This document shows, piece by piece, positions 1 through 64,000 of a stretch of 64,000 bases of DNA. Both the position numbers and the translations under genes were made by a program. A model generated the notes under the pieces. It saw only the letters and a list, made by a program, of their open reading frames with translations, had not been told where the DNA came from and ran no database searches. This DNA is from Tepidanaerobacter acetatoxydans Re1. GTDB taxonomy: Bacteria > Bacillota > Thermosediminibacteria > Thermosediminibacterales > Tepidanaerobacteraceae. Where the stretch lies: assembly GCF_000328765.2 (NCBI RefSeq), contig NC_019954.2, positions 562,501-626,500 of the forward strand, given 5' to 3'. Within the stretch, counting starts at the first letter, position 1. Every line of letters starts with the position of its first letter.

Positions 1-1033
1 TTTATAGATGAACCTGCTCAGATGAAGCTGCTCATTGTGGTGGATAAATTGCTTACAGGTTTTGATGCACCTCCGGCAACATATTTATACATTGACAAAA
101 GCATGAAGGATCATGCCTTATTCCAAGCTATATGCCGTGTAAATCGGCTTGACGGCGATGATAAAGAATATGGTTATATAGTCGATTATATGGATTTATT
201 TAAAAGCCTGCAAAAATCTGTAAAAGATTATACATCAGAAGCCTTTTCAGGCTATGATGAGGAAGATGTTAGAGGGCTACTTAGCGACAGATTGGAAAAA
301 GCTAAAGAGCATTTGGATGAAGCTTTGGAAAAGGTAAAAGCGCTCTGCGAGCCGGTAGAACCTCCTAAAGATACACGTCAGTATATCAGATATTTTTGCT
401 GGGAAAATATTTTTAGAAGCGAAGAAGAACTGAAAGAAAAAGAAGAAAAGCGATTAGCCCTTTATAAGTATACTACTTCGCTAATCAGAGCCTATGCCAA
501 TATTGCAAATGAGATGGAAGAAGCCGGATATACCCCTAAAGAAATAGAAGACATAAAAAATGATGTAAAACATTTTAATACTGTTCGCAGAGAAGTAATG
601 CTTGCAGCAAATGATAATATAGATTTAAAATCCTATGAACCAGCTATGAGACATTTAATTGACAATTGTATAAGTGCAGATGAAAGCAGGCAGATTTCCG
701 CCTTTGAGGATATGACATTGATTGAGTTGATCGTTAATCGCGGAGAAGATTTTATCAAGGAACTGCCGGATGATATAAAAAAAGACAAGGAAACCGCAGC
801 CGAGATTATTGAAAACAATGTGCGCAAACTGATTGTAGAAGAAAAACCTACAAATCCTAAATATTACGAAAATATGTCGGCGCTTTTAGAAGAAGTAATA
901 AGACAAAGAAAAGCAGCGGCAATATCCTATGAAGAATATTTAAAAAAAGTTGTTGAGATAGCCCAAAAGTCAAAGAATCCAGAAACTGCTTCGGATTATC
1001 CCGTTAATATAAATACCAAAGCCAAAAGAGCAG
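1..1033 (+). pseudogene. hsdR: Type I restriction enzyme R subunit, 3' remnant
   Basis: The frame is open from the first base, so the gene starts upstream of the window. About 340 residues read as the C-terminal part of an HsdR motor: LLTGFDAP and QAICRVNR (late helicase motifs) near the start, then the long charged helical region usual in HsdR, ending in PVNINTKAKRA. Intact HsdR proteins continue for several dozen residues after that point. Here the frame changes identity at about 1025-1033, and the peptide that runs on to the stop at 1216-1218 is an out-of-frame reading of the next gene. HsdR is the ATP-driven translocase and nuclease of type I restriction systems. No hsdM or hsdS lies in the window. 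The family call is firm. Loss of function is inferred from the missing end. Confidence 0.85.
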
Positions 1034-1372
1034 AGGCAGAAGGTTTTAAAAGAGTGGTACAGACAAGAACTAAAATCCTTAATCCCCCCGCTCATAGAAA
1101 AGTGGGAGCCGATAATGGGAGTTCATGTCAAGTCCTGGGGAGTAAAATCGATGAAAACCAAATGGGGCAGCTGCAATATAAATGCCGGAAGGATTTGGGT
1201 AAATTTAGAACTTGCTAAGAAAAATCCGGCTTGCCTTGAATATATTATAGTGCATGAAATGGTGCATCTGCTTGAGCGCCTTCACAACAAGCATTTTATT
1301 TCATATATGGATAAATTCCTCCCAAATTGGCGAAGTATCAAGGCGGAATTAAACGGCTTGATTTTTGAATAA
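1025..1372 (+). pseudogene. YgjP-like (DUF45/M48-type) zinc metallopeptidase, C-terminal remnant
   Basis: A second frame takes over where hsdR stops matching its family. It reads KEQRQKVLKEWYRQELK, then KWEPIMGV, MKTKWGSC and the zinc motif HEMVH (1253-1267), ending ELNGLIFE at a TAA. This is the order seen in YgjP-like metallopeptidases, which often sit directly after hsdR in type I restriction operons. The first ~90 residues of the family are absent and the frame joins hsdR without a start codon or ribosome site. An ATG at 1115 could start only a fragment. The simplest reading is a deletion that removed the end of hsdR and the beginning of this gene. The protein is unlikely to be made as an enzyme. 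Confidence 0.75.
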
Positions 1373-1597
1373 AGGTTTACAATCAATCTCGATGCTATCA
1401 TCTCTGTCGGCTATAGAGTAAATTCTGTTCGCGCGACTCAATTTGGAATATGGACTACGAGAAACCCATATAGATATATTATCAGCTCTGGTGCATAAAC
1501 AGAGTTTCTACACTAGAGCCGATTTTAAATTAATGCAAAACAGTGATATCATGTATTATAGCAAAAATTAAAACAGGAAGGTGAAATAATATAAAAT

Positions 1598-2256
1598 AAG
1601 GACACTGCCAGACTAAGATGACTTGTGCTCTGAAAAACTTAAAGGGCTGTATTCCCAACAAAGAAAAGAGAAGATTTCATACTATGGGACTGCATAAACC
1701 CATTGCATACCTAAATAAAGCCGTTAAAAGCGACTTGATAATAGTAGATGGACTGGTAGGAGATTTAAACTTTGAAGAAGGCGGCAATCCTGTTCAAATG
1801 GACAGAATTATCCTGGGGTTTGATCCGGTTTTAGTCGATTCATATGTAGCAAATTTAATGGGATATGATGAAAAAGAGATACCGTACATAAAGATAGCGG
1901 AGCAAATAGGTGTGGGAAACTGCATTGCCTCAAAGGAGCAGGTAAATGAATTGAACGAAAATAATAATACTCAAAAAATACCCTACTCACGTGAAATCGA
2001 AAAACTATCCAAATATGTCAAAGAAAAAGATGCCTGCTCTGCATGCTATGGCAGCTTAATTCATGCTCTTGCAAGACTGGACGAAAAAGGTATTTTAAGA
2101 AGGCTTAAAACAAAACTCTTTATAGGCCAGGGCTACAAGGGAATTAAAGGCGAAGGTATCGGAGTAGGAAACTGCACCAGAGGCTTTACACAGAACGTGC
2201 AAGGATGCCCTCCAACGGCCAAGGATATACTTGAAGTATTAGAAAAAAACCTTTAG
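1598..2256 (+). pseudogene. DUF362 protein, truncated left copy
   Basis: This is a near-identical copy of the last ~220 codons of the gene at 17841-18929. The sequence before it (1591-1597) matches the leader of the intact gene, so the start codon and the first ~143 codons were deleted. The lost 430 bases are not a multiple of three. The first in-frame ATG is at 1618 and has no ribosome site. Differences from the intact copy include LNKAV for LNRAV and NVQGCPP for NVPGCPP. It keeps the cysteine cluster DACSACYG and the C-terminal GNCTRGF. Expression as a useful protein is doubtful. Confidence 0.85.
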
Positions 2257-2275
2257 ATAGGGTTTTTTGCTTTTT
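2243..2275 (+). terminator. Rho-independent terminator after left DUF362 copy
   Basis: AAAAAACC (2244-2251) can pair with GGTTTTTT (2261-2268) around the stop codon, followed by GC and a T-run. The equivalent hairpin in the right copy has the same fold with one base pair exchanged. Confidence 0.7.
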
Positions 2276-2284
2276 AGGGGGGAT

Positions 2285-2317
2285 TTGACTTACTTTTGAA
2301 TATGTTTGTGCTATAAT
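2285..2317 (+). promoter_or_regulatory. Probable promoter of the BREX operon
   Basis: A perfect TATAAT lies at 2312-2317, 38 bases before the brxA start. TTGACT at 2285-2290 is 21 bases upstream, which is too far for a standard -35. TTACTT with 16-base spacing is the alternative. It is the only clear promoter before the eight-gene operon. Confidence 0.5.
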
Positions 2318-2354
2318 AACATTAAGTAAAAGTGGCCCGAAATGAGGTAATACA

Positions 2355-2963
2355 ATGGAAAATAAATGGAAATACAGGACGACAATTAAATCGCAATCAT
2401 TTTTGTATGTAGAGATAAAAAAAGCTGCAAAGCTTGTTTTACAAGGGCAGGATGAATATCAAATCCGAAATAAATCACTTTATGACAATATATTCCAGGT
2501 AAATACTGATGCCAGAAAAGCAGAAATTGCATCAGCTGTTATAACTAGACTAAATGCACTGGATAGATTCTTCATAGAAAAGTTAGTAAATTCTGACATA
2601 CAAACAAGTAAGCTCATAGCAATATATTCTATAATGAAAACTGATAGGCTGTTTTTTGAATTTATGAATGAAGTATATAAAGATAAAATCATACTTGGGG
2701 ATAGATTCATTTTGGACAAGGACTTTAATATATTTTTTGACAGAAAAAAGGAGCAAAGTGCTAAGGTGGCATCCTGGGCGGATTATACCTTTTATAAGCT
2801 TAAGCAGGTAATTTCAAGGATTCTGACCGAATCCGGCCTTGTTAAAAATAAAGGTAAAAAAATAGAAATAGTAAGACCAATTATAGAACATTCTGTCGTA
2901 GATCATTTAAAAGAAATAGGAGATACTGTATATCTTGATATCTTATTAGGTAAACTGGATTAA
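2355..2963 (+). CDS. brxA: BREX protein BrxA (DUF1819)
   Basis: A 202-residue protein of the usual BrxA length and composition, recognised by its KWKYRTTIKSQSF start, the ALDRFFIEKL region, and its place as first gene of a type 1 BREX operon followed by brxB and brxC. BrxA is a small helix-rich protein reported to bind DNA. Its exact task in blocking phage replication is not settled. The ATG at 2355 follows GAGGTAATACA, a weak ribosome site. It is separated from brxB by 26 bases and is very probably cotranscribed with it. Confidence 0.88.
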   Translation: MENKWKYRTTIKSQSFLYVEIKKAAKLVLQGQDEYQIRNKSLYDNIFQVNTDARKAEIASAVITRLNALDRFFIEKLVNSDIQTSKLIAIYSIMKTDRLFFEFMNEVYKDKIILGDRFILDKDFNIFFDRKKEQSAKVASWADYTFYKLKQVISRILTESGLVKNKGKKIEIVRPIIEHSVVDHLKEIGDTVYLDILLGKLD

Positions 2964-2989
2964 ATATTGCGATCGAAAGGAGGCAGGCT

Positions 2990-3577
2990 GTGGCTACAAC
3001 AAAAGAAAGACTTGATAAAATACTTCCTGCAATAACCAAAAAATCTTTTAGGGAAAACAAAGGTCTTGGAAATGAGATTGGGTACTATATTTTTGACTAT
3101 GAACCTCAACATGAGATGTTGGTAAGGGATTATATCAATTTTTTAAAGGACAAAGTAAATAGTGGGAACTATGGATTTAAAATAAAAGAATTCGATTTAT
3201 ATGAAATAATGTTAGAAATTCTTGACTCAAAAGGATATCTCGAAAAAAATTTCGAAATGGAACGAAAAAAGGGAAGTGAATATGTATTTAATGCTGCCAA
3301 AAAGGCTTTAAGACTTACAACTGCTAATGATTTAATCATCAAATACATAAAGGATCGAGTTGAAGAAGACGACATAATTTTTTTAACAGGAGTAGGCAAG
3401 GCTTGGCCTATTATACGTTCTCATACTATACTCAACAACTTGCATCCGGTAGTGGATGAAATCCCGCTGGTTATGTTTTTCCCAGGGACCTATGATGGTG
3501 GTTCTCTTGTTTTGCTTGATGAGGTTAAAGATGATAATTACTACAGGGCCTTTAGATTTATTGACGAATATCAGTAA
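2990..3577 (+). CDS. brxB: BREX protein BrxB (DUF1788)
   Basis: 195 residues. The start is a GTG at 2990, chosen because AAAGGAGG lies about six bases upstream. The sequence matches the DUF1788/BrxB family: RLDKILPAI at the start, FLTGVGKAWPIIRSHTILNNL in the middle, and a C-terminal VMFFPGTYDGGSLVLLDEV segment. BrxB is a core component of type 1 BREX with no known enzymatic activity. It lies between brxA and brxC, 15 bases before the latter. Confidence 0.88.
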   Translation: MATTKERLDKILPAITKKSFRENKGLGNEIGYYIFDYEPQHEMLVRDYINFLKDKVNSGNYGFKIKEFDLYEIMLEILDSKGYLEKNFEMERKKGSEYVFNAAKKALRLTTANDLIIKYIKDRVEEDDIIFLTGVGKAWPIIRSHTILNNLHPVVDEIPLVMFFPGTYDGGSLVLLDEVKDDNYYRAFRFIDEYQ

Positions 3578-3592
3578 ATTGGGGGAGAGTAT

Positions 3593-6500
3593 ATGAAAAT
3601 CAAGGATATGTTTTATAAAGATATTACCAGAGATATTAAAGGTGTCATCAAAATTGGTCAAAATGACGATGAAAACATATATCAAGAATTAGAAGAATAT
3701 GTAGTAACTCAAGAACTGTCAAAACACTTTGACGATTTTTTCAAAAACTATAAAAAAAGCATACTGGGTTATACGGATAAAATGGGTGTCTGGATTTCAG
3801 GTTTTTTTGGTAGCGGTAAATCTCACTTTTTAAAAATATTATCATATTTGCTGGAAAACAAAGAAGTTGAAGGTAAAAAAGCTATTACATATTTTAATGA
3901 TAAAATACAAGACCCAATGGTCTTGGCAGACATGAAACTTGCCGGAGAAACTCCTACAGATGTTATCTTATTTAATATTGATTCTAAGAGCGACTCTGAT
4001 TCAAAGGCAAATAAGGATGCCATTGTAAAAGTATTTATGCGAGTTTTTTATGATATGCAGGGTTTTTGCGGTTCCATTCCATGGGTAGCCGATTTGGAAC
4101 GACAAATGACTTTAGATGGGACTTATGATAACTTCAAAGCAGCTTTTAAAGAAATATCAGGCAGAGAATGGGTTGATGCAAGAGAAGATTTTTATTATGA
4201 AGAGGACGCAATAATCGAGGCACTTGCAAAATCAACCAAAATGAGTAAAGAAGCAGCCAGAAACTGGTACAACAAAGCTGAAGAAAACTACACTTTAAGT
4301 GTTGATAAATTTGCCAAAAGAGTTAGAGAATATATTGAAAGTAAAGGTAACAATCATCATGTGGTATTTCTCGTAGATGAAATGGGCCAATATATAGGTG
4401 ATGATTCTGACCTTATGTTAAATCTACAGACTGTAGTGGAAGATTTGGGAACCGAATGTGGGGGAAAGGCCTGGGTTATAGTAACAAGTCAACAGGATAT
4501 CGATTCTATGACAAATATGAAAGGCACAAAACGCAATGACTTCTCCAAAATTCAGGGCAGATTTGATACTCGACTTTCACTTTCCAGTGCCAATGTAGAT
4601 GAAGTTATAAAACGAAGGATTTTATTAAAAAACGATGTTGGGAAAGACACTCTAAAACTATTATATGAGAATAAAAGTTCAGTAATAAAAAATCTCATCA
4701 CATTTTCAGCAAATACACCTGAGAAGAAGATATATACAGATGCACAAGATTTTACAGAGGTTTATCCTTTTATTCCCTATCAATTTAAATTGATGCAGGA
4801 GGTTCTTACTTCGGTTCGTATCCACGGTTCATCGGGGAAACACCTATCAGAAGGTGAGCGTTCCATGTTAAGTGCTTTTCAGGAGTCCTGTATCCGCTTT
4901 GCTGACGAAGAAGCAGGAGCCCTTATACCCTTTTATGCTTTTTATGATACGATTGAAACCTTTTTAGATTCGGGAATAAAAACGGTAATATACCATGCTC
5001 AAAAAAATGAAAGATTAAAACCCTTTGATGTGGAATTATTGAAAGTGCTTTTCATGACAAGGTATGTAAAAGAAATTCCCACCAATATTGAAAATCTTAC
5101 AACTCTTATGATTAGCCACATAGATGATGACAAATTGGAACTAAAAAAGGAAGTTGAGAATTCACTAAAACGTTTAATAAGAGAAACCCTTGTTCAAAAA
5201 AGCGGGGATGAATATATATTTCTGACATACGAAGAACAGGATATTAATAGGGAAATCAAAAGCATCAATGTTGAAATGGCCGAAACAATTAGAAAGATAT
5301 CGGAAATAATCTTTGAAGATATTTTTCCTGAGAAAAAATATAAATACTCTCAGCAATATAATTTTCCTTTTAATCAAAATGTCGATGACAGATTATACAG
5401 AGGAAGTCAGGCTAATGATATTGGCGTAAAAATCATAACGCCTTACTATGAAACACAAGTAGAGCTGACGAGTCAAGCACTTAAGCTCATGTCATCCGGA
5501 GAAAATAATTTAATAATAAAACTACCTCAAGATACTACTTTTCTTGAAGAAATGGAAGAAGTATTAAGGATTGAAACTTTTCTCCGTCAAACAGGGGGAA
5601 GCACATCAACGGCAGAAATTGAAGACATCAAAGATAGAAAGAGAAGAGAGGCAGCCGACGGTCTGACTAGAGTGCGAGAGCTCATTGAAGAAGCACTGAA
5701 ATCCGCAGAGATGTATGCTAATTCACAGAAACTCGATATCAGAGAAAAAAATCCCATCGACAGAATAAATGAAGGCTTAAAAATCTTGGTAGAAAGCATA
5801 TATCATAAACTTCATTATATAGATAATTTTATAGATTCTCCCAGAGATATTGAAAATATACTGACACATAATATAGTCCAAGTGTCCTTAGAAGAAGAGA
5901 GAGATAACAAATTAGCCCTAAATGAAGTGGCAAATCATGTAGAAAGAAATACATTAAGAAATATACCCGTAACCATGCGCTCCATATTAAATCATTTTTC
6001 GAAAGCTCCTTATGGTTGGAATGAATTAGACATCGAAGGTCTTGTTGCAAAACTCTTCAAAGAACAAGAGATTAAACTTCAACTTAACAGTAAATATCTA
6101 AACATTGAAGACAAGAACCTGATAAATTATTTAACTAAAAGGGACTACGCTGAACGTTTGTTGATAGAAAAAAGAATAAAGGTTCCTCCTTTTCAGATAA
6201 CCAATGCGAAAAATTTATGTCAGCAACTTTTTGGCATAATAGCTCTTCCAAATGATGAAGATGGCATTATGCGAGAACTTGATAAACTTATTGAAACAGA
6301 AAGCTACAAAATTGAAAGACTCCTTGAAGAATATAATACTGCACCTTATCCAGGTGAAGATATATTAAAAAAAGGCTTAACATTATTTAAAAAATTATTA
6401 TCTATAGATGATGCCAAGGAATTTTTCGACACTCTATATCAAGACAAGGATGATCTGCTGGAATATGCGGATTATTCTCCGGAAGTCAAAAACTTCTTTA

Positions 6501-7159
6501 ACAAAGATGGAAAACAAAGAGAGATTTTTGATGATGCTCTTGCTAAAATAAAAATTTATGAAAAAAACAAAGATTATCTAACAAATCCCGTTATAGCAAA
6601 ATATATACAGGATATAAAGTCCATAGTAAACATGAAAGAACCCTATAATGACATACCCAGACTACCGGATTTAATTGAAAAATTTAATACTGAGTTTGCT
6701 AAATTATTGGAGAAAGAGAGCAAGCCTATCAAAACTTCTATAGAAGAAAGTCGCGACAAAGTTATAGAAGAACTTGCTTTATGCGATTTTGGGTATAAAT
6801 ATACTGCAAAATTCAAAAATAGTTTTGATGATTTATTAAATACCTTAGAACATTCTAACAACCTTGCAGAGATTTATGGGCTGACACAATTAAGTGAAAC
6901 ACTAAAAATTCGATGCCTCAATACAATACAAAAAGAGCTTGAATCAAGAAAGACCGAACCAACACATTCTGGACCGCTCTGCGGTGGAGAAGGAGGGACG
7001 CCATACAAAGTTAGAAAGACTGTAAACGTTAGCCTTGCCAGTATACTGCCGAGAACTAGGACTATTGAATCCCAAAGAGATATAGATAATTTATTGGCTG
7101 AAATAAAGGAAAAACTAGAAAGCAAATTAGACGAAGAGACTATAATCAAATTGGTTTAA
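3593..7159 (+). CDS. brxC: BREX ATPase BrxC
   Basis: 1,188 residues, the normal size for BrxC. The P-loop GFFGSGKSHF is near residue 70 and a Walker B-like VVFLVDEMGQ near residue 256. A long helical C-terminal half follows. In type 1 BREX this large AAA-type ATPase is needed for both defence and host methylation, probably acting with PglX and PglZ. The ATG at 3593 follows GGGGGAGAG. The gene appears intact through all domains. The C-terminal end is followed after 22 bases by the broken helicase gene, an insertion relative to the common brxC-pglX order. Confidence 0.93.
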   Translation: MKIKDMFYKDITRDIKGVIKIGQNDDENIYQELEEYVVTQELSKHFDDFFKNYKKSILGYTDKMGVWISGFFGSGKSHFLKILSYLLENKEVEGKKAITYFNDKIQDPMVLADMKLAGETPTDVILFNIDSKSDSDSKANKDAIVKVFMRVFYDMQGFCGSIPWVADLERQMTLDGTYDNFKAAFKEISGREWVDAREDFYYEEDAIIEALAKSTKMSKEAARNWYNKAEENYTLSVDKFAKRVREYIESKGNNHHVVFLVDEMGQYIGDDSDLMLNLQTVVEDLGTECGGKAWVIVTSQQDIDSMTNMKGTKRNDFSKIQGRFDTRLSLSSANVDEVIKRRILLKNDVGKDTLKLLYENKSSVIKNLITFSANTPEKKIYTDAQDFTEVYPFIPYQFKLMQEVLTSVRIHGSSGKHLSEGERSMLSAFQESCIRFADEEAGALIPFYAFYDTIETFLDSGIKTVIYHAQKNERLKPFDVELLKVLFMTRYVKEIPTNIENLTTLMISHIDDDKLELKKEVENSLKRLIRETLVQKSGDEYIFLTYEEQDINREIKSINVEMAETIRKISEIIFEDIFPEKKYKYSQQYNFPFNQNVDDRLYRGSQANDIGVKIITPYYETQVELTSQALKLMSSGENNLIIKLPQDTTFLEEMEEVLRIETFLRQTGGSTSTAEIEDIKDRKRREAADGLTRVRELIEEALKSAEMYANSQKLDIREKNPIDRINEGLKILVESIYHKLHYIDNFIDSPRDIENILTHNIVQVSLEEERDNKLALNEVANHVERNTLRNIPVTMRSILNHFSKAPYGWNELDIEGLVAKLFKEQEIKLQLNSKYLNIEDKNLINYLTKRDYAERLLIEKRIKVPPFQITNAKNLCQQLFGIIALPNDEDGIMRELDKLIETESYKIERLLEEYNTAPYPGEDILKKGLTLFKKLLSIDDAKEFFDTLYQDKDDLLEYADYSPEVKNFFNKDGKQREIFDDALAKIKIYEKNKDYLTNPVIAKYIQDIKSIVNMKEPYNDIPRLPDLIEKFNTEFAKLLEKESKPIKTSIEESRDKVIEELALCDFGYKYTAKFKNSFDDLLNTLEHSNNLAEIYGLTQLSETLKIRCLNTIQKELESRKTEPTHSGPLCGGEGGTPYKVRKTVNVSLASILPRTRTIESQRDIDNLLAEIKEKLESKLDEETIIKLV

Positions 7160-7181
7160 GAAAACCGAGGAGGTTAGAGTA

Positions 7182-7756
7182 ATGCGGGATAAGGGATTGG
7201 AACTATTAAAAAGGATTCTCGGCAGGGATGCCAATTTTCGTAAGGGCCAGTGGGAAGCAATAGAATCTGTATTAAACAGTAAAAAAACTTTAGTAGTGCA
7301 AAAAACCGGTTGGGGAAATATGTAAGACAAGATAAATATGAGAAGAACTACTTTAGGGATGAATTGGTAGATGCAAGCGTAGAATTAATAAAAAACAATT
7401 GGGACAAAGAAAGTGAACCTACATGGGTAACTTCAATACCATCTCTTAGAAGGCCGGAACTCGTAAAGAGCTTTGCGCAAAGATTGGCGGCAAAATTGGG
7501 GTTGCCATATTATGATGTGATAAAAAAGAAAAAGGATACCCCTCAACAAAAGACAATGGAGAACAGCTTTTACCAGAGCAAAAATGCCTTAGATGGGTTT
7601 GAGATAAAAGGGCAAATTTCAAATAATCCTGTATTGCTGGTAGATGATATGATTGACTCCGGATGGACTATAACTGTATGTAGTGTTCTTTTAAAGAGAG
7701 CGGGTTCAGGAGATGTCTATCCATTTGCCCTTGCATCAACATCAAAGTTAAGTTAG
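7182..7756 (+). pseudogene. RecQ-type helicase fused to phosphoribosyltransferase, internally deleted
   Basis: An ATG at 7182 behind GAGGAGG opens a frame reading FRKGQWEAIESVL and VVQKTGWG, the N-terminal Q-motif and start of Walker A of a RecQ-like helicase, then stops at 7323-7325. From about 7310 another frame reads GKYVRQDKY, then PTWVTSIPSLRRPELV and PVLLVDDMIDSGWT, a phosphoribosyltransferase domain with its PRPP-binding acidic pair, ending at 7756. In intact relatives I know these are the two ends of one protein of roughly 700 residues. The whole helicase core is missing and the frames are out of phase at a GGGGAAA junction. The C-terminal domain might still be made from the TTG at 7310, but there is no ribosome site. 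Identity is good and function doubtful. Confidence 0.75.
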
Positions 7757-7768
7757 AAGGTGAAAAGA

Positions 7769-8800
7769 TTGAACAATTTATCGGAAGATAGTTTAGCTAC
7801 TCTTTTAATATACTCGAATTTAGTAATCAATAGTAAAGAAAAAAATATAAGACCATATACTCTAAAGCAGTGGAATACTTTAGTAGATCGTTTAATTAAC
7901 TCCTCTCTACGAAGGCCTGCAGCATTTTTCCACACCGATGAAGAAGATTGGGCAAGAGAGTTGTATCTCAGTCCCGCAGAAACATACAGATTGAAACAAT
8001 TGCTTTCGAATGCGGGTCAACTGGGGATCGAGTTAGATAACTTAAGCAATATGGGTATTGGTGTAACGACTAGAGCAGAAGGAAACTATCCTAAACGGTT
8101 AAAAGCTATTTTAAAGAAAAAAAGCCCACCAATTATATTTTATTGTGGCGATATAAACATAGCAAATAATAAAGGTGTGGCTATAGTAGGCTCAAGGGAT
8201 GTAGACAGCCATGGGCTGGTTGCTACACATAAAATAGCTCAAAAATGTGTATTGGAAGGATTTAGCATCATTTCAGGTGGTGCAAAAGGCGTAGATACTG
8301 CGGCTCAGAATGCTGCTTTACAGAGTAACGGGAAAGCAGTGGCTTTTATTGCCGATAGTATGATACAGAGAATAAAGAAAAAAGAAATCAGAGAAAAAAT
8401 AATTAGTGGCGATTTACTGATACTATCCGCTGTAAACCCGAAATCACGGTTTACGATATATTCTGCAATGGAGAGAAACAAGTATATTTATGCATTATCT
8501 AGGTATGCAATAGTAATATCATCAGATTTGAACAAAGGCGGTACTTGGACCGGTGCCACAGAAAATATAAAAAATCAATGGGTACCGCTTTTTGTGAGAA
8601 AAGAAGACAATATTCCTGAGGGTAATAAGGAACTATTAAAAATTGGGGCCAAGCCAATAGATTCAATGGTTTATGAAGATGAGCGCATAAGTATTAAAGA
8701 TTGGTTCGATGAGAATGCTGTTTCAAAAAATAATCATATAGAATATGAGCAGCTTAATCTAACTAGCTTTGAAAATGCAATTATAAGAGAAGACGGTTAA
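7769..8800 (+). CDS. DprA-like Rossmann-fold protein in a defence operon
   Basis: About 343 residues. GAAGGTG at 7757-7763 points to the TTG at 7769 rather than the GTG at 7760, which lies inside that ribosome site. The core is DprA-like: AEGNYPKRL and PPIIFYCG, then AIVGSRDVD near residue 136 and SGGAKGVDTAA near residue 168, and later SRYAIVISSDLNKGGTWTGA. Classical DprA loads RecA on incoming single-stranded DNA. The N-terminal ~100 residues and the position between brxC and pglX suggest a defence-associated paralogue and not the competence gene. Its upstream partner, the RecQ/phosphoribosyltransferase gene, is broken. The fold is certain. The role is inferred from the neighbours. Confidence 0.8.
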   Translation: MNNLSEDSLATLLIYSNLVINSKEKNIRPYTLKQWNTLVDRLINSSLRRPAAFFHTDEEDWARELYLSPAETYRLKQLLSNAGQLGIELDNLSNMGIGVTTRAEGNYPKRLKAILKKKSPPIIFYCGDINIANNKGVAIVGSRDVDSHGLVATHKIAQKCVLEGFSIISGGAKGVDTAAQNAALQSNGKAVAFIADSMIQRIKKKEIREKIISGDLLILSAVNPKSRFTIYSAMERNKYIYALSRYAIVISSDLNKGGTWTGATENIKNQWVPLFVRKEDNIPEGNKELLKIGAKPIDSMVYEDERISIKDWFDENAVSKNNHIEYEQLNLTSFENAIIREDG

Positions 8801-8841
8801 TATAAAAAAATTTCAGTTATCGCAAGATGTAGGGGGTTACC

Positions 8842-11800
8842 ATGGATAAAAGCTTGATAAAAAACTATGCCGTATGGGCAAGAAATAAATTAATTGAAGA
8901 TATTTCTCAAAGAGCTTATGAACTTGGAATCACGGAAAATGAAATAAAAAAGCCTGAAGAAGTATCGCAAGACTATATAAGAATAAACGGGAAAAAACTC
9001 AAGTCATTTGAAATAAATCAGCGAAAAAGCCTTGAGGCTAAAATACGCGAAAAAGGATTCGAGCAAGTAGTTGAAGAAGTTGCCTATACTTGGTTTAACC
9101 GGATTATAGCCTTAAGGTTCATGGAGGTAAACGGTTATATTCCCACAGGGGTCAGAGTGCTGTCATCAGCAGAACCGGGGAAAACAGAACCAGATATCAT
9201 CACATATGCCGAGCATATCGACCTTGATTTAAACCAAGAAGTAGTTGCAAGACTAAAAGATGAAAATGATACAGAAGAACTGTTCAGATATCTTCTTGTT
9301 AAACAGTGCAACAAGCTAAATGATATTCTCCCTGGGCTATTTGAAAAGATAGGAGACTATACTGATATATTGCTGCCGAAGAATTTGCTGTCAGAAGGCT
9401 CGATTATACGCCGCCTGGTTTCCGATATACCGGAGGAATACTTCAAAGAACAAGTAGAGATAATAGGCTGGCTCTATCAATACTATATTTCAGAAAAGAA
9501 AGATGAGGTTTTTGCAGGTCTTAAGAAAAATCAAAAGATAACTAAAGAAAAAATTCCTGCTGCAACCCAGCTGTTTACTCCTAAATGGATAGTAAAGTAT
9601 ATGGTGGAAAACTCTTTGGGGCGATTGTGGCTGGAGAAGATTAGTGGGCAGGAGATAGTGGGCAGTGGGAAGTGGGTAGTGGATAGTAAGAAGTTAAAAG
9701 AGAAGTGGAAGTATTATATTGATGAGGCTGAGCAGGAGCCGGAAGTGGAGGAGCAGCTTAAAAAGATAAGGGCAGAAAGTAAGGATATGAAGCCAGAAGA
9801 CATAAAAGTATTAGACCCGGCTATGGGCAGTGGCCATATACTAGTCTACGCATTTGATGTGCTTTTTGATATATATAAAAGCGCCGGCTATTCTGAACGG
9901 GAGATACCTAAACTTATCCTGGAAAACAATCTTTACGGGTTAGACATTGACGATCGAGCGGGCCAACTGGCCTATTTTGCAGTGATGATGAAAGCCAGAA
10001 GCAAAAACAGGCGAATATTTCGCGAAAACATAGATATAAATTTGTGCTCTATCCAAGAAAGTAATGGAATACCTGAAGAAACTATTACATACTTTGCCGG
10101 CGGAAAAAAATTTATTTCAAAGACAGAGCTGGAAGAAAAGATAAAAGGCAAAGACAACTTGTCCGATGCGGATTTTGAAATTCAGGCAAGATACCTTATC
10201 CATGTATTTCAAGATGCCAAGGAATATGGTTCGATACTAGAAGTGAAAAAGCTTGATTTTGATAAGACAGAAAACCGATTAGAGGAAATTCGGCAAAATC
10301 ATCCCGGCGACGCATTTGAATTTGGGCATAAACAAATACTACTTGAAAAACTCCCGCCCCTCATAAAGCAGGCCAAGATAATGAGCAGCAAATATGATGT
10401 AGTAGTCACCAACCCGCCTTATATGGGGCGGAAGGGGATGAATAATGCGTTAAAGAAATATGTAGATGAGCATTACAAAGATTCGAAGAATGATTTATTT
10501 GCAGTTTTTATGGAAGTTGGAATAAATTATTTGGAACAATACGGTTTTATGGGAATGATAAATCAGCAGTCATGGATGTTTCTGTCGAGTTTTGAAAAAT
10601 TAAGATCAAAGTTAATGAAAAATATAACTATAATTAACATTGTGCATTTAGGGCCAAGAGCATTTAATGAGATTAGAGGAGAAGTTGTTCAAACAGTCGC
10701 TTTTGTTTTTGCTAAATGGAGAGAATTATATCCTACTTCGATGAAACAATTAAAATCGTCATATATTAGATTAGTTGATTTCAGTTCTGCTTATGAAAAG
10801 AAAAAGAAATTCATTAATGCCATAGAAGATAAGAACGTAAACTATAGGTATGATAACGTAAAGCAAGAAATGTTTTCAAAAATACCTGGTGGTCCCATCG
10901 CATACTGGGTTAATAAAAAAATTGTAAACATATTTCAAAACAAACTACTAGGTGATATGGCAAAGGTTCGAAAAGGAATGGATACAGGGAATAATGAAAG
11001 ATTTTTGCGATATTGGTACGAAGTGTCAAGATGTAAAGTTGGTATTGGATTAAGAAAAGGAGAAGACACAATAAAGTTTGCAAAAAAATGGATACCCTAT
11101 AATAAAGGTGGCGGGTTTAGGAAATGGTATGGCAATAATGAGTATGTTATAAACTGGTTGAACAATGGGTTAGAACTGAAAGAACATAAAAGTGCAAATC
11201 TACGAAGTATTAACTTATATTTTAAGGAAGCATTGTCTTGGACTTTGATAAGTTCAAAAAACTCTTTTGGATTGCGGTATGTTCCTAAAGGATTTATTTT
11301 TGATTCTAATGGTTCTGCAATATTTATCGATAAAGATAAAATAAGATATATACTTGGTTTCGGCATTACTAAGGTAGCAAGTGAATTACTAAAAATACTT
11401 AGTTCAACCTTGGCATTTAATATTAGCGATGTAGCAAGTTTGCCAATCAAGCTTGCTAATTCAGATAAGTGTTTAAACAAAATAAATCATATTGTTGACT
11501 TATCTATCTCCATCTCCAAAACCGACTGGGACTCCTTCGAAACTTCATGGGACTTTAAAAAGCATCCAATACTCACGCACAAAGGTGATGCAGATACCAT
11601 AGAGCAAGCCTTTAACAATTGGGCGGAGTTTGCGGAAAAACAATTTTATCAGCTCAAAGCCAATGAAGAGGAGTTAAACCGAATATTTATCAAGATTTAT
11701 GGTCTTGAAGATGAGCTTACTCCTGAAGTTGATGAAAAAGATGTAACGGTAAGTAAAGCCGACAGGGAGCGGGACATTAAGTCATTTATCTCCTATGCAG

Positions 11801-12603
11801 TAGGCTGTATGTTCGGAAGGTATTCTCCTGATGTGGAAGGATTGGTGTATGCAGGAGGGGAGTGGAGCGATAAGTGGAAGATAGAAAACGGGCAATGGAA
11901 AGTCCGTAAACTAGTCAAGGATGAAGATAATGATATATTAGAAGATACATGGATTGATGCCACCTTTGCACCGGAAAGCGACAACACCATCCCCATAACC
12001 GATGAAGAGTATTTTGAAGATGATATAGTTGCAAGATTTATTGAATTCCTGAAGGTGACTTTTGGAGAGGAAAAATTAGAAGAAAATCTAGACTATATAG
12101 CTGAAAGTATAGGGAAACGGAAGTCTGAAACTTCTCGTCAGGCACTGCGCCGCTATTTCTTAAAGGATTTTTATAAAAACCATGTTCAGACATATAAACA
12201 AAGGCCAATATACTGGCTATTTGATTCAGGAAGGCAGGATGGGTTTAAAGCGCTTATATACATGCACAGATATGATGAACATATTGCAGCCCGCGTTAGA
12301 ATTGACTATCTTCATAAACTTCAGAGAAAATATGAGGATGAGATAAAAAGACTTGATGTAATCATAGATTCAAACTTATCACTGCGAGAAAAGAATAATG
12401 CCCGAAAGGCAAAGGAAAAGCTGCAAAAACAGATACAGGAATGCCTTGAGTATGACCAAGTGATTGCCCATGTGGCAAATCAAAGAATAAAAATAGACCT
12501 TGATGATGGGGTAATCGTGAATTATGCTAAGTTTCAAGGTATAGAGATACCACAGGGAGAAGGAAAAAAACCGTTAAAGGCAAATTTATTGGCAAAAATT
12601 TAA
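8842..12603 (+). CDS. pglX: BREX-1 adenine-specific DNA methyltransferase PglX
   Basis: 1,253 residues. Motif I is LDPAMGSGH near residue 326 and motif IV is TNPPYMGR near residue 523, the pair that marks an N6-adenine methyltransferase of the Eco57I/PglX type. PglX marks the host at a non-palindromic site and is needed for BREX defence. The flanking regions probably recognise DNA. The ATG at 8842 follows TAGGGGGTTACC. Two short Trp/Lys/Ser-rich stretches, around residues 266-285 and 1010-1025, look like added sequence relative to my picture of the family. No frame break is seen. It overlaps nothing and pglZ follows within a few bases. Confidence 0.92.
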
Positions 12604-12616
12604 GCAGGTGATTAAT

Positions 12617-15166
12617 TTGGAACTTGATGAAGTAAAAAAAATACTGGAACAAAACTTTAACAAAGGGCTTTCTGAAGGAAAAAAGCGAAATATCATCTTT
12701 TGGTATGATGATAATGGCGAATTTAAAGGTCAAATTGACACTTTAGAGCTTTCCAATGCAAAAATTTTAAAATTGGACGGCCAAAACTATTTTTATGCAA
12801 AATATCTTCTAGAAAAACAGGATATTAAGAGCAACTATCTGGTATATGCACCTTTTTGCAAGCCTGGACCTCGAGAAAACTGGCTATTAGATATTTTAAA
12901 ATATAGTGATGAATTTTCTACTGACAGGACTACTATTATTATGAGAAACTTAGGAGTCAAAAATGAAGCTTTAAAAAATATATTTGAACATTATAAAAAG
13001 TTTTTTGATAATAAAGAAAGATATAGACTCCTCAAATCCTACAATATAGAATACTGCACTGAAGAATCCGTTCATATAGCAATATTGTCAGCTTTGTGCA
13101 AACTTCCCTTTTCCGACCTTGATGAGGTGGTAAAATCTCTTTTAATAGAGTATGCCAAAGATGATAACACGTATTTTACGGAAATAGATAAGTTTGGAGA
13201 TATTAATACTTTTTGGGCGCTTATGGAGAAATACTACGGATATATTTTAGAGGAAAAAACTATCGAACACCTTAGCGCTTTTTTCTTGATAACAGCTTTG
13301 TATTATACCCTTGAAGATAAAATACCAGCTCACTGGGAAAAGTTTATTTCTCCTAAAAAGGCGGACTGTTTTGTGTTTCTTAGTAACTTTATGAACAATG
13401 CTAAGGCTATGGATTATTTTGATATGCTTTCAATAAAAGTAGAAAAACAATTAAATCTACGAGATTATGCAGACAAATGGCATATTGATAATTATGTGGT
13501 AAGTGATGTATTTAAAATTTTTGATGAGACTATTATAAATAAGTTAATTGAAAATTTAATTTCTGATGCCGGTGAGTTTGAAAGATATACAGATATTATT
13601 TTGCAGCGGAGAACAAAACATTGGTATAGAAAGTATGAAAATGACTATAACTGTGTTTACTGGGCCCTAGTTATGCTTGATTCATGGAGAAAGATTAAGG
13701 ATGATATAAAAGAAGATAAACCATATGATTTATTTCAAAAATATGCGGGTCAATATTACATTATAGATATGGCTTATAGAAAATTCATATATTTCTTTGA
13801 TAAACTACCTAATAAAGAACCGTTTTTTGAATTAAAGGAAAAGATAGAAAATACCTATGTAAACGGGTATTTGAACCAACTGTCGATAAAATGGAGCGAT
13901 AGCTTGGAGACTTTAGAGCAAAACTGGAAAATTTCTCCTTTGGAGTTGCAGCAGGATTTCTATATAAATCACGTAAAACCTTATGAAGATAAGGACGAGA
14001 GGGTATTTGTAATTATTTCTGATGGTTTAAGATATGAGGCGGCTAAGGAGTTAGAAGAGGATTTGAATACTGAAAGGAAGGGCTCAACAAAGATTACTCC
14101 TATGCTTGGCATACTTCCTTCCTATACCGCCCTTGGCATGGCTGCCTTGCTTCCACATAATGAAATCAAAATAAATGATAAATTTCAGGTAATTGTGGAC
14201 GGGCTTAGTTCTGATGGAACAGAGAACCGAAGTAAGATTCTTCAGAAGGCGCAAAAAGACAGTATTGCTGTTGGGTATGAACAGCTCAGTGGCATGAAAA
14301 GGGATGATTTCAGAAAACTTTTTGGCGGCAAAAAGGTAGTATATATATATCATAACAGCATTGATGCTAGAGGAGATAACGCCCTTACTGAAAACGAGGT
14401 TTTCAATGCTGTCGAAGATACTTTTGGCGAGCTTAAAGCTCTAATCAATGATTTGATAAATAATGTTTCAGCAACCAATATATATATTACTGCCGATCAT
14501 GGTTTTATATATAAACGAGGAAATATACAAGAAAGTGATAAGGTATCCAAGGAATCTTTAGAGGATTCATTACAAAATCGGCGTTTTATTCTTACTGAAG
14601 AAGATGTAGATTTTAATGGCACTCTTACTTTTAATATGAGTCATATTGAAGATACAAAGTTAAAGTGTATAGTGCCACGGGGTGTAAGCAGGTTCAAAGT
14701 CCAGGGGAAAGGAGCTAATTATGTTCATGGTGGTGCGGCACTCCAGGAAGTGGTTATACCTGTTATTAAATTCAAACATGAGAGAGGCAAAACCGCAAAA
14801 GAAGTCAAAAAAGTTGATGTTAAGCTTACTAGTATATCTAGGAAGATAACAAATAATATTACCTATCTTGAGTTTTTCCAAGTGGAAAAAATTCAGGACA
14901 AGACTGTGCCAAGGAGACTTTCAGTTTATCTTGCAGATGAAGAGGGGAACAGGGTATCAAACGAGAATATAATAATAGCCGACAGCACATCAGATAACCC
15001 CGAAGATAGGACCTTTAGGGAAAAGTTCGTACTCAAGAGTATGAAATATGATAAAAGTAGTAAATATTATCTGGTTCTAGAGGATGAAGAGGAAACCGTT
15101 GAAAGGATATATGAGAAGATTCCGTTCATTATTGATATTGCATTTATGAATGATTTTGGTTTTTAA
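12617..15166 (+). CDS. pglZ: BREX-1 phosphatase-fold protein PglZ
   Basis: About 849 residues. I place the start at the TTG at 12617 (MELDEVKKIL) behind GCAGGTGA. The in-frame GTG at 12608 lies within that ribosome site. The C-terminal half has the alkaline-phosphatase superfamily signature: VFVIISDGLRYEAAKEL near residue 463 and YITADHGFIY near residue 622, with the metal-binding Asp and His. PglZ is present in nearly all BREX types and is essential for defence. Its biochemical substrate is uncertain. The N-terminal half is helical and family-specific. It begins 13 bases after pglX, consistent with coupled translation. Confidence 0.92.
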   Translation: MELDEVKKILEQNFNKGLSEGKKRNIIFWYDDNGEFKGQIDTLELSNAKILKLDGQNYFYAKYLLEKQDIKSNYLVYAPFCKPGPRENWLLDILKYSDEFSTDRTTIIMRNLGVKNEALKNIFEHYKKFFDNKERYRLLKSYNIEYCTEESVHIAILSALCKLPFSDLDEVVKSLLIEYAKDDNTYFTEIDKFGDINTFWALMEKYYGYILEEKTIEHLSAFFLITALYYTLEDKIPAHWEKFISPKKADCFVFLSNFMNNAKAMDYFDMLSIKVEKQLNLRDYADKWHIDNYVVSDVFKIFDETIINKLIENLISDAGEFERYTDIILQRRTKHWYRKYENDYNCVYWALVMLDSWRKIKDDIKEDKPYDLFQKYAGQYYIIDMAYRKFIYFFDKLPNKEPFFELKEKIENTYVNGYLNQLSIKWSDSLETLEQNWKISPLELQQDFYINHVKPYEDKDERVFVIISDGLRYEAAKELEEDLNTERKGSTKITPMLGILPSYTALGMAALLPHNEIKINDKFQVIVDGLSSDGTENRSKILQKAQKDSIAVGYEQLSGMKRDDFRKLFGGKKVVYIYHNSIDARGDNALTENEVFNAVEDTFGELKALINDLINNVSATNIYITADHGFIYKRGNIQESDKVSKESLEDSLQNRRFILTEEDVDFNGTLTFNMSHIEDTKLKCIVPRGVSRFKVQGKGANYVHGGAALQEVVIPVIKFKHERGKTAKEVKKVDVKLTSISRKITNNITYLEFFQVEKIQDKTVPRRLSVYLADEEGNRVSNENIIIADSTSDNPEDRTFREKFVLKSMKYDKSSKYYLVLEDEEETVERIYEKIPFIIDIAFMNDFGF

Positions 15167-15181
15167 AGTGAGGAGAGCCGA

Positions 15182-17212
15182 ATGGATGAGCTTAGTAAAA
15201 AATTAAATAGGTATTTCCCCGGAAGAGTCGTAAGAAAAGACCTGACTAAAAAAATTAAAGAAGGAGCCAATGTACCTGTTTATGTCCTTGAATACTTGTT
15301 AGGGATGTATTGTGCTACTGATGATGAAAACAGTATCAACGATGGTGTTGAGACAGTAAAGAACATTCTGGCGGAAAATTTCGTAAGGCCCGATGAAGCG
15401 GAAAAAGTCAAGTCAAAGGTACGGGAACTTGGCAGATTCACCGTTATTGATATGATAACAGTTAAGCTCAATGAAAAACTTGATATATATCAAGCAGAGT
15501 TTTCTAACCTCGGGCTAAAGGGCGTAGAGATTTCTCCGCAATATGTGAAAGACTTTGACAAGCTCCTCGCTGGGGGTATCTGGTGTATTGTTAAAATGAG
15601 CTATTTTTATGATGAGGAAGTTAAGATGGCAAGCCCTTTTAATATAGATTCCCTCACACCTATTCAGATGCCTCATATGGATATTCAAGAGATTTTTGAA
15701 GGCAGAAAGCATTTTTCAAAAGATGAATGGATAGATGTTCTGATGCGGTCTGTCGGTATGGAACCGACGCAGTTAGAACAAAAAGTAAAATGGCATATTC
15801 TTGAGCGGATGGTGCCACTTGTTGAAAATAACTACAATCTTTGCGAGCTGGGACCTCGAGGAACTGGGAAGTCTCATTTGTACAAAGAAATCTCGCCTAA
15901 TTCTATACTAGTGTCCGGAGGGCAAACTACTGTAGCGAATTTATTTTATAACATGGCATCACGGCAAATCGGCCTTGTGGGATTGTGGGACTGTGTTGCC
16001 TTTGATGAAGTGGCCGGGATAAAATTTAAAGACCAAGATGGGATTCAGATTATGAAGGATTTTATGGCATCTGGGTCCTTTGCTAGAGGCAAAGAAGAAA
16101 AGAATGCAAATGCATCAATGGTGTTCATCGGAAATATCAATCAGAGTGTTGACGTGCTTTTAAAAACATCTCATTTATTTGAACCATTCCCCGAAGCCAT
16201 GGCTAATGATGCTGCTTTTTTTGACCGTATGCACTATTACTTACCCGGATGGGAAATACCCAAGATGCGGCCTGAATATTTTACCGATGAATACGGATTT
16301 ATTACTGACTATTTATCAGAATTTATGCGAGAAATGAGGAAAAGATCTTTTACTGATGCTTTTGACAAATATTTTAAGCTAGGCAACAACTTAAATCAGC
16401 GGGATGTAATTGCTGTCAGAAAGACTGTATCAGGCCTGCTTAAATTGATTTATCCTGATGGGAACTTTTCAAAAGAAGATGTAGAAGAAGTATTAAGATA
16501 TGCCTTGGTAGGTCGAAGAAGAGTTAAAGAACAACTTAAGAAAATAGGCGGTATGGAGTTTTATGATGTGCATTTTTCATATATAGACATCGAAACTATG
16601 GAAGAAAAATTTGTATCAGTGCCGGAACAAGGCGGGGGTAAGATAATCCCAGAAGGGTTAAGTAAGCCTGGGCATTTATATACTGTCGGTCGTGGAAAGT
16701 CGGGCATGATTGGAGTCTATAAGATAGAAACCGAGGTAGTAAATGGCACCGGTAAGTTTGAAAAAACAGGTCTTGGTTCAGATAGAGAAGCGAAGGAAGC
16801 AATTGAAACTGCCTTTAGGTATTTTAGAGCAAATAGCAAGAATATAAGTGGCACGATAAGTACATCAAAAAAAGATTATTTAATGCATGTTGAAGATATT
16901 CAAGGCGTAGGACTCACATCAGAACTGGCATTGGCTGCATTTATTGCATTATGCTCAGGAGCTTTAAGCCGGCCGGTGCAAAGCCAGCTGGTAGTGTTAG
17001 GTTCTATGAGCATAGGAGGAACTATCAATAAAGTAGAAGAATTGGCAAATGTCCTTCAAGTATGTTTTGATTCAGGAGCAAAAAAAGTTTTAATTCCAAT
17101 GTCATCAGCAGCAGATATAGGCACAGTACCTCCGGAATTGTTTGCAAAATTCCAGATATCCTTCTATCAAGATCCCAAGGATGCTGTTTTTAAAGCTTTG
17201 GGGGTTGAATAG
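15182..17212 (+). CDS. brxL: BREX Lon-like AAA+ protein BrxL
   Basis: 676 residues. The AAA+ P-loop GPRGTGKSHLY is near residue 222 and Walker B VAFDEVAGI near residue 271. The C-terminal domain from about residue 560 resembles the Lon protease fold (DIQGVGLTSELALAAF, SMSIGGTINKVEEL, AKKVLIPMSS). BrxL is reported to act as a DNA-binding ring and not as a protease. The usual Lon catalytic serine context is not recognisable here. The ATG at 15182 follows GTGAGGAG. This is the last BREX gene, and no clear terminator was found directly after it. Confidence 0.92.
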   Translation: MDELSKKLNRYFPGRVVRKDLTKKIKEGANVPVYVLEYLLGMYCATDDENSINDGVETVKNILAENFVRPDEAEKVKSKVRELGRFTVIDMITVKLNEKLDIYQAEFSNLGLKGVEISPQYVKDFDKLLAGGIWCIVKMSYFYDEEVKMASPFNIDSLTPIQMPHMDIQEIFEGRKHFSKDEWIDVLMRSVGMEPTQLEQKVKWHILERMVPLVENNYNLCELGPRGTGKSHLYKEISPNSILVSGGQTTVANLFYNMASRQIGLVGLWDCVAFDEVAGIKFKDQDGIQIMKDFMASGSFARGKEEKNANASMVFIGNINQSVDVLLKTSHLFEPFPEAMANDAAFFDRMHYYLPGWEIPKMRPEYFTDEYGFITDYLSEFMREMRKRSFTDAFDKYFKLGNNLNQRDVIAVRKTVSGLLKLIYPDGNFSKEDVEEVLRYALVGRRRVKEQLKKIGGMEFYDVHFSYIDIETMEEKFVSVPEQGGGKIIPEGLSKPGHLYTVGRGKSGMIGVYKIETEVVNGTGKFEKTGLGSDREAKEAIETAFRYFRANSKNISGTISTSKKDYLMHVEDIQGVGLTSELALAAFIALCSGALSRPVQSQLVVLGSMSIGGTINKVEELANVLQVCFDSGAKKVLIPMSSAADIGTVPPELFAKFQISFYQDPKDAVFKALGVE

Positions 17213-17228
17213 GTCTTATTTTAGCTAA

Positions 17229-17263
17229 GTATCAATGCGAAATTGCACCGCTTGATTTTTGAA
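17229..17263 (+). pseudogene. Tail fragment of a second YgjP-like gene
   Basis: The bases encode SINAKLHRLIFE followed by TGA. The end of the metallopeptidase remnant at 1336-1372 reads SIKAELNGLIFE followed by TAA. The match is only about a dozen codons, but it lies at the same distance order from the RhuM/DUF362 repeat, which argues that it is a real relic of a diverged copy. Confidence 0.5.
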
Positions 17264-17371
17264 TGAAAAATGAAAGCAATTTATTGTAGTTTAAGAAAAA
17301 GTATGAAATCATTAGAAGATGAGCTCACCTTGCTATATAGAATGTTCATTAGATAGGAGGTAAGAATCATT

Positions 17372-17740
17372 GTGGTTGATAATTTAATTCTACTCTATAC
17401 AACGGAAGACTGAGATGCTAAAATAGACGTATTTTTTCAAGATGAGACTGTTTGGCTTACCCAAAAGATGATGGCTGAGTTATTTGATGTTGATGTAAGA
17501 ACGGTAAATGAGCATCTATAAAATGTCTATCAAGAAGGTGAATTAGATAAAAAAGCAACTATCCGGAAATTCCGGATAGTTCGAAAAGAAGGCAATCGGG
17601 AAGTAATGCGTGAGATTAACTTCTATAATCTCGATGCCATAATCTCTGTCGGCTATAGAGTAAATTCTGTTCGCGCGACTCAATTTAGAATATGGACTAC
17701 GAGAAACCCATATAGATATATTATCAGCTCTGGTGCATAA
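17372..17740 (+). pseudogene. RhuM-like virulence-associated protein, interrupted
   Basis: Starting from GTG 17372 behind TAGGAGG, one frame reads a RhuM-family N-terminal half: DVFFQDETVWLTQKMMAELF, VRTVNEHL, YQEGELDKKATIRKF, then GYRVNSVRATQFRIWTT. It contains a TGA at 17411-17413 and a TAA at 17519-17521, then loses family resemblance after RIWTT and stops at 17738-17740. RhuM-like proteins often accompany type I restriction operons. Their function is poorly known. The C-terminal half is missing, so this is a dead gene. Its 3' part is duplicated at 1385-1455. Confidence 0.75.
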
Positions 17741-17840
17741 ACAGAGTTTCTACACTAGAGCCGATTTTAAATTAACGCAAAAACAGTGATATCATGTATT
17801 ATAGCAAAAATTACAACAGGAAGGTGAAATAATATAAAAT

Positions 17841-18929
17841 ATGGTAAAAGATAAAATCTACGTGATATACGGCAACAAGCCAAAAGAAATGATTCACGAC
17901 GCACTGTCAGAACTTCAAATCGAAAATTACATAAAAAAGGATGCGCTTATAGGCATAAAGCCCAATCTAGTAGTTGCAAAACCTTCCACATCCGGAGCGA
18001 CAACATCACCGGAACTCTTGGAAGGGACAATAGACTATTTAAAGTCAAAGGGTTTTAACAATATTATAGTCATGGAGGGCTCCTGGGTTGGAGATAAAAC
18101 CTCAAGGGCTTTTGAAGTATGCGGATACACAAAGATTGCCGAAAAATACGATATCCCTTTGATCGACTTACAAAAAGATGCGTATAGGGTATGTGACATA
18201 GAGGGTATGCAAATAAACGTATGCGAAAAAGCGCTGGAAGTGGATTATCTGATAAACATGCCGGTGCTTAAAGGACACTGCCAGACTAAGATGACTTGTG
18301 CTCTGAAAAACTTAAAGGGCTGTATTCCCAACAAAGAAAAGAGAAGATTTCATACTATGGGACTGCATAAACCCATTGCATACCTAAATAGAGCCGTTAA
18401 AAGCGACTTGATAATAGTAGATGGACTGGTAGGAGATTTAAACTTTGAAGAAGGCGGCAATCCTGTTCAAATGGACAGAATTATCCTGGGGTTTGATCCG
18501 GTTTTAGTCGATTCATATGTAGCAAATTTAATGGGATATGATGAAAAAGAGATACCGTACATAAAGATAGCGGAGCAAATAGGTGTGGGAAACTGCATTG
18601 CCTCAAAGGAGCAGGTAAATGAATTGAACGAAAATAATAATACTCAAAAAATACCCTACTCACGTGAAATCGAAAAACTATCCAAATATGTCAAAGAAAA
18701 AGATGCCTGCTCTGCATGCTATGGCAGCTTAATTCATGCTCTTGCAAGACTGGACGAAAAAGGTATTTTAAGAAGGCTTAAAACAAAACTCTTTATAGGC
18801 CAGGGCTACAAGGGAATTAAAGGCGAAGGCATCGGAGTAGGAAACTGCACCAGAGGCTTTACACAAAACGTGCCAGGATGCCCTCCAACGGCCAAGGATA
18901 TACTTGAAGTATTAGAAAAGAACCTTTAG
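17841..18929 (+). CDS. DUF362 domain-containing protein
   Basis: 362 residues, full length for a stand-alone DUF362 protein. It starts MVKDKIYVIYGNKP, with KPNLVVAKPSTSGATTSPE in the N-terminal part, cysteines in GHCQTKMTCALKNLKGC near residues 147-162, a DACSACYG pair near 288, and GNCTRGF near the end. The family often carries iron-sulfur ligands and is described as uncharacterised. The conserved cysteines here fit metal binding, but no reaction can be named. GGAAGGTG lies 14 bases upstream of the ATG, a long spacing. A terminator overlaps the stop codon. A truncated copy lies on the other side of the BREX genes. Confidence 0.8.
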   Translation: MVKDKIYVIYGNKPKEMIHDALSELQIENYIKKDALIGIKPNLVVAKPSTSGATTSPELLEGTIDYLKSKGFNNIIVMEGSWVGDKTSRAFEVCGYTKIAEKYDIPLIDLQKDAYRVCDIEGMQINVCEKALEVDYLINMPVLKGHCQTKMTCALKNLKGCIPNKEKRRFHTMGLHKPIAYLNRAVKSDLIIVDGLVGDLNFEEGGNPVQMDRIILGFDPVLVDSYVANLMGYDEKEIPYIKIAEQIGVGNCIASKEQVNELNENNNTQKIPYSREIEKLSKYVKEKDACSACYGSLIHALARLDEKGILRRLKTKLFIGQGYKGIKGEGIGVGNCTRGFTQNVPGCPPTAKDILEVLEKNL

Positions 18930-18950
18930 ATGGGTTCTTTTGCTTTTTTT
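18916..18950 (+). terminator. Rho-independent terminator of DUF362 gene
   Basis: AAAAGAACC (18916-18924) pairs with GGTTCTTTT (18933-18941), followed by GC and seven T residues. The stem spans the stop codon. Confidence 0.85.
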
Positions 18951-19204
18951 AGGGAATTTCAGAGCGCTCGATATTTGAATATTTGAAACAAACCATGTAT
19001 GATAAGTAATAGATAGGATTTATAAGATTAATTTGAGGCAACATGTAATCGCTTTAAATGGCCAGGCGAGCTAATAAAACTAAGAAAAGTATGAGCAAGT
19101 TCAGTTTAAATGTAGCGAAAAGCAGGGTATTAGAATGGATTAAGGCATATGTCTAGTCAAAACTTAAACATAATTAAAAATGATAAAAAAAGGAGGCTGT
19201 AAAA

Positions 19205-20095
19205 ATGATCGAAAAATATGTTTATCATTTTTCTCCGGACAATAAACCGGTAGAAAGAGTAAGAAAAGGTGAAACAATTGTATTTAAAACCTTGGACTGT
19301 TTTAGCAATCAAGTAAAAAGTGAAGAGCAATTAGTTACATCTATAGACTTTAATCGGGTAAATCCTGCTACCGGCCCTGTTTTTGTAGAAGAGGCCGAAG
19401 CGGGGGATTTATTATTAGTAGATATAAAAGATATAAAAGTAGATGACAAAGGAGTTATTTCTACTCTGCCGGAAACTGGTCCTTTGAGTCATAAGGCTGA
19501 GCCTAGAACAAAGATTGTTTCAATCAAAGACGGTAAGGCTGTATTTAATGATATTGAATTTTTCACTAAGCCAATGATAGGAGTCATCGGCGTAGCGCCT
19601 AAAGAGGGGGAAATTCCCTGCGGATATCCGGGAAACCATGGGGGCAACATGGATTGTAATAAAATCACGAAAGGAAGTAGGGTGTATTTTCCCATACGAG
19701 TGCCTGGTGCACTATTTCAGCTGGGCGATTTACATGCATCAATGGGAGACGGCGAAATTTGCGGAACAGGAATTGAAATAGCGGGAGAAGTTACTGTAAA
19801 GCTTGATTTAATTAAAGATTTCCTCTTAGAATGGCCTGTATTAGAAACCGATAATGCCTGGTATGTTATAGCAAGTGATGATAAGTTCGAGTCAGCTTTA
19901 AAATATGCATGTGAGCAAATGCAGTTACTGATTAGTAAAGCCTATAATTGGGATATGACGGATGCGTATTTATATATGTCTGTAAAAGGCTCCTTTGAAA
20001 TATGTCAAGGATGCAAACCTTCAGACCTTCCGGTGGTCGTAAGATTTGGAGTTCCTAAAGTTGATGGAAAACCGGGATTAATCCCACTTAAATAA
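19205..20095 (+). CDS. Acetamidase/formamidase family protein
   Basis: 296 residues matching the FmdA/AmdA family: TGPVFVEEAEAGDLLLVDI near residue 58, the GNHGGNMDCNKITKGSRVYFP segment near residue 142, and LGDLHASMGDGEICGTGIE near residue 174. These carry the metal-binding and catalytic residues of formamide/acetamide hydrolases, which release ammonia and the acid. Formate release would feed the Wood-Ljungdahl methyl branch, but that link is speculative. AAAGGAGG lies nine bases before the ATG. The gene stands alone, followed by a strong hairpin terminator. The true amide substrate is unknown. Confidence 0.88.
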   Translation: MIEKYVYHFSPDNKPVERVRKGETIVFKTLDCFSNQVKSEEQLVTSIDFNRVNPATGPVFVEEAEAGDLLLVDIKDIKVDDKGVISTLPETGPLSHKAEPRTKIVSIKDGKAVFNDIEFFTKPMIGVIGVAPKEGEIPCGYPGNHGGNMDCNKITKGSRVYFPIRVPGALFQLGDLHASMGDGEICGTGIEIAGEVTVKLDLIKDFLLEWPVLETDNAWYVIASDDKFESALKYACEQMQLLISKAYNWDMTDAYLYMSVKGSFEICQGCKPSDLPVVVRFGVPKVDGKPGLIPLK

Positions 20096-20178
20096 TTATA
20101 GCAGGAGCGATACTTAAAGATTCCGGTTAATTGAGCGGATACCGCTTTGCTATGCAGTTATTCCGGAAATTTTACGAT

Positions 20179-20243
20179 TATGCTTCCTTTATACTAGACA
20201 GTTAAAACATTAAAACTGTAGAGCATAAAGGAAGCATATTTTT
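20179..20243 (+). terminator. Strong two-part hairpin with T-run
   Basis: A 14-base arm (20179-20192) pairs with 20225-20238, and an inner ACAGTT/AACTGT stem (20198-20203 with 20214-20219) extends it. TTTTT follows. It lies 84 bases after the amidase gene and probably ends its transcript. Confidence 0.8.
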
Positions 20244-20460
20244 ACAAATAGGTTATAATCCATAAGGCTTGACGAAAAAAATAATCTGGCAGGAATTATA
20301 AAAGTAGTAGATTTTAATGATGGCGATAAACTGGGCTTTACTATACTAAAAGCCATTATGCCGAGTCAGGAAATAAACCTCAACTGACAAGCTTTCTATA
20401 AGAAAATACAACAAGATCGACTATTATGCGGTAGTAAAGGGGCATGTATCAGGTCTTACA
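20244..20460 (+). other. Gene-less stretch with coding-like scraps
   Basis: No intact gene was found. One frame at about 20270-20386 reads LAGIIKVVDFNDGDKLGFT before a stop. Another, at about 20394-20530, reads IRSYIAYSAEYIWITADKN before a stop. Both look like decayed coding sequence, and I cannot assign either to a family. They may belong to the lost beginning of the following pseudogene or to an older neighbour. Confidence 0.4.
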
Positions 20461-21358
20461 TTGCGTATAGCGCGGAATATATTTGGATTACTGCCGATAA
20501 AAACTATGAACTACAAAAAAGAAAATGGTAGTTGTGCAGAGGTAGAAAAATCAGTTGGCTCATTTAATGTTGATATTTTAGCAGAAGATATGTCAGGTAA
20601 TTCTGTTGTCATAGAAAATCAACTGGAAAAAACTGATCATGATCATTTAGGGAAATTAGTAACATATAGTGCAAACCTTGAAGCAAAAACTGCCATTTGG
20701 ATAACGTCAGACCCAAGACAGGAGCATATTACAGCAATAACATGGTTAAATGAGTATACCCCCATTAGTTTTTACCTCCTGAAAGTGGAAGCAATTAAAA
20801 TTGGAGAATCAGAACCTGCACCGTTGTTCTATAAAATTGTTGGACCAAGTGAAGATTCTAAAGATATTGGTTCGGAGAAAGCTAAGTTGTCTGAAAGACA
20901 CTATAAACGAAAAGAATTTTGGAGCTTACTTCTAAAAAAGAGTAAGGATAAGACTTCATTATTCTCTTCAATTTCACCGGTTACTTCAAATTGGATAGCT
21001 ACAGGCATAGGACTTACTGGGCTGTCTTTACAGTATGTCATCACATATGATGGTGGAACGGTTGAACTTTACATTGATCGAGGACCTGGTTCTGAGGAAA
21101 TTAATAAGAAAAGATTTGACTATCTTTACTCTAAAAAACATGAAATTGAGAATAATTTGAAAACAGAGCTGGAGTGGGAAAGATTAGATAATAGAAGAGC
21201 ATGTAGAATTAAAAAAAAGTTTTAGTGAAGCGGGATTAGGTGATGAAGATAAATGGGACGAGTTACAAGACAATATGATAAACTTTATGATAATTTTTGA
21301 AAAAGAATTTAGGAAATACGTTCCAGCCTTAAGAAAAATTGTGTCTGAGACTAATTAA
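20461..21358 (+). pseudogene. DUF4268 domain protein, frameshifted and missing its N-terminus
   Basis: The core matches DUF4268 proteins: VGSFNVDILAED, VVIENQLEKTDHDHLGKLVTY, AIWITSDPRQEHITAITWLN, then APLFYKIVGPSED. The C-terminal domain reads KRKEFWSLLLKKS and ends RRACRIKK. At an eight-A run (21211-21218) the frame ends in a premature TAG. Dropping one A continues as SFSEAGLGDEDKWDELQDN to a natural-looking stop at 21356-21358. The N-terminal residues before VEKSVGSF do not resemble the family, and there is no ribosome site at the TTG 20461. These proteins have a nuclease-like fold and an unknown role, sometimes near restriction genes. Confidence 0.75.
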
Positions 21359-21645
21359 ACTTCATCCATTATAATTAAGAGGATTTATTATAACTTACAG
21401 TAAATATAAACATGACAGTAATAATATTTAGGGTGATGCTTGACCCTAGTTTGTACACAGACTGAAATGAGCACTCCTTTGTTACTTTTGTAATTATTTT
21501 ACATATCTATGCTATAATCTCATTTTCGATAGTTGGAGTGCAATAGTCCTTGCAAGTTTTACGAATAGTGATTTTAAAATGTTTATTATTTATAAAAATA
21601 AAATTTAACGTAAAAATATCACAGTGAATTAGAATCTGGGTTTAT

Positions 21646-21727
21646 GTCATTTTGAATGAAACGAAACGGAATGAAGAATCCTAAAAATCGCTCTAACATT
21701 AGATCCTTCGCTATCGCTCAGGATGAC
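21646..21727. repeat. Imperfect inverted repeat of the GTCATnnTGA...TCAnnATGAC type
   Basis: The left end GTCATTTTGAATGAAACG and the right end CGCTATCGCTCAGGATGAC are imperfect inverted complements, with further pairing between GAAGAATCC and GATCCTTC inside. Short elements of this form, with ends like GTCATTCTGAGCGAAG, are scattered in many Clostridia. It encodes nothing and could fold as a long hairpin. Confidence 0.65.
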
Positions 21728-21747
21728 GGTTTTTGTTATTTACAATA

Positions 21748-21891
21748 ATGTTTCACTTCTTCAGAGGCTTCCCAGTCACTAATTATGATGATTACTACGT
21801 AAGTCTTATGGACAGATACTTGGAAAACGAAAAGAAAAAGAGCGTTACAAGGCGCTCGCTGCCTACAATTGATGTAATGCTCCAGCGGTGA
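21748..21891 (+). other. 47-codon coding-like open frame, unidentified
   Basis: The frame from ATG 21748 reads FFRGFPVTNYDDYYVSLMD and then KKKSVTRRSLPTIDVMLQR before TGA. The composition is protein-like, rich in charged residues and with a plausible amphipathic pattern, but there is no ribosome site. It may be the relic of a larger gene. I do not recognise the family. Confidence 0.3.
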
Positions 21892-22046
21892 GCGGTAAAA
21901 GCTGGCGGAGGCTCTTGATTAATTAGGGAGCCGAAAATTACTCGACGCAATCTTATATTAAAGCTTGAATTTAAAGCAAATTCAATATTTGATTATAATT
22001 AATATTAATATAAAAGCCAATCTAGCTTACTTTAGGAGGGGTTGTC

Positions 22047-22694
22047 ATGTTCCAAGATCGTTATGATGCAGGGATACGATTGGCAGAAAAACTGCAAAAG
22101 TATAAAGACGACTCCAATACAATTGTATTTGCAATCCCTAGGGGAGGCGTTATCGTAGCAGATGTCGTATGTGATCAATTAAATCTTCCCATGGATATTG
22201 TAGTTACCAGGAAGATTGGGGCCCCCTTTAATGAAGAATTTGCAATAGGAGCAGTAGATAGTAAAGGTGGTAAGATTTTAAATCACAATGCAATAAACAT
22301 GATTCGTGTAAATGATGAATATATAGAAAAAGAAGCTAAGCGCAAGGCGGAAGAGGCACGAGCCAGGCTGAAAAAGTATAGGGGCAGCGATGAATATGGC
22401 TCATTGTCAGGCAAAAAGGTTTTACTTGTCGATGATGGGATAGCCACAGGTTATACAGTTATGGCGGCTATAAATTTTCTAAGGGAATTAAACCCGATAA
22501 AGTTAATTTTGTGCACACCGGTTATAGCTCCTGATACCCTTACGGAAATGGAAAAGCTGGTAGATGAGCCGGTATGGTTAATATCCGAAGAACCATTTTA
22601 TGCTGTAGGTCAGTTTTATAAAAACTTTTCCCAGGTATCGGATGAGGAGGTTATAAGAGTCTTAAATAAGAGAAAATTTTCTCGGGATAACTGA
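22047..22694 (+). CDS. Phosphoribosyltransferase family protein
   Basis: 215 residues. IVFAIPRGGVIVADVVCDQL near residue 27 and VTRKIGAPFNEEFAIGAV near residue 57 are typical of the stand-alone phosphoribosyltransferase-like family often found near hydrolase genes. The PRPP-binding signature VLLVDDGIATGYT is near residue 129. The family binds phosphorylated ribose donors. The acceptor is unknown. GGAGGGG precedes the ATG at 22047. The next gene is an alpha/beta hydrolase with its own promoter, and this pairing recurs in other bacteria as far as I recall. Confidence 0.85.
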   Translation: MFQDRYDAGIRLAEKLQKYKDDSNTIVFAIPRGGVIVADVVCDQLNLPMDIVVTRKIGAPFNEEFAIGAVDSKGGKILNHNAINMIRVNDEYIEKEAKRKAEEARARLKKYRGSDEYGSLSGKKVLLVDDGIATGYTVMAAINFLRELNPIKLILCTPVIAPDTLTEMEKLVDEPVWLISEEPFYAVGQFYKNFSQVSDEEVIRVLNKRKFSRDN

Positions 22695-22761
22695 ACTATA
22701 CTATTTGGTTCAATTATCAGATAAAAAGATAAAACAGGACAATATTACAGAAAAATCGAAC

Positions 22762-22790
22762 TTGACATAAAAATATAATTAAACTAAGAT
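22762..22790 (+). promoter_or_regulatory. Housekeeping promoter of the alpha/beta hydrolase gene
   Basis: TTGACA (22762-22767), 17-base spacer, TAAGAT (22785-22790), 40 bases before the start codon. Confidence 0.75.
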
Positions 22791-22830
22791 TTATTATATA
22801 AAGACAAAATTAAAGCAGGGAGGGGTTATA

Positions 22831-23664
22831 ATGACAGTGGAAACAATGGAAGGAAAGTTTAAATCCTTTGATGGGACCGAAATTTTTTATCGAAAGGATA
22901 TTCCTAAAACAATTAAGGCAATTGTAGTTATAGTTCATGGATTATGTGAGCATTTGGGAAGATATGATTATGTGACGAATAAGTTTAATGAAAGGGGATT
23001 TGGTGTCTACAGGTTTGATAATCGTGGTCATGGGCAATCAGGTGGTGAGCGAGGTTATGTGGAGGATTTTCAAAATTTCTTTGATGATGCCGATAAAGTT
23101 ATAGATATGGCCTTGGCTGAGCATAAGGGCCTTCCTATATTTATGTTGGGACATAGCATGGGAGGTTTTATAACTGCAGGCTATGGCATGAAATATCCCG
23201 GAAAAATAAAAGGGCAAATCTTGTCTGGACCTGCTTTACTTGAAATTGAAACTTTAGTAAAAGACATAAAAAAGGATAATTTTTTCGAAAAAAATCCAAG
23301 GGGAAAAGCTCCTAATGCTCTAACGAATCTTATATGCAGGGATCCTGAAGTGGTCAAAGCTTATGATGAGGATCCACTGGTGTTAAAAGAAACAAATTTA
23401 AAATTATTGGGAGAAGCCTTTGTTAAAGGGCCGATATGGCTATCGGAAAATATTGATAAATACCAATATCCATGCCTTATACTCCACGGAGGAGAGGATA
23501 AAATAGTTCCTCCGGAATCATCTAAATGGTTCTATGAAAATACACCATCAAAAGATAAGACTATCAAAATTTATAAAGATTGCTACCATGAAATATTAAA
23601 TGAAAAAGCAGAAAAGGATCAGGTAATAAAAGACATTATTACCTGGATGGAGGATAGAATTTAA
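22831..23664 (+). CDS. Alpha/beta hydrolase, monoacylglycerol-lipase type
   Basis: 277 residues. VIVHGLCEHLGRYDYV near residue 33 carries the oxyanion-hole HG, and GHSMGG near residue 107 carries the nucleophile serine. HGGEDKIVPPESSKWFYE near residue 220 supplies the acid, and CYHEILNE near residue 251 the catalytic histidine. The pattern is that of the Hydrolase_4 (monoglyceride lipase/lysophospholipase) group. No signal peptide is seen, so it is cytosolic. The ATG at 22831 follows AGGGAGGGG. A terminator follows directly, so the gene is monocistronic. The physiological ester is unknown. Confidence 0.88.
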   Translation: MTVETMEGKFKSFDGTEIFYRKDIPKTIKAIVVIVHGLCEHLGRYDYVTNKFNERGFGVYRFDNRGHGQSGGERGYVEDFQNFFDDADKVIDMALAEHKGLPIFMLGHSMGGFITAGYGMKYPGKIKGQILSGPALLEIETLVKDIKKDNFFEKNPRGKAPNALTNLICRDPEVVKAYDEDPLVLKETNLKLLGEAFVKGPIWLSENIDKYQYPCLILHGGEDKIVPPESSKWFYENTPSKDKTIKIYKDCYHEILNEKAEKDQVIKDIITWMEDRI

Positions 23665-23678
23665 TTAGTATTTAAGGC

Positions 23679-23712
23679 AAAGCCCTAGACAAACTAACGA
23701 CCTAGGGCTTTT
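23679..23712 (+). terminator. Rho-independent terminator after the hydrolase gene
   Basis: AAAGCCCTAG (23679-23688) pairs with CTAGGGCTTTT (23702-23712) across a 13-base loop. Confidence 0.85.
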
Positions 23713-23954
23713 AAACGGGAGTAATAACCATCTGTAGAGGAATACTAATCCTGACTGATTTCCTGCTTTATTATGCTCAAATCTCATCTTCTTCTAAGAC
23801 GTATTAGCTGACATTAATCCGGGGAATATTTTCGGAAATTATAAATTAGCAAGACTTTTTCCCTGTAGCAGGGATTATTTGAACAGATATAGAACTTTAC
23901 AATACAGATTTTTGCATGTCTTTTGATATTCAACAGAAGGCTGGGAAATAGAAA

Positions 23955-24179
23955 ATGAAAATTAAAGGGGTATTATCTGTAATCATATCTGCATTTTTAT
24001 ATGGATTTACACCAATATTGGCAAGTTTGACATATGAAATGGGCAACAACTCACTGTCAATGACTTTTTATCGTAATTTATTTGCTATTCCATTTTTATT
24101 TGCACTTCTGAAATACGATAATGTAGATATTAAAATTCAAAAACATGATTTAAAAAACATAATTAACCCGTGGTGCTAG
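23955..24179 (+). pseudogene. EamA/DMT-family transporter, truncated by an insertion element
   Basis: The first ~70 residues read like the N-terminus of an EamA permease: two hydrophobic helices around GVLSVIISAFLYGFTPILA and TFYRNLFAIPFLFALL, the latter with the family's YRN motif. The frame then runs into the end of an insertion sequence at 24166 and stops at 24177-24179 after INPWC. A full DMT transporter has ten helices and about 300 residues. The rest of the gene was not found beyond the element. It cannot function as a transporter. Confidence 0.8.
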
Positions 24180-24526
24180 TTCAACTAAAGATAAATACAA
24201 ATAGAAAACTCCGAAAGGATATGTTAACCTATTTTATATATGATTAACTAAAACAATAGAAAGGTTAGCATATGTCGGAGTTTCCTAATAAGTATTCTAT
24301 CAAAGAAATAACTGAATTAAAAGATTTTATCACAGTAGCATATGTCATTATTGACGATATTTACCAGGATGTTACTCCTATATATATTAAAAATCGTCGC
24401 AATATCAAAAACGCTATACTCAGCGATAGTGAAATAATTACCATTGCAATCGTGGGTGAGTTACTTACCATCGACTCCGAAAGAGCTTGGTATAGTTTTT
24501 GTAGCAAAACTGGCTTTAATGGATAA
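24166..24526 (+). mobile_element. IS982-family remnant, left end and transposase 5' part
   Basis: ACCCGTGGTGCTAGTTCAACT-like sequence at 24166 resembles an IS982-type terminal repeat and sits exactly where the EamA frame breaks off. A transposase start follows at 24272: IDDIYQDVTPIYIKNRRNIK, then LSDSEIITIAIVGELL, which is the conserved N-terminus of IS982 transposases. After ERAWYSFC the family match ends and a stop comes at 24524-24526. The catalytic DDE domain and the right end are missing. The element is immobile on its own. Confidence 0.8.
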
Positions 24527-24558
24527 AAAGGATGTAACAGCAGTTTAAATACTGCCGG

Positions 24559-24939
24559 CTAGAAATCATTCTCCATATATTTTGCCAAGGCGGTTGCATC
24601 CTTAATTTCTAAATTATTTTCTCCTGCAAGAGATTCCAGGTGATGTGTAAATTCGTGCAGAAGTACATCCTTTAGTTTTACCTTTAAAATCTCTAAAGGC
24701 ATATCATGGTATACTTTTTTTAGAGAACCATAATATATCCTAATTTGCCTGCCGGTTATATCTGAGCTATATTCCCCCATGACGTATAACTTATTAGGGT
24801 CTTTACTGTTTTTATGCAGTTTATAATCAGGCAATAAAATAATCCCCTTGTTTAATCTGCGAAAAAATTCTCCGGGAATTTCTTCTGCAATTTCATTCAG
24901 AATCTCTAGAATTTCATTTATAGATGGAAAGGCATCCAT
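24559..24939 (-). CDS. Small zinc metallopeptidase-fold protein
   Basis: About 126 residues. The start is the ATG at 24939 (MDAFPSINEI) behind GAAAGGAAT. An upstream TTG overlaps that ribosome site. The motif HEFTHHLE near the C-terminus is the HExxH zinc-binding helix of minimal zincins (the metallopeptidase family formerly DUF1025). The preceding GRQIRIYYGSLKK is a typical edge strand. Such proteins are common, short and uncharacterised. Peptidase activity is unproven. It is transcribed toward the insertion remnant. A GCAGT/ACTGC hairpin just past the stop may end the transcript. Confidence 0.75.
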   Translation of the reverse strand: MDAFPSINEILEILNEIAEEIPGEFFRRLNKGIILLPDYKLHKNSKDPNKLYVMGEYSSDITGRQIRIYYGSLKKVYHDMPLEILKVKLKDVLLHEFTHHLESLAGENNLEIKDATALAKYMENDF

Positions 24940-25051
24940 TATAATAATTCCTTTCAATTTAACCGGTTTTTAATCGTTGATATCAGAGAGTTTAATTTTA
25001 TAGGTTCAAGGATAATTGGGAAACTATATGAAACGGAAAACAAGAAGATAA

Positions 25052-26041
25052 TTATTTGCGATTATCCGCAGGAAAGACCACTCCCATCTGCCTTCTGGCC
25101 TCGTCCAGCACACTCATGATCGAAAGGGAAAGCTTGTGTGAGTTGATATCGGACTCGATTTTTCCGGTCTTTATCAAGTTTATAAATTCGGCTGCTTCAT
25201 AATACATATCGTCTTCTATCTGAGGTCGGGAAATATTTTGGACACCGTCTTTTCGGTAATGTATTGTAATTTTTTGTGGCACTGAAATCTTATCGATAAC
25301 CATACTTCCGCTTTCACCCTGAATTTCGCTTGGGATTGCCGAATCGGTTATCTTTGAATGTATTATCACAGCTTCCATTTCATCATATTTGAGGCAGACA
25401 GTGCCTTGCCCGTCTACTCCGGATTCCAGCATTGTACCAATTGCTATGATGTCTTTAGGAATACCGAATAAATTTATTACAAAATATGTGCAGTAAACAC
25501 CTATGTCCATTAATGAACCGGCAGAAAAGGCGGGGTCAAAAATATTATAACGATTTCCTTGCTTAAATCCATCATATCTGGAAGAATACTGACAAAAGTT
25601 CGCTATTACTCTTCGAATTTTGCCCAATTTATGTAAATTATCTTTTACTGCAATAAAATTAGGAAGAAATCCGGTTTTTAACGCCTCCATTAGTACAACA
25701 TTATTGCCTTTGGAGGCTTTTATCATGTTTTTCACTTCGTTACTATTAGAAGCCAAGGGCTTTTCACATAAAACATGTTTTTTGTGGTTCATAAAAAGTA
25801 TGGATTGCTCTGCATGCAAAGAATTTGGGCTTGCTATGTAAACGGCATCAATTAACGGACTTTTTGCCATATCATCTAAATCTGTGAATATATTTTTGAC
25901 AGAGTAATTTGCCGCAAACTTCTTGGCTTTTTCCTCGGTTCTGGAATAAACAGCAGCAAGTTTGAAATCCTCATTTAGACTTGCTCCCTTTATAAATGCA
26001 TCGGTAATCCAGCTTGTACCGACGACTCCAAACCTAATCAT
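25052..26041 (-). CDS. Gfo/Idh/MocA family NAD(P)-dependent oxidoreductase
   Basis: About 329 residues. The ATG at 26041 is preferred because AAAGGAGG lies nine bases before it, whereas the TTG at 26047 is only three bases from that site. The N-terminal Rossmann fold begins MIRFGVVGTSWI, and the family signature HVLCEKPLASN is near residue 90. The middle AGSLMDIGVYCTYFVINLFG matches the substrate-domain signature. Members oxidise or reduce sugars, inositols and related polyols with NAD(P). The substrate here cannot be told. It is divergent from the Wood-Ljungdahl operon and shares a ~220-base spacer with it. Confidence 0.85.
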   Translation of the reverse strand: MIRFGVVGTSWITDAFIKGASLNEDFKLAAVYSRTEEKAKKFAANYSVKNIFTDLDDMAKSPLIDAVYIASPNSLHAEQSILFMNHKKHVLCEKPLASNSNEVKNMIKASKGNNVVLMEALKTGFLPNFIAVKDNLHKLGKIRRVIANFCQYSSRYDGFKQGNRYNIFDPAFSAGSLMDIGVYCTYFVINLFGIPKDIIAIGTMLESGVDGQGTVCLKYDEMEAVIIHSKITDSAIPSEIQGESGSMVIDKISVPQKITIHYRKDGVQNISRPQIEDDMYYEAAEFINLIKTGKIESDINSHKLSLSIMSVLDEARRQMGVVFPADNRK

Positions 26042-26173
26042 GAGCAATAACCTCCTTTGATAGGCTGAAATTTTAATTACAGTTTTCCCTTAACGCCATT
26101 ACTATGATAATATAGTAAATTCGTGGCTTTTTCAATATAGCAAAATATACCTACTAATTTATTTTAAATCATA

Positions 26174-26202
26174 TTGACAAATATTTATCAATATTGTATC
26201 AT
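26174..26202 (+). promoter_or_regulatory. Near-consensus promoter of the Wood-Ljungdahl operon
   Basis: TTGACA (26174-26179), 17-base spacer, TATCAT (26197-26202). The transcript would start about 55 bases before the first gene. It is the only strong promoter found before the 20-gene cluster. Confidence 0.8.
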
Positions 26203-26265
26203 GAATTCAGGGATTGTGAAAATAATAACAAATATAAAATATTAAAACGAAGAGGGGTATTTAAT

Positions 26266-26685
26266 ATGGTAAAGATTCTTTTTGAAAAAGACCTTTGCCT
26301 CGGATGCAAGACCTGTGAATTAGCTTGTGCGGCAGCTCATTCTGAAACTAAGAGCTTAGCCGGTGCTATAAAGGAGAACAAAATCTCACGACTTAGAATA
26401 AGGACAAAAGGTGGCAAACTGAAATTAGAGCAGTGCATGCTTTGCACAAATCCTCGCTGCATAGCTGCCTGCCCGACCGGTGCACTGTCGAAGGATGAGG
26501 AGTCAGGAATTATAAAGGTAAATAAGATGGCATGTACAGGCTGCGGTCTTTGCGAAGATGCATGTCCCTTTGGTGCTATTGAACTACATACATTTCCTAC
26601 CATGTGCGACAGATGTATGCATTCGGGTAAGCCGCTATGCGCTATGTCGTGCCCAACAAGAGCGTTAAAGGTAAAGATTGTATAA
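26266..26685 (+). CDS. 4Fe-4S ferredoxin of CooF type
   Basis: 139 residues. The ATG at 26266 follows GAGGGG. Upstream in-frame codons overlap the promoter and were rejected. Four cysteine groups are visible: CLGCKTCELAC, CMLCTNPRCIAACP, CTGCGLCEDACP and CDRCMHSGKPLCAMSCP, enough for about four [4Fe-4S] clusters as in CooF/HycB-like electron carriers. Directly upstream of cooS (19 bases), it most likely passes electrons to or from the CO dehydrogenase. The cytosolic partner on the other side (hydrogenase, Rnf or formate dehydrogenase) is not in the window. Confidence 0.87.
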   Translation: MVKILFEKDLCLGCKTCELACAAAHSETKSLAGAIKENKISRLRIRTKGGKLKLEQCMLCTNPRCIAACPTGALSKDEESGIIKVNKMACTGCGLCEDACPFGAIELHTFPTMCDRCMHSGKPLCAMSCPTRALKVKIV

Positions 26686-26704
26686 AAAAACATGAGGTGA
26701 TGTT

Positions 26705-28606
26705 ATGTCTGAAGATTTTAAGTGTTTAAGTTGCGATAAAGCCAATTACAAATTGATAGAGAAAGCAAAAAACGAAAAAATCGAAACAGTCTGGGACAGG
26801 GCTGAAGCAATGCAGCCCCAATGTGGTTTTGGAGAAATGGGCCTTTGCTGCACTAATTGTTCTATGGGGCCATGCCGCATAGTTAAAGTAAGTGAAGACG
26901 GTCCCAAAAAAGGAATATGCGGTGCAGATGAAGACACTATAGCTGCAAGAAATCTTGCTCGTTCGATTGCTGCCGGCTCGTCTGCTCACTCTGACCACGG
27001 CAGGGATATTGCTCATGCCCTGTATAATGCCGCAAAAAATCCCGAATCAGGCTACAAAGTAAAAAATCCGGAGAAACTTATTTCTCTTGCAAAAGAATGG
27101 GGTATTTCAACAGAAAATCTCGATATAAAAGATATAGCTGCAAAGGTCGCTGAAACAGCACTTCAAGAATTTGGCAAACCTTTTGGGCATCTTAGATTTG
27201 TGGATAGAGCACCTGAGGATAGAATTGATATTTGGAAAAAGATGAATGTGGTGCCTCGGGCCATAGATAGAGATATTGTGGAAGTTTTACACTCAACACA
27301 TATCGGCTGTGATGCAGACTATAGGAATATTATGGTTGCGGCCACAAGAGCGGCGCTTAGCGATGGATGGGGCGGTTCCATGATAGGAACAGAGCTTTCG
27401 GATATCTTATTTGGCGTACCCGAGCCTCATGAGATTGAGGCAAATCTAGGAGTGTTTAAAGAAGACGAAGTAAACTTAGTAATACATGGCCATGAGCCTA
27501 CCTTATCAGAGGCTATACTTGTCGCTGTAAATGATCCGGAATTAGTTGAGCTTGCTAAAAAACAAGGTGCTGAAGGAATCAACCTTGTCGGCATGTGCTG
27601 CACAGGAAACGAAATTGCCATGCGGCACGGTATACCGATGGCAGGCAACTTTTTTCAGCAGGAACTTGCGATAATTACCGGAGCAGTAGATGCAATGGTA
27701 GTTGATGTGCAATGCATCATGCCGGCTCTGTCTCAAGTAGCAAAATGCTATCATACAAAACTCATAACTACCTCACCTAAGGCTAAAATCCCAGGTGCCA
27801 TTCATATGCAATTTAATGAGGAAGAGGCTATAGAATCGGCTAAAAAAATTGTAAGAGAGGCTGTAAGCAATTTTAAAAACAGACGTGGAAACATATTGAT
27901 TCCCCAAGAAAAATCCAAGGGCTTTGTAGGCTATAGCAATGAAGCCATTATAAATGCCTTGGATGGTGTTGCAAACAGCGTTGCCCATCCCATGGGTACG
28001 GTAAAACCCCTGGCAGATGCCATAAAGTCGGGAGTATTACGGGGAGCGGCAGCTATTGTGGGGTGCAACAACCACAAGGTTTTACACGATAAAGGCCATG
28101 AGGAACTTGCCAAAGAACTTATAAAAAATGATGTACTGGTTGTAACCACAGGATGCGGTGCTTATGCCTGTATAAAGGAAGGTCTTATGTCAAAAGAGGC
28201 GACTAAATTCTGCGGCAAAGGACTTGCTACTGTTTGTGAACTGGTAAAGATACCTCCGGTACTTCATATGGGCTCTTGTGTGGATATAAGCAGAATACTG
28301 CTGCTGCTTTCGGAGTTGGCTAAGTTTATGAATGTGGACATAAAAGATCTTCCGGCAGCAGGAGCGGCTCCGGAATGGATGTCGGAAAAGGCGCTTTCAA
28401 TCGGGACTTATGTCGTTGCTTCGGGAGTATATACCATGCTGGGAGTGGCACCACAAGTGACAGGTTCCGAGAACCTGACAAGATTCCTCACAGATGATAT
28501 TAAAGATATATATGGCGGGTGTTTTGATATAGAGGCAAATCCGCAGAAGGCGGCAGAAAAAATAATTGACCATATTGAGAAAAAGAGAAAATCCCTTAAC
28601 ATATAA
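26705..28606 (+). CDS. cooS: Anaerobic Ni-CO dehydrogenase catalytic subunit
   Basis: 633 residues, normal length. The N-terminal cysteines in CGFGEMGLCCTNCSMGPC (near residue 40) supply the B and D clusters. The C-cluster ligands are seen in GMCCTGNE near 295, GCNNHKVLHDKGH near 452, TTGCGAYAC near 480 and MGSCVDISR near 522. The enzyme interconverts CO2 and CO and, in this operon, would supply or consume CO at the acetyl-CoA synthase (the acsA role). The ATG at 26705 follows ATGAGGTGATGTT. Its cofactor gene cooC follows after 43 bases. Confidence 0.95.
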   Translation: MSEDFKCLSCDKANYKLIEKAKNEKIETVWDRAEAMQPQCGFGEMGLCCTNCSMGPCRIVKVSEDGPKKGICGADEDTIAARNLARSIAAGSSAHSDHGRDIAHALYNAAKNPESGYKVKNPEKLISLAKEWGISTENLDIKDIAAKVAETALQEFGKPFGHLRFVDRAPEDRIDIWKKMNVVPRAIDRDIVEVLHSTHIGCDADYRNIMVAATRAALSDGWGGSMIGTELSDILFGVPEPHEIEANLGVFKEDEVNLVIHGHEPTLSEAILVAVNDPELVELAKKQGAEGINLVGMCCTGNEIAMRHGIPMAGNFFQQELAIITGAVDAMVVDVQCIMPALSQVAKCYHTKLITTSPKAKIPGAIHMQFNEEEAIESAKKIVREAVSNFKNRRGNILIPQEKSKGFVGYSNEAIINALDGVANSVAHPMGTVKPLADAIKSGVLRGAAAIVGCNNHKVLHDKGHEELAKELIKNDVLVVTTGCGAYACIKEGLMSKEATKFCGKGLATVCELVKIPPVLHMGSCVDISRILLLLSELAKFMNVDIKDLPAAGAAPEWMSEKALSIGTYVVASGVYTMLGVAPQVTGSENLTRFLTDDIKDIYGGCFDIEANPQKAAEKIIDHIEKKRKSLNI

Positions 28607-28649
28607 AAATAACAAAAGTAACTATAAAGAACTAAAGGATGTGCTGCCC

Positions 28650-29429
28650 ATGAAGATAGCAATTACCGGTAAAGGCGGTGTAGGTAAAACCACGTTTGCC
28701 GGAGTTCTTTCGAAAGTATTGGCCGAAGACGGCTATGGGGTGCTTGCCGTTGATGCGGACCCAGATGCAAACCTTCCAATGGCTTTAGGTATTCCTGAAG
28801 AAAAATTATCATCTATAACCCCTCTTTCAGAAATAAAAGATATTATCGCTAAAAGAACTGAAGCTGTTCCAGGGGTATTTGGCCAGATGTTTAAGCTAAA
28901 TCCGAAAGTTGATGATATACCTGAAAAATATTGTATCGAACATGATGGCATAAAGCTTCTTGTAATGGGCACCGTAAAAGCAGGAGGTTCGGGGTGCATA
29001 TGCCCTGAACATGCTTTTCTGAGGGCATTGATGCAGCACCTGCTATTAACACCTCAGGAGGCATTGATAATGGATATGGAAGCGGGTATTGAGCATCTGG
29101 GAAGAGCTACGGCAGATTGTGTAGATGCGTTTATTGTTGTAGCAGAACCCGGCCAAAGGAGTATACAAACATTAAAAACTATTAAAAAGCTGGCTTTGGA
29201 TATTGGAATACAAAAAATCTTTGTGGTAGGTAATAAAATAAGGACTAATGAGGAAAAATCGTTTATAATAAATGCATGCGAAAATATTTCAATATTAGGC
29301 TTTCTTCCTTATGATGCGGCTCTAATTGAAGCGGATAGGCAGGGAAAAACACCTTTTAATAAAGGCGAATGTTATACTGATGAAGTAAGAGCTATCAAGG
29401 ATAAAATTTTAAATTTAATAAATAATTAA
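28650..29429 (+). CDS. cooC: CooC-type nickel-insertion ATPase
   Basis: 259 residues. The start is taken as ATG 28650 (MKIAITGKGGVGKTTF) behind AAGGATGTGCTGCCC, because the family begins with this deviant P-loop. VDADPDANLPMALG follows near residue 36, and the metal-binding pair is in GGSGCICPEH near residue 112. CooC is a MinD-like homodimer that loads nickel into the C-cluster of CO dehydrogenase with ATP hydrolysis. Placement right after cooS fits. A second CooC-like gene at 36447 probably serves the acetyl-CoA synthase. Confidence 0.9.
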   Translation: MKIAITGKGGVGKTTFAGVLSKVLAEDGYGVLAVDADPDANLPMALGIPEEKLSSITPLSEIKDIIAKRTEAVPGVFGQMFKLNPKVDDIPEKYCIEHDGIKLLVMGTVKAGGSGCICPEHAFLRALMQHLLLTPQEALIMDMEAGIEHLGRATADCVDAFIVVAEPGQRSIQTLKTIKKLALDIGIQKIFVVGNKIRTNEEKSFIINACENISILGFLPYDAALIEADRQGKTPFNKGECYTDEVRAIKDKILNLINN

Positions 29430-29447
29430 AATTAAGGAGGAAATGAA

Positions 29448-31127
29448 ATGAGTTATAAGAGTGATATCGAAATTGCCCAAGAGGCAAAAATCGAGCATAT
29501 TAAGGATGTAGCGACAAAAATTGGCCTATGTGAGGATGATATCGAATATTACGGTAAGTATAAGGCAAAAATCGATTATAATCTACTGAAACGCTTTGAA
29601 GATAAAAAAGATGCCAAGTTAATACTTACAACAGCTATTAATCCAACTCCTGCAGGTGAAGGCAAAACTACGACTACCGTAGGCTTAGGTGATGCACTCA
29701 GAAGGCTCGGTAAAAATGCAATGATAGCTCTGCGAGAGCCATCTCTCGGACCGGTATTTGGTATAAAAGGCGGTGCCGCAGGAGGCGGATATGCACAGGT
29801 AGTGCCTATGGAGGACATAAACCTTCATTTTACCGGAGATTTTCATGCCATTGGTGCGGCAAACAATCTTTTAGCAGCAATGATAGATAACCACATTTAT
29901 CAGGGAAATGAGCTCAACATCGATCCTCGTCGCATTACTTGGAAGAGATGTGTGGATATGAATGATCGACAGCTCAGATTTGTGGTTGACGGTCTCGGAG
30001 GGAAAGCCAATGGGACGCCACGAGAGGACGGTTATGATATTACGGTAGCTTCTGAGATAATGGCTGTATTTTGCCTGGCAAATGACATGGAAGATTTGAA
30101 AAATAGGCTTGCAAGGATAATAATTGGTTATACATATGATGGAAAACCGGTTACAGCCGGACAACTAAAAGCTCAGGGAGCTATGGCCGCACTTTTAAAA
30201 GATGCCTTTAAACCTAATTTAGTGCAAACCCTTGAAGGAACACCTGCATTTGTTCATGGAGGGCCTTTTGCCAATATAGCGCATGGCTGCAACAGTATAA
30301 TAGCGACAAAAATGGCTCTAAAACTTGCTGATTATGTGGTAACTGAGGCAGGCTTCGGCGCAGATTTGGGTGCGGAAAAATTCTTGGATATAAAATGCCG
30401 CATGGCAGATATTAGACCGGATGCCGTGGTAATTGTGGCAACTATTCGGGCCTTGAAATATAATGGCGGGGTCAAGAAAGAAGACTTAAATCAGGAAAAC
30501 CTTGATGCATTAAAGAAAGGTCTGCCAAATCTTTTGAAACATGTGGAGAACATTACCGAAAAATATGGCATACCGGCAGTTGTTGCTATCAATCAATTCC
30601 CCACTGATACCGAAAGAGAGCTGGCACTGGTTCAAGAAGAATGCAATCGTCTAGGCGTAAATGCAGTGCTTTCCGAGGTTTGGGCAAAAGGCGGCGAAGG
30701 CGGCTTGGAACTTGCAAAAGAAGTTGTGAGAATTATTGAAGAAGGTAAAAACAACTTCAAACCCATCTATGATTTAGATATGGGTATTGCAGATAAAATA
30801 ACTACTATAGCTAAAGAAATATACGGTGCTGATGGTGTCGAATTTGCCCCTGCAGCATTAAAAGAAATAAATACATTGGAAGAACTAGGATTTAAAAATG
30901 TGCCTGTATGTATAGCAAAAACCCAATATTCTCTAACCGATGATCCTAAACTACTAGGACGACCAACCGGATTTAAGATAAATGTAAGAAACGTAAAAAT
31001 TTCTGCAGGCGCAGGATTTGTTGTAGCACTTACCGGTGCTATCATGACAATGCCCGGCCTACCAAAGCGTCCGGCAGCAGAAAAAATAGATGTAGATGTC
31101 AATGGAAAGATAGCGGGACTCTTTTAA
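29448..31127 (+). CDS. fhs: Formate-tetrahydrofolate ligase
   Basis: 559 residues. The signature P-loop [15 protein letters not shown] is near residue 65 and [14 protein letters not shown] near residue 106. The C-terminal FTHS signature regions ([30 protein letters not shown]) are intact. The enzyme makes 10-formyl-THF from formate, THF and ATP. The reverse direction yields ATP during acetate oxidation. AAGGAGG precedes the ATG. It begins the methyl-branch genes within the operon. No formate dehydrogenase gene is nearby. Confidence 0.97.
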
Positions 31128-31155
31128 ACCTGTTTGACATAAAGGTGGTTTTCTG

Positions 31156-31983
31156 ATGAAACGTCTAAAACTTTTCATAGCAGCAAGCGAAGATACTACT
31201 GATCGTCCGGGTTTTTTCCAAGTAAAATATGGTGGAGAATTTGCTGCAAGAAAATTTTTGCCGCACCTGACAAACTTTAAAAATAACCCGGATTTTTGTA
31301 CAAAACAATGCTATCAATTTAGACAAAGGTTTGCATTAGATTTTACTGAAGATATCGCCAAGATTATGCTTTTCCCTTCGGTTTTGCCAGAACTTATCGA
31401 TGATGCACAATCGTATCTAAAAGATGCAATTCCTGCCCATGATATTCTCGTTGCCGTAGGGGTACATCCTGATATACTTATCGAACTTATCAGGAAAGCT
31501 ATAAGTGCCGGGTGTAAAGCGGTAGTAATTCCTCGGGAAGACCCGGATTGGTTGACCACCTCTTTTGTAAATAAATTAAAGAATATGTGCGAGACTAAAG
31601 GACTTGAATATGCCTTCCCTCGCCCCTTTTGTTCTCTTTCAAAAGGAAAGTTTATATATATCAATGCTTTTATTGACCAATTTAAAATAGGTAAACCTAA
31701 GTACGAAGTTATAACTGATGAAAAAGAAAATGTAATAGATGTAGATGTCAAATGTTCATCGCCCTGTGGTGCAACATATCATGTAGCTTCTGGTCTAATA
31801 GGTATAAACAGGGAAAATATGGTTGATGCTGCCAACAGACTATGGCATGTCTACCCTTGTCTTTCCAGTAGCCATATGGATCCTGAGATAGCAGATTCGC
31901 CCATGCATTTGGCAGCGTACATCAACCTTTATGCGGCAAAGGACGCTCAAAAAAATCATGAGGAGGACAGCTATGCTAATTGA
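31156..31983 (+). CDS. DUF166 family protein
   Basis: 275 residues. I recognise DUF166 from VKCSSPCGATYHVASGLIG near residue 200, with additional cysteines in PDFCTKQCYQF near residue 43 and the segment CKAVVIPREDPDWL near residue 121. The family is known mainly from methanogens and some anaerobes, is sometimes described as thymidylate-synthase associated, and has no proven activity. The cysteine pattern fits metal or Fe-S binding. It sits between fhs and fchA, and its last codons overlap the start of fchA by 11 bases, so it is translated with the folate genes. A folate-linked role is inference. Confidence 0.7.
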   Translation: MKRLKLFIAASEDTTDRPGFFQVKYGGEFAARKFLPHLTNFKNNPDFCTKQCYQFRQRFALDFTEDIAKIMLFPSVLPELIDDAQSYLKDAIPAHDILVAVGVHPDILIELIRKAISAGCKAVVIPREDPDWLTTSFVNKLKNMCETKGLEYAFPRPFCSLSKGKFIYINAFIDQFKIGKPKYEVITDEKENVIDVDVKCSSPCGATYHVASGLIGINRENMVDAANRLWHVYPCLSSSHMDPEIADSPMHLAAYINLYAAKDAQKNHEEDSYAN

Positions 31984-32602
31984 AAAAAGCTGTAAAGATT
32001 TTGTAGAAGTTCTTTCTTCCAAGGAACCGGTGCCCGGAGGAGGTGGAGCGGCAGCTTTGGTTGGGGCTATAGGTATGGCCTTGGGCAATATGGTGGGCAA
32101 TCTTACAGTGGGAAAAAAGAAGTACAAGGATGTAGAATCTGAGGTTTATGCAATCATGGAAAAGGCCACAAAGCTGCAAGAAGCTCTGCTGTCGATGGTA
32201 GATGGCGATGCAGAGGTTTTTGGCGAAGTAGCAAAGGTGTATAGTATGCCGAAAGAAACACATAAAGAAAAAGAAGCTAGGGCCGAAGCTATGGAAAAGG
32301 CATTAAAACAAGCCTGTACTGTGCCGATGGATATCATAAGAACGGCCGTAGAGGCGATTAAACTTCAGGCAAGACTTAGTGAAATAGGTTCAATTATGGC
32401 TTTAAGTGATGTGGGCGTTGGCGTCCTGTGCTTAAAGACTGCATTACTAAGTGGAAAGCTAAATGTAATTATAAATTTGAACGGGATAAAAGATGAAGAT
32501 TTTGTCTTAAAAATCAGCAAAGAAATGGATGCTTTAGTAGAGGAAGGCGTTAAGATTGCTGATGAAACTTACGATAAAGTAGAGCAGAGAATTAAAAAAT
32601 AA
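31973..32602 (+). CDS. fchA: Methenyl-THF cyclohydrolase (formiminocyclodeaminase family)
   Basis: About 209 residues from ATG 31973 behind GAGGAGGACAGCT. EPVPGGGGAAALVGAIG near residue 18 is the family hallmark, with the long four-helix body after it. In acetogens FchA converts 10-formyl-THF to methenyl-THF, the step between Fhs and FolD. The start overlaps the preceding DUF166 gene, suggesting translational coupling. Because FolD proteins are usually bifunctional, a separate FchA suggests that FolD here acts mainly as dehydrogenase. Confidence 0.9.
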   Translation: MLIEKSCKDFVEVLSSKEPVPGGGGAAALVGAIGMALGNMVGNLTVGKKKYKDVESEVYAIMEKATKLQEALLSMVDGDAEVFGEVAKVYSMPKETHKEKEARAEAMEKALKQACTVPMDIIRTAVEAIKLQARLSEIGSIMALSDVGVGVLCLKTALLSGKLNVIINLNGIKDEDFVLKISKEMDALVEEGVKIADETYDKVEQRIKK

Positions 32603-32620
32603 GCTAAGGAGGATAATTGA

Positions 32621-33474
32621 ATGGCTAAAATACTTAGTGGTAAGGAAGTAGCGGCAGCCTTAAAGGATAAACTTACTGAAGAAGTTAAAAAATTAAAAGA
32701 ACAGGGAAAGGCTTTAGGTTTATGCATAGTAATGGCTGGAGACAGGCCTGACTCTGCATCTTATATTAAAGGCGCCGTAAAACGGTGTACCGACGTAGGT
32801 ATTGACTGCCAGGTAGAAAAGCTTCCTGAGGAAATAAGCCAAGATGAGTTTTTAAAGGTTCTTGACAGATTAAATAAAGATTCTAAATAAATGGCATTAT
32901 TATCATGAGACCATTGCCACGTCAGATTTCGGAAGATGTGGTCAAATATAAAATAGCACCGGAAAAAGATGTAGATTGCTTTAGTCCTATTAATGTAAGT
33001 AAGGTAATGAGCGGCGATAATGACGGTTTTGCTCCATGTACTCCTGCTGCTGTAATTGAAATACTGGATTATTACGGTATCGGGCTTGAAGGTAAAAGAG
33101 CCGTTTTGATTGGAAGGAGTATGGTGGTAGGTCGGCCCCTTGCGATGATGCTCTTGAAAAGGAATGCTACTGTGACTATTTGTCATACGAGAACGAAAAA
33201 TCTGCCACAAGAAACTCAAAGAGCAGAAATACTTATCGCTGCAGCAGGGAAAGCCCGAATGGTTACCAAGGATATGGTAAGCGAAGGTGCTGTGGTTATC
33301 GATGTTGGAATCAATTTTGATGAAAACGGAAAGATGTGCGGCGATGTGGACTTTGATAGTGTAAGCCCTATAGCGGGTCAAATAACACCTGTTCCAGGAG
33401 GGGTTGGCTCTGTCACATCAACAGTGCTTGCCAAGCATGTAATTGAAGCCTTTAAGCTTCAACAAGGCTTATAG
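32621..33474 (+). pseudogene. folD: Methylene-THF dehydrogenase/cyclohydrolase, reading frame interrupted
   Basis: The first frame (32621-32890) reads a normal FolD N-terminus: MAKILSGKEVAAALKDKL, AGDRPDSASYIKGAVKRC, ending LDRLNKDSK at a TAA. The second frame resumes at once with INGIIIMRPLP, then GFAPCTPAAVIEILDYYGI, VLIGRSMVVGRPLAMML and a complete C-terminus to 33474. One additional A in the AAA before the TAA (32885-32887) restores a full 285-residue protein. The classical slippery heptamer for programmed -1 shifting is absent. FolD is an obligatory step of the pathway, so either the base is a sequencing error, or another FolD exists, or the break is tolerated. The identity is certain. 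Confidence 0.9.
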
Positions 33475-33486
33475 GAGGCAGTTGAT

Positions 33487-34133
33487 ATGATTATATCAAA
33501 GCAGAAGCCTTTTGAAGAAATACTGGAATTTTTAAATGGTAAGAATAAAATTTTTATAACAGGCTGCAGTCTATGTGCTACTTCATGCATGACAGGCGGC
33601 CAGCAGCAGATTGAAGAATGAAGGAAAAACTTGAGAAACAAGGGAAAATAGTGACTGGCTCTGTGATTCTAGACCCATCCTGCCATAAGCTGCAAGTAAA
33701 AGCAACTCTAAAAAAACAAAAATCTCAAATTAACGAGGCGGATGCCGTCTTATGTATGGCTTGTGGTGACGGCACCCAGACCGTGGCAAATTGCATAAAA
33801 ACTCCGGTATACCCTGCAAATGATACGCTATTTATCGGCGAAATAGAGAGGATAGGCCAATATCAAGAAGCCTGCAAAGCTTGCGGCCAATGCGAATTGG
33901 GCTGGACAGCAGGAATATGCCCAATAACAAAATGCGCCAAGAGTTTGCTCAATGGTCCATGTGGTGGCGCGAAAAATGGAAAATGTGAAATTAATCCGGA
34001 AAACGATTGTGCATGGATTCTAATTTATAATCGACTAAAAGATTTAGATATGCTGAATACGCTTTTAGAAATAAAGCCGCCCAAAGATTACAGCAAATCT
34101 TTACATCCCAGAAAGCTTGCGGCAAGCAAATAG
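33487..34133 (+). pseudogene. metV: Methylene-THF reductase zinc subunit, split into two overlapping frames
   Basis: ATG 33487 behind AGGAGG reads IISKQKPFEEILEFLNG, then GCSLCATSCMTGGQQQIEE, and stops at TGA 33619-33621. The second frame starts at the overlapping ATG 33618 with MKEKLEKQGKIVTGSVILD, then CHKLQVKATL, CMACGDGTQTVA, GNDTLFIGEIER-like AND/DTLFIGEIE, CKACGQCELGW and LLNGPCGGAKNGKCE. Together they equal one MetV of about 215 residues, the cysteine-rich partner of MetF. Adding one A before the ATGA would fuse them. The ATGA overlap could alternatively allow coupled translation of two pieces. Identity is strong. Intactness is unresolved. Confidence 0.82.
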
Positions 34134-34156
34134 TTAAATACAAGGAGGAACGTTAA

Positions 34157-35029
34157 ATGGGTCTAAAAGAAAAGTTAGAACATAATGAATTTGCAATTAC
34201 TGCTGAAATGGCTCCTCCTAAAGGCATTGATTTTGGCCGTATTAGAGAGTGCGCCCAAGCTGTGAAGGGCAGAGTGGATGCGGTAAATGTAACGGATTTT
34301 CAAAGTGCTGTGGTAAGGTCCTCATCACTGGGTGGAGCTAAGGTTTTACTTGAAGAAGGCCTAGAACCTGTAATGCAGATAACGGGCCGTGACCGAAACC
34401 GTATAGCTATCCAGGGTGAACTGTTATCGGCAGCGGCCTTGGGTATCAAAAATATATTAGCTTTAACCGGAGACCATCCAAGCATAGGCGATCATCCGGA
34501 AGCCCGAGGAGTCTTTGACATGGATTCGGTAGGCATTCTTCAGGCTGCTACAAAGTTGATGAACGGAGAAGATTTTAATGGTCATGAACTTTCTGGTATT
34601 CCTGAGTATTTTTTAGGTGCCAGTGTTACACCGCTGTATGAACCCGTTGAGCTGCAAATTATAAAAATGGTGAAGAAGATTCAAGCAGGAGCTAGATTTT
34701 TTCAAACTCAGGCTGTTTATGATATAGATGTTATTAAGGGTTTTATGGATAAAATAAAAGATTTGGATGCAAAAGTACTTGTAGGAGTAATACCGCTTAA
34801 ATCTGCCGGTATGGCAAAGCATATGAACAACAATGTTCCGGGTATTCATGTGCCGGATGAAATAATTGATAAAATGAAAAAAGCTCAGGACAAGGAAAAG
34901 GAAGGTCTTAATATTGCTGCTGAATTTATTAAACAAGTGAGAGAAGAAAAAATTTGTGCAGGAGTTCATATCATGGCGGTTGGAGCAGAAGAAAATTTGC
35001 CGGTATTATTTGATATGTGCGGATTTTAG
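34157..35029 (+). CDS. metF: Methylene-THF reductase, MetF subunit
   Basis: 290 residues. AITAEMAPPKGIDFGRI near residue 13, NVTDFQSAVVR near residue 44, ILALTGDHPSIGDHPEARGVFDMDSV near residue 98 and GARFFQTQAVYDID near residue 178 match the TIM-barrel FAD enzyme. It reduces methylene-THF to methyl-THF, the last folate step before methyl transfer by AcsE. AAGGAGG precedes the ATG. In the MetVF type the cysteine-rich MetV is the partner. No RnfC2 or HdrA-like subunit lies nearby, so the electron donor cannot be read from this locus. Confidence 0.93.
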   Translation: MGLKEKLEHNEFAITAEMAPPKGIDFGRIRECAQAVKGRVDAVNVTDFQSAVVRSSSLGGAKVLLEEGLEPVMQITGRDRNRIAIQGELLSAAALGIKNILALTGDHPSIGDHPEARGVFDMDSVGILQAATKLMNGEDFNGHELSGIPEYFLGASVTPLYEPVELQIIKMVKKIQAGARFFQTQAVYDIDVIKGFMDKIKDLDAKVLVGVIPLKSAGMAKHMNNNVPGIHVPDEIIDKMKKAQDKEKEGLNIAAEFIKQVREEKICAGVHIMAVGAEENLPVLFDMCGF

Positions 35030-35050
35030 AAACTGACGGGAGGATTTATG

Positions 35051-36433
35051 ATGACAAAAAAGATTGTCATTATTGGTGCAGGCCCCGGCGGATATGTAGG
35101 TGCAATAAAAGCTGCAAAAATGGGAGCCGAGGTAACCATAGTAGACAAGGATAAGGTTGGAGGGACCTGCTTAAATCGTGGATGTATTCCGACTAAAGCG
35201 CTGCTTGCATCAAGTGATGTTCTGACAAATGTAAAAGAAGCCAAAGATTTTGGGATAATGATAGAAGGAGAAGTAAAGCCGGATATTAATTTTATGATGG
35301 ATAGAAAGGATAAAATCGTTGAGCGCCTTGTAAATGGCATAGAATTTTTACTTGACAAAAACAATGTCAAATTTGTTAAAGGCTGCGGAAGAATTACTGA
35401 TAAAAATCATGTAGAAGTGGTTAAAGACGATAACTCCATTGAAGAACTTGAAGCTGATGCTATAATCATAGCTACGGGTTCGCTGCCGGCTCAGATTCCT
35501 ATATTTCCTTATGATGGTAAAAAAGTTATTATTAGTGATGAGGCGCTAAATCTCAGAGAAATCCCAAAGAGCATGATAATAGTAGGAGCCGGTGTAATAG
35601 GATGTGAATTTGGAATGTTTTTCAACAACTTAGGTACATCTATTACAATGGTTGAAATGATGGATCATGCTTTGCCTTTGGAGGATAAGGAAATTGGCAG
35701 GGAAATGGAAAAGGTTTTAAAGCGAAAAAAAATAAAACTGCTGCTTAAATCTAAAATAGAAAAAGTCGAAAAAACCGATGCAGGGGTAAAGGCTATACTG
35801 GACAACGGCAAGGAAATCCAGGCAGATATGATGCTAGTAGCCATTGGTCGAAAGGCGAACACCTCAGATATAGGTCTTGAGCAGCTAGGGATTGCTATGG
35901 ATCGAGGCCGAATCCTTGTAAATGAGTATATGCAAACGAATGTAGAAGGTATTTATGCTATCGGCGATGTAGTTCCGGGGCCGCAACTTGCTCACTTGGC
36001 TTCGGCTGAAGCTGAATGTGCAGTGGAAAATATTTTAGGGAATGCATGCAAGATGGATTATCGAGCAGTACCTCGGGGAGTGTTTACAGATCCTGAGGTA
36101 TCGGGAGTAGGCCTTACTGAAGAAGAAGCATTGGCCGAAGGATATAGTATCAAAAAAGGCGATTTTGCTTTTAGGGCTCTTGGGAAAGCACAGGCTATGG
36201 GACAATTTTTTGGTAAGGTTAAAATTATTGCAGATAAAAAAACTGACAGATTGTTGGGTGCTTCTATCATCGGACCTCATGCCACAGATATTATTCATGA
36301 ATTGGTTGTAGGTGTAAAATACGGCTTAACAGCCGAGCAATTAGGAAAAGTTATTCATTCCCATCCGACTTTAAGTGAAGCAGTCATGGAAGCACTTCAG
36401 GATGTAAACGGACAATCGGTGCACAAATTGTAA
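35051..36433 (+). CDS. lpdA: Dihydrolipoyl dehydrogenase
   Basis: About 460 residues. I prefer ATG 35051 (seven bases from GGGAGG) over the adjacent ATG 35048. The FAD site IVIIGAGPGGYVGAI starts at residue 4 and the redox disulfide is in GGTCLNRGCIPTKALL near residue 39. The NAD site is IIVGAGVIGCEFGMF near residue 178, and the C-terminal active-site HSHPTLSEAVMEA contains the His-Glu pair. It oxidises dihydrolipoamide with NAD. In this operon the only lipoyl carrier is GcvH (42715). Glycine decarboxylase P and T genes are absent, so the lipoyl partner pair probably serves another redox task, as in several acetogen clusters. Confidence 0.93.
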   Translation: MTKKIVIIGAGPGGYVGAIKAAKMGAEVTIVDKDKVGGTCLNRGCIPTKALLASSDVLTNVKEAKDFGIMIEGEVKPDINFMMDRKDKIVERLVNGIEFLLDKNNVKFVKGCGRITDKNHVEVVKDDNSIEELEADAIIIATGSLPAQIPIFPYDGKKVIISDEALNLREIPKSMIIVGAGVIGCEFGMFFNNLGTSITMVEMMDHALPLEDKEIGREMEKVLKRKKIKLLLKSKIEKVEKTDAGVKAILDNGKEIQADMMLVAIGRKANTSDIGLEQLGIAMDRGRILVNEYMQTNVEGIYAIGDVVPGPQLAHLASAEAECAVENILGNACKMDYRAVPRGVFTDPEVSGVGLTEEEALAEGYSIKKGDFAFRALGKAQAMGQFFGKVKIIADKKTDRLLGASIIGPHATDIIHELVVGVKYGLTAEQLGKVIHSHPTLSEAVMEALQDVNGQSVHKL

Positions 36434-36446
36434 GGAGATGATTTAA

Positions 36447-37226
36447 ATGGCTTATACCATAGCCGTAGCAGGAAAAGGCGGTACAGGCAAGACGACCCTG
36501 GCCGGTTTTCTAATTGATTATTTAGTGGAAAAAAAGTTTGCACCTGTTTTGGGCGTGGATGCTGACCCTAATGCCAATTTAAACGAAGTACTGGGCGAAG
36601 ATGTAGAAATAACTTTAGGCGATATAAGAGAAGACATAAGCGTAAAGAACAGGGATGGAAAACTGCCGGGCGGCATGAGCAAGACCGACTATATTAATTA
36701 CAAACTTCAGCAGGCAATTATCGAAGGCCATGGTTTTGATTTGTTGGTTATGGGAAGGCCGGAAGGGGCAGGATGCTACTGCTTTGCAAATGGCATTCTA
36801 AGAGAAGCTACAGACCGCCTTTCAGACAATTACAAAGTGATGGTTATTGACAATGAGGCCGGTTTGGAGCATTTGAGCAGGCGCACCACGAAAAGTGTAG
36901 ATATCATGTTTGCGGTAAGTGAGTGTTCAAAGCGTGGAATAGAAGCTGCAGCAAGAGTTAAGGAACTTATAGAGGAGCTAAAGCTTGATGTAAAAGAGCT
37001 TTACCTGATAGTAAACCGTGTTCCTGAAGAGGGACTGTCCGATGATATTAAGCAGGCTATAGAAGGTTACGGCTTAAAACTTGCAGGAATCGTTCCTCTG
37101 GATGCAAAGGTTTTTGAATATGACAACAAGGGCATACCCCTTGTTCAACTTCCAAAAGATAGTAATGCTGTAAAGAATGCAAGGCAAATTTTTGACAAGA
37201 TAATAATTCCACAAATAAAAATGTAA
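36447..37226 (+). CDS. acsF: CooC/AcsF-like nickel-insertion ATPase (second copy)
   Basis: 259 residues with the deviant P-loop MAYTIAVAGKGGTGKTTLAG at the start, GVDADPNANLNEVLG near residue 35, and the metal-binding GAGCYCFANG near residue 109. It differs clearly from the cooC at 28650 (CYC against CIC) and stands directly before acsD. That position and a separate sequence type suggest maturation of acetyl-CoA synthase, the AcsF role, though CooC2 for the dehydrogenase is also possible. GGAGATG precedes the ATG at 36447. The exact client is inference. Confidence 0.8.
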   Translation: MAYTIAVAGKGGTGKTTLAGFLIDYLVEKKFAPVLGVDADPNANLNEVLGEDVEITLGDIREDISVKNRDGKLPGGMSKTDYINYKLQQAIIEGHGFDLLVMGRPEGAGCYCFANGILREATDRLSDNYKVMVIDNEAGLEHLSRRTTKSVDIMFAVSECSKRGIEAAARVKELIEELKLDVKELYLIVNRVPEEGLSDDIKQAIEGYGLKLAGIVPLDAKVFEYDNKGIPLVQLPKDSNAVKNARQIFDKIIIPQIKM

Positions 37227-37262
37227 TATCTAGTTTGCTAAATTTTATTGGAGGCGATGTAA

Positions 37263-38201
37263 ATGGCTTACAAAATGCCTACACAAAAATATTCTGGAAA
37301 AATTCTAGAAGTTAACGTAGGCTCTGATTTGAAGCTGGGCGGAGAGTCAGTTCTACCCTTTTACAGTTTTGACGGGGATATCGGAAATAAACCGGCTATA
37401 GGCATGGAGATATGGGATATTTTTCCTGAATCTTGGCCTGCAGGAGTCCTAGATGTATTTAAAGAAGTTGCCGATGATCCTGTAAAATGGGCAAAGCACT
37501 GCATAGAAAAGTACAATCCGGATTTTATCTGTATTAAATTTGAAGGTGCAAGCCCTGACGGTCTTAATAAATCTGTCGAAGAATGTGCCAAAGTTGCAAA
37601 AAGATTAGCAGAGAATGTAAGCGTACCTCTGGTTATAGCCGGATGCTCAAATAATGAAAAAAACGCTAAACTTTTTACAAAAATTGCAGAAGCTCTTCCA
37701 AATAAAAGCTATGTGTTTTTATCGGCGGTAGAGTCAAATTACAAAGAAGTCGCAGCTGCCGTAGGGCTTGCTTATGGCAATATTGTAGCGGCAGAGTCAT
37801 CTGTTGACTTAAATCTGGCTAAACAGCTAAATATTTTGATAACGCAATTAGGCGTAAAACCGGATAAAATGGTTATGAATCCCGGCTGCGCAGCCGTAGG
37901 ATACGGCTTCGAGTATGCAGTTACAACTATGGACAGAATAAGGCTGGCAGCATTAGAACAAAATGATGCAACGCTGCAGATGCCGATGATTCTGCCTGTG
38001 TCTTTTGAATCGTGGAAAGTGAAAGAATCTGTTGTTTCTGAAGAAGAAATACCAGAATGGGGCCCTCAAGAAGAACGAGGCATAGCCATGGAGATATCTA
38101 CTGCAGTAGGAGTTTTGACTGCCGGAGCTAATGCAGTAATACTTCGGCATCCGCGTTCAGTGGAAGTTATCAGGAACTTCATTACTGAAATGACTGAATA
38201 A
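37263..38201 (+). CDS. acsD: Corrinoid/iron-sulfur protein small subunit
   Basis: 312 residues. The family starts YSGKILEVNVG and has GNKPAIGMEIWDIFPESWP near residue 40, DFICIKFEGASPDG near residue 88, and NPGCAAVGYGFEYAVTTMDRIRLAAL near residue 205. It forms the TIM-barrel half of the CFeSP that carries the methyl-cobamide from AcsE to AcsB. GGAGGCGATG precedes the ATG. The order acsD-acsC-acsE-acsB is compact, with spacers of about 20 to 135 bases. Confidence 0.93.
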   Translation: MAYKMPTQKYSGKILEVNVGSDLKLGGESVLPFYSFDGDIGNKPAIGMEIWDIFPESWPAGVLDVFKEVADDPVKWAKHCIEKYNPDFICIKFEGASPDGLNKSVEECAKVAKRLAENVSVPLVIAGCSNNEKNAKLFTKIAEALPNKSYVFLSAVESNYKEVAAAVGLAYGNIVAAESSVDLNLAKQLNILITQLGVKPDKMVMNPGCAAVGYGFEYAVTTMDRIRLAALEQNDATLQMPMILPVSFESWKVKESVVSEEEIPEWGPQEERGIAMEISTAVGVLTAGANAVILRHPRSVEVIRNFITEMTE

Positions 38202-38220
38202 GTAAAGGGAGAGATGATTT

Positions 38221-39585
38221 ATGGCACTTAATGGAATGCAAATATACAAACTGCTACCTCGGAAAAATTGCAAGGAGTGCGGTTTTCCTACATGTTTAGC
38301 TTTTGCCATGAAACTTGCACAGGGCGGAACCGAAGCGGAAAAATGCCCTTATATGTCAGATGAGGCAAAGGCACAGCTGGCTGAAGCTACTGCACCGCCG
38401 ATGAAGACGGTAAAGTTCGGTGCAAATGATACGGAATATACATTAGGCGGCGAAACAGTCCTGTTTAGGCATGAAAAAACCTTTGTAAATCGGCCCAGGT
38501 TTGCGATAATGTTTTCTGATATTATGGCTCAGGAGGAAATAGAAAAAAAGATAAACAACATCAATACCATTAATTACACCAGAATTAATGAAGAGATGTA
38601 TGTAGAAATTGCTGCTTTTAGATGTGAAAGCCAAGACAAGGATAGATTTATAAGTCTTATTAAAAAAGTCACAGAAAGCTGTCCAAAGGTAGTACCCATG
38701 ATAATTACAGAAAGTCCCGAGATTGCCGAGGCAGCAGTGGGCATTTGTGCCGACAAAGGACCTATACTTTTTGGTGCAAATGAGCAAAACTATGAAGCTA
38801 TGACAGACCTTGCAAAAGAAAATAAATTGCTTCTTGGAGTTACTGCCGACGGCAAGGAAAATCTATACACTCTTGTTCAAAAGCTTCAAAACACGGGCTA
38901 TAAAGAATTGCTGCTTGATGCCGGAAGCCGAAACTTAAAGGGAGCTTTTGACGATATGGTCAACATCCGCAGAACGGCGCTTTTATCAGGTGATAGAACC
39001 TTTGGGTATCCTGCGGTGGCTTTTGTGTGCGATATGTCACAGGATAAGATGATGCAGCTTGCATGTGCATCGTTATTCATCGAAAAATACGCTTCTATAA
39101 TTGTTTTAAGCGATATGGATTATTCGATGGCACTTCCGCTGTTTGCTTTAAGACAAAATATTTTCACAGATCCACAGCGCCCGATGCGCATAGAACAAGG
39201 CATTTACAAAGTAGGTTCTGCTGATGAAGAATCACCGCTTCTTGTTACTGTTGATTTTGCCTTGACATATTTCATAGTATCCGGAGAAGTAGAGAGGTCA
39301 AAAGTGCCGTCATGGATTTTAATACCCGATGCGGGAGGATATTCAGTACTTACGGCATGGGCTGCTGGTAAGTTTAATGCCAAATCAATTGCAAAGGCTG
39401 TAAAAGAATTTGAAGTTGAAAACAAGGTAAAGACTCGAGAGCTAATAATACCGGGCAAAGTGGCAGTACTCAAGTCAGATATCGAAGACGAACTGCCGGG
39501 ATGGAAAGTTACTGTCGGTACGGAGGAAGCAGCGGCATTACCTAATTTCTTAAAAAAATACAAGGCTAAAGAAGCCGCATCATAA
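38221..39585 (+). CDS. acsC: Corrinoid/iron-sulfur protein large subunit
   Basis: 454 residues. The N-terminal [4Fe-4S] domain shows NCKECGFPTCLAFAMKLAQG at residues 16-35 with a further Cys in EKCPYM near 41. The middle barrel and the C-terminal B12-binding domain (SWILIPDAGGYSVLTAWAAG near residue 360) follow. It binds the corrinoid and accepts reductive activation through the Fe-S cluster, probably by the AcsV protein encoded downstream. The stop codon lies inside a perfect 15-base-pair hairpin, which may affect the transcript between acsC and acsE. Confidence 0.94.
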   Translation: MALNGMQIYKLLPRKNCKECGFPTCLAFAMKLAQGGTEAEKCPYMSDEAKAQLAEATAPPMKTVKFGANDTEYTLGGETVLFRHEKTFVNRPRFAIMFSDIMAQEEIEKKINNINTINYTRINEEMYVEIAAFRCESQDKDRFISLIKKVTESCPKVVPMIITESPEIAEAAVGICADKGPILFGANEQNYEAMTDLAKENKLLLGVTADGKENLYTLVQKLQNTGYKELLLDAGSRNLKGAFDDMVNIRRTALLSGDRTFGYPAVAFVCDMSQDKMMQLACASLFIEKYASIIVLSDMDYSMALPLFALRQNIFTDPQRPMRIEQGIYKVGSADEESPLLVTVDFALTYFIVSGEVERSKVPSWILIPDAGGYSVLTAWAAGKFNAKSIAKAVKEFEVENKVKTRELIIPGKVAVLKSDIEDELPGWKVTVGTEEAAALPNFLKKYKAKEAAS

Positions 39586-39612
39586 ACAATGCTGAAACAT
39601 TGTTTATGATGC
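39577..39612. promoter_or_regulatory. Perfect 15-bp hairpin between acsC and acsE
   Basis: GCATCATAAACAATG (39577-39591) pairs perfectly with 39598-39612 across a six-base loop. It is not followed by a T-run, so it is more likely an mRNA-processing or stability element than a terminator. It contains the acsC stop codon. Confidence 0.6.
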
Positions 39613-39720
39613 TAACCATATAATTATCCAGCACATTCACATATAATCTTAAAAAAATATAACTTTAACCCAAAAAATGATGAAATTAGTTAATAAAAAT
39701 AGAAAGAGGAGGAAAAGCAA

Positions 39721-40506
39721 TTGGCAAGATTTTTAACTATCGGTGAGAGGATTCACGTTATTTCCCCTACCATCAGAAAAGCGCTGCAGGAAAGAAATCC
39801 TGAGCCCATTATTGCAAGAGCTCGCGAACAGGTTGAAGCTGGCGCAAACTATCTCGATGTAAATATAGGTCCTGCCGACAGGGACGGAGAAGAGCTGATG
39901 CCTTGGGCAATCAAGATTCTGCAGGAAGAGTTTCCTGATACGCCTTTGTGTTTAGATACCGCTAACATGAAAGCCATTGAAGCCGGGATTAAAGTCTATG
40001 ATCGCAAAGCTGGTAAGCCTATTATCAATTCTGCCGATGCCGGGTCCAGGCTTGACATGGTGAATCTTGCAGCAGAATACGATGCGATGGTTATCGGATT
40101 GTGCGCAAAAGAAGGTATTCCAAGGGATAATGATGAGCGGATGATGTACTGCACCCAGATTTTAGAAAGGGCTATGGAAGCCGGCCTTGACCCGGAAAAC
40201 ATTCTCTTTGACCCTCTATTTGTAGTTCTAAAAGGCATGCAGGATAAACAGCAGGAAGTACTGGAAGCCGTAAGACAGATTTCAGAGATGGGACTTTTGA
40301 CTACCGGCGGCCTTAGCAATGTTTCCAACGGATGTCCTAAAGAGCTCAGAGGCTTGATTGAAGCCACTTTTTGTGCCATGGCTATTCAGTGCGGCCTGAC
40401 CTCAGCTATAATCAATCCCTTAGACAAGCTCGTTATCAATGTGATTAAAACTGCGGATTTGATAAAAGGAAGAACCTTGTATGCAGATTCCTATTTAGAT
40501 CTATAA
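39721..40506 (+). CDS. acsE: Methyl-THF:corrinoid/iron-sulfur protein methyltransferase
   Basis: 261 residues. The start is TTG 39721 (MARFLTIGERIHVIS), supported by GAGGAGG seven bases upstream. The pterin-binding barrel is shown by GANYLDVNIGPADRDGEE near residue 41, PLCLDTANMKAIEAG near residue 76, KPIINSADAG near residue 100 and GGLSNVSNGCP near residue 198. It transfers the methyl group of methyl-THF to cob(I)amide on the CFeSP. The 108-base spacer before it contains no recognised promoter. Confidence 0.94.
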   Translation: MARFLTIGERIHVISPTIRKALQERNPEPIIARAREQVEAGANYLDVNIGPADRDGEELMPWAIKILQEEFPDTPLCLDTANMKAIEAGIKVYDRKAGKPIINSADAGSRLDMVNLAAEYDAMVIGLCAKEGIPRDNDERMMYCTQILERAMEAGLDPENILFDPLFVVLKGMQDKQQEVLEAVRQISEMGLLTTGGLSNVSNGCPKELRGLIEATFCAMAIQCGLTSAIINPLDKLVINVIKTADLIKGRTLYADSYLDL

Positions 40507-40548
40507 TTTGCCTGAAGGCGAAAAAACATCCTTGGAGGGATATGTATT

Positions 40549-42672
40549 ATGACATTATTTGATATTATCTTTACCGGCTCCGAGCAAGCACTGGAGGCTT
40601 GCAAATCTGTTGTCGAGCAAACCATCAAAGAGTATGGAGAAAACGAGAAAGTAAGTTTTCCTAATACCGCCTATAGTCTTCCTACTATATATGCTGCTAC
40701 GGGACAAAAAATCGGCACTTTAGCAGATTTGAAAGGCGCTATAGGGGTTATCGAAAGCCTGATAGTAAAAGAGCAGAATCTTGAGAAGGCTTTAAATGCA
40801 GGGCTTGCAACAGCAGTTGTGGCAGAAGTCATCGAGGCGTGTAAGTATGTAGGAGGAAAAAATCCCTATGAAGAACCCTGTGTCGGCTTTATCCCTGATA
40901 CCGTGATTCGCTCCATGGGTGTGCCACTTGTAACCGGCGATATCCCGGGCGTAGCAGTTGTTATCGGAGAAGCTCCTACAGCAGAAGATGCTGCTAAGAT
41001 TATAAAAGATTATCAATCAAAGGGTATTTTAGTGACATTAGTAGGAAAAATCATCGACCAGGCTATCGAATCAAAAGTAAAGATGGGACTTGAATTTAGA
41101 GTTGTGCCTTTAGGTTATGACGTAACCTCGGTTACCCATATAGTTTCTTTTGCCATAAGAGCGGCGCTGATTTTTGGAAATATAAAACCTGGAGACCTTC
41201 CGGAGCTGTTAAAATATACAAAGGAAAGAGTGCCGGCTTTTGTGAATGCCTTAGGACCTTTGAGCGAATTGGTAGTATCTGCCGGTGCCGGTGCAATTGC
41301 CTTAGGATTTCCGGTAATTACTGACCAGGATGTCCAAGAAGTTCCGATGAACCTTATAGTTCAAAAGGACTATGACAAGCTTGTCCAAACATCATTAGAG
41401 GCTCGCGGCATAAAAATCAAGATAACCGAAATTCCAATTCCCGTTGGTTTTGCTCCGGCCTTTGAAGGCGAAAGAGTTCGCAAGGATGATATGTTTGCGG
41501 AGTTTGGCGGCGGCCGCACGACTGCATGGGAATTGGTTAGAAAACGCGACCTTTCTGAAGTTGAAGACCATAAGATTGAATTAATAGGGCCTGATATCGA
41601 TACACTGGGACCTGACGGCGGTAAGCTGCCGCTGGCAATTATTGTAGATGTTGCAGGGAAAAACATGCAAGAAGATTTTGAACCTGTTATGGAACGGCGA
41701 ATTCACTATTTTACAAATTACACTGAAGGCGTTATGCATATCGGCCAAAGGGACATTGCGTGGATAAGAATTAGTAAATCTGCCTATGAAGCCGGCTTTA
41801 GGCTCAAACATATAGGTGAAGTACTATATGCTAAGATGCTCGATGAATTTGGCAGCATTGCCGACAGGGTACAGGTTACCATCATTACCGATAAAGAAAA
41901 AGTAGAGGAACTGCTTGAAGAAGTTGCGCGGCCCAGGTATGAAGCCCGAGATGCAAGGCTTGCAGGTCTTACTGATGAAAGTGTTGATACCTTCTATTCT
42001 TGTCTGTTATGTCAATCCTTTGCACCAGCACATGTATGCATAGTTACACCTGAGCGGCTTGGCCTGTGTGGTGCTGTCAGTTGGCTCGATGCAAAGGCCA
42101 CATATGAACTGGATTCTACCGGACCCTGCCAGCCTATAGTTAAGGGCGAATGCGAGGATGAAGTCAAAGGCAGCTGGGAATCCATAAATAAGAGAGTGGC
42201 AGAACAGTCGCATGGTGCTACAACAAAAGTAAATATATACACAATAATGGAAGACCCAATGACATCCTGCGGATGCTTTGAATGTATCTGCGGGATTATG
42301 CCGGAAGCCAATGGTGTAATCATAGTAAATCGCGAATACCATGGCATGACTCCGCTTGGAATGACCTTTGGCGAGCTGGCATCTACAACCGGCGGTGGTG
42401 TTCAAACACCGGGCTTTATGGGGCATGGCAGGCAGTTTATAACAAGCAAAAAATTCCTATATGCAGATGGCGGATTAGCACGAGTAGTCTGGATGCCCAA
42501 GGAATTAAAAGAAGCTCTCAAGGAAAAATTAATTGAGCGTGGAAAAGAAATCGGTATCGAAAACTTCTACGATATGATTGCGGATGAAGAAGTAGGAGTA
42601 GAGCCCGATGCAGTAGTGGAGTTTTTGACAAAGGTTGGCCATCCTGCCCTCAGTATGGATCCTATGTTTTAA
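40549..42672 (+). CDS. acsB: Acetyl-CoA synthase (CODH/ACS beta subunit)
   Basis: 707 residues, close to the bacterial ACS length. The A-cluster ligands are recognisable in the C-terminal domain: CLLCQSFAPAHVC near residue 485, and SCGCFECICGIMPEANG near residue 572, including the Cys-Gly-Cys that binds distal nickel. It condenses CO, the CFeSP-bound methyl group and CoA to acetyl-CoA, or splits acetyl-CoA in the oxidative direction. GGAGGG precedes the ATG. The CO dehydrogenase partner is 14 kb upstream in the same operon rather than adjacent. Confidence 0.95.
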   Translation: MTLFDIIFTGSEQALEACKSVVEQTIKEYGENEKVSFPNTAYSLPTIYAATGQKIGTLADLKGAIGVIESLIVKEQNLEKALNAGLATAVVAEVIEACKYVGGKNPYEEPCVGFIPDTVIRSMGVPLVTGDIPGVAVVIGEAPTAEDAAKIIKDYQSKGILVTLVGKIIDQAIESKVKMGLEFRVVPLGYDVTSVTHIVSFAIRAALIFGNIKPGDLPELLKYTKERVPAFVNALGPLSELVVSAGAGAIALGFPVITDQDVQEVPMNLIVQKDYDKLVQTSLEARGIKIKITEIPIPVGFAPAFEGERVRKDDMFAEFGGGRTTAWELVRKRDLSEVEDHKIELIGPDIDTLGPDGGKLPLAIIVDVAGKNMQEDFEPVMERRIHYFTNYTEGVMHIGQRDIAWIRISKSAYEAGFRLKHIGEVLYAKMLDEFGSIADRVQVTIITDKEKVEELLEEVARPRYEARDARLAGLTDESVDTFYSCLLCQSFAPAHVCIVTPERLGLCGAVSWLDAKATYELDSTGPCQPIVKGECEDEVKGSWESINKRVAEQSHGATTKVNIYTIMEDPMTSCGCFECICGIMPEANGVIIVNREYHGMTPLGMTFGELASTTGGGVQTPGFMGHGRQFITSKKFLYADGGLARVVWMPKELKEALKEKLIERGKEIGIENFYDMIADEEVGVEPDAVVEFLTKVGHPALSMDPMF

Positions 42673-42714
42673 TTAAGTCTGTTAAACACTTAAGCGCTAG
42701 AAAGGAGCTTTAAC

Positions 42715-43092
42715 ATGGAATTCCCTTCTGATTTAAAATATCATAAAGAACATACATGGGTTAAAATAGAAGACGATATTGCTACAATAGGTATAACCGA
42801 TCATGCTCAAAATGCGCTTGGAGAAATTCTATTTGTAGATTTGCCCGAAGTAGGCGAAACTATAACTCAAGGCGAAACTTTCGGCACTGTCGAATCGGCG
42901 AAAGTAGCATCAGACCTTTACGCCCCAATTAGTGGAGAGATAATTGAAGTAAATGAGGAACTGGATGATGATCCGGAGCTTGTGAATAATTCTCCATATG
43001 AAGACGGATGGATGATAAAGGTCAAAATAAAAAATCCTGATGAACAGAACAACTTACTTAGCAGCAGTGATTACGAAAAATCTCTTGAATGA
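42715..43092 (+). CDS. gcvH: Glycine cleavage system H-like lipoyl carrier
   Basis: 125 residues, typical H-protein length. KYHKEHTWVKIEDDIATIGITDHA opens the fold, in two family motifs, and ESAKVASDLY presents the lipoylated lysine at residue 63. No gcvP or gcvT is near, and lpdA is in the same operon. Wood-Ljungdahl clusters of several acetogens carry this pair without the rest of glycine decarboxylase. A special redox role with the methyl branch has been suggested but is unproven. A 30-base perfect palindrome follows within ten bases of the stop. Confidence 0.92.
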   Translation: MEFPSDLKYHKEHTWVKIEDDIATIGITDHAQNALGEILFVDLPEVGETITQGETFGTVESAKVASDLYAPISGEIIEVNEELDDDPELVNNSPYEDGWMIKVKIKNPDEQNNLLSSSDYEKSLE

Positions 43093-43101
43093 TTATTGTC
43101 C

Positions 43102-43131
43102 ACACAAGCCACTTATATAAGTGGCTTGTGT
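43102..43131. terminator. 30-base perfect palindrome after gcvH
   Basis: ACACAAGCCACTTAT (43102-43116) is followed at once by its exact reverse complement (43117-43131). The following bases are not a T-run, so it may pause, process or only partly terminate the transcript before acsV, whose ribosome site lies 14 bases downstream. Confidence 0.55.
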
Positions 43132-43159
43132 ACTTACAAGATAAGGTGGTGATACGATT

Positions 43160-45088
43160 ATGGAAAAATGCACCGTAATTTTTCAGCCAACAGGTAAAAC
43201 AGTTGAAGTTGCCAGAGGAACTAACTTGATGGAGGCAGCACGAAAAGCCGGCGTATTTTTAGATGCACCCTGCGCAGGTAAGGGACACTGCGGTAAATGC
43301 CGGATTAAGATAAAATCAGGCAAACATAAACATGAATATACCCCGCTCCTTGCTGCCGAAGAGATAGAGCAAGGCATTAGACTTGCGTGCCTAACATGGA
43401 TACAGGATGATATGACCATTGAAATCATGGAAGTAGATATAATTAATGACATAATGGTCGAAGACATAACATCTGCCTCAAAGGGAAAATTAGCAAAAAG
43501 GACTTTGGATATACTTAGTGCTTCAGAAATAGAAGTTGGAACTGGTTTTACAACTGTTACCCTAACACTTCCAAAACCTACGATAGATGATAATATTCCA
43601 GACTTTGAAAGAGTTAAAAGAGAACTAAAGCAGGTTTTGGGTTGTGAAAAAATAAGCTGCTTTATAGAAGTGCTGAAAAAATTGCCGGCAATTTTAAGAA
43701 AAAATGATAATGAAATTACACTCATGCTTTCAAAGAATGATAGTGGCTATGATATCATCAATGTTGCCGATAAAAAAGAAGCTAAGCCCTTTGGACTTTG
43801 CGTAGATATCGGCACTACTACAGTAGCCGCCTGCCTGGTGGATATTCAAACCGGAGAAATAAAAGCATCTGCCAATAGCGGAAATCTTCAGATGCAGTAT
43901 GGTGCTGATGTAATAAGCCGAATAATTTATTCTACAAAAGATGATGGCCTCAAAAAGCTGCAGCAGGCGATAGTTGAAGGCACCTTAAATCAACTTATTA
44001 ATAAAATGATATGCAAACTAGGTATCAGTAAGGATGACATAGTTTTTTCAGTCTTTGCAGGCAATACCACCATGACTCACTTATTATTAGGCGTACCTGC
44101 TGAAAATATCCGCATTGAACCTTATATACCTGCATTTAGAAATGCTCCGGTATTTAGAGCCGGCGATATTTTGCTTGGCATTAACAAAAATGCTCCGGTA
44201 TTTACCCTTCCAAATGTAGCAAGCTATGTAGGTGGCGACATAGTCGCAGGCGTTTTAGCATCAGGGATTTGGAAAGGTGACGAAACGGTGTTATTTATGG
44301 ACTTAGGCACAAATGGCGAAATAGTCCTTGGAAACAGGGAATGGATGCTGACATGTGCCTGTTCTGCAGGACCGGCCTTTGAAGGCGGTGAAATCAGTTC
44401 CGGCATGAGAGCATCTTCCGGTGCCATTGATGAGGTAAAAATCAATAAATATGACTTAAAACCCAGAATTAGTGTTATAGGAGAGGTTAAGCCAAAGGGC
44501 ATCTGTGGCTCGGGGATAATAGATGCTATTGCTGAAATGTTTTTGACAGGTATAATAGATATGAAAGGAAAAATAAACAAAGCAATCAAATCTGACAGAA
44601 TAAGATATAATCACAATATCGGATGTTATGAATATGTAATTGTTTTTGGCGGGGAAACGGAAGATGGAAGAGATATAACCTTAAATGAAATTGATATCGA
44701 TAACTTCCTTCGGGCTAAAGGTGCTGTATATTCCGGTGCAAGAACACTTTTAAACAATGTAGGAATGAGCGCGGCAGAGATTGACAGGGTAATTATTGCC
44801 GGCGGCATAGGCCAGAATCTTGATATAAAAAATTCAATTACAATTGGCTTGCTGCCCGATATACCCCATGACAAGTTTGAATTTATTGGCAACAGCTCCC
44901 TTGCCGGAGCATATGCCTGCATCATCAGCGATGAAGCGAGGCAAAAAGCAGCGGAAATTGCCGATAATATGACATACATCGAGCTTAGTGCAGATTCCGC
45001 ATACATGGAAGAATTTATCAGTGCATGTTTTCTCCCCCATACCGATACCACTTTGTTCCCCAGCTTAAAGAAGGCTATGAATTTATAA
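43160..45088 (+). CDS. acsV: Reductive activator of the corrinoid protein (RACo/AcsV type)
   Basis: 642 residues. The N-terminal [2Fe-2S] ferredoxin domain contains CAGKGHCGKCRIK near residues 38-50 and a further Cys in RLACLTW near 77. From about residue 210 an ASKHA ATPase-like domain follows: GLCVDIGTTTVAACLVD, VFAGNTTMTHLLLG, LFMDLGTNGEIVL, GICGSGIIDAIAEMF and VIIAGGIGQNLDI. RACo re-reduces cob(II)amide of the CFeSP to the active Co(I) form with ATP. GGTGGTGA precedes the ATG. Its place after acsB and gcvH agrees with acetogen clusters. Confidence 0.9.
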   Translation: MEKCTVIFQPTGKTVEVARGTNLMEAARKAGVFLDAPCAGKGHCGKCRIKIKSGKHKHEYTPLLAAEEIEQGIRLACLTWIQDDMTIEIMEVDIINDIMVEDITSASKGKLAKRTLDILSASEIEVGTGFTTVTLTLPKPTIDDNIPDFERVKRELKQVLGCEKISCFIEVLKKLPAILRKNDNEITLMLSKNDSGYDIINVADKKEAKPFGLCVDIGTTTVAACLVDIQTGEIKASANSGNLQMQYGADVISRIIYSTKDDGLKKLQQAIVEGTLNQLINKMICKLGISKDDIVFSVFAGNTTMTHLLLGVPAENIRIEPYIPAFRNAPVFRAGDILLGINKNAPVFTLPNVASYVGGDIVAGVLASGIWKGDETVLFMDLGTNGEIVLGNREWMLTCACSAGPAFEGGEISSGMRASSGAIDEVKINKYDLKPRISVIGEVKPKGICGSGIIDAIAEMFLTGIIDMKGKINKAIKSDRIRYNHNIGCYEYVIVFGGETEDGRDITLNEIDIDNFLRAKGAVYSGARTLLNNVGMSAAEIDRVIIAGGIGQNLDIKNSITIGLLPDIPHDKFEFIGNSSLAGAYACIISDEARQKAAEIADNMTYIELSADSAYMEEFISACFLPHTDTTLFPSLKKAMNL

Positions 45089-45109
45089 ATCTCAAAGGAG
45101 GCATTTGCC

Positions 45110-45355
45110 ATGACAGAGAACAACTGCAACTGTAACTGCAATTCTTATAAAGGTAAGGACAAGGAAATAGAGACTTTAAGAATTCTCTTAGCTCATTGGA
45201 TTGAACACAACAATTCCCATGAAGAGGGTTTTAGGGAGTGGGCGGAAAAAGCTGAAAATCTTGGGAAAACCGAGGTTTCCAAACTAATATCAAAAGCTGC
45301 CGATTCCCTAAAAGCCGCTAGTGATTACCTGTTGGAAGCCAAGAAACATATGTAA
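45110..45355 (+). CDS. Small conserved-looking protein of the Wood-Ljungdahl operon
   Basis: 81 residues, well-placed AAAGGAGG before the ATG. It begins MTENNCNCNCNSYKGKDKE, a Cys-Asn alternating head with three cysteines, and continues as two amphipathic helices containing HWIEHNNSHEEGFREWAEKA. The cysteines and the four histidines could bind a metal, and the neighbour downstream is the nickel-binding CooT. I cannot name the family with certainty. A nickel or corrinoid maintenance role is inferred from location only. Confidence 0.7.
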   Translation: MTENNCNCNCNSYKGKDKEIETLRILLAHWIEHNNSHEEGFREWAEKAENLGKTEVSKLISKAADSLKAASDYLLEAKKHM

Positions 45356-45374
45356 TGGATGGAGGTGTTTTTAA

Positions 45375-45572
45375 ATGTGTGAGTCAAAAGTTTACCTTTT
45401 GGAAAATGGCGAGGAAAAAAAGATTATGGACAATGTTATTCATATAGAACCTCAAAATGGCAAATTGTTTATGTATGATCTTTTAGGCGAACAGAAGATT
45501 ATAGATGCTGCAATTAAAGAAGTTAGGCTTCTTGAGCATAAGATAATACTTGAAAGCGAGAAGGCCAAATGA
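45375..45572 (+). CDS. cooT: CooT-family nickel-binding protein
   Basis: 65 residues starting MCESKVYLLENGEEKKIMDN, the classic CooT N-terminus in which Cys2 takes part in nickel binding by the dimer. The remainder is a small beta-rich fold. CooT is thought to help nickel delivery to CO dehydrogenase. GGAGGTG precedes the ATG, and the stop overlaps the start of the next gene by four bases (ATGA), showing coupled translation. Confidence 0.88.
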   Translation: MCESKVYLLENGEEKKIMDNVIHIEPQNGKLFMYDLLGEQKIIDAAIKEVRLLEHKIILESEKAK

Positions 45573-45980
45573 ATATAGCTGTAGTCGATGGCATGGGAGG
45601 AGGTATCGGCAGCCAGATTATTTCTCTTTTAAGGCAAGACTTGCCCAGTGATGTCACGATTTATGCTCTGGGTACCAATTCTGCCGCTACATCCAGCATG
45701 ATGAAGGAAAAGGCTAATAAAGGTGCAACCGGCGAAAATGCCATTACATTTGCCGTAAACAAGGCGGATGTAATCGTAGGATCACTAGGAATTGTCATCC
45801 CTAATTCCATGTTGGGAGAAATAACCCCGGGCATTGCAAAAGCCATAGCGTCTTGCAATGCAAAAAAAAATTCTCATACCTATCATAGACAATGAAGACA
45901 TTACGCTTTTAGGTATAGAAAAAAAGCCGTTGTTTCTTGCCATAAAAGATGCTATAGAAAAAATTAAAGAGTTAAAGTAG
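45569..45980 (+). pseudogene. DUF3842 family protein, frameshifted near its end
   Basis: The first ~100 residues match DUF3842: MNIAVVDGMGGGIGSQII, ALGTNSAATSSMMKEKAN, ADVIVGSLGIVIPNSMLGEI. A run of nine A (45862-45870) shifts the frame, which then ends at 45893-45895. With eight A the family C-terminus KKILIPIIDNEDITLLG and then LFLAIKDAIEKIKELK continues to a TAG at 45978-45980. The function is unknown. The nucleotide-like start (VDGMGGGIGSQI) suggests a Rossmann fold. Genes of this family are found beside cooT and CODH/ACS genes. It is either a real frameshift or a homopolymer error. Confidence 0.8.
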
Positions 45981-46038
45981 GGGCGCGGCCCGTGGTCACC
46001 AGCGGGCGGTCGAGCGGGCGGTCGATGACCGCCCCTAC
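45977..46038. repeat. GC-rich short repeat element with inverted ends
   Basis: GTAGGGGCG (45977-45985) and CGCCCCTAC (46030-46038) are exact inverted ends, and GGGCGGTCGA occurs twice inside. The base composition is far more GC-rich than the surroundings. It overlaps the stop codon of the DUF3842 gene. It resembles dispersed elements of the GTAGGGGCG type known from other bacteria and encodes nothing. Confidence 0.7.
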
Positions 46039-46066
46039 AAACCTGCTACATAAACGTTTCCAATGA

Positions 46067-46094
46067 CAAAGCCCTCTTTATGCGGCTTTTTTTG
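46067..46094 (+). terminator. Terminator of the Wood-Ljungdahl operon
   Basis: AAAGCC (46068-46073) pairs with GGCTTT (46084-46089), followed by a further T-run. It is the first canonical terminator after cooS. Confidence 0.75.
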
Positions 46095-46185
46095 TTTATA
46101 AAGACATAAATTGAATTAAACATAAATACAATACAACAAAAGAAGTAAACCAGTTTTAAATAGCTAAAATGGTTAAAAAAACTGT

Positions 46186-46214
46186 TTGACTTTTAATGGA
46201 ACATAATGTACAAT
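46186..46214 (+). promoter_or_regulatory. Housekeeping promoter of plsY
   Basis: TTGACT (46186-46191), 17-base spacer, TACAAT (46209-46214), about 50 bases before the start codon. Confidence 0.75.
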
Positions 46215-46264
46215 ATATTAAGTGAATTACAAATTGTTAAAAATCTTTTGAAAGGTGGGCAGCC

Positions 46265-46858
46265 TTGATAAAAACTATCATATTTTTGATTGTAAGTTAT
46301 TTAGTAGGTTCTATCTCTTTTGCATGTATTATTTGCAATAAATTCTATTCGACTGATATCCGCCGATATGGTAGCGGCAATCCGGGCTCTACCAATGTGC
46401 TCAGGGTGCTTGGCGTAAAACCTGCCATGATAGTTTTTACTGCCGACTTATTAAAGGGTCTAATAATGGTTTTACTGGGAAGATTTTTCGGCGGAGAAAA
46501 TTTGGCATTGCTATCTGCTGTTGCAGTTGTTGTAGGGCATGACTGGTCTGTTTTTCTTGGTTTTAAAGGAGGAAAAGGCATAGCAACAAGCTTCGGAACG
46601 ATTATAGGCCTTTTTCCAAAAGTAGGATTGATACTTTGTATAATAGGTGTGTTGGTTGTTGCCATATCGCGTTATGTTTCATTAGGATCCGTAACTGCTG
46701 CAGTCTTATTACCGATACTGTTGCTCATATTTAAATATCCGGCAAAATATGTAATAACAGGGCTAACCCTCGGTATAATTGCCATATATAGACATCGCGA
46801 TAATATTAAGAGACTAATGGCAGGTAAAGAGAATAAACTGGGTCAAAAAGTAAAATAG
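46265..46858 (+). CDS. plsY: Acyl-phosphate:glycerol-3-phosphate acyltransferase PlsY
   Basis: 197 residues, start TTG 46265 behind AAAGGTGGG. Five or so hydrophobic helices, with the three PlsY motifs: GSGNPGSTNVLRVLG near residue 37, FKGGKGIATSFG near residue 101, and the C-terminal IYRHRDNIKRL. The inner-membrane enzyme makes lysophosphatidic acid from acyl-phosphate and glycerol 3-phosphate, the first step of phospholipid synthesis. Its neighbour locus makes and consumes glycerol 3-phosphate, a fitting association, but its own promoter suggests separate control. Confidence 0.93.
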   Translation: MIKTIIFLIVSYLVGSISFACIICNKFYSTDIRRYGSGNPGSTNVLRVLGVKPAMIVFTADLLKGLIMVLLGRFFGGENLALLSAVAVVVGHDWSVFLGFKGGKGIATSFGTIIGLFPKVGLILCIIGVLVVAISRYVSLGSVTAAVLLPILLLIFKYPAKYVITGLTLGIIAIYRHRDNIKRLMAGKENKLGQKVK

Positions 46859-46868
46859 AAATAGCCAG

Positions 46869-46927
46869 TTGGTAAAAAGTATCAGGAAACTTATAAATAA
46901 CAACAAAAAGTTGATATTTTTTACCAA
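46869..46927. promoter_or_regulatory. Candidate enhancer sites upstream of glpP
   Basis: TTGGTAAAAAGTATCA (46869-46884) and TTGATATTTTTTACCAA (46911-46927) form an inverted pair with one mismatch in 16. The second site begins 58 bases before the sigma-54 promoter. The same 17-base pattern TTGATA-N4-TTACCAA recurs before dhaK. The arrangement fits binding of a sigma-54 activator. Confidence 0.6.
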
Positions 46928-46968
46928 GGCAAAAACCTCGAACTGTTAGAAAATCAATAAGACATTCT

Positions 46969-46984
46969 TGGCACAGTTTTTGCA
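46969..46984 (+). promoter_or_regulatory. Sigma-54 promoter of glpP
   Basis: TGGCACAGTTTTTGCA fits the -24/-12 consensus TGGCAC(N5)TTGCA exactly, with GG and GC twelve positions apart. It lies 75 bases before the glpP start. Confidence 0.8.
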
Positions 46985-47058
46985 TAATATATTCTATAAA
47001 GATGTGATAATTGAATAAATTTTTCAGGGTATTACCGAGGCGAAACAGAGGTGATTGT

Positions 47059-47634
47059 TTGAACGAAACAGAAATAACAGAAGATTTGAAGAGTTTCCCG
47101 GTGATACCGGCTATACGAGATGTTAATAGGCTCGATACAGCCATATCGAAAATGTCCAAATGCATTTTTTTGCTGACAGGTAATATACTAAATATCAAGA
47201 ATATAGTGGAACATGTGAAAAGAGCAGATAAAAGAGTTTTTTTACATATAGACCTGCTTGAAGGTATAAGCAAGGATGGTATGGGCATAAAATATATTGC
47301 TCAGGAGATTAAACCGGATGGAATTATCACAACGAGAGCAAATCTAGTAAATTATGCTAAAAGTGAAGGCTTGTTTACTATCCAGAGAATATTTGTCCTC
47401 GACAGTCTAGCTGTAGATACCGCGGAAAAATCTGTAAGAAATGTGAATCCTGATGCAATAGAAATTTTGCCGGCGGTTATACCTAAAGTAATTGCAAGAG
47501 TATGCCAAAGAGTAAGACATCCGGTTATAGCCGGAGGGTTAATTGAGGATATAGACGAAGTAGAGGCAGCTCTAAGAGAAGGGGCTTTGGCCATATCAGT
47601 TACAAAAGAGGATATATGGGATTACACCTTTTGA
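47059..47634 (+). CDS. glpP: Glycerol uptake operon antiterminator GlpP
   Basis: About 191 residues from TTG 47059 (NETEITEDL) behind AGAGGTGAT. The family opens VIPAIRDVNRLDTAISK and has FLLTGNILNIKNIVEHVKR, FLHIDLLEGISKDGMGIKYI, PDGIITTRANLV and PVIAGGLIEDIDEVEAALREGA, a TIM-barrel-like protein that with glycerol 3-phosphate prevents termination in glp leader RNAs. Terminator-like hairpins before the transporter genes and before glpA are plausible targets. A sigma-54 promoter precedes it, which is unusual for this regulator. Confidence 0.92.
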   Translation: MNETEITEDLKSFPVIPAIRDVNRLDTAISKMSKCIFLLTGNILNIKNIVEHVKRADKRVFLHIDLLEGISKDGMGIKYIAQEIKPDGIITTRANLVNYAKSEGLFTIQRIFVLDSLAVDTAEKSVRNVNPDAIEILPAVIPKVIARVCQRVRHPVIAGGLIEDIDEVEAALREGALAISVTKEDIWDYTF

Positions 47635-47654
47635 GGACTTGGAGATTAGGAGAA

Positions 47655-47724
47655 AGTCCTTCCGGGTAAATAGTATGACAGCATCTTTTTGTCAAATTAT
47701 TTGCCTTGGAAGGATTTTTATTTT
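47655..47724 (+). terminator. Leader terminator between glpP and the transporter genes
   Basis: A long interrupted stem pairs TCCTTCC (47657-47663) with GGAAGGA (47708-47714), with inner pairing of GGTAAAT to ATTTGCC and GACA to TGTC, followed by TTTTATTTT. It is a candidate GlpP-controlled attenuator. Confidence 0.7.
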
Positions 47725-47831
47725 ACCTAAATTTATCTAAAAAGGAGGTGGATTATGTAATATCATAAAGAGTAGGGGATATTTTAATCTATTGTAATTA
47801 CTAAGAGGTTAAAAAAATGGAGGTGACATTA

Positions 47832-48206
47832 GTGAAAAACCTTGGATCAATCATTGGTTTTGCAATTGCTGGTATTTTCGTAATGTCAGTATGGGGAGCT
47901 TTTGCAGATGCATATGGTATTGTGGGAGGCTGGTTTGCAGGTTTTATAATTATCTCGGTTATGTGGTTTTTAAACCACTTTTTGGGTCTTATTGCTAATG
48001 AAGGTGCATTTGTTGACATGGCCCTTGGCATAGGAATAACCGGTACAATGAGAGATGTATTTCTTAAAGGTTCTGCAGCTGGAGTGGCTTCTCTGCCGAC
48101 ATTAGCTTTCGTGGTTATCGGTGGTATTATAGGGGGTAGCGTTGCAGTTGCAGTCGAGAAGACTTGGGCGGAAAGAGATGCCTCAAAAAAAGATGTTTCA
48201 ATGTAA
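47832..48206 (+). CDS. Lin0368-type putative glycerol transporter subunit (first)
   Basis: About 124 residues. GTG 47832 is chosen because GGAGGTGA sits five bases before it. The ATG at 47817 overlaps that site. Three or four hydrophobic helices alternate with AFADAYGIVGGWFAGF, MWFLNHFLGLI and AFVDMALGIGITGTMRD. It resembles one half of the Lin0368 family, found beside glycerol kinase genes in Firmicutes. The companion gene at 48236 shares the GGWxAxF and LNHxxGLI pattern, so the two are paralogous and likely form one membrane complex. No GlpF channel is present, which supports a transport role, still unproven. Confidence 0.75.
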   Translation: MKNLGSIIGFAIAGIFVMSVWGAFADAYGIVGGWFAGFIIISVMWFLNHFLGLIANEGAFVDMALGIGITGTMRDVFLKGSAAGVASLPTLAFVVIGGIIGGSVAVAVEKTWAERDASKKDVSM

Positions 48207-48235
48207 TTTGATTAAAAAATAGGGGAGGTCATAAA

Positions 48236-48574
48236 ATGGCATTTCCAAAGATTATTGCTACTATGGCTGGTGGTTTTATATTTCCGTTTTTACTCAGACT
48301 CGTATGGGGGAAACTCTGTGATAACTTCGGACCTATCGGTGGTTGGCTTGCTGCCGGCTTTATAGTTGGGACAACATGGACTCTCAACCACGGTGTGGGT
48401 TTAATCTTTCAGTCTGGTGATGCTTGGATAGATATGGCATGGGCAGCCGGAACAGGATTATTTGTTGCTTCGGCTCTATCAGGTGACGATGTAGGTAAAG
48501 GTATAGGTATGATAATAAATGCAATTATTGGAGGAGTTTTAGGAGGATTTATTCTTTATTGCCTATATGTGTAA
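48236..48574 (+). CDS. Lin0368-type putative glycerol transporter subunit (second)
   Basis: 112 residues, ATG behind GGGGAGG. Predicted helices cover IIATMAGGFIFPFLLRL, GGWLAAGFIVGTTWTLNHG, AWAAGTGLFVASAL and IGMIINAIIGGVLGGFILY. The segments GPIGGWLAAGFI and LNHGVGLIF align by eye with GIVGGWFAGFII and LNHFLGLIA of the preceding gene, showing internal relatedness of the pair. It stands between that gene and glpK. A glycerol-uptake function is known only as a putative assignment for the family. Confidence 0.75.
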   Translation: MAFPKIIATMAGGFIFPFLLRLVWGKLCDNFGPIGGWLAAGFIVGTTWTLNHGVGLIFQSGDAWIDMAWAAGTGLFVASALSGDDVGKGIGMIINAIIGGVLGGFILYCLYV

Positions 48575-48704
48575 ATCTTAAATACACAAAATTATAACAA
48601 TTATTATTATATAAAATAATATTGCACCATGAATGATGCATAATAATTAGATTATTATAAGTTTTCACATATTTCAAATAAAATAATATATCACAGGGAG
48701 GTAA

Positions 48705-50204
<1,500 letters not shown>

Positions 50205-50268
50205 TAAAATCTACTTTTTCAGTGAAAAAAAAGATGCAATAGGATTTAGAAGCTGTGGCGGAGAATAA

Positions 50269-50303
50269 GGAGAACCACACCTTTATATAGGGTGTGGTTT
50301 TCC
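50269..50303 (+). terminator. Hairpin with T-run before glpA, possible attenuator
   Basis: AACCACACC (50273-50281) pairs exactly with GGTGTGGTT (50291-50299), followed by TT. It lies between glpK and the ribosome site of the dehydrogenase gene and may be read through with GlpP help. Confidence 0.65.
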
Positions 50304-50322
50304 TAATTTGGGGAGGAATAAA

Positions 50323-51795
50323 ATGGAAGACATAGTAATTATTGGGGCAGGAGTAACTGGTTGTTCAATTGCTCGTGAGCTGTCTCGCTATGATATCAAT
50401 ATTACTTTAGTGGAAAAAGAAGAGGATGTGGCTTGTGGCACCAGCAAAGCTAATAGTGCTGTAGTGCATGCTGGTTTTGATGCAACACCGGGTACATGGA
50501 AAGCAAAACTCAATGTAGCGGGAAATAAGCTTTATCCTGCGCTGTGTGAAGAACTTGATGTACCATTTAAAATGAATGGCTCTCTTGTTGTTGCTGTAAA
50601 CGAAGAAGAAGTGAATGCTCTTGATGAATTGCTTAAGAAAGGCAAGACTAATGGCGTAAATCCTTTAAGAATTATTGGAAAAGATGAACTACATGCTTTA
50701 GAACCTAATCTAAATCCCGATGCTCGAGCAGCACTTGATGCTCCGACCGGTGGACTGGTTTGCCCGTATGAGCTTACTATTGCTTTAGCGGAAAACGCCA
50801 ATCAAAATGGAGTAAAATTTTGGCTCAATGCGCCGGTAACTGATATAGAAGTAATGGGAGACTACTGTTTTTTGGTAAAAACTCCAAAGGGAAACATTAA
50901 AACAAAATATGTGATAAATGCCGCCGGCCTATTTGCCGATGAGATTTCAAAAATGGCTGGCGCCGAAGAATATACTATAACTCCTCGCAAAGGTGAATAT
51001 CTCATATTTGATAAGCAATTTGGAAACATGGTAAAAAAAGCAATTTTCCCAACTCCGACTAAAATATCTAAAGGTATTTTAGTATGCCCGACTGTTGATG
51101 GAAACATATTTATAGGCCCCAATTCAAACGATATTGAAGATAAATATGACACAAGTGTAAATGCTGCCGGGATCGAAGAAATTATAAGCGGCGGAAGGAA
51201 ACTTGTGCCTAATCTGCCTTTAAAAAATGTAATCACATCTTTTGCAGGATTAAGAGCAGTGTCTAACACTAATGACTTTATAATTGAAGCATCTAAATTG
51301 GTTAAAGGCTTTATCAACGTGGGCGGTATACAGTCACCTGGCCTAACTTCAGCACCTGCTATAGCACTTATGGTAAAAGATATACTGCAAGAAGCAGGCC
51401 TTGATTTAAAAAAGAAAAAAGATTTTATTCCTCATAGGCCAAAAAAATACAGGTTTAGGGAATTAGGCAGTGAAGAACGTAGAAAGCTTATTGAACAAAA
51501 TTCTGCATTCGGCCATGTGATTTGCAGATGCGAAACTGTTACCGAAGCGGAAATTATTGATGCTATAAGGAGGCCGGTAGGTGCTCGCAGTATAGATGCG
51601 GTAAAAAGGAGAACTCGTGCCGGCATGGGACGGTGTCAAGGAGGTTTTTGCTCTCCGAGAGTGCTGGAAATATTAACAAAAGAACTTGGAGCAGATCCTT
51701 TGGAAATAACTAAAAAGGGTCCGGGTTCAAATATGCTGGTTGGTCGTATAAAGGAATTTCTACAGGACGAAGGCGGTGACCAAAATGATAACTAA
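50323..51795 (+). CDS. glpA: Glycerol-3-phosphate dehydrogenase, GlpA-like FAD subunit
   Basis: About 490 residues from ATG 50323 behind GGGGAGGAA. The FAD-binding start is DIVIIGAGVTGCSIARELS. The DAO-type body follows, and the C-terminus has a BFD-like [2Fe-2S] domain: CRCETVTEAEIIDAI near residue 400 and GMGRCQGGFC near 437. It is followed without gap by a GlpB-like flavoprotein and a DUF1667 protein, the usual clostridial triad that oxidises glycerol 3-phosphate to dihydroxyacetone phosphate. The electron acceptor is not evident. The last 11 bases overlap the next gene. Confidence 0.87.
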   Translation: MEDIVIIGAGVTGCSIARELSRYDINITLVEKEEDVACGTSKANSAVVHAGFDATPGTWKAKLNVAGNKLYPALCEELDVPFKMNGSLVVAVNEEEVNALDELLKKGKTNGVNPLRIIGKDELHALEPNLNPDARAALDAPTGGLVCPYELTIALAENANQNGVKFWLNAPVTDIEVMGDYCFLVKTPKGNIKTKYVINAAGLFADEISKMAGAEEYTITPRKGEYLIFDKQFGNMVKKAIFPTPTKISKGILVCPTVDGNIFIGPNSNDIEDKYDTSVNAAGIEEIISGGRKLVPNLPLKNVITSFAGLRAVSNTNDFIIEASKLVKGFINVGGIQSPGLTSAPAIALMVKDILQEAGLDLKKKKDFIPHRPKKYRFRELGSEERRKLIEQNSAFGHVICRCETVTEAEIIDAIRRPVGARSIDAVKRRTRAGMGRCQGGFCSPRVLEILTKELGADPLEITKKGPGSNMLVGRIKEFLQDEGGDQNDN

Positions 51796-53062
51796 AGAAC
51801 TTGTAATAATAGGCGGTGGTCCTGCAGGGCTTGCTGCTGCAATTGAAGCAAAAAAACATGGTGCAAAGGATATTTTGCTTATAGAACGGGATTCCGGTCT
51901 GGGAGGAATTTTACAACAGTGTATCCATAACGGTTTTGGTCTTCATGTTTTCAAAGAAGAACTTACAGGTCCCGAATATGCCGACAGATTCATTAAAGAG
52001 CTTGAGGAAATAGGTATAGAAGTCTTGCTAGATACTATGGTTATAGATTTGACAGAAGATAAGCAAATAATCGCTGTCAGTCATAAAAAAGGATTGCTCC
52101 AAATCAAAGCTGATGCAGTAATACTTACCATGGGATGCAGGGAAAGAACCAGGGGTGCTATAAATATTCCGGGCTACCGTCCTGCAGGGATTTTTACGGC
52201 AGGCACCGCCCAGAGATTTGTAAACATCGAAGGCTACATGCCCGGCAAGGAAATAGTTATTTTAGGCTCAGGTGATATAGGTCTTATCATGGCGCGTCGC
52301 TTTACTCTTGAGGGGGCAAAGGTAAAATGTGTAGCGGAAATAATGCCTTACTCAAACGGCCTTACGCGAAATATTGTCCAGTGCTTGGAGGATTTTGATA
52401 TTCCACTGCTTTTAAGCCATACTGTCACATACATCCATGGCAGAAATAGAGTTGAAGGTGTAACAATTGCTCAAGTTGATGATAAACTAAATCCTATTCC
52501 GTCAACCGAAAAATTTATTAGCTGTGATACTTTACTGCTATCAGTAGGATTGATTCCGGAAAATGAGCTCTCAAAGATGGCTGATATTCAAATAGATAAT
52601 GTTACCGGGGGGCCGGTGGTAAATCAGAGAATGGAAACCTCGGTACCTGGAATTTTTGCATGCGGCAACGTAGTCCATGTTCATGACTTAGTAGATTTTG
52701 TTACTATGGAATCAAGGCTTGCAGGCCGTGGCGCCGTAAATTACCTGAAAAATAAGATGCCACAGCAAAAATTCATTAAGGTTTCACCAGGTTCTGATAT
52801 TAGATATGTTGTGCCGCAATTGATTGATGCTGAAAATATTCTGGATGAAAAACAAAACTTTTTTATGCGTAGCACAAGACCTATGGAAAAGGCACGTTTA
52901 TTTATAGAATCGGAAGATGGCCTTATCCGTGCAAAAGTACTCCAGCACATAAAGCCTAGCGAAATGATAAATATTGAACTTAAAAAAGAAGAACTTGCAA
53001 ATAAAGATATTAAGACCTTAAAATTTTCCCTTCAGGAAGAAGGTGTGGATAATGGAAATTAA
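51785..53062 (+). CDS. FAD/NAD(P)-dependent oxidoreductase, GlpB-like partner
   Basis: About 425 residues from ATG 51785, with GGCGGTGA upstream and an 11-base overlap with glpA. ELVIIGGGPAGLAAAIEAK binds FAD, ILQQCIHNGFGLHVFKEELTG is the family's second motif, and VILGSGDIGLIMARRF the NAD(P) site. The pattern is that of the flavoprotein accompanying GlpA-like dehydrogenases in Clostridia, distinct in sequence from enterobacterial GlpB. It likely receives electrons from the GlpA-like subunit and passes them to NAD or another carrier. Confidence 0.85.
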   Translation: MITKELVIIGGGPAGLAAAIEAKKHGAKDILLIERDSGLGGILQQCIHNGFGLHVFKEELTGPEYADRFIKELEEIGIEVLLDTMVIDLTEDKQIIAVSHKKGLLQIKADAVILTMGCRERTRGAINIPGYRPAGIFTAGTAQRFVNIEGYMPGKEIVILGSGDIGLIMARRFTLEGAKVKCVAEIMPYSNGLTRNIVQCLEDFDIPLLLSHTVTYIHGRNRVEGVTIAQVDDKLNPIPSTEKFISCDTLLLSVGLIPENELSKMADIQIDNVTGGPVVNQRMETSVPGIFACGNVVHVHDLVDFVTMESRLAGRGAVNYLKNKMPQQKFIKVSPGSDIRYVVPQLIDAENILDEKQNFFMRSTRPMEKARLFIESEDGLIRAKVLQHIKPSEMINIELKKEELANKDIKTLKFSLQEEGVDNGN

Positions 53063-53408
53063 TAAAACAGTGACTTGTATTATTTGTCCGAAAGGATGTC
53101 AAATCGATGTAAAAGTTGTAGACAACGAAGTTGTCAATATAGAAAATTATGGTTGTAAACGCGGTATAGAATATGCTAAAAATGAAGTATTAGACCCGCG
53201 AAGGATACTTACTACAACGTTAAAACTTCAAGGTGGCAGAGTACTGCCGGTAAAGACAAAAGAGCCTATTCCTAAAAAATTATTGAAGAAAGCTATGTTT
53301 GAATTAAAAGATATTGTAGTAGCTCAACCTGTTAAAGTTGGTGATGTAGTTGCAGAAAATGTAGTTGGAACAGGCATTGATGTAATTGCTACGGGAAATG
53401 CTGAATAA
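53052..53408 (+). CDS. DUF1667 domain protein, third subunit of the dehydrogenase set
   Basis: About 118 residues from ATG 53052, overlapping the preceding gene by 11 bases. Cysteines in VTCIICPKGCQIDVK (near residues 8-16) and YGCKRGIEYA near 36 suggest a small iron-sulfur or zinc domain. The rest reads RRILTTTLKLQGGRVLPVKT and DVVAENVVGTGIDVIAT. DUF1667 proteins constantly follow these two flavoprotein genes and may act as electron carrier or anchor. No membrane helix is present. Confidence 0.87.
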   Translation: MEINKTVTCIICPKGCQIDVKVVDNEVVNIENYGCKRGIEYAKNEVLDPRRILTTTLKLQGGRVLPVKTKEPIPKKLLKKAMFELKDIVVAQPVKVGDVVAENVVGTGIDVIATGNAE

Positions 53409-53453
53409 AAACATAAATATAATTTTTGGACAGAAGCGAAAGGGTGAAAAGCC

Positions 53454-55136
53454 TTGTTTCAAAAAAATGCTGTTTTTACCCATCCTAAAGGAATGCATAT
53501 CAGAGCTGCGGCAATGATAGTCCAAAAGGCTTATGAGATAGAAAATACAATGGGCACAAGCGTATATATCCGCAATCAAGCCGGAAGGGAAGTGCCTGCT
53601 ACTGCATTGATGGCTATTCACTCATTGAATATAAAACCCGGAGAATGTATTACAATAGTAGCAAAGGGGCCAAATGCAAATGATGCAATAGAATGTTTTG
53701 AAGAATTGCTCAAACGCGATTTATTGCCTCAGAATTCTGCAGAATTAGAGCAGGTGGATGATATTTTAGAAGAAAATATGATTAAAGCCGATAAAATCTT
53801 TGACAGTATAGGTCTTGGCCTTATCGTCACAAATAAACAAGGCACCATAATACAGTGCAATAGGATTGTAGAGAATTTAATGGGTATAAATAAACAATAT
53901 ATCATTGGTAATTCGATTCAAGAAGTCATTCCAGGTATAGATTTGAGTGGTGGGTCATTTAACAGGATTAGGGTTAAGGGATCGGCAAAAAAAGACGAAC
54001 AAAAAATTATATCGGCAGATGTTAATCCAATATTTGTTGAAGGTGAAATCGCCGGATATTCTATAATTTTTAACAAGCATGCTTCCCAAATGGGATTGCC
54101 ACTTTCTGAACAATTATTAGATTATAGCCAAAAGAACGAGTTAGGTTTCAAAATATCTCAAAAAGAAACATTTAAACTTGATGAAGCCTTTAGCAATATT
54201 ATTGGTCGCAGTGAAAAGTTATTGGCAGCTTTAGGTATTGCCGCTAAGGCAGCCAAAACTTCTTCTACTGTTCTTTTACAAGGAGAAAGCGGTACGGGAA
54301 AAGAATTGGTAGCCGAAGCAATCCACCGTGCTAGCAGCCGCTGTAAAGGGCCTTTTATAAAGGTAAATTGTCCCGGTATACCGGCCAATTTAATGGAAAG
54401 TGAACTTTTTGGCCACGAAAGAGGTGCCTTTACCGGCGCTATTTATCAAAAAATCGGTAAGTTTGAATTAGCAAATGGCGGCACTATATTTCTTGACGAA
54501 ATAGGTGAATTGGATAAAAATTTACAAGCAAAACTTCTTAGAGTCTTACAGGAGCGGGAATTTGAAAGAGTAGGAGGAAATCAGGTTTTAAAAACTGATG
54601 TCAGAATAATAGCTGCAACCCATCGAAATTTAAGGGAAATGGTAAGCAAAGGTGATTTTCGTGAAGATCTCTACTATCGATTGAATGTGGTACCTGTAAT
54701 GCTGCCAAGTCTAAGAGAGAGAAAAGATGACATTCCTTTACTTGTCGAGCATTTTCTTGAAAAACTCTGTAAAAAGTTAGGCTTGAAAAATAAAATTATG
54801 TCGAAAAGAGCTATTGGATATTTATACAATTATGATTGGCCCGGAAATGTTCGAGAATTGGAGAATATTATTGAACGAGTTATAAATCTGACCGATAGCG
54901 AAGTGATTGATGCATGGGATCTTCCCCAATATATAACCGGTAAGATTATAGAAAAAAAACAACCTCTTATAAACTTAAACATGGATGGAGAGTTGGCTAC
55001 CTTTGATGATTACGAAAAGGCCATAATAAAAGTGGCTCTAAAAAAATATAAAAGCTTTAATGCCGCCGGTAAGGCTTTAGGGATAACCCATAAAACCGTT
55101 GCGGCAAAAGCTAGAAGATATGGTATAATTGAGTAA
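53454..55136 (+). CDS. Sigma-54 activator with N-terminal HPr and PAS domains
   Basis: 560 residues, TTG start eight bases after AAGGGTGA. Residues 1-88 resemble HPr of the phosphotransferase system: the histidine site is [17 protein letters not shown], followed by [22 protein letters not shown]-like domain covers about 110-205 ([20 protein letters not shown]). The AAA+ domain begins near 242 with [17 protein letters not shown] near 277 and ERGAFTGA near 324, the sigma-54 contact loop. A Fis-type helix-turn-helix ends the protein ([20 protein letters not shown]). It is flanked by the glp and dha genes, whose sigma-54 promoters are likely targets. Phosphorylation through the phosphotransferase system is inferred. 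Confidence 0.9.
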
Positions 55137-55160
55137 AGTATACTGAGAAGGGGTCAAAAA

Positions 55161-56900
55161 ATGGTAAACTTGAAATCTCATATTGATAATGCGGTTATGA
55201 CCTCGAACAGCCAAGCCAATCAAAGCGAAATACTTCATCTGAGTGAGCAGGTAGGTTATGATGCTCATGAATTAAAGTGGATAGTTGCAAAAAATGCTGA
55301 TACAGTAAAAAATTTGGTGAGGCTTATTGACGATATATCTTGTAATTCCCAGGAGATAAGTGCCAATGCGGCCAGCGGGTCTGAAGAGCTCAAAGGTCTA
55401 TCGCTTTTGGCATCAAAATTAAAAGAAACGGCTGCAATGGTTTCTCAAATATCAAGGGATTACTCAAAAAAAGTGGAAGAGGGAAGTACAGCTATAAGTG
55501 AAGTAGAGTATGCCTTAGCACAAGTTACTTCTCAAATAGACAAATCTTCCGCTGAAATTGAAGCCTTGTTGGGGCTTACAGAAAAAGTAAAGGATTTTGT
55601 AAGTTTTACTAAGCATATAGCACAGCAGACGAACCTGCTCGCCCTAAATGCGGCCATAGAAGCAGCCAGAGCCGGTGAGGCCGGTCGAGGCTTTAGCGTT
55701 GTGGCAAATGAAATTAGAAAGCTTGCAGAACGGAGTAGAGAAAAAGCTCAAGAGATACATGACACTGCAGATATGATAAATGAAGGTATAGTTAAGGCAT
55801 GCCAAATATCTAAAGAAGGTGTTACCGGATTACAAAACACAAATGCAAAGATGCAAATAGGAAAAGATGTAATGAATGAAGCTGTTGCTGTATTTGAGGA
55901 TATATCAGAGCTTAACAGTAAATTATTTGATTCTTCTGAAGAACAAGCAAAGGTTTCCGAATACTTAACGGAAATATTTATGACGCTTTCAGAAAAGACT
56001 GCATCAACTGCAGATTCCACCACAAAAGTAGCTTTTCTAATAAAGGATCAAGAAAAATGCAATGATGAGCTTTTGGTGATAGCCGAGAAACTAGTGCAAA
56101 AAGTGTACTCTCTGCAAAAACAGTCTACTTATCTAAAAAGCAAAGATGAAATAATTTTTGGCATAAATCCCGCACTAAGTCCTGAAGTTATAAAGTCTTT
56201 ATACCTTCCTGTAATTAATGCTATATGTAATAAAATCGGTCTTATCCCAAGAGTTCTGGTAGCTACCGACTATGACGCACTGTCTAACAGCTTAATCGAC
56301 GGTATCGTTGATGTGGGATGGTTTTCGCCTTTAGCCTATGTAAATGCCAGAAATAAGGCTCCGATTATTCCATTAGTAACACCTGTTGTAAATGGAGCAC
56401 CCAGCTATTTGGGATTTATTATTACAACTGTAGAGTCCGGCATAAAAGATTTAAAAGACGTAAAAGGGGAGCGGGTAGCATTTGTAGACCCTAAATCAGC
56501 TTCCGGCTATGCTTATCCAAGGATGCTTTTGAAAAAGGCCGGGATAAATCCTGACAGAGATTTACAAGAACAATTATTTCTTGGAACACATAGTAATGTA
56601 GTAGAAGCGGTACTGTCGGGCTCAATTAAAGTAGGCGCTACTTATTCCGAAGCGATAGATGATGCAAAACATAGAGGCCTTGATGTAAGTAAGCTTGTAT
56701 ATTTAGCTCAGACCGATCCGATACCGAAAGACTGTATAGCAGTTCGTCCCGGTTTGGAGCCGGAAACAATAGAGAAACTAAAGAATGCTTTCATAAATTA
56801 TAAAGATAACAAGAAAGGCAGCTCGGTGATTAACGGTTTTGTTGTTGCTTACGATGATAATTACGATATTATTCGAGAAGTAGTAAAAGACGCAGGTTGA
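55161..56900 (+). CDS. Soluble chemoreceptor-like protein fused to a PhnD-type binding domain
   Basis: 579 residues, no signal peptide or membrane helix. The first ~320 residues are a methyl-accepting signalling domain: long heptad helices and the conserved tip [21 protein letters not shown] near residue 155, then [15 protein letters not shown]. The C-terminal ~250 residues resemble phosphonate/phosphite ABC binding proteins (PhnD): [58 protein letters not shown] and [15 protein letters not shown]. Binding proteins of this fold are normally extracytoplasmic. Here it must face the cytosol. It may sense a phosphorylated metabolite such as dihydroxyacetone phosphate. The ligand is unknown. Confidence 0.85.
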
Positions 56901-56914
56901 TAAAAATTACCAAC
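56898..56914 (+). promoter_or_regulatory. Candidate enhancer site upstream of dhaK
   Basis: TTGATAAAAATTACCAA matches the site at 46911-46927 in 13 of 17 positions, with the four differences confined to the centre. It begins at the stop codon of the chemoreceptor gene, 66 bases before the sigma-54 promoter of dhaK. Confidence 0.6.
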
Positions 56915-56963
56915 TATTATTTTTGAAAATTATAAAAGGCGCATGTATTAAGGCTTTTAACGT

Positions 56964-56979
56964 TGGTATGATTTATGCT
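56964..56979 (+). promoter_or_regulatory. Sigma-54 promoter of dhaKLM
   Basis: TGGTATGATTTATGCT keeps the GG and GC of the -24/-12 elements at the required spacing of twelve, with two departures from TGGCAC and one from TTGCT. It lies 57 bases before the dhaK start. Confidence 0.7.
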
Positions 56980-57020
56980 ATTATATAATAGTATAAATCA
57001 TTTTTTTTAGGAGGGTTTCT

Positions 57021-58019
57021 ATGAAAAAGATTATTAATAATCCCGAAAATGTCGTACAAGAGATGTTGGAAGGTATGGTGGCGGCCTACCCACAGTATGT
57101 GCGAAAACTCGATGGATTTGATGTTATTGTAAGAGCTAATGCTCCAGTGAAGGGAAAAGTTGCACTGGTATCAGGCGGAGGCAGTGGTCACGAGCCTTCT
57201 CATGCGGGTTTTGTGGGTAAGGGCATGCTTGATGCCGGAGTTGCCGGTGCGGTCTTTACATCTCCAACCCCGGACCAAGTTTTTGAAGCAATAAAGGCCG
57301 TTGATGGCGGTGCCGGTGTGTTACTGATAATAAAAAACTATACCGGTGATGTTATGAATTTTGAGATGGCAGGAGAAATGGCTGAAGCTGAGGGAATCAA
57401 AGTGGCAAGTGTGCTGGTAAATGATGATGTAGCCGTTGAAGATAGCCTTTACACAACAGGTCGGCGCGGCATTGCCGGAACAGTTTTTGTGCACAAGATT
57501 GCAGGAGCAAAGGCTGAAGCCGGAGGAACTCTGGAAGACGTAAAAGCGGTGGCAGAAAAAGTTATTAAAAACACTAGAAGCATGGGGATGGCACTAACAC
57601 CTTGTATAGTACCTGCTGCAGGGAAACCTACTTTTACTCTGGCAGAGGATGAAATGGAAATAGGAATGGGCATTCACGGAGAACCTGGAACTAAGCGTAC
57701 ACATATTATGAAAGCTGATGAGTTAGTGGATCATCTGATGGATAAAATAATAAATGATATACCGTATAAATCAGGGGATGAAGTAGCGGTAATGATAAAT
57801 GGCCTTGGTGCCACACCCCTTATGGAACAGTTCATAATGAATCGTAGAGTGAGTCAAATATTGAAAGAAAAAGGAATTTCAGTATACAAAACCTTTGTAG
57901 GAGAATTTATGACCTCAATTGAAATGGCCGGAGCATCAATCACCTTATTAAAATTGGATGATGAATTAAAACAATTATTGGATGCCCAGGCCGATACTCC
58001 TGCTTTAAGACAATTATGA
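57021..58019 (+). CDS. dhaK: Dihydroxyacetone kinase subunit DhaK
   Basis: 332 residues, ATG behind [33 protein letters not shown] in two motif halves near residue 50, then [18 protein letters not shown] near residue 98, and [10 protein letters not shown], whose histidine (residue 219) is positioned to bind dihydroxyacetone covalently. It is the substrate-binding subunit of the phosphotransferase-type kinase that phosphorylates dihydroxyacetone with a phosphoryl group from DhaL and DhaM. First gene of dhaKLM, 27 bases before dhaL. Confidence 0.95.
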
Positions 58020-58046
58020 TGCATCTTTTGAAAGGAGACGGGAGAC

Positions 58047-58679
58047 TTGGCAGTAAATAGTGCAGAATTAATCGAAATTATAAATCTGATAGCACATGAT
58101 ATTCAGGAAAATAAGGATTTTTTGACGGAACTTGATTCAGCTATTGGTGATGCTGATCACGGTATAAATATGTCAAAAGGTTTTAAAGCTGTCAATGAAA
58201 AAATATCCACAATGGGTGATAAGGACTGTGGCAGTATCTTGAAAACCGTAGGAATGACGCTAGTATCGACCGTCGGTGGCGCTTCCGGCCCCTTGTACGG
58301 TACAGCATTTATGAGGGCAGGTCAAGCGGTTGGAGCCAAAAAAGAACTTGATTTTAATGATTTGCCAATAATTTTGGATGCTGCTCTTGAAGGCATTAAG
58401 ATGCGTGGGAAAGCCGAAAAGGGCGAGAAAACCATAATAGATGCTTTAGAACCTGCGGTAGAAGTATTGAAAAAATCATCACCTGTAGATATAAAACTCA
58501 TGGAAGAGGCAGTAAAAGCAGCAAAAGATGGGGTAGAATACACTAAAGGCATAATTGCAAAAAAAGGAAGAGCTAGTTACCTAGGGGAAAGAAGTATTGG
58601 TCATCAGGACCCGGGTGCTACTTCCTGCTATATTATGTTAGCGGCAGTATACAAGGCAATACACGATAAAAATAATTGA
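58047..58679 (+). CDS. dhaL: Dihydroxyacetone kinase subunit DhaL (ADP-binding)
   Basis: 210 residues, TTG start behind GGAGACGGG. SAIGDADHGINMSKGF near residue 29 supplies the acidic ligands for the magnesium-ADP coenzyme, SGPLYGTAFMRAGQAV near residue 80 and SYLGERSIGHQDPGATSC near residue 177 complete the family pattern. DhaL carries a bound nucleotide that is rephosphorylated by DhaM and donates to dihydroxyacetone on DhaK. Its stop overlaps the possible upstream start of dhaM. Confidence 0.94.
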   Translation: MAVNSAELIEIINLIAHDIQENKDFLTELDSAIGDADHGINMSKGFKAVNEKISTMGDKDCGSILKTVGMTLVSTVGGASGPLYGTAFMRAGQAVGAKKELDFNDLPIILDAALEGIKMRGKAEKGEKTIIDALEPAVEVLKKSSPVDIKLMEEAVKAAKDGVEYTKGIIAKKGRASYLGERSIGHQDPGATSCYIMLAAVYKAIHDKNN

Positions 58680-58711
58680 TAAATATTGTCAAAGTGAAAT
58701 GGGGTGATGCA

Positions 58712-59107
58712 TTGGTTGGTATCGTGTTAGTATCACATAGTAAAAAAATGGCAGATGGAGCTAAGGAAATAATAGAGCAAGTGATAAGAGGCAAAATAAA
58801 AATTGAAGTAGCTGCCGGCACATCAGATAACAGACTGGGCACCGATGTCTTTCTAATTGAAGAAAAAGTTATGGAGGTCTTTGACGGTGACGGTGTATTG
58901 ATTATTCCGGATCTGGGCAGTGCGGTAATGAGTGCAGAAATGGCTATTGAAAGTTTAGAAGAGCCTATAAAATCCAAGACACAACTAGCAGATTCACCCT
59001 TCTTTGAAGGAGCTATTTCAGCGGCTATGGAGGCAAGTTTTGGGAAGAGCCTCGAAGAGGTCAAGCAAGCGGCAGAAAATACCAGAGGCATGAAGAAAAT
59101 AGCGTGA
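58712..59107 (+). CDS. dhaM: Dihydroxyacetone kinase phosphotransfer subunit DhaM, EIIA domain only
   Basis: About 131 residues. TTG 58712 is chosen because GGGGTGAT lies four bases upstream. The open frame extends 12 codons further to 58676. VGIVLVSHSKKMADGAKEI carries the phosphorylated histidine (residue 9), and VLIIPDLGSAVMSAEMA the mannose-type EIIA fold. Unlike the three-domain DhaM of Escherichia coli, it has no HPr or EI part, so general HPr must phosphorylate it. The HPr-containing activator upstream may compete for or report the same phosphoryl flow. The stop codon is in a perfect hairpin. Confidence 0.9.
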   Translation: MVGIVLVSHSKKMADGAKEIIEQVIRGKIKIEVAAGTSDNRLGTDVFLIEEKVMEVFDGDGVLIIPDLGSAVMSAEMAIESLEEPIKSKTQLADSPFFEGAISAAMEASFGKSLEEVKQAAENTRGMKKIA

Positions 59108-59140
59108 ATAATTGGGGACGGTTCCGTCCCCAATTATTCA
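59105..59140. terminator. Bidirectional palindromic terminator between convergent genes
   Basis: The 17-base arm TGAATAATTGGGGACGG (59105-59121) is repeated as its exact reverse complement at 59124-59140 with a two-base loop. The first three bases of each arm are the stop codons of dhaM and of the opposing DUF4438 gene. The core GGGGACGG/CCGTCCCC resembles REP-like elements of Firmicutes. Confidence 0.8.
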
Positions 59141-60001
59141 GTCAATCCCTAGGTAATGTCCAATATTTGCTTTATCATTAAAAATACCTTTAATTTTAGT
59201 CGTTTTAGAGCTCATGATTACAGTTACTCCGGGGCCATGTCCGGACAGCACGCAATCGCTGTGAATAACAACTCCTATGGATACCGCACCCTTTAAATAC
59301 TGTCTTCCATTGGTATTATCACAGTCTCTTAAGAGAACTAAATCGCCAAATTTTAATTTATCTATACCGAATGTCTTGTTTGCTTCTTTATCACCCGTCA
59401 TTATATCATAATCGCCCATAAATGCCGTAGAGCTGCCAATACCCGACCCCATAAGATATGCAGGTATTTCTGCTACAATAGGCACTTCCAAAGTTCCATT
59501 TTGGTCTATCTTTAAATCTATTTTTTCAAACAGGTTCGGGTCCAAATTCATGCATGTAACATCTTCGAAACCTTCGATTTTTAAACCCTGTCCAAATGCC
59601 TTAACAAGAATGGTATCTCCTATGGCCATTTTATTCATATCTTCATCATTAAAATATATCAAAACATGATCAATTCCGCTGTGCATGCCTGTAACAATAC
59701 CTCTAGCATCCTTAGCGTTTCCGCTTATAACCACAGCTTCATTGCCTATACATGAAAGCATCATTAGAGCATTGTTTTCCTGGGTATTTTCATTTTTTAT
59801 GCTTACACCGGGCTCGATATGATCTCCCACCAAATTCATGCAAGAATCTCCGAGCTTTACATTGTAAGTTATTCCACCTGTAGCCGGAAGGATTCTGCCT
59901 TGACCATTTCTGTCAACTCTATAAGGACTGTTTACCGTAGGGCTGTGAATTTTGCCCTGCACAGACTGCATTACAAGTCTTTCTTTATTTATTTTAATCA
60001 A
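59138..60001 (-). CDS. DUF4438 domain-containing protein
   Basis: 287 residues. The start is TTG 60001 behind AAGGGGGAC. An ATG 30 bases further in is an alternative. It matches DUF4438: YRVDRNGQGRILPATGGITY near residue 27, GDHIEPGVSI near residue 60, GVVIHSDCVLSGHGPGVTVI near residue 244. The family has a known fold but no established reaction. The conserved His/Asp residues hint at metal binding. It runs opposite to dhaM and shares its terminator hairpin. No operon partner exists. Confidence 0.82.
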   Translation of the reverse strand: MIKINKERLVMQSVQGKIHSPTVNSPYRVDRNGQGRILPATGGITYNVKLGDSCMNLVGDHIEPGVSIKNENTQENNALMMLSCIGNEAVVISGNAKDARGIVTGMHSGIDHVLIYFNDEDMNKMAIGDTILVKAFGQGLKIEGFEDVTCMNLDPNLFEKIDLKIDQNGTLEVPIVAEIPAYLMGSGIGSSTAFMGDYDIMTGDKEANKTFGIDKLKFGDLVLLRDCDNTNGRQYLKGAVSIGVVIHSDCVLSGHGPGVTVIMSSKTTKIKGIFNDKANIGHYLGID

Positions 60002-60167
60002 GATTTTTGTCCCCCTTAGATTATATGTTGTGCCTATCTTATCGTATTCTACTTTAAAATAGATTATCCTTCAATTTATAATAATGGTAAAGGATTTTTT
60101 GTTTTGTGTAACGAAATATAATTACATACTTTCTATAGCATAGATTGAAATCTTGGAGGTAATGTGT

Positions 60168-60578
60168 ATGAGAAAAATCGCAATTAAGACCGACCGGCGA
60201 AATCAGATGTTGGATATAACTTCGATTGTACAAAAGAGTGTCAGCGAGTCAGGTGTCAAAAATGGAATTTGTTATATTTTTGTACCACACACAACTGCTG
60301 CAGTTACCATTAACGAGAGTGCTGACACAGATGTTGCCAATGATATATTGGAAACTTTAAGCAAACTAATTCCATACAAAGACAGTTACAGGCATGTTGA
60401 AGGAAATTCCGATGCCCACATAAAAGCTTCATTGATTGGAGATACAGCGATGCTTATTATCGAAGATGGAAGATTAGTTTTAGGTAGATGGCAGGGAATC
60501 TTTTTCTGCGAATTTGATGGTCCTAGGAATAGAAATCTAATTATAAAAATCGTAGATGATAAGAAGACGGAAAATTAG
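60168..60578 (+). CDS. yjbQ: YjbQ family protein (secondary thiamine-phosphate synthase type)
   Basis: About 136 residues from ATG 60168, with GGAGGTAATGTGT before it. CYIFVPHTTAAVTINESADTDV in two overlapping motif halves near residue 37, HVEGNSDAHIKASLIG near residue 81, and LGRWQGIFFCEFDGPRNR near the C-terminus. The conserved histidines bind metal in solved structures. A weak thiamine-phosphate synthase activity has been reported for homologues, and the physiological role is unclear. The gene stands alone, with a 370-base spacer downstream. Confidence 0.87.
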   Translation: MRKIAIKTDRRNQMLDITSIVQKSVSESGVKNGICYIFVPHTTAAVTINESADTDVANDILETLSKLIPYKDSYRHVEGNSDAHIKASLIGDTAMLIIEDGRLVLGRWQGIFFCEFDGPRNRNLIIKIVDDKKTEN

Positions 60579-60950
60579 TTTGGCTTAAATAGATATAACT
60601 GAACAAAAGTTGCAATTGGCAGCATGAAAAAAGTTGATAGTCTAAAATCACCTTAGGTCATATAACATAACTTGACATAACCATAAAAATTTGAAGTATT
60701 GACAATAAAGGTAGAGTTTGCTATTTTATATTTATTATGTGTAAATTTTAAAAAAGATTAAAGAAATTGTATCATGGCAGAATACAGGATTTCAGATGTG
60801 ATTTAATAAATAAAAAATGTAGCACGGTAGGATGGACAGTGATTAAAATTAGACTTTTAATAATCTTCCTCCTGCTGTTAGTCGTGTAAATATATTTATC
60901 TTAAATGATTCATATAAATTATAGCTGCATAAAAAAGGAGGAGGGGCCAA
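60579..60950 (+). other. Gene-less spacer with a promoter for the next gene
   Basis: AT-rich, no open frame of note on either strand. The only recognisable element is the promoter at 60699-60727. The ~220 bases between it and the start codon form a long leader without an evident riboswitch fold. Confidence 0.5.
60699..60727 (+). promoter_or_regulatory. Housekeeping promoter upstream of the CoA ligase gene
   Basis: TTGACA (60699-60704), 17-base spacer, TATTTT (60722-60727), about 220 bases before the start codon. Confidence 0.6.
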
Positions 60951-62249
60951 GTGCCAATAATTTGGAATAAAAAGTGGGAGTGTGCACCACGAAAGGACAT
61001 TGAAGAAATCCAGTTAGAACGGCTAAAAGCAACAGTAAAAAGGGTTTACGATAATGTGCCTTATTATAGAAAAACTCTAGATTCAATGGGGGTTCACCCT
61101 CAGGATATTCGTAAACTGGATGATATTAGAAAACTTCCCTTTACAACAAAGGATGTCTTGAGAGATAATTATCCTTTTGGACTTTTTGCTGTTCCCAAGG
61201 ATGAATTATTACGAGTGCATGCTTCTTCAGGCACCACAGGAAAACCTACGGTAGTGGGTTATACTCGTAATGACCTTGAAACCTGGTCTGAACTCGTTGC
61301 CAGAGTGGTAACTCAGGCAGGTGTAACTAATAAGGATATGGCTCAGGTTGCTTTTGGCTACGGGCTTTTCACAGGAGCCTTTGGCCTTCATTATGGGCTT
61401 GAGAAAGTAGGAGCGGCTGTAATACCTGTGTCGGTAGGAAATACTGAACGACAAATTATGCTTATGCAGGACTTTGAAGCTACAGCATTGATTTCAACTC
61501 CGTCATATGCCTTATATATGGCAGAGGTGGCGGAAAAAATGGGCATTTATCCAAAAAAACTTCCATTAAAATATGGCCTCTTTGGTTCTGAAGCCTGTAC
61601 TGAGGAAATGCGGCAAGAACTAGAGAAACGATGGGGAATTCTGGTTACCGATAATTATGGGCTTAGCGAAGTGATGGGACCGGGGGTTTCCGGCGAATGT
61701 CAATTTCAAGACGGTATGCATATAGCAGAAGATCATTTCATTGTTGAAATCATTGATCCCGTAACTGAAGAGCCTAAGGATTATGGAGAAGAAGGGGAGG
61801 TAGTCATTACAACATTGACAAAGGAAGCTCTCCCTATAATCCGATATAGAACAAGAGATATATCTTCATTAAATCCGGAACCATGCCGCTGCGGCAGGAC
61901 GAGTATGCGCATGAAGAAGATATCGGGGCGAACCGATGATATGCTTATAATCCGAGGTGTGAATGTATTTCCATCTCAAATAGAAAGCGTTTTGGTACAA
62001 TCCGAAGGTCTTACCCCTAATTATATGCTGGTTGTAACTAAAAACGGATATATGGATGAACTAGAAGTTCAAGTGGAAGTCACTGAAGAAATTTTTACCG
62101 ACCGCTTTAAAGAACTGGAGGCTTTAGAAAAACGTATTGTTCATCGACTTTATACGGTGTTGGGGCTAAATGCCAAGGTAAGATTGGTAGCACCCAATTC
62201 CTTGAAACGTTTTGAAGGAAAAGCCCAGCGAGTAAAAGACTTGAGATAA
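60951..62249 (+). CDS. Phenylacetate-CoA ligase family enzyme
   Basis: 432 residues, GTG start behind AAGGAGGAGGGG. The AMP-binding loop is [16 protein letters not shown] near residue 91. [35 protein letters not shown] and [20 protein letters not shown] follow, and the C-terminal domain contains [21 protein letters not shown]. This is the PaaK type that activates aryl acids to CoA thioesters with ATP. Homologues are frequent beside indolepyruvate oxidoreductases in amino-acid-fermenting anaerobes. None is visible here. The aryl substrate is a guess. Confidence 0.88.
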
Positions 62250-62274
62250 TTGCGAATGACTAGGTAATAGCTAT

Positions 62275-62320
62275 AAGGGAAGGTTTAATTTGTTAAGCTT
62301 AACAAATTAAACCTTCCCTT
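62275..62320. terminator. 46-base perfect palindrome after the CoA ligase gene
   Basis: The 23-base arm starting AAGGGAAGGTTTAATTTG (62275-62297) is followed at once by its exact reverse complement (62298-62320). No long T-run follows, but a fold of this strength should stop polymerase or block exonucleases. It lies 25 bases after the stop codon. Confidence 0.75.
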
Positions 62321-62585
62321 ATCTTCTTCCTTTATCTTAAGATAAAGTGTTATTCTTGCCTCCAAATGAAACTTTTACCAAGTCTCATCAAGTGCCCTTA
62401 TAAATTTGCTGTTAAATTTTGAGTAATTTTTTATGAAAACCGAAATATCCCCTTGCCGGTCTGCCACATCCGAAAAAAATTTCCAACTTTTGTATGACAC
62501 TGACTCGGGTACACAGCATATTGATTTTAACGTAAGGGGATGATAGAATAATAGCAGAACATATGTTTGGCAGAGGGTGGTGTCA
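62321..62585 (+). other. Spacer before DNA polymerase IV
   Basis: A second small palindrome, CTTTATCTTAAGATAAAG, lies at 62329-62346. A minus-strand frame (62375-62500) reads SYKSWKFFSDVADRQGDISV and is protein-like but has no ribosome site. No convincing gene or promoter was found. Confidence 0.4.
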
Positions 62586-63776
62586 ATGCTTCCTATTTTA
62601 CATGTGGACATGAATGCCTTTTATGCTTCCTGCCATCAGGCAAAGGATCCAAGTCTTAAAGGTAAGCCTGTCATGGTGGCGGGAGACCCGAAAAAGAGAA
62701 ATGGTATTATTTTAACGGCATCATATGAAGCTCGCCGATATGGAGTAAAGACGGCCATGCCTAAATGGCAGGCAGAAAAGCTATGTCCGCAAGCTGTTTT
62801 TATAAAACCCGATTATGATTTATACCTAAGAACCAGCCAAAAAGTGATGAGCATTCTGGGAAGATTTTCTCCTCAGATAGAGATTTTCAGCATTGATGAG
62901 GCTTGGCTTGATGTTACCGGATGTGAAAGACTCTTTGGCGATTCTGTGGCTATTGCACGTAAAATACAGGCTGCTATTGCCAAAGAGCTTGATTTATTAT
63001 GTTCCATAGGAGTATCATGTAACAAACTTTTGGCTAAAATGGCTTCAGATATGAAAAAACCTAATGCTATTACTGTGTTGACTACGGAAGATGTACCAAA
63101 ACTGCTTTGGCCCCTACCTGTAAATGAATTATTCGGAGTAGGAAGGCGTATGGCAGAAAAACTTAAACGAATGAATATAAAAACAATAGGAGATTTGGCA
63201 GAAGCTCCACAGGAGTTTTTAGAGAAGGCCTTCGGTTTAAACGGCAGTTATTTACACCTTTGGGCAAATGGTATTGATGATAGTGCTGTAAACCCACATT
63301 CTATGGATGACGCCAAGTCTATGGGCCATTCTATTACCCTGCCCAAAGATATAACATCCTTTGATGATGCGGAGATAGTGCTGCTGTTCTTGTCAGAGCA
63401 GGTGGGGCGAAGGGTCCGTAGGGAAAACTATATGGGCCGTACCGTTACCGTTACATTAAGATATGCTTCCTTTGATACTATTACACGCTCAGTTACTATT
63501 TTTTATACAAACAGCACCGAGGATATTTATAATGCTTCCAGAAAACTCCTTTACAGTAATTGGGATGGGAAAACCCCCCTAAGGCTTTTAGGGGTGAGCC
63601 TTTCTAATCTGGTCAAGGAATTCGATCAAGTATCTTTGTTTGATAATGAAGATAAGAAGCGGAAATTAAACAGAGTTATGGATGAAATTAAAGACCGGTT
63701 TGGTGATGACGCAATATTCCGGGCAAAATTGCTGGATGATAAGGAACTTAATGAACGAAAACTAAAAACTAGGTAA
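62586..63776 (+). CDS. dinB: DNA polymerase IV (DinB family)
   Basis: About 396 residues from ATG 62586 (MLPILHVDMNAFYASC) with GAGGGTGGT upstream. GTG codons at 62577 and 62580 are weaker alternatives. Catalytic acids are in HVDMNAFY and SIDEAWLDVTG near residue 101. GVSCNKLLAKMASDMKKP near 141 and FGVGRRMAEKLKRMNIKTIGDL near 185 (finger and helix-hairpin-helix) follow, then the little-finger domain, and QVSLFDNE near the C-terminus as a likely sliding-clamp binding motif. It is a low-fidelity translesion polymerase. No LexA box was recognised in the spacer before it. Confidence 0.93.
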   Translation: MLPILHVDMNAFYASCHQAKDPSLKGKPVMVAGDPKKRNGIILTASYEARRYGVKTAMPKWQAEKLCPQAVFIKPDYDLYLRTSQKVMSILGRFSPQIEIFSIDEAWLDVTGCERLFGDSVAIARKIQAAIAKELDLLCSIGVSCNKLLAKMASDMKKPNAITVLTTEDVPKLLWPLPVNELFGVGRRMAEKLKRMNIKTIGDLAEAPQEFLEKAFGLNGSYLHLWANGIDDSAVNPHSMDDAKSMGHSITLPKDITSFDDAEIVLLFLSEQVGRRVRRENYMGRTVTVTLRYASFDTITRSVTIFYTNSTEDIYNASRKLLYSNWDGKTPLRLLGVSLSNLVKEFDQVSLFDNEDKKRKLNRVMDEIKDRFGDDAIFRAKLLDDKELNERKLKTR

Positions 63777-63856
63777 AACTGAAAACAATGCTCCGGCGAT
63801 TCCCGTTATGCTCTGCACTAAAGACCTATTGACTTGATTATAACTATACTAAAAAT

Positions 63857-63900
63857 AAAGAACCTTGAATATAAAAATGCATTATTTAAGGTTCATTTTA
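63857..63900 (+). terminator. Hairpin with T-rich tail downstream of dinB
   Basis: GAACCTTGAATA pairs with TATTTAAGGTTC (one wobble-type mismatch), followed by ATTTTAG. It probably ends the dinB transcript. Confidence 0.65.
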
Positions 63901-63956
63901 GTCTTTTACATAAATTACTAATAAGTGTAAAATAAAAAACGGGTCTTCGTTTTTGA

Positions 63957-63984
63957 TTGAAAAAATGTGGTAATACGATATAAT
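63957..63984 (+). promoter_or_regulatory. Promoter pointing out of the window
   Basis: TTGAAA (63957-63962), 16-base spacer, perfect TATAAT (63979-63984). The gene it serves lies beyond the end of the window. Confidence 0.55.
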
Positions 63985-64000
63985 AAATTATATGATAGGG

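Follow-up and report, generated by a model that had tools for sequence, protein, structure and literature searches.

What does a chemoreceptor sense when its ligand-binding domain is of a periplasmic type and the protein carries neither a signal peptide nor a membrane segment? A gene of Tepidanaerobacter acetatoxydans Re1 raises this question. We analysed a window of 64,000 nucleotides (contig NC_019954.2, positions 562,501 to 626,500 of the forward strand; all positions below are those of the window unless a relative is named), in which a single open reading frame joins the signalling hairpin of a methyl-accepting chemoreceptor (MCP) to a PhnD-type domain. The gene and its two parts are as follows.

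55161–56900, plus strand: soluble MCP with a C-terminal PhnD-type domain (open reading frame, Pfam, NCBIfam, hydropathy, alignments)
55224–56096, plus strand: MCP hairpin, about residues 22–312, tip near E167 (PF00015, motif positions)
56157–56837, plus strand: PhnD-type ligand-binding domain, residues 333–559 (PF12974, alignments, domain model, fold search)

The frame encodes 579 amino acids from an ATG start, with a Shine-Dalgarno-like GAAGGGG 5′ of it. The MCPsignal model PF00015 matches residues 97–269 (E 2.5e-31; 109 bits against a cut-off of 34.6), and motif positions place a hairpin tip of the conserved type at about residue 167. The arm limits, near residues 22 and 312, are estimates from symmetry; they leave only a short N-terminal tail before the hairpin and attach the sensor directly to the C-terminal arm. 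Glutamate pairs E75/E76 and E260/E261 lie nearly symmetrically about the tip and are candidate methylation pairs, the strict consensus giving no matches. The Phosphonate-bd model PF12974 matches residues 333–559 over 228 of 242 positions (212 bits, cut-off 27), and both domains are complete and intact. Among NCBIfam models, the C-terminal part scores above the cut-off of TIGR01098, the general phosphate/phosphite/phosphonate group (158.8 bits, cut-off 112), and does not reach that of TIGR03431, the PhnD equivalog (146.6 bits, cut-off 261). The fusion thus belongs to the MCP class and to the PhnD fold family, while lacking that family's secretion feature and falling short of the equivalog cut-off. 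A model of residues 318–579 has a mean pLDDT of 79.6 and matches the structures of PtxB, HtxB, ArrX, PhnD and GpxB in Foldseek (E 1.9e-22 to 1e-16); the full-length model from a single sequence reached a mean pLDDT of only 39.6. The pocket geometry discussed below is based on sequence alignment and on this domain model. An earlier sequence-only reading of the locus had proposed an MCP hairpin followed by a full PhnD-type domain, and the Pfam, model and fold matches all agree with it.

The same reading held that signal peptide and membrane helix are both missing, which is borne out in the window protein: its N-terminus is polar, no signal peptide was found, and there is no membrane segment, the highest 19-residue Kyte-Doolittle mean being 1.44. 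Pfam also gave no match to a Cache domain in this protein. Family members close to the window protein are likewise soluble, and many others have one or two N-terminal transmembrane helices with no outside domain. The hidden membrane segment that the reading had proposed to look for is therefore absent here and present in distant members as an N-terminal anchor, where the PhnD domain is still cytoplasmic. The hairpin must contact CheA and CheW in the cytoplasm, so the sensor is cytoplasmic in all members. An extracytoplasmic PhnD domain is ruled out, given this placement of the hairpin and the lack of any hydrophobic stretch between hairpin and domain in the window protein and in all 26 members scanned.

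A profile of the linker and PhnD-type domain, searched against genomes sampled from one phylum, found the fusion in 33 genomes of that phylum. It is present in 14 of 26 genomes in a class-level sample and in 21 of 398 in a phylum sample, and two further classes gave six additional fusion genomes. Profile scores are bimodal, with fusions above 300 bits (open frames of 565–672 residues) and standalone PhnD proteins below 175 bits. In a midpoint-rooted tree with 17 standalone sequences, the fused domains form one clade (support 100/100) on a long stem, well separated from the standalone proteins; the fused PhnD-type domains are monophyletic and have a single origin. Eleven close relatives, at 53–99% identity, have the same reading frame and order, one copy being frameshifted near its 3′ end, and a near-identical gene occurs in Tepidanaerobacter sp. 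EBM-38. Chance or an annotation artefact is ruled out, as the same fusion is found in 33 genomes and is intact except in the one frameshifted copy. That frameshift (locus L047 of genome G007, which looks complete, about 8950–9060) lies in an A-rich stretch near the 3′ end of the fusion and reflects either real decay or a sequencing error. A scan of viral contigs found no relatives, and no full-length match was present among 72,556 plasmid records. A literature search, with most subscription journals outside its reach, found no description of this domain order; domain databases may list the MCP–PhnD architecture unnoticed.

The genes around the fusion form a glycerol operon.

46969–46984, plus strand: sigma-54 (−24/−12) promoter TGGCACAGTTTTTGCA at the operon head (exact match)
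47061–47634, plus strand: glpP, glycerol-3-phosphate responsive antiterminator (PF04309, 224 bits)
47817–48206 and 48236–48574, plus strand: two DUF6905 membrane proteins (PF21846)
48711–50204, plus strand: glpK, glycerol kinase (TIGR01311, 775.5 bits against a cut-off of 590)
50308–51795, 51776–53062 and 53043–53408, plus strand: GlpA-like gene, GlpB-like gene and a third small ORF, a glycerol-3-phosphate (G3P) dehydrogenase-like set
53454–55136, plus strand: sigma-54 activator with N-terminal HPr and PAS domains (PF00381, PF00989, PF00158, HTH_50)
57021–58019, 58047–58679 and 58676–59107, plus strand: dhaK, dhaL and dhaM (TIGR02363, TIGR02365, TIGR02364, all above cut-off)

All of these genes are co-oriented in the order given, and the fusion stands where the sequence-only reading had put it, with the sigma-54 activator upstream and dhaK downstream. 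The promoter is the sole exact sigma-54 match in the 64 kb, where base composition predicts 0.035, and the operon-head site recurs with at most one mismatch in seven relatives. Four of those seven (L041:9080, L044:8655, L045:9154, L047:8835) have a second sigma-54 site in the interval from the fusion to dhaK; this site is degenerate in the window. The likely start of glpP is TTG 47061, its longest ORF beginning at 47011. Matches of the GlpA-like and GlpB-like genes to the GlpA and G3P oxidase models fall below cut-off, and the order of the genes is conserved in relatives. No model matched the small ORF at 53043–53408, which we take, from its position, to be the third of the Glp set. The HPr domain of the activator retains its phosphorylatable histidine (GMHIRAA), and the activator may itself be the HPr that pairs with DhaM or with enzyme I. 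DhaM itself consists of a short EIIA-like part only (143 aa). No ABC transporter gene lies within the operon of the fusion, and Rfam models found no RNA elements in 46900–60500. Just 3′ of dhaM, on the minus strand, 59138–60001 encodes a two-domain DUF4438 protein, and one relative (L039) has one nearby too.

From their position, the DUF6905 proteins are possible transporter subunits. Paired small DUF6905 genes head most of these glycerol operons, and in two relatives a MIP-like channel gene, presumably glpF, is found there. The pair could possibly form glycerol uptake subunits. The paper on the species reports no glycerol facilitator for T. acetatoxydans (PMC4374699).

Does the glycerol setting hold beyond this operon? 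The sequence-only reading had tied its ligand guess to an association of homologues with glp and dha genes. This association recurs, with the fusion gene inside a glycerol locus in 20 of the 33 genomes, which include at least four lineages that branch separately and differ in gene order; in 11 of the 33 no glycerol or glycolysis neighbour is visible, so the association is strong, not universal. The operon arrangement described above is common to 12 genomes, all close members. Four others (G104, G245, G423, G427) lack the activator and, in another gene order, have the fusion flanked by glpABC and dhaKLM, and G447 has it after glpABC, with dhaL-dhaM at the opposite end of the cluster. The order is glpP-fusion-glpF-glpK in G141 and G497, and in G014 the fusion adjoins glpP at a contig end. 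In G112 and G339 the fusion follows pyk-pgk-tpi-eno, a run headed by a GlpC-like iron-sulphur protein, where phosphoglycerate kinase and triose-phosphate isomerase were named from their sequences. Among the members without a glycerol link, at least that of G069 sits on a 6-kb contig. The glycerol label requires five changes on the tree, and the link is therefore not just one inherited block. Labels came from matches to the window's proteins and selected Pfam scans, an approach that could overlook links to unrelated glycerol genes. For a rough comparison, about 160 MCPs were counted in nine glycerol-linked genomes; apart from the nine fusions, only about three of them have a GlpK gene within 15 kb. 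Because these genomes were picked for being linked, the proportion to rely on is 20 of 33.

The pocket offers a second line of evidence on the ligand. Aligned with PhnD, the phosphorus-head residues Y47, Y93, S127, S129 and H157 correspond to Y371, Y416, S446, S448 and H477 of the fusion, and all five are kept in 32 of 32 fusions. In the tail region, the acidic pair E497/D524 corresponds to E177/D205 of E. coli PhnD; E497 is present in 31 of 32 fusions (aspartate in one) and D524 in all 32, while both positions are variable among standalone homologues. The nearest functional precedent is GpxB, a periplasmic protein of the PhnT family that binds glycerol 1-phosphate (G1P) and G3P (PDB 9LF9/9LFB). 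Its R223 and T247 bind the hydroxyls of G1P and G3P at about 1 µM, and it binds other C3 phosphates poorly (PMC12718374). GpxB has the same fold and family, and its tyrosine, Ser-x-Ser and histidine ligands for the phosphate head are all kept in the fusion. It differs in being a secreted transport component and not a receptor, and it scores only 61 bits against the fusion profile. The fusion lacks the GpxB tail residues Arg223/Thr247 and, when positions are mapped by way of E. coli PhnD E177/D205, has E497/D524 at the cap. Acidic residues can also bind hydroxyls, as Glu88 of UgpB contacts G3P (PMC12718374). Judged from sequence, the acidic pair is expected to suit a hydroxyl or amine donor, to disfavour carboxylates such as PEP and phosphoglycerate, and to fit a ketone less well. 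Pocket and neighbourhood together give a predicted ranking of G3P first and dihydroxyacetone phosphate (DHAP) second, with an aminated ligand as the main rival. The guess of the sequence-only reading, an internal phosphorylated three-carbon compound, is plausible by analogy with GpxB (PMC12718374).

Starting from the observed architecture, topology, operon, monophyly, pocket conservation and fold, we think it somewhat probable that the fusion acts in the cytosol as a chemoreceptor whose ligand is an internal C3 phosphate, with G3P the likeliest candidate and DHAP less likely. Glycerol is fermented by the host, a motile species with cheA, cheW and cheY (PMC4374699). The MCP hairpin would dock with CheA and CheW, and the PhnD-type domain would hang off the C-terminal arm at the bundle end far from the tip, where usual receptors have HAMP and sensor. 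Once glycerol has entered and been phosphorylated by GlpK, its product would bring the two lobes of the domain together, and this closure could shift the signalling state of the hairpin. Flagellar behaviour would then track glycerol flux and not external glycerol, and the sigma-54 promoter with its activator would restrict receptor production to glycerol use. Through this receptor an internal glycerol metabolite probably steers the cell.

We weighed this proposal against an aminated phosphonate or phosphate ester as the ligand (2-aminoethylphosphonate, phosphoethanolamine), with the glycerol setting reflecting catabolism of phospholipid head groups and backbones. The acidic pair, almost invariant in the fusions, matches the PhnD residues E177 and D205 that hold the amine of 2-aminoethylphosphonate (PMC5700983, PMC12718374), and the pocket signature is identical in fusions with and without glycerol neighbours. 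However, a search of the host genome (2.76 Mb, one contig) found neither PhnJ (C-P lyase) nor another strong PhnD protein that could be a second transporter component, which leaves no evident route or use for phosphonates in the host. No phosphonate genes were recognised in the fusion neighbourhoods examined, and the UgpB contact indicates that an acidic cap is compatible with hydroxyls too. We regard an aminated ligand as rather unlikely. Sensing of inorganic phosphate, phosphite or a general phosphorylation state, with a secondary glycerol link, appears very unlikely. The head ligands are all kept and phosphite-binding PtxB proteins are the top sequence and fold matches, but all 32 fusions have D524 where PtxB has its tyrosine cap, Y208, and loss of this cap goes with a larger pocket in known structures (PMC5700983). 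A phosphite sensor is thereby made unlikely, and a phosphate sensor would leave the repeated glp/dha placement unexplained.

Alternatively, the domain might no longer signal through a small molecule and might instead dock another protein, for example an enzyme or a regulator encoded in the operon. A binding-protein fold in the cytoplasm could be repurposed in this way, and close relatives keep the fusion together with the HPr–sigma-54 activator and DhaKLM. The activator is missing in several glycerol-linked members, though, and when members at 35–100% identity are compared, conservation within the domain is among the highest at the pocket residues, which argues for ligand binding; we consider a docking role quite unlikely. 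Similarly improbable is a real receptor whose output is not flagellar taxis, the MCP–CheA pathway leading to flocculation, sporulation or gene expression. Late in growth T. acetatoxydans loses its motility, and it forms chains and flocs, but the species is described as having one che set for motility (PMC4374699), and in one relative that has no glycerol link (G426, locus L110) the fusion adjoins a chemotaxis-flagellar cluster. The internal C3 phosphate receptor is the reading that we carry forward.

How does such a receptor compare with known systems? Its domain order had been described in the sequence-only reading as reversed. The C-terminal sensor is real, but the order is less radical than it sounds, because cytosolic receptors with a C-terminal sensor are known, such as the TlpD type with its CZB domain. 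The C-terminal end of the hairpin shares its bundle end with the usual N-terminal sensor. Like the fusion, the TlpD type is soluble and carries its sensor C-terminal to the hairpin; its sensor domain and signal are different. What is new is therefore the type of sensor and the fact that it is used in the cytoplasm, together with a single origin of the fusion and its recurrence in glycerol loci. PacP and other sCache_PC3 chemoreceptors bind phosphorylated C3 compounds, G3P best (PMC12395807), and the fusion would resemble them in working as a G3P receptor. In contrast, PacP senses an outside ligand through a periplasmic sCache sensor between two transmembrane segments, and the sensor folds are unrelated. 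E. coli PhnD shares the head ligands and has an identical cap pair, whereas it is periplasmic, is encoded with phnC and C-P lyase genes, and has about 25% identity to the fusion domain. PtxB, HtxB, ArrX and AioX are the nearest solved structures by sequence and fold; they are periplasmic, bind phosphite, hypophosphite or arsenic oxyanions, and differ in their cap residues.

The idea of metabolism-dependent chemotaxis is an old one, but few receptors appear to be known that directly bind one defined metabolite inside the cell; in the majority of known cases the signal is redox state, oxygen or PTS phosphorylation. The chances seem to us about even that the fusions form a receptor family across one phylum, in which a periplasmic-type phosphonate/phosphate-binding domain has moved to the cytoplasm and reads the cell's own pool of G3P or triose phosphates, so that motility follows metabolic flux. 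Motility in that family would then depend on a direct intracellular metabolite receptor and not on outside ligand, redox or PTS state. Here a solute-binding domain is used inside the cell, and this familiar, easily purified domain is encoded in an operon whose products generate and use up its likely ligand, which opens the question to experiment. If the proposal is true, a phosphorylated ligand is added to a receptor class for which the first such ligands were reported only in 2025 (PMC12395807).

Two smaller features of the neighbourhoods deserve mention. In several relatives a DJ-1/PfpI family protein is encoded directly 5′ of the fusion (L107:6238-6759, L109:6786-7307, L096:6387-6908), where it perhaps removes methylglyoxal. 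Short MCP reading frames also lie about 1–6 kb from glycerol kinase genes (G447:C9:125681-126019; G022:C1:122987-123415) and possibly represent another glycerol-linked receptor.
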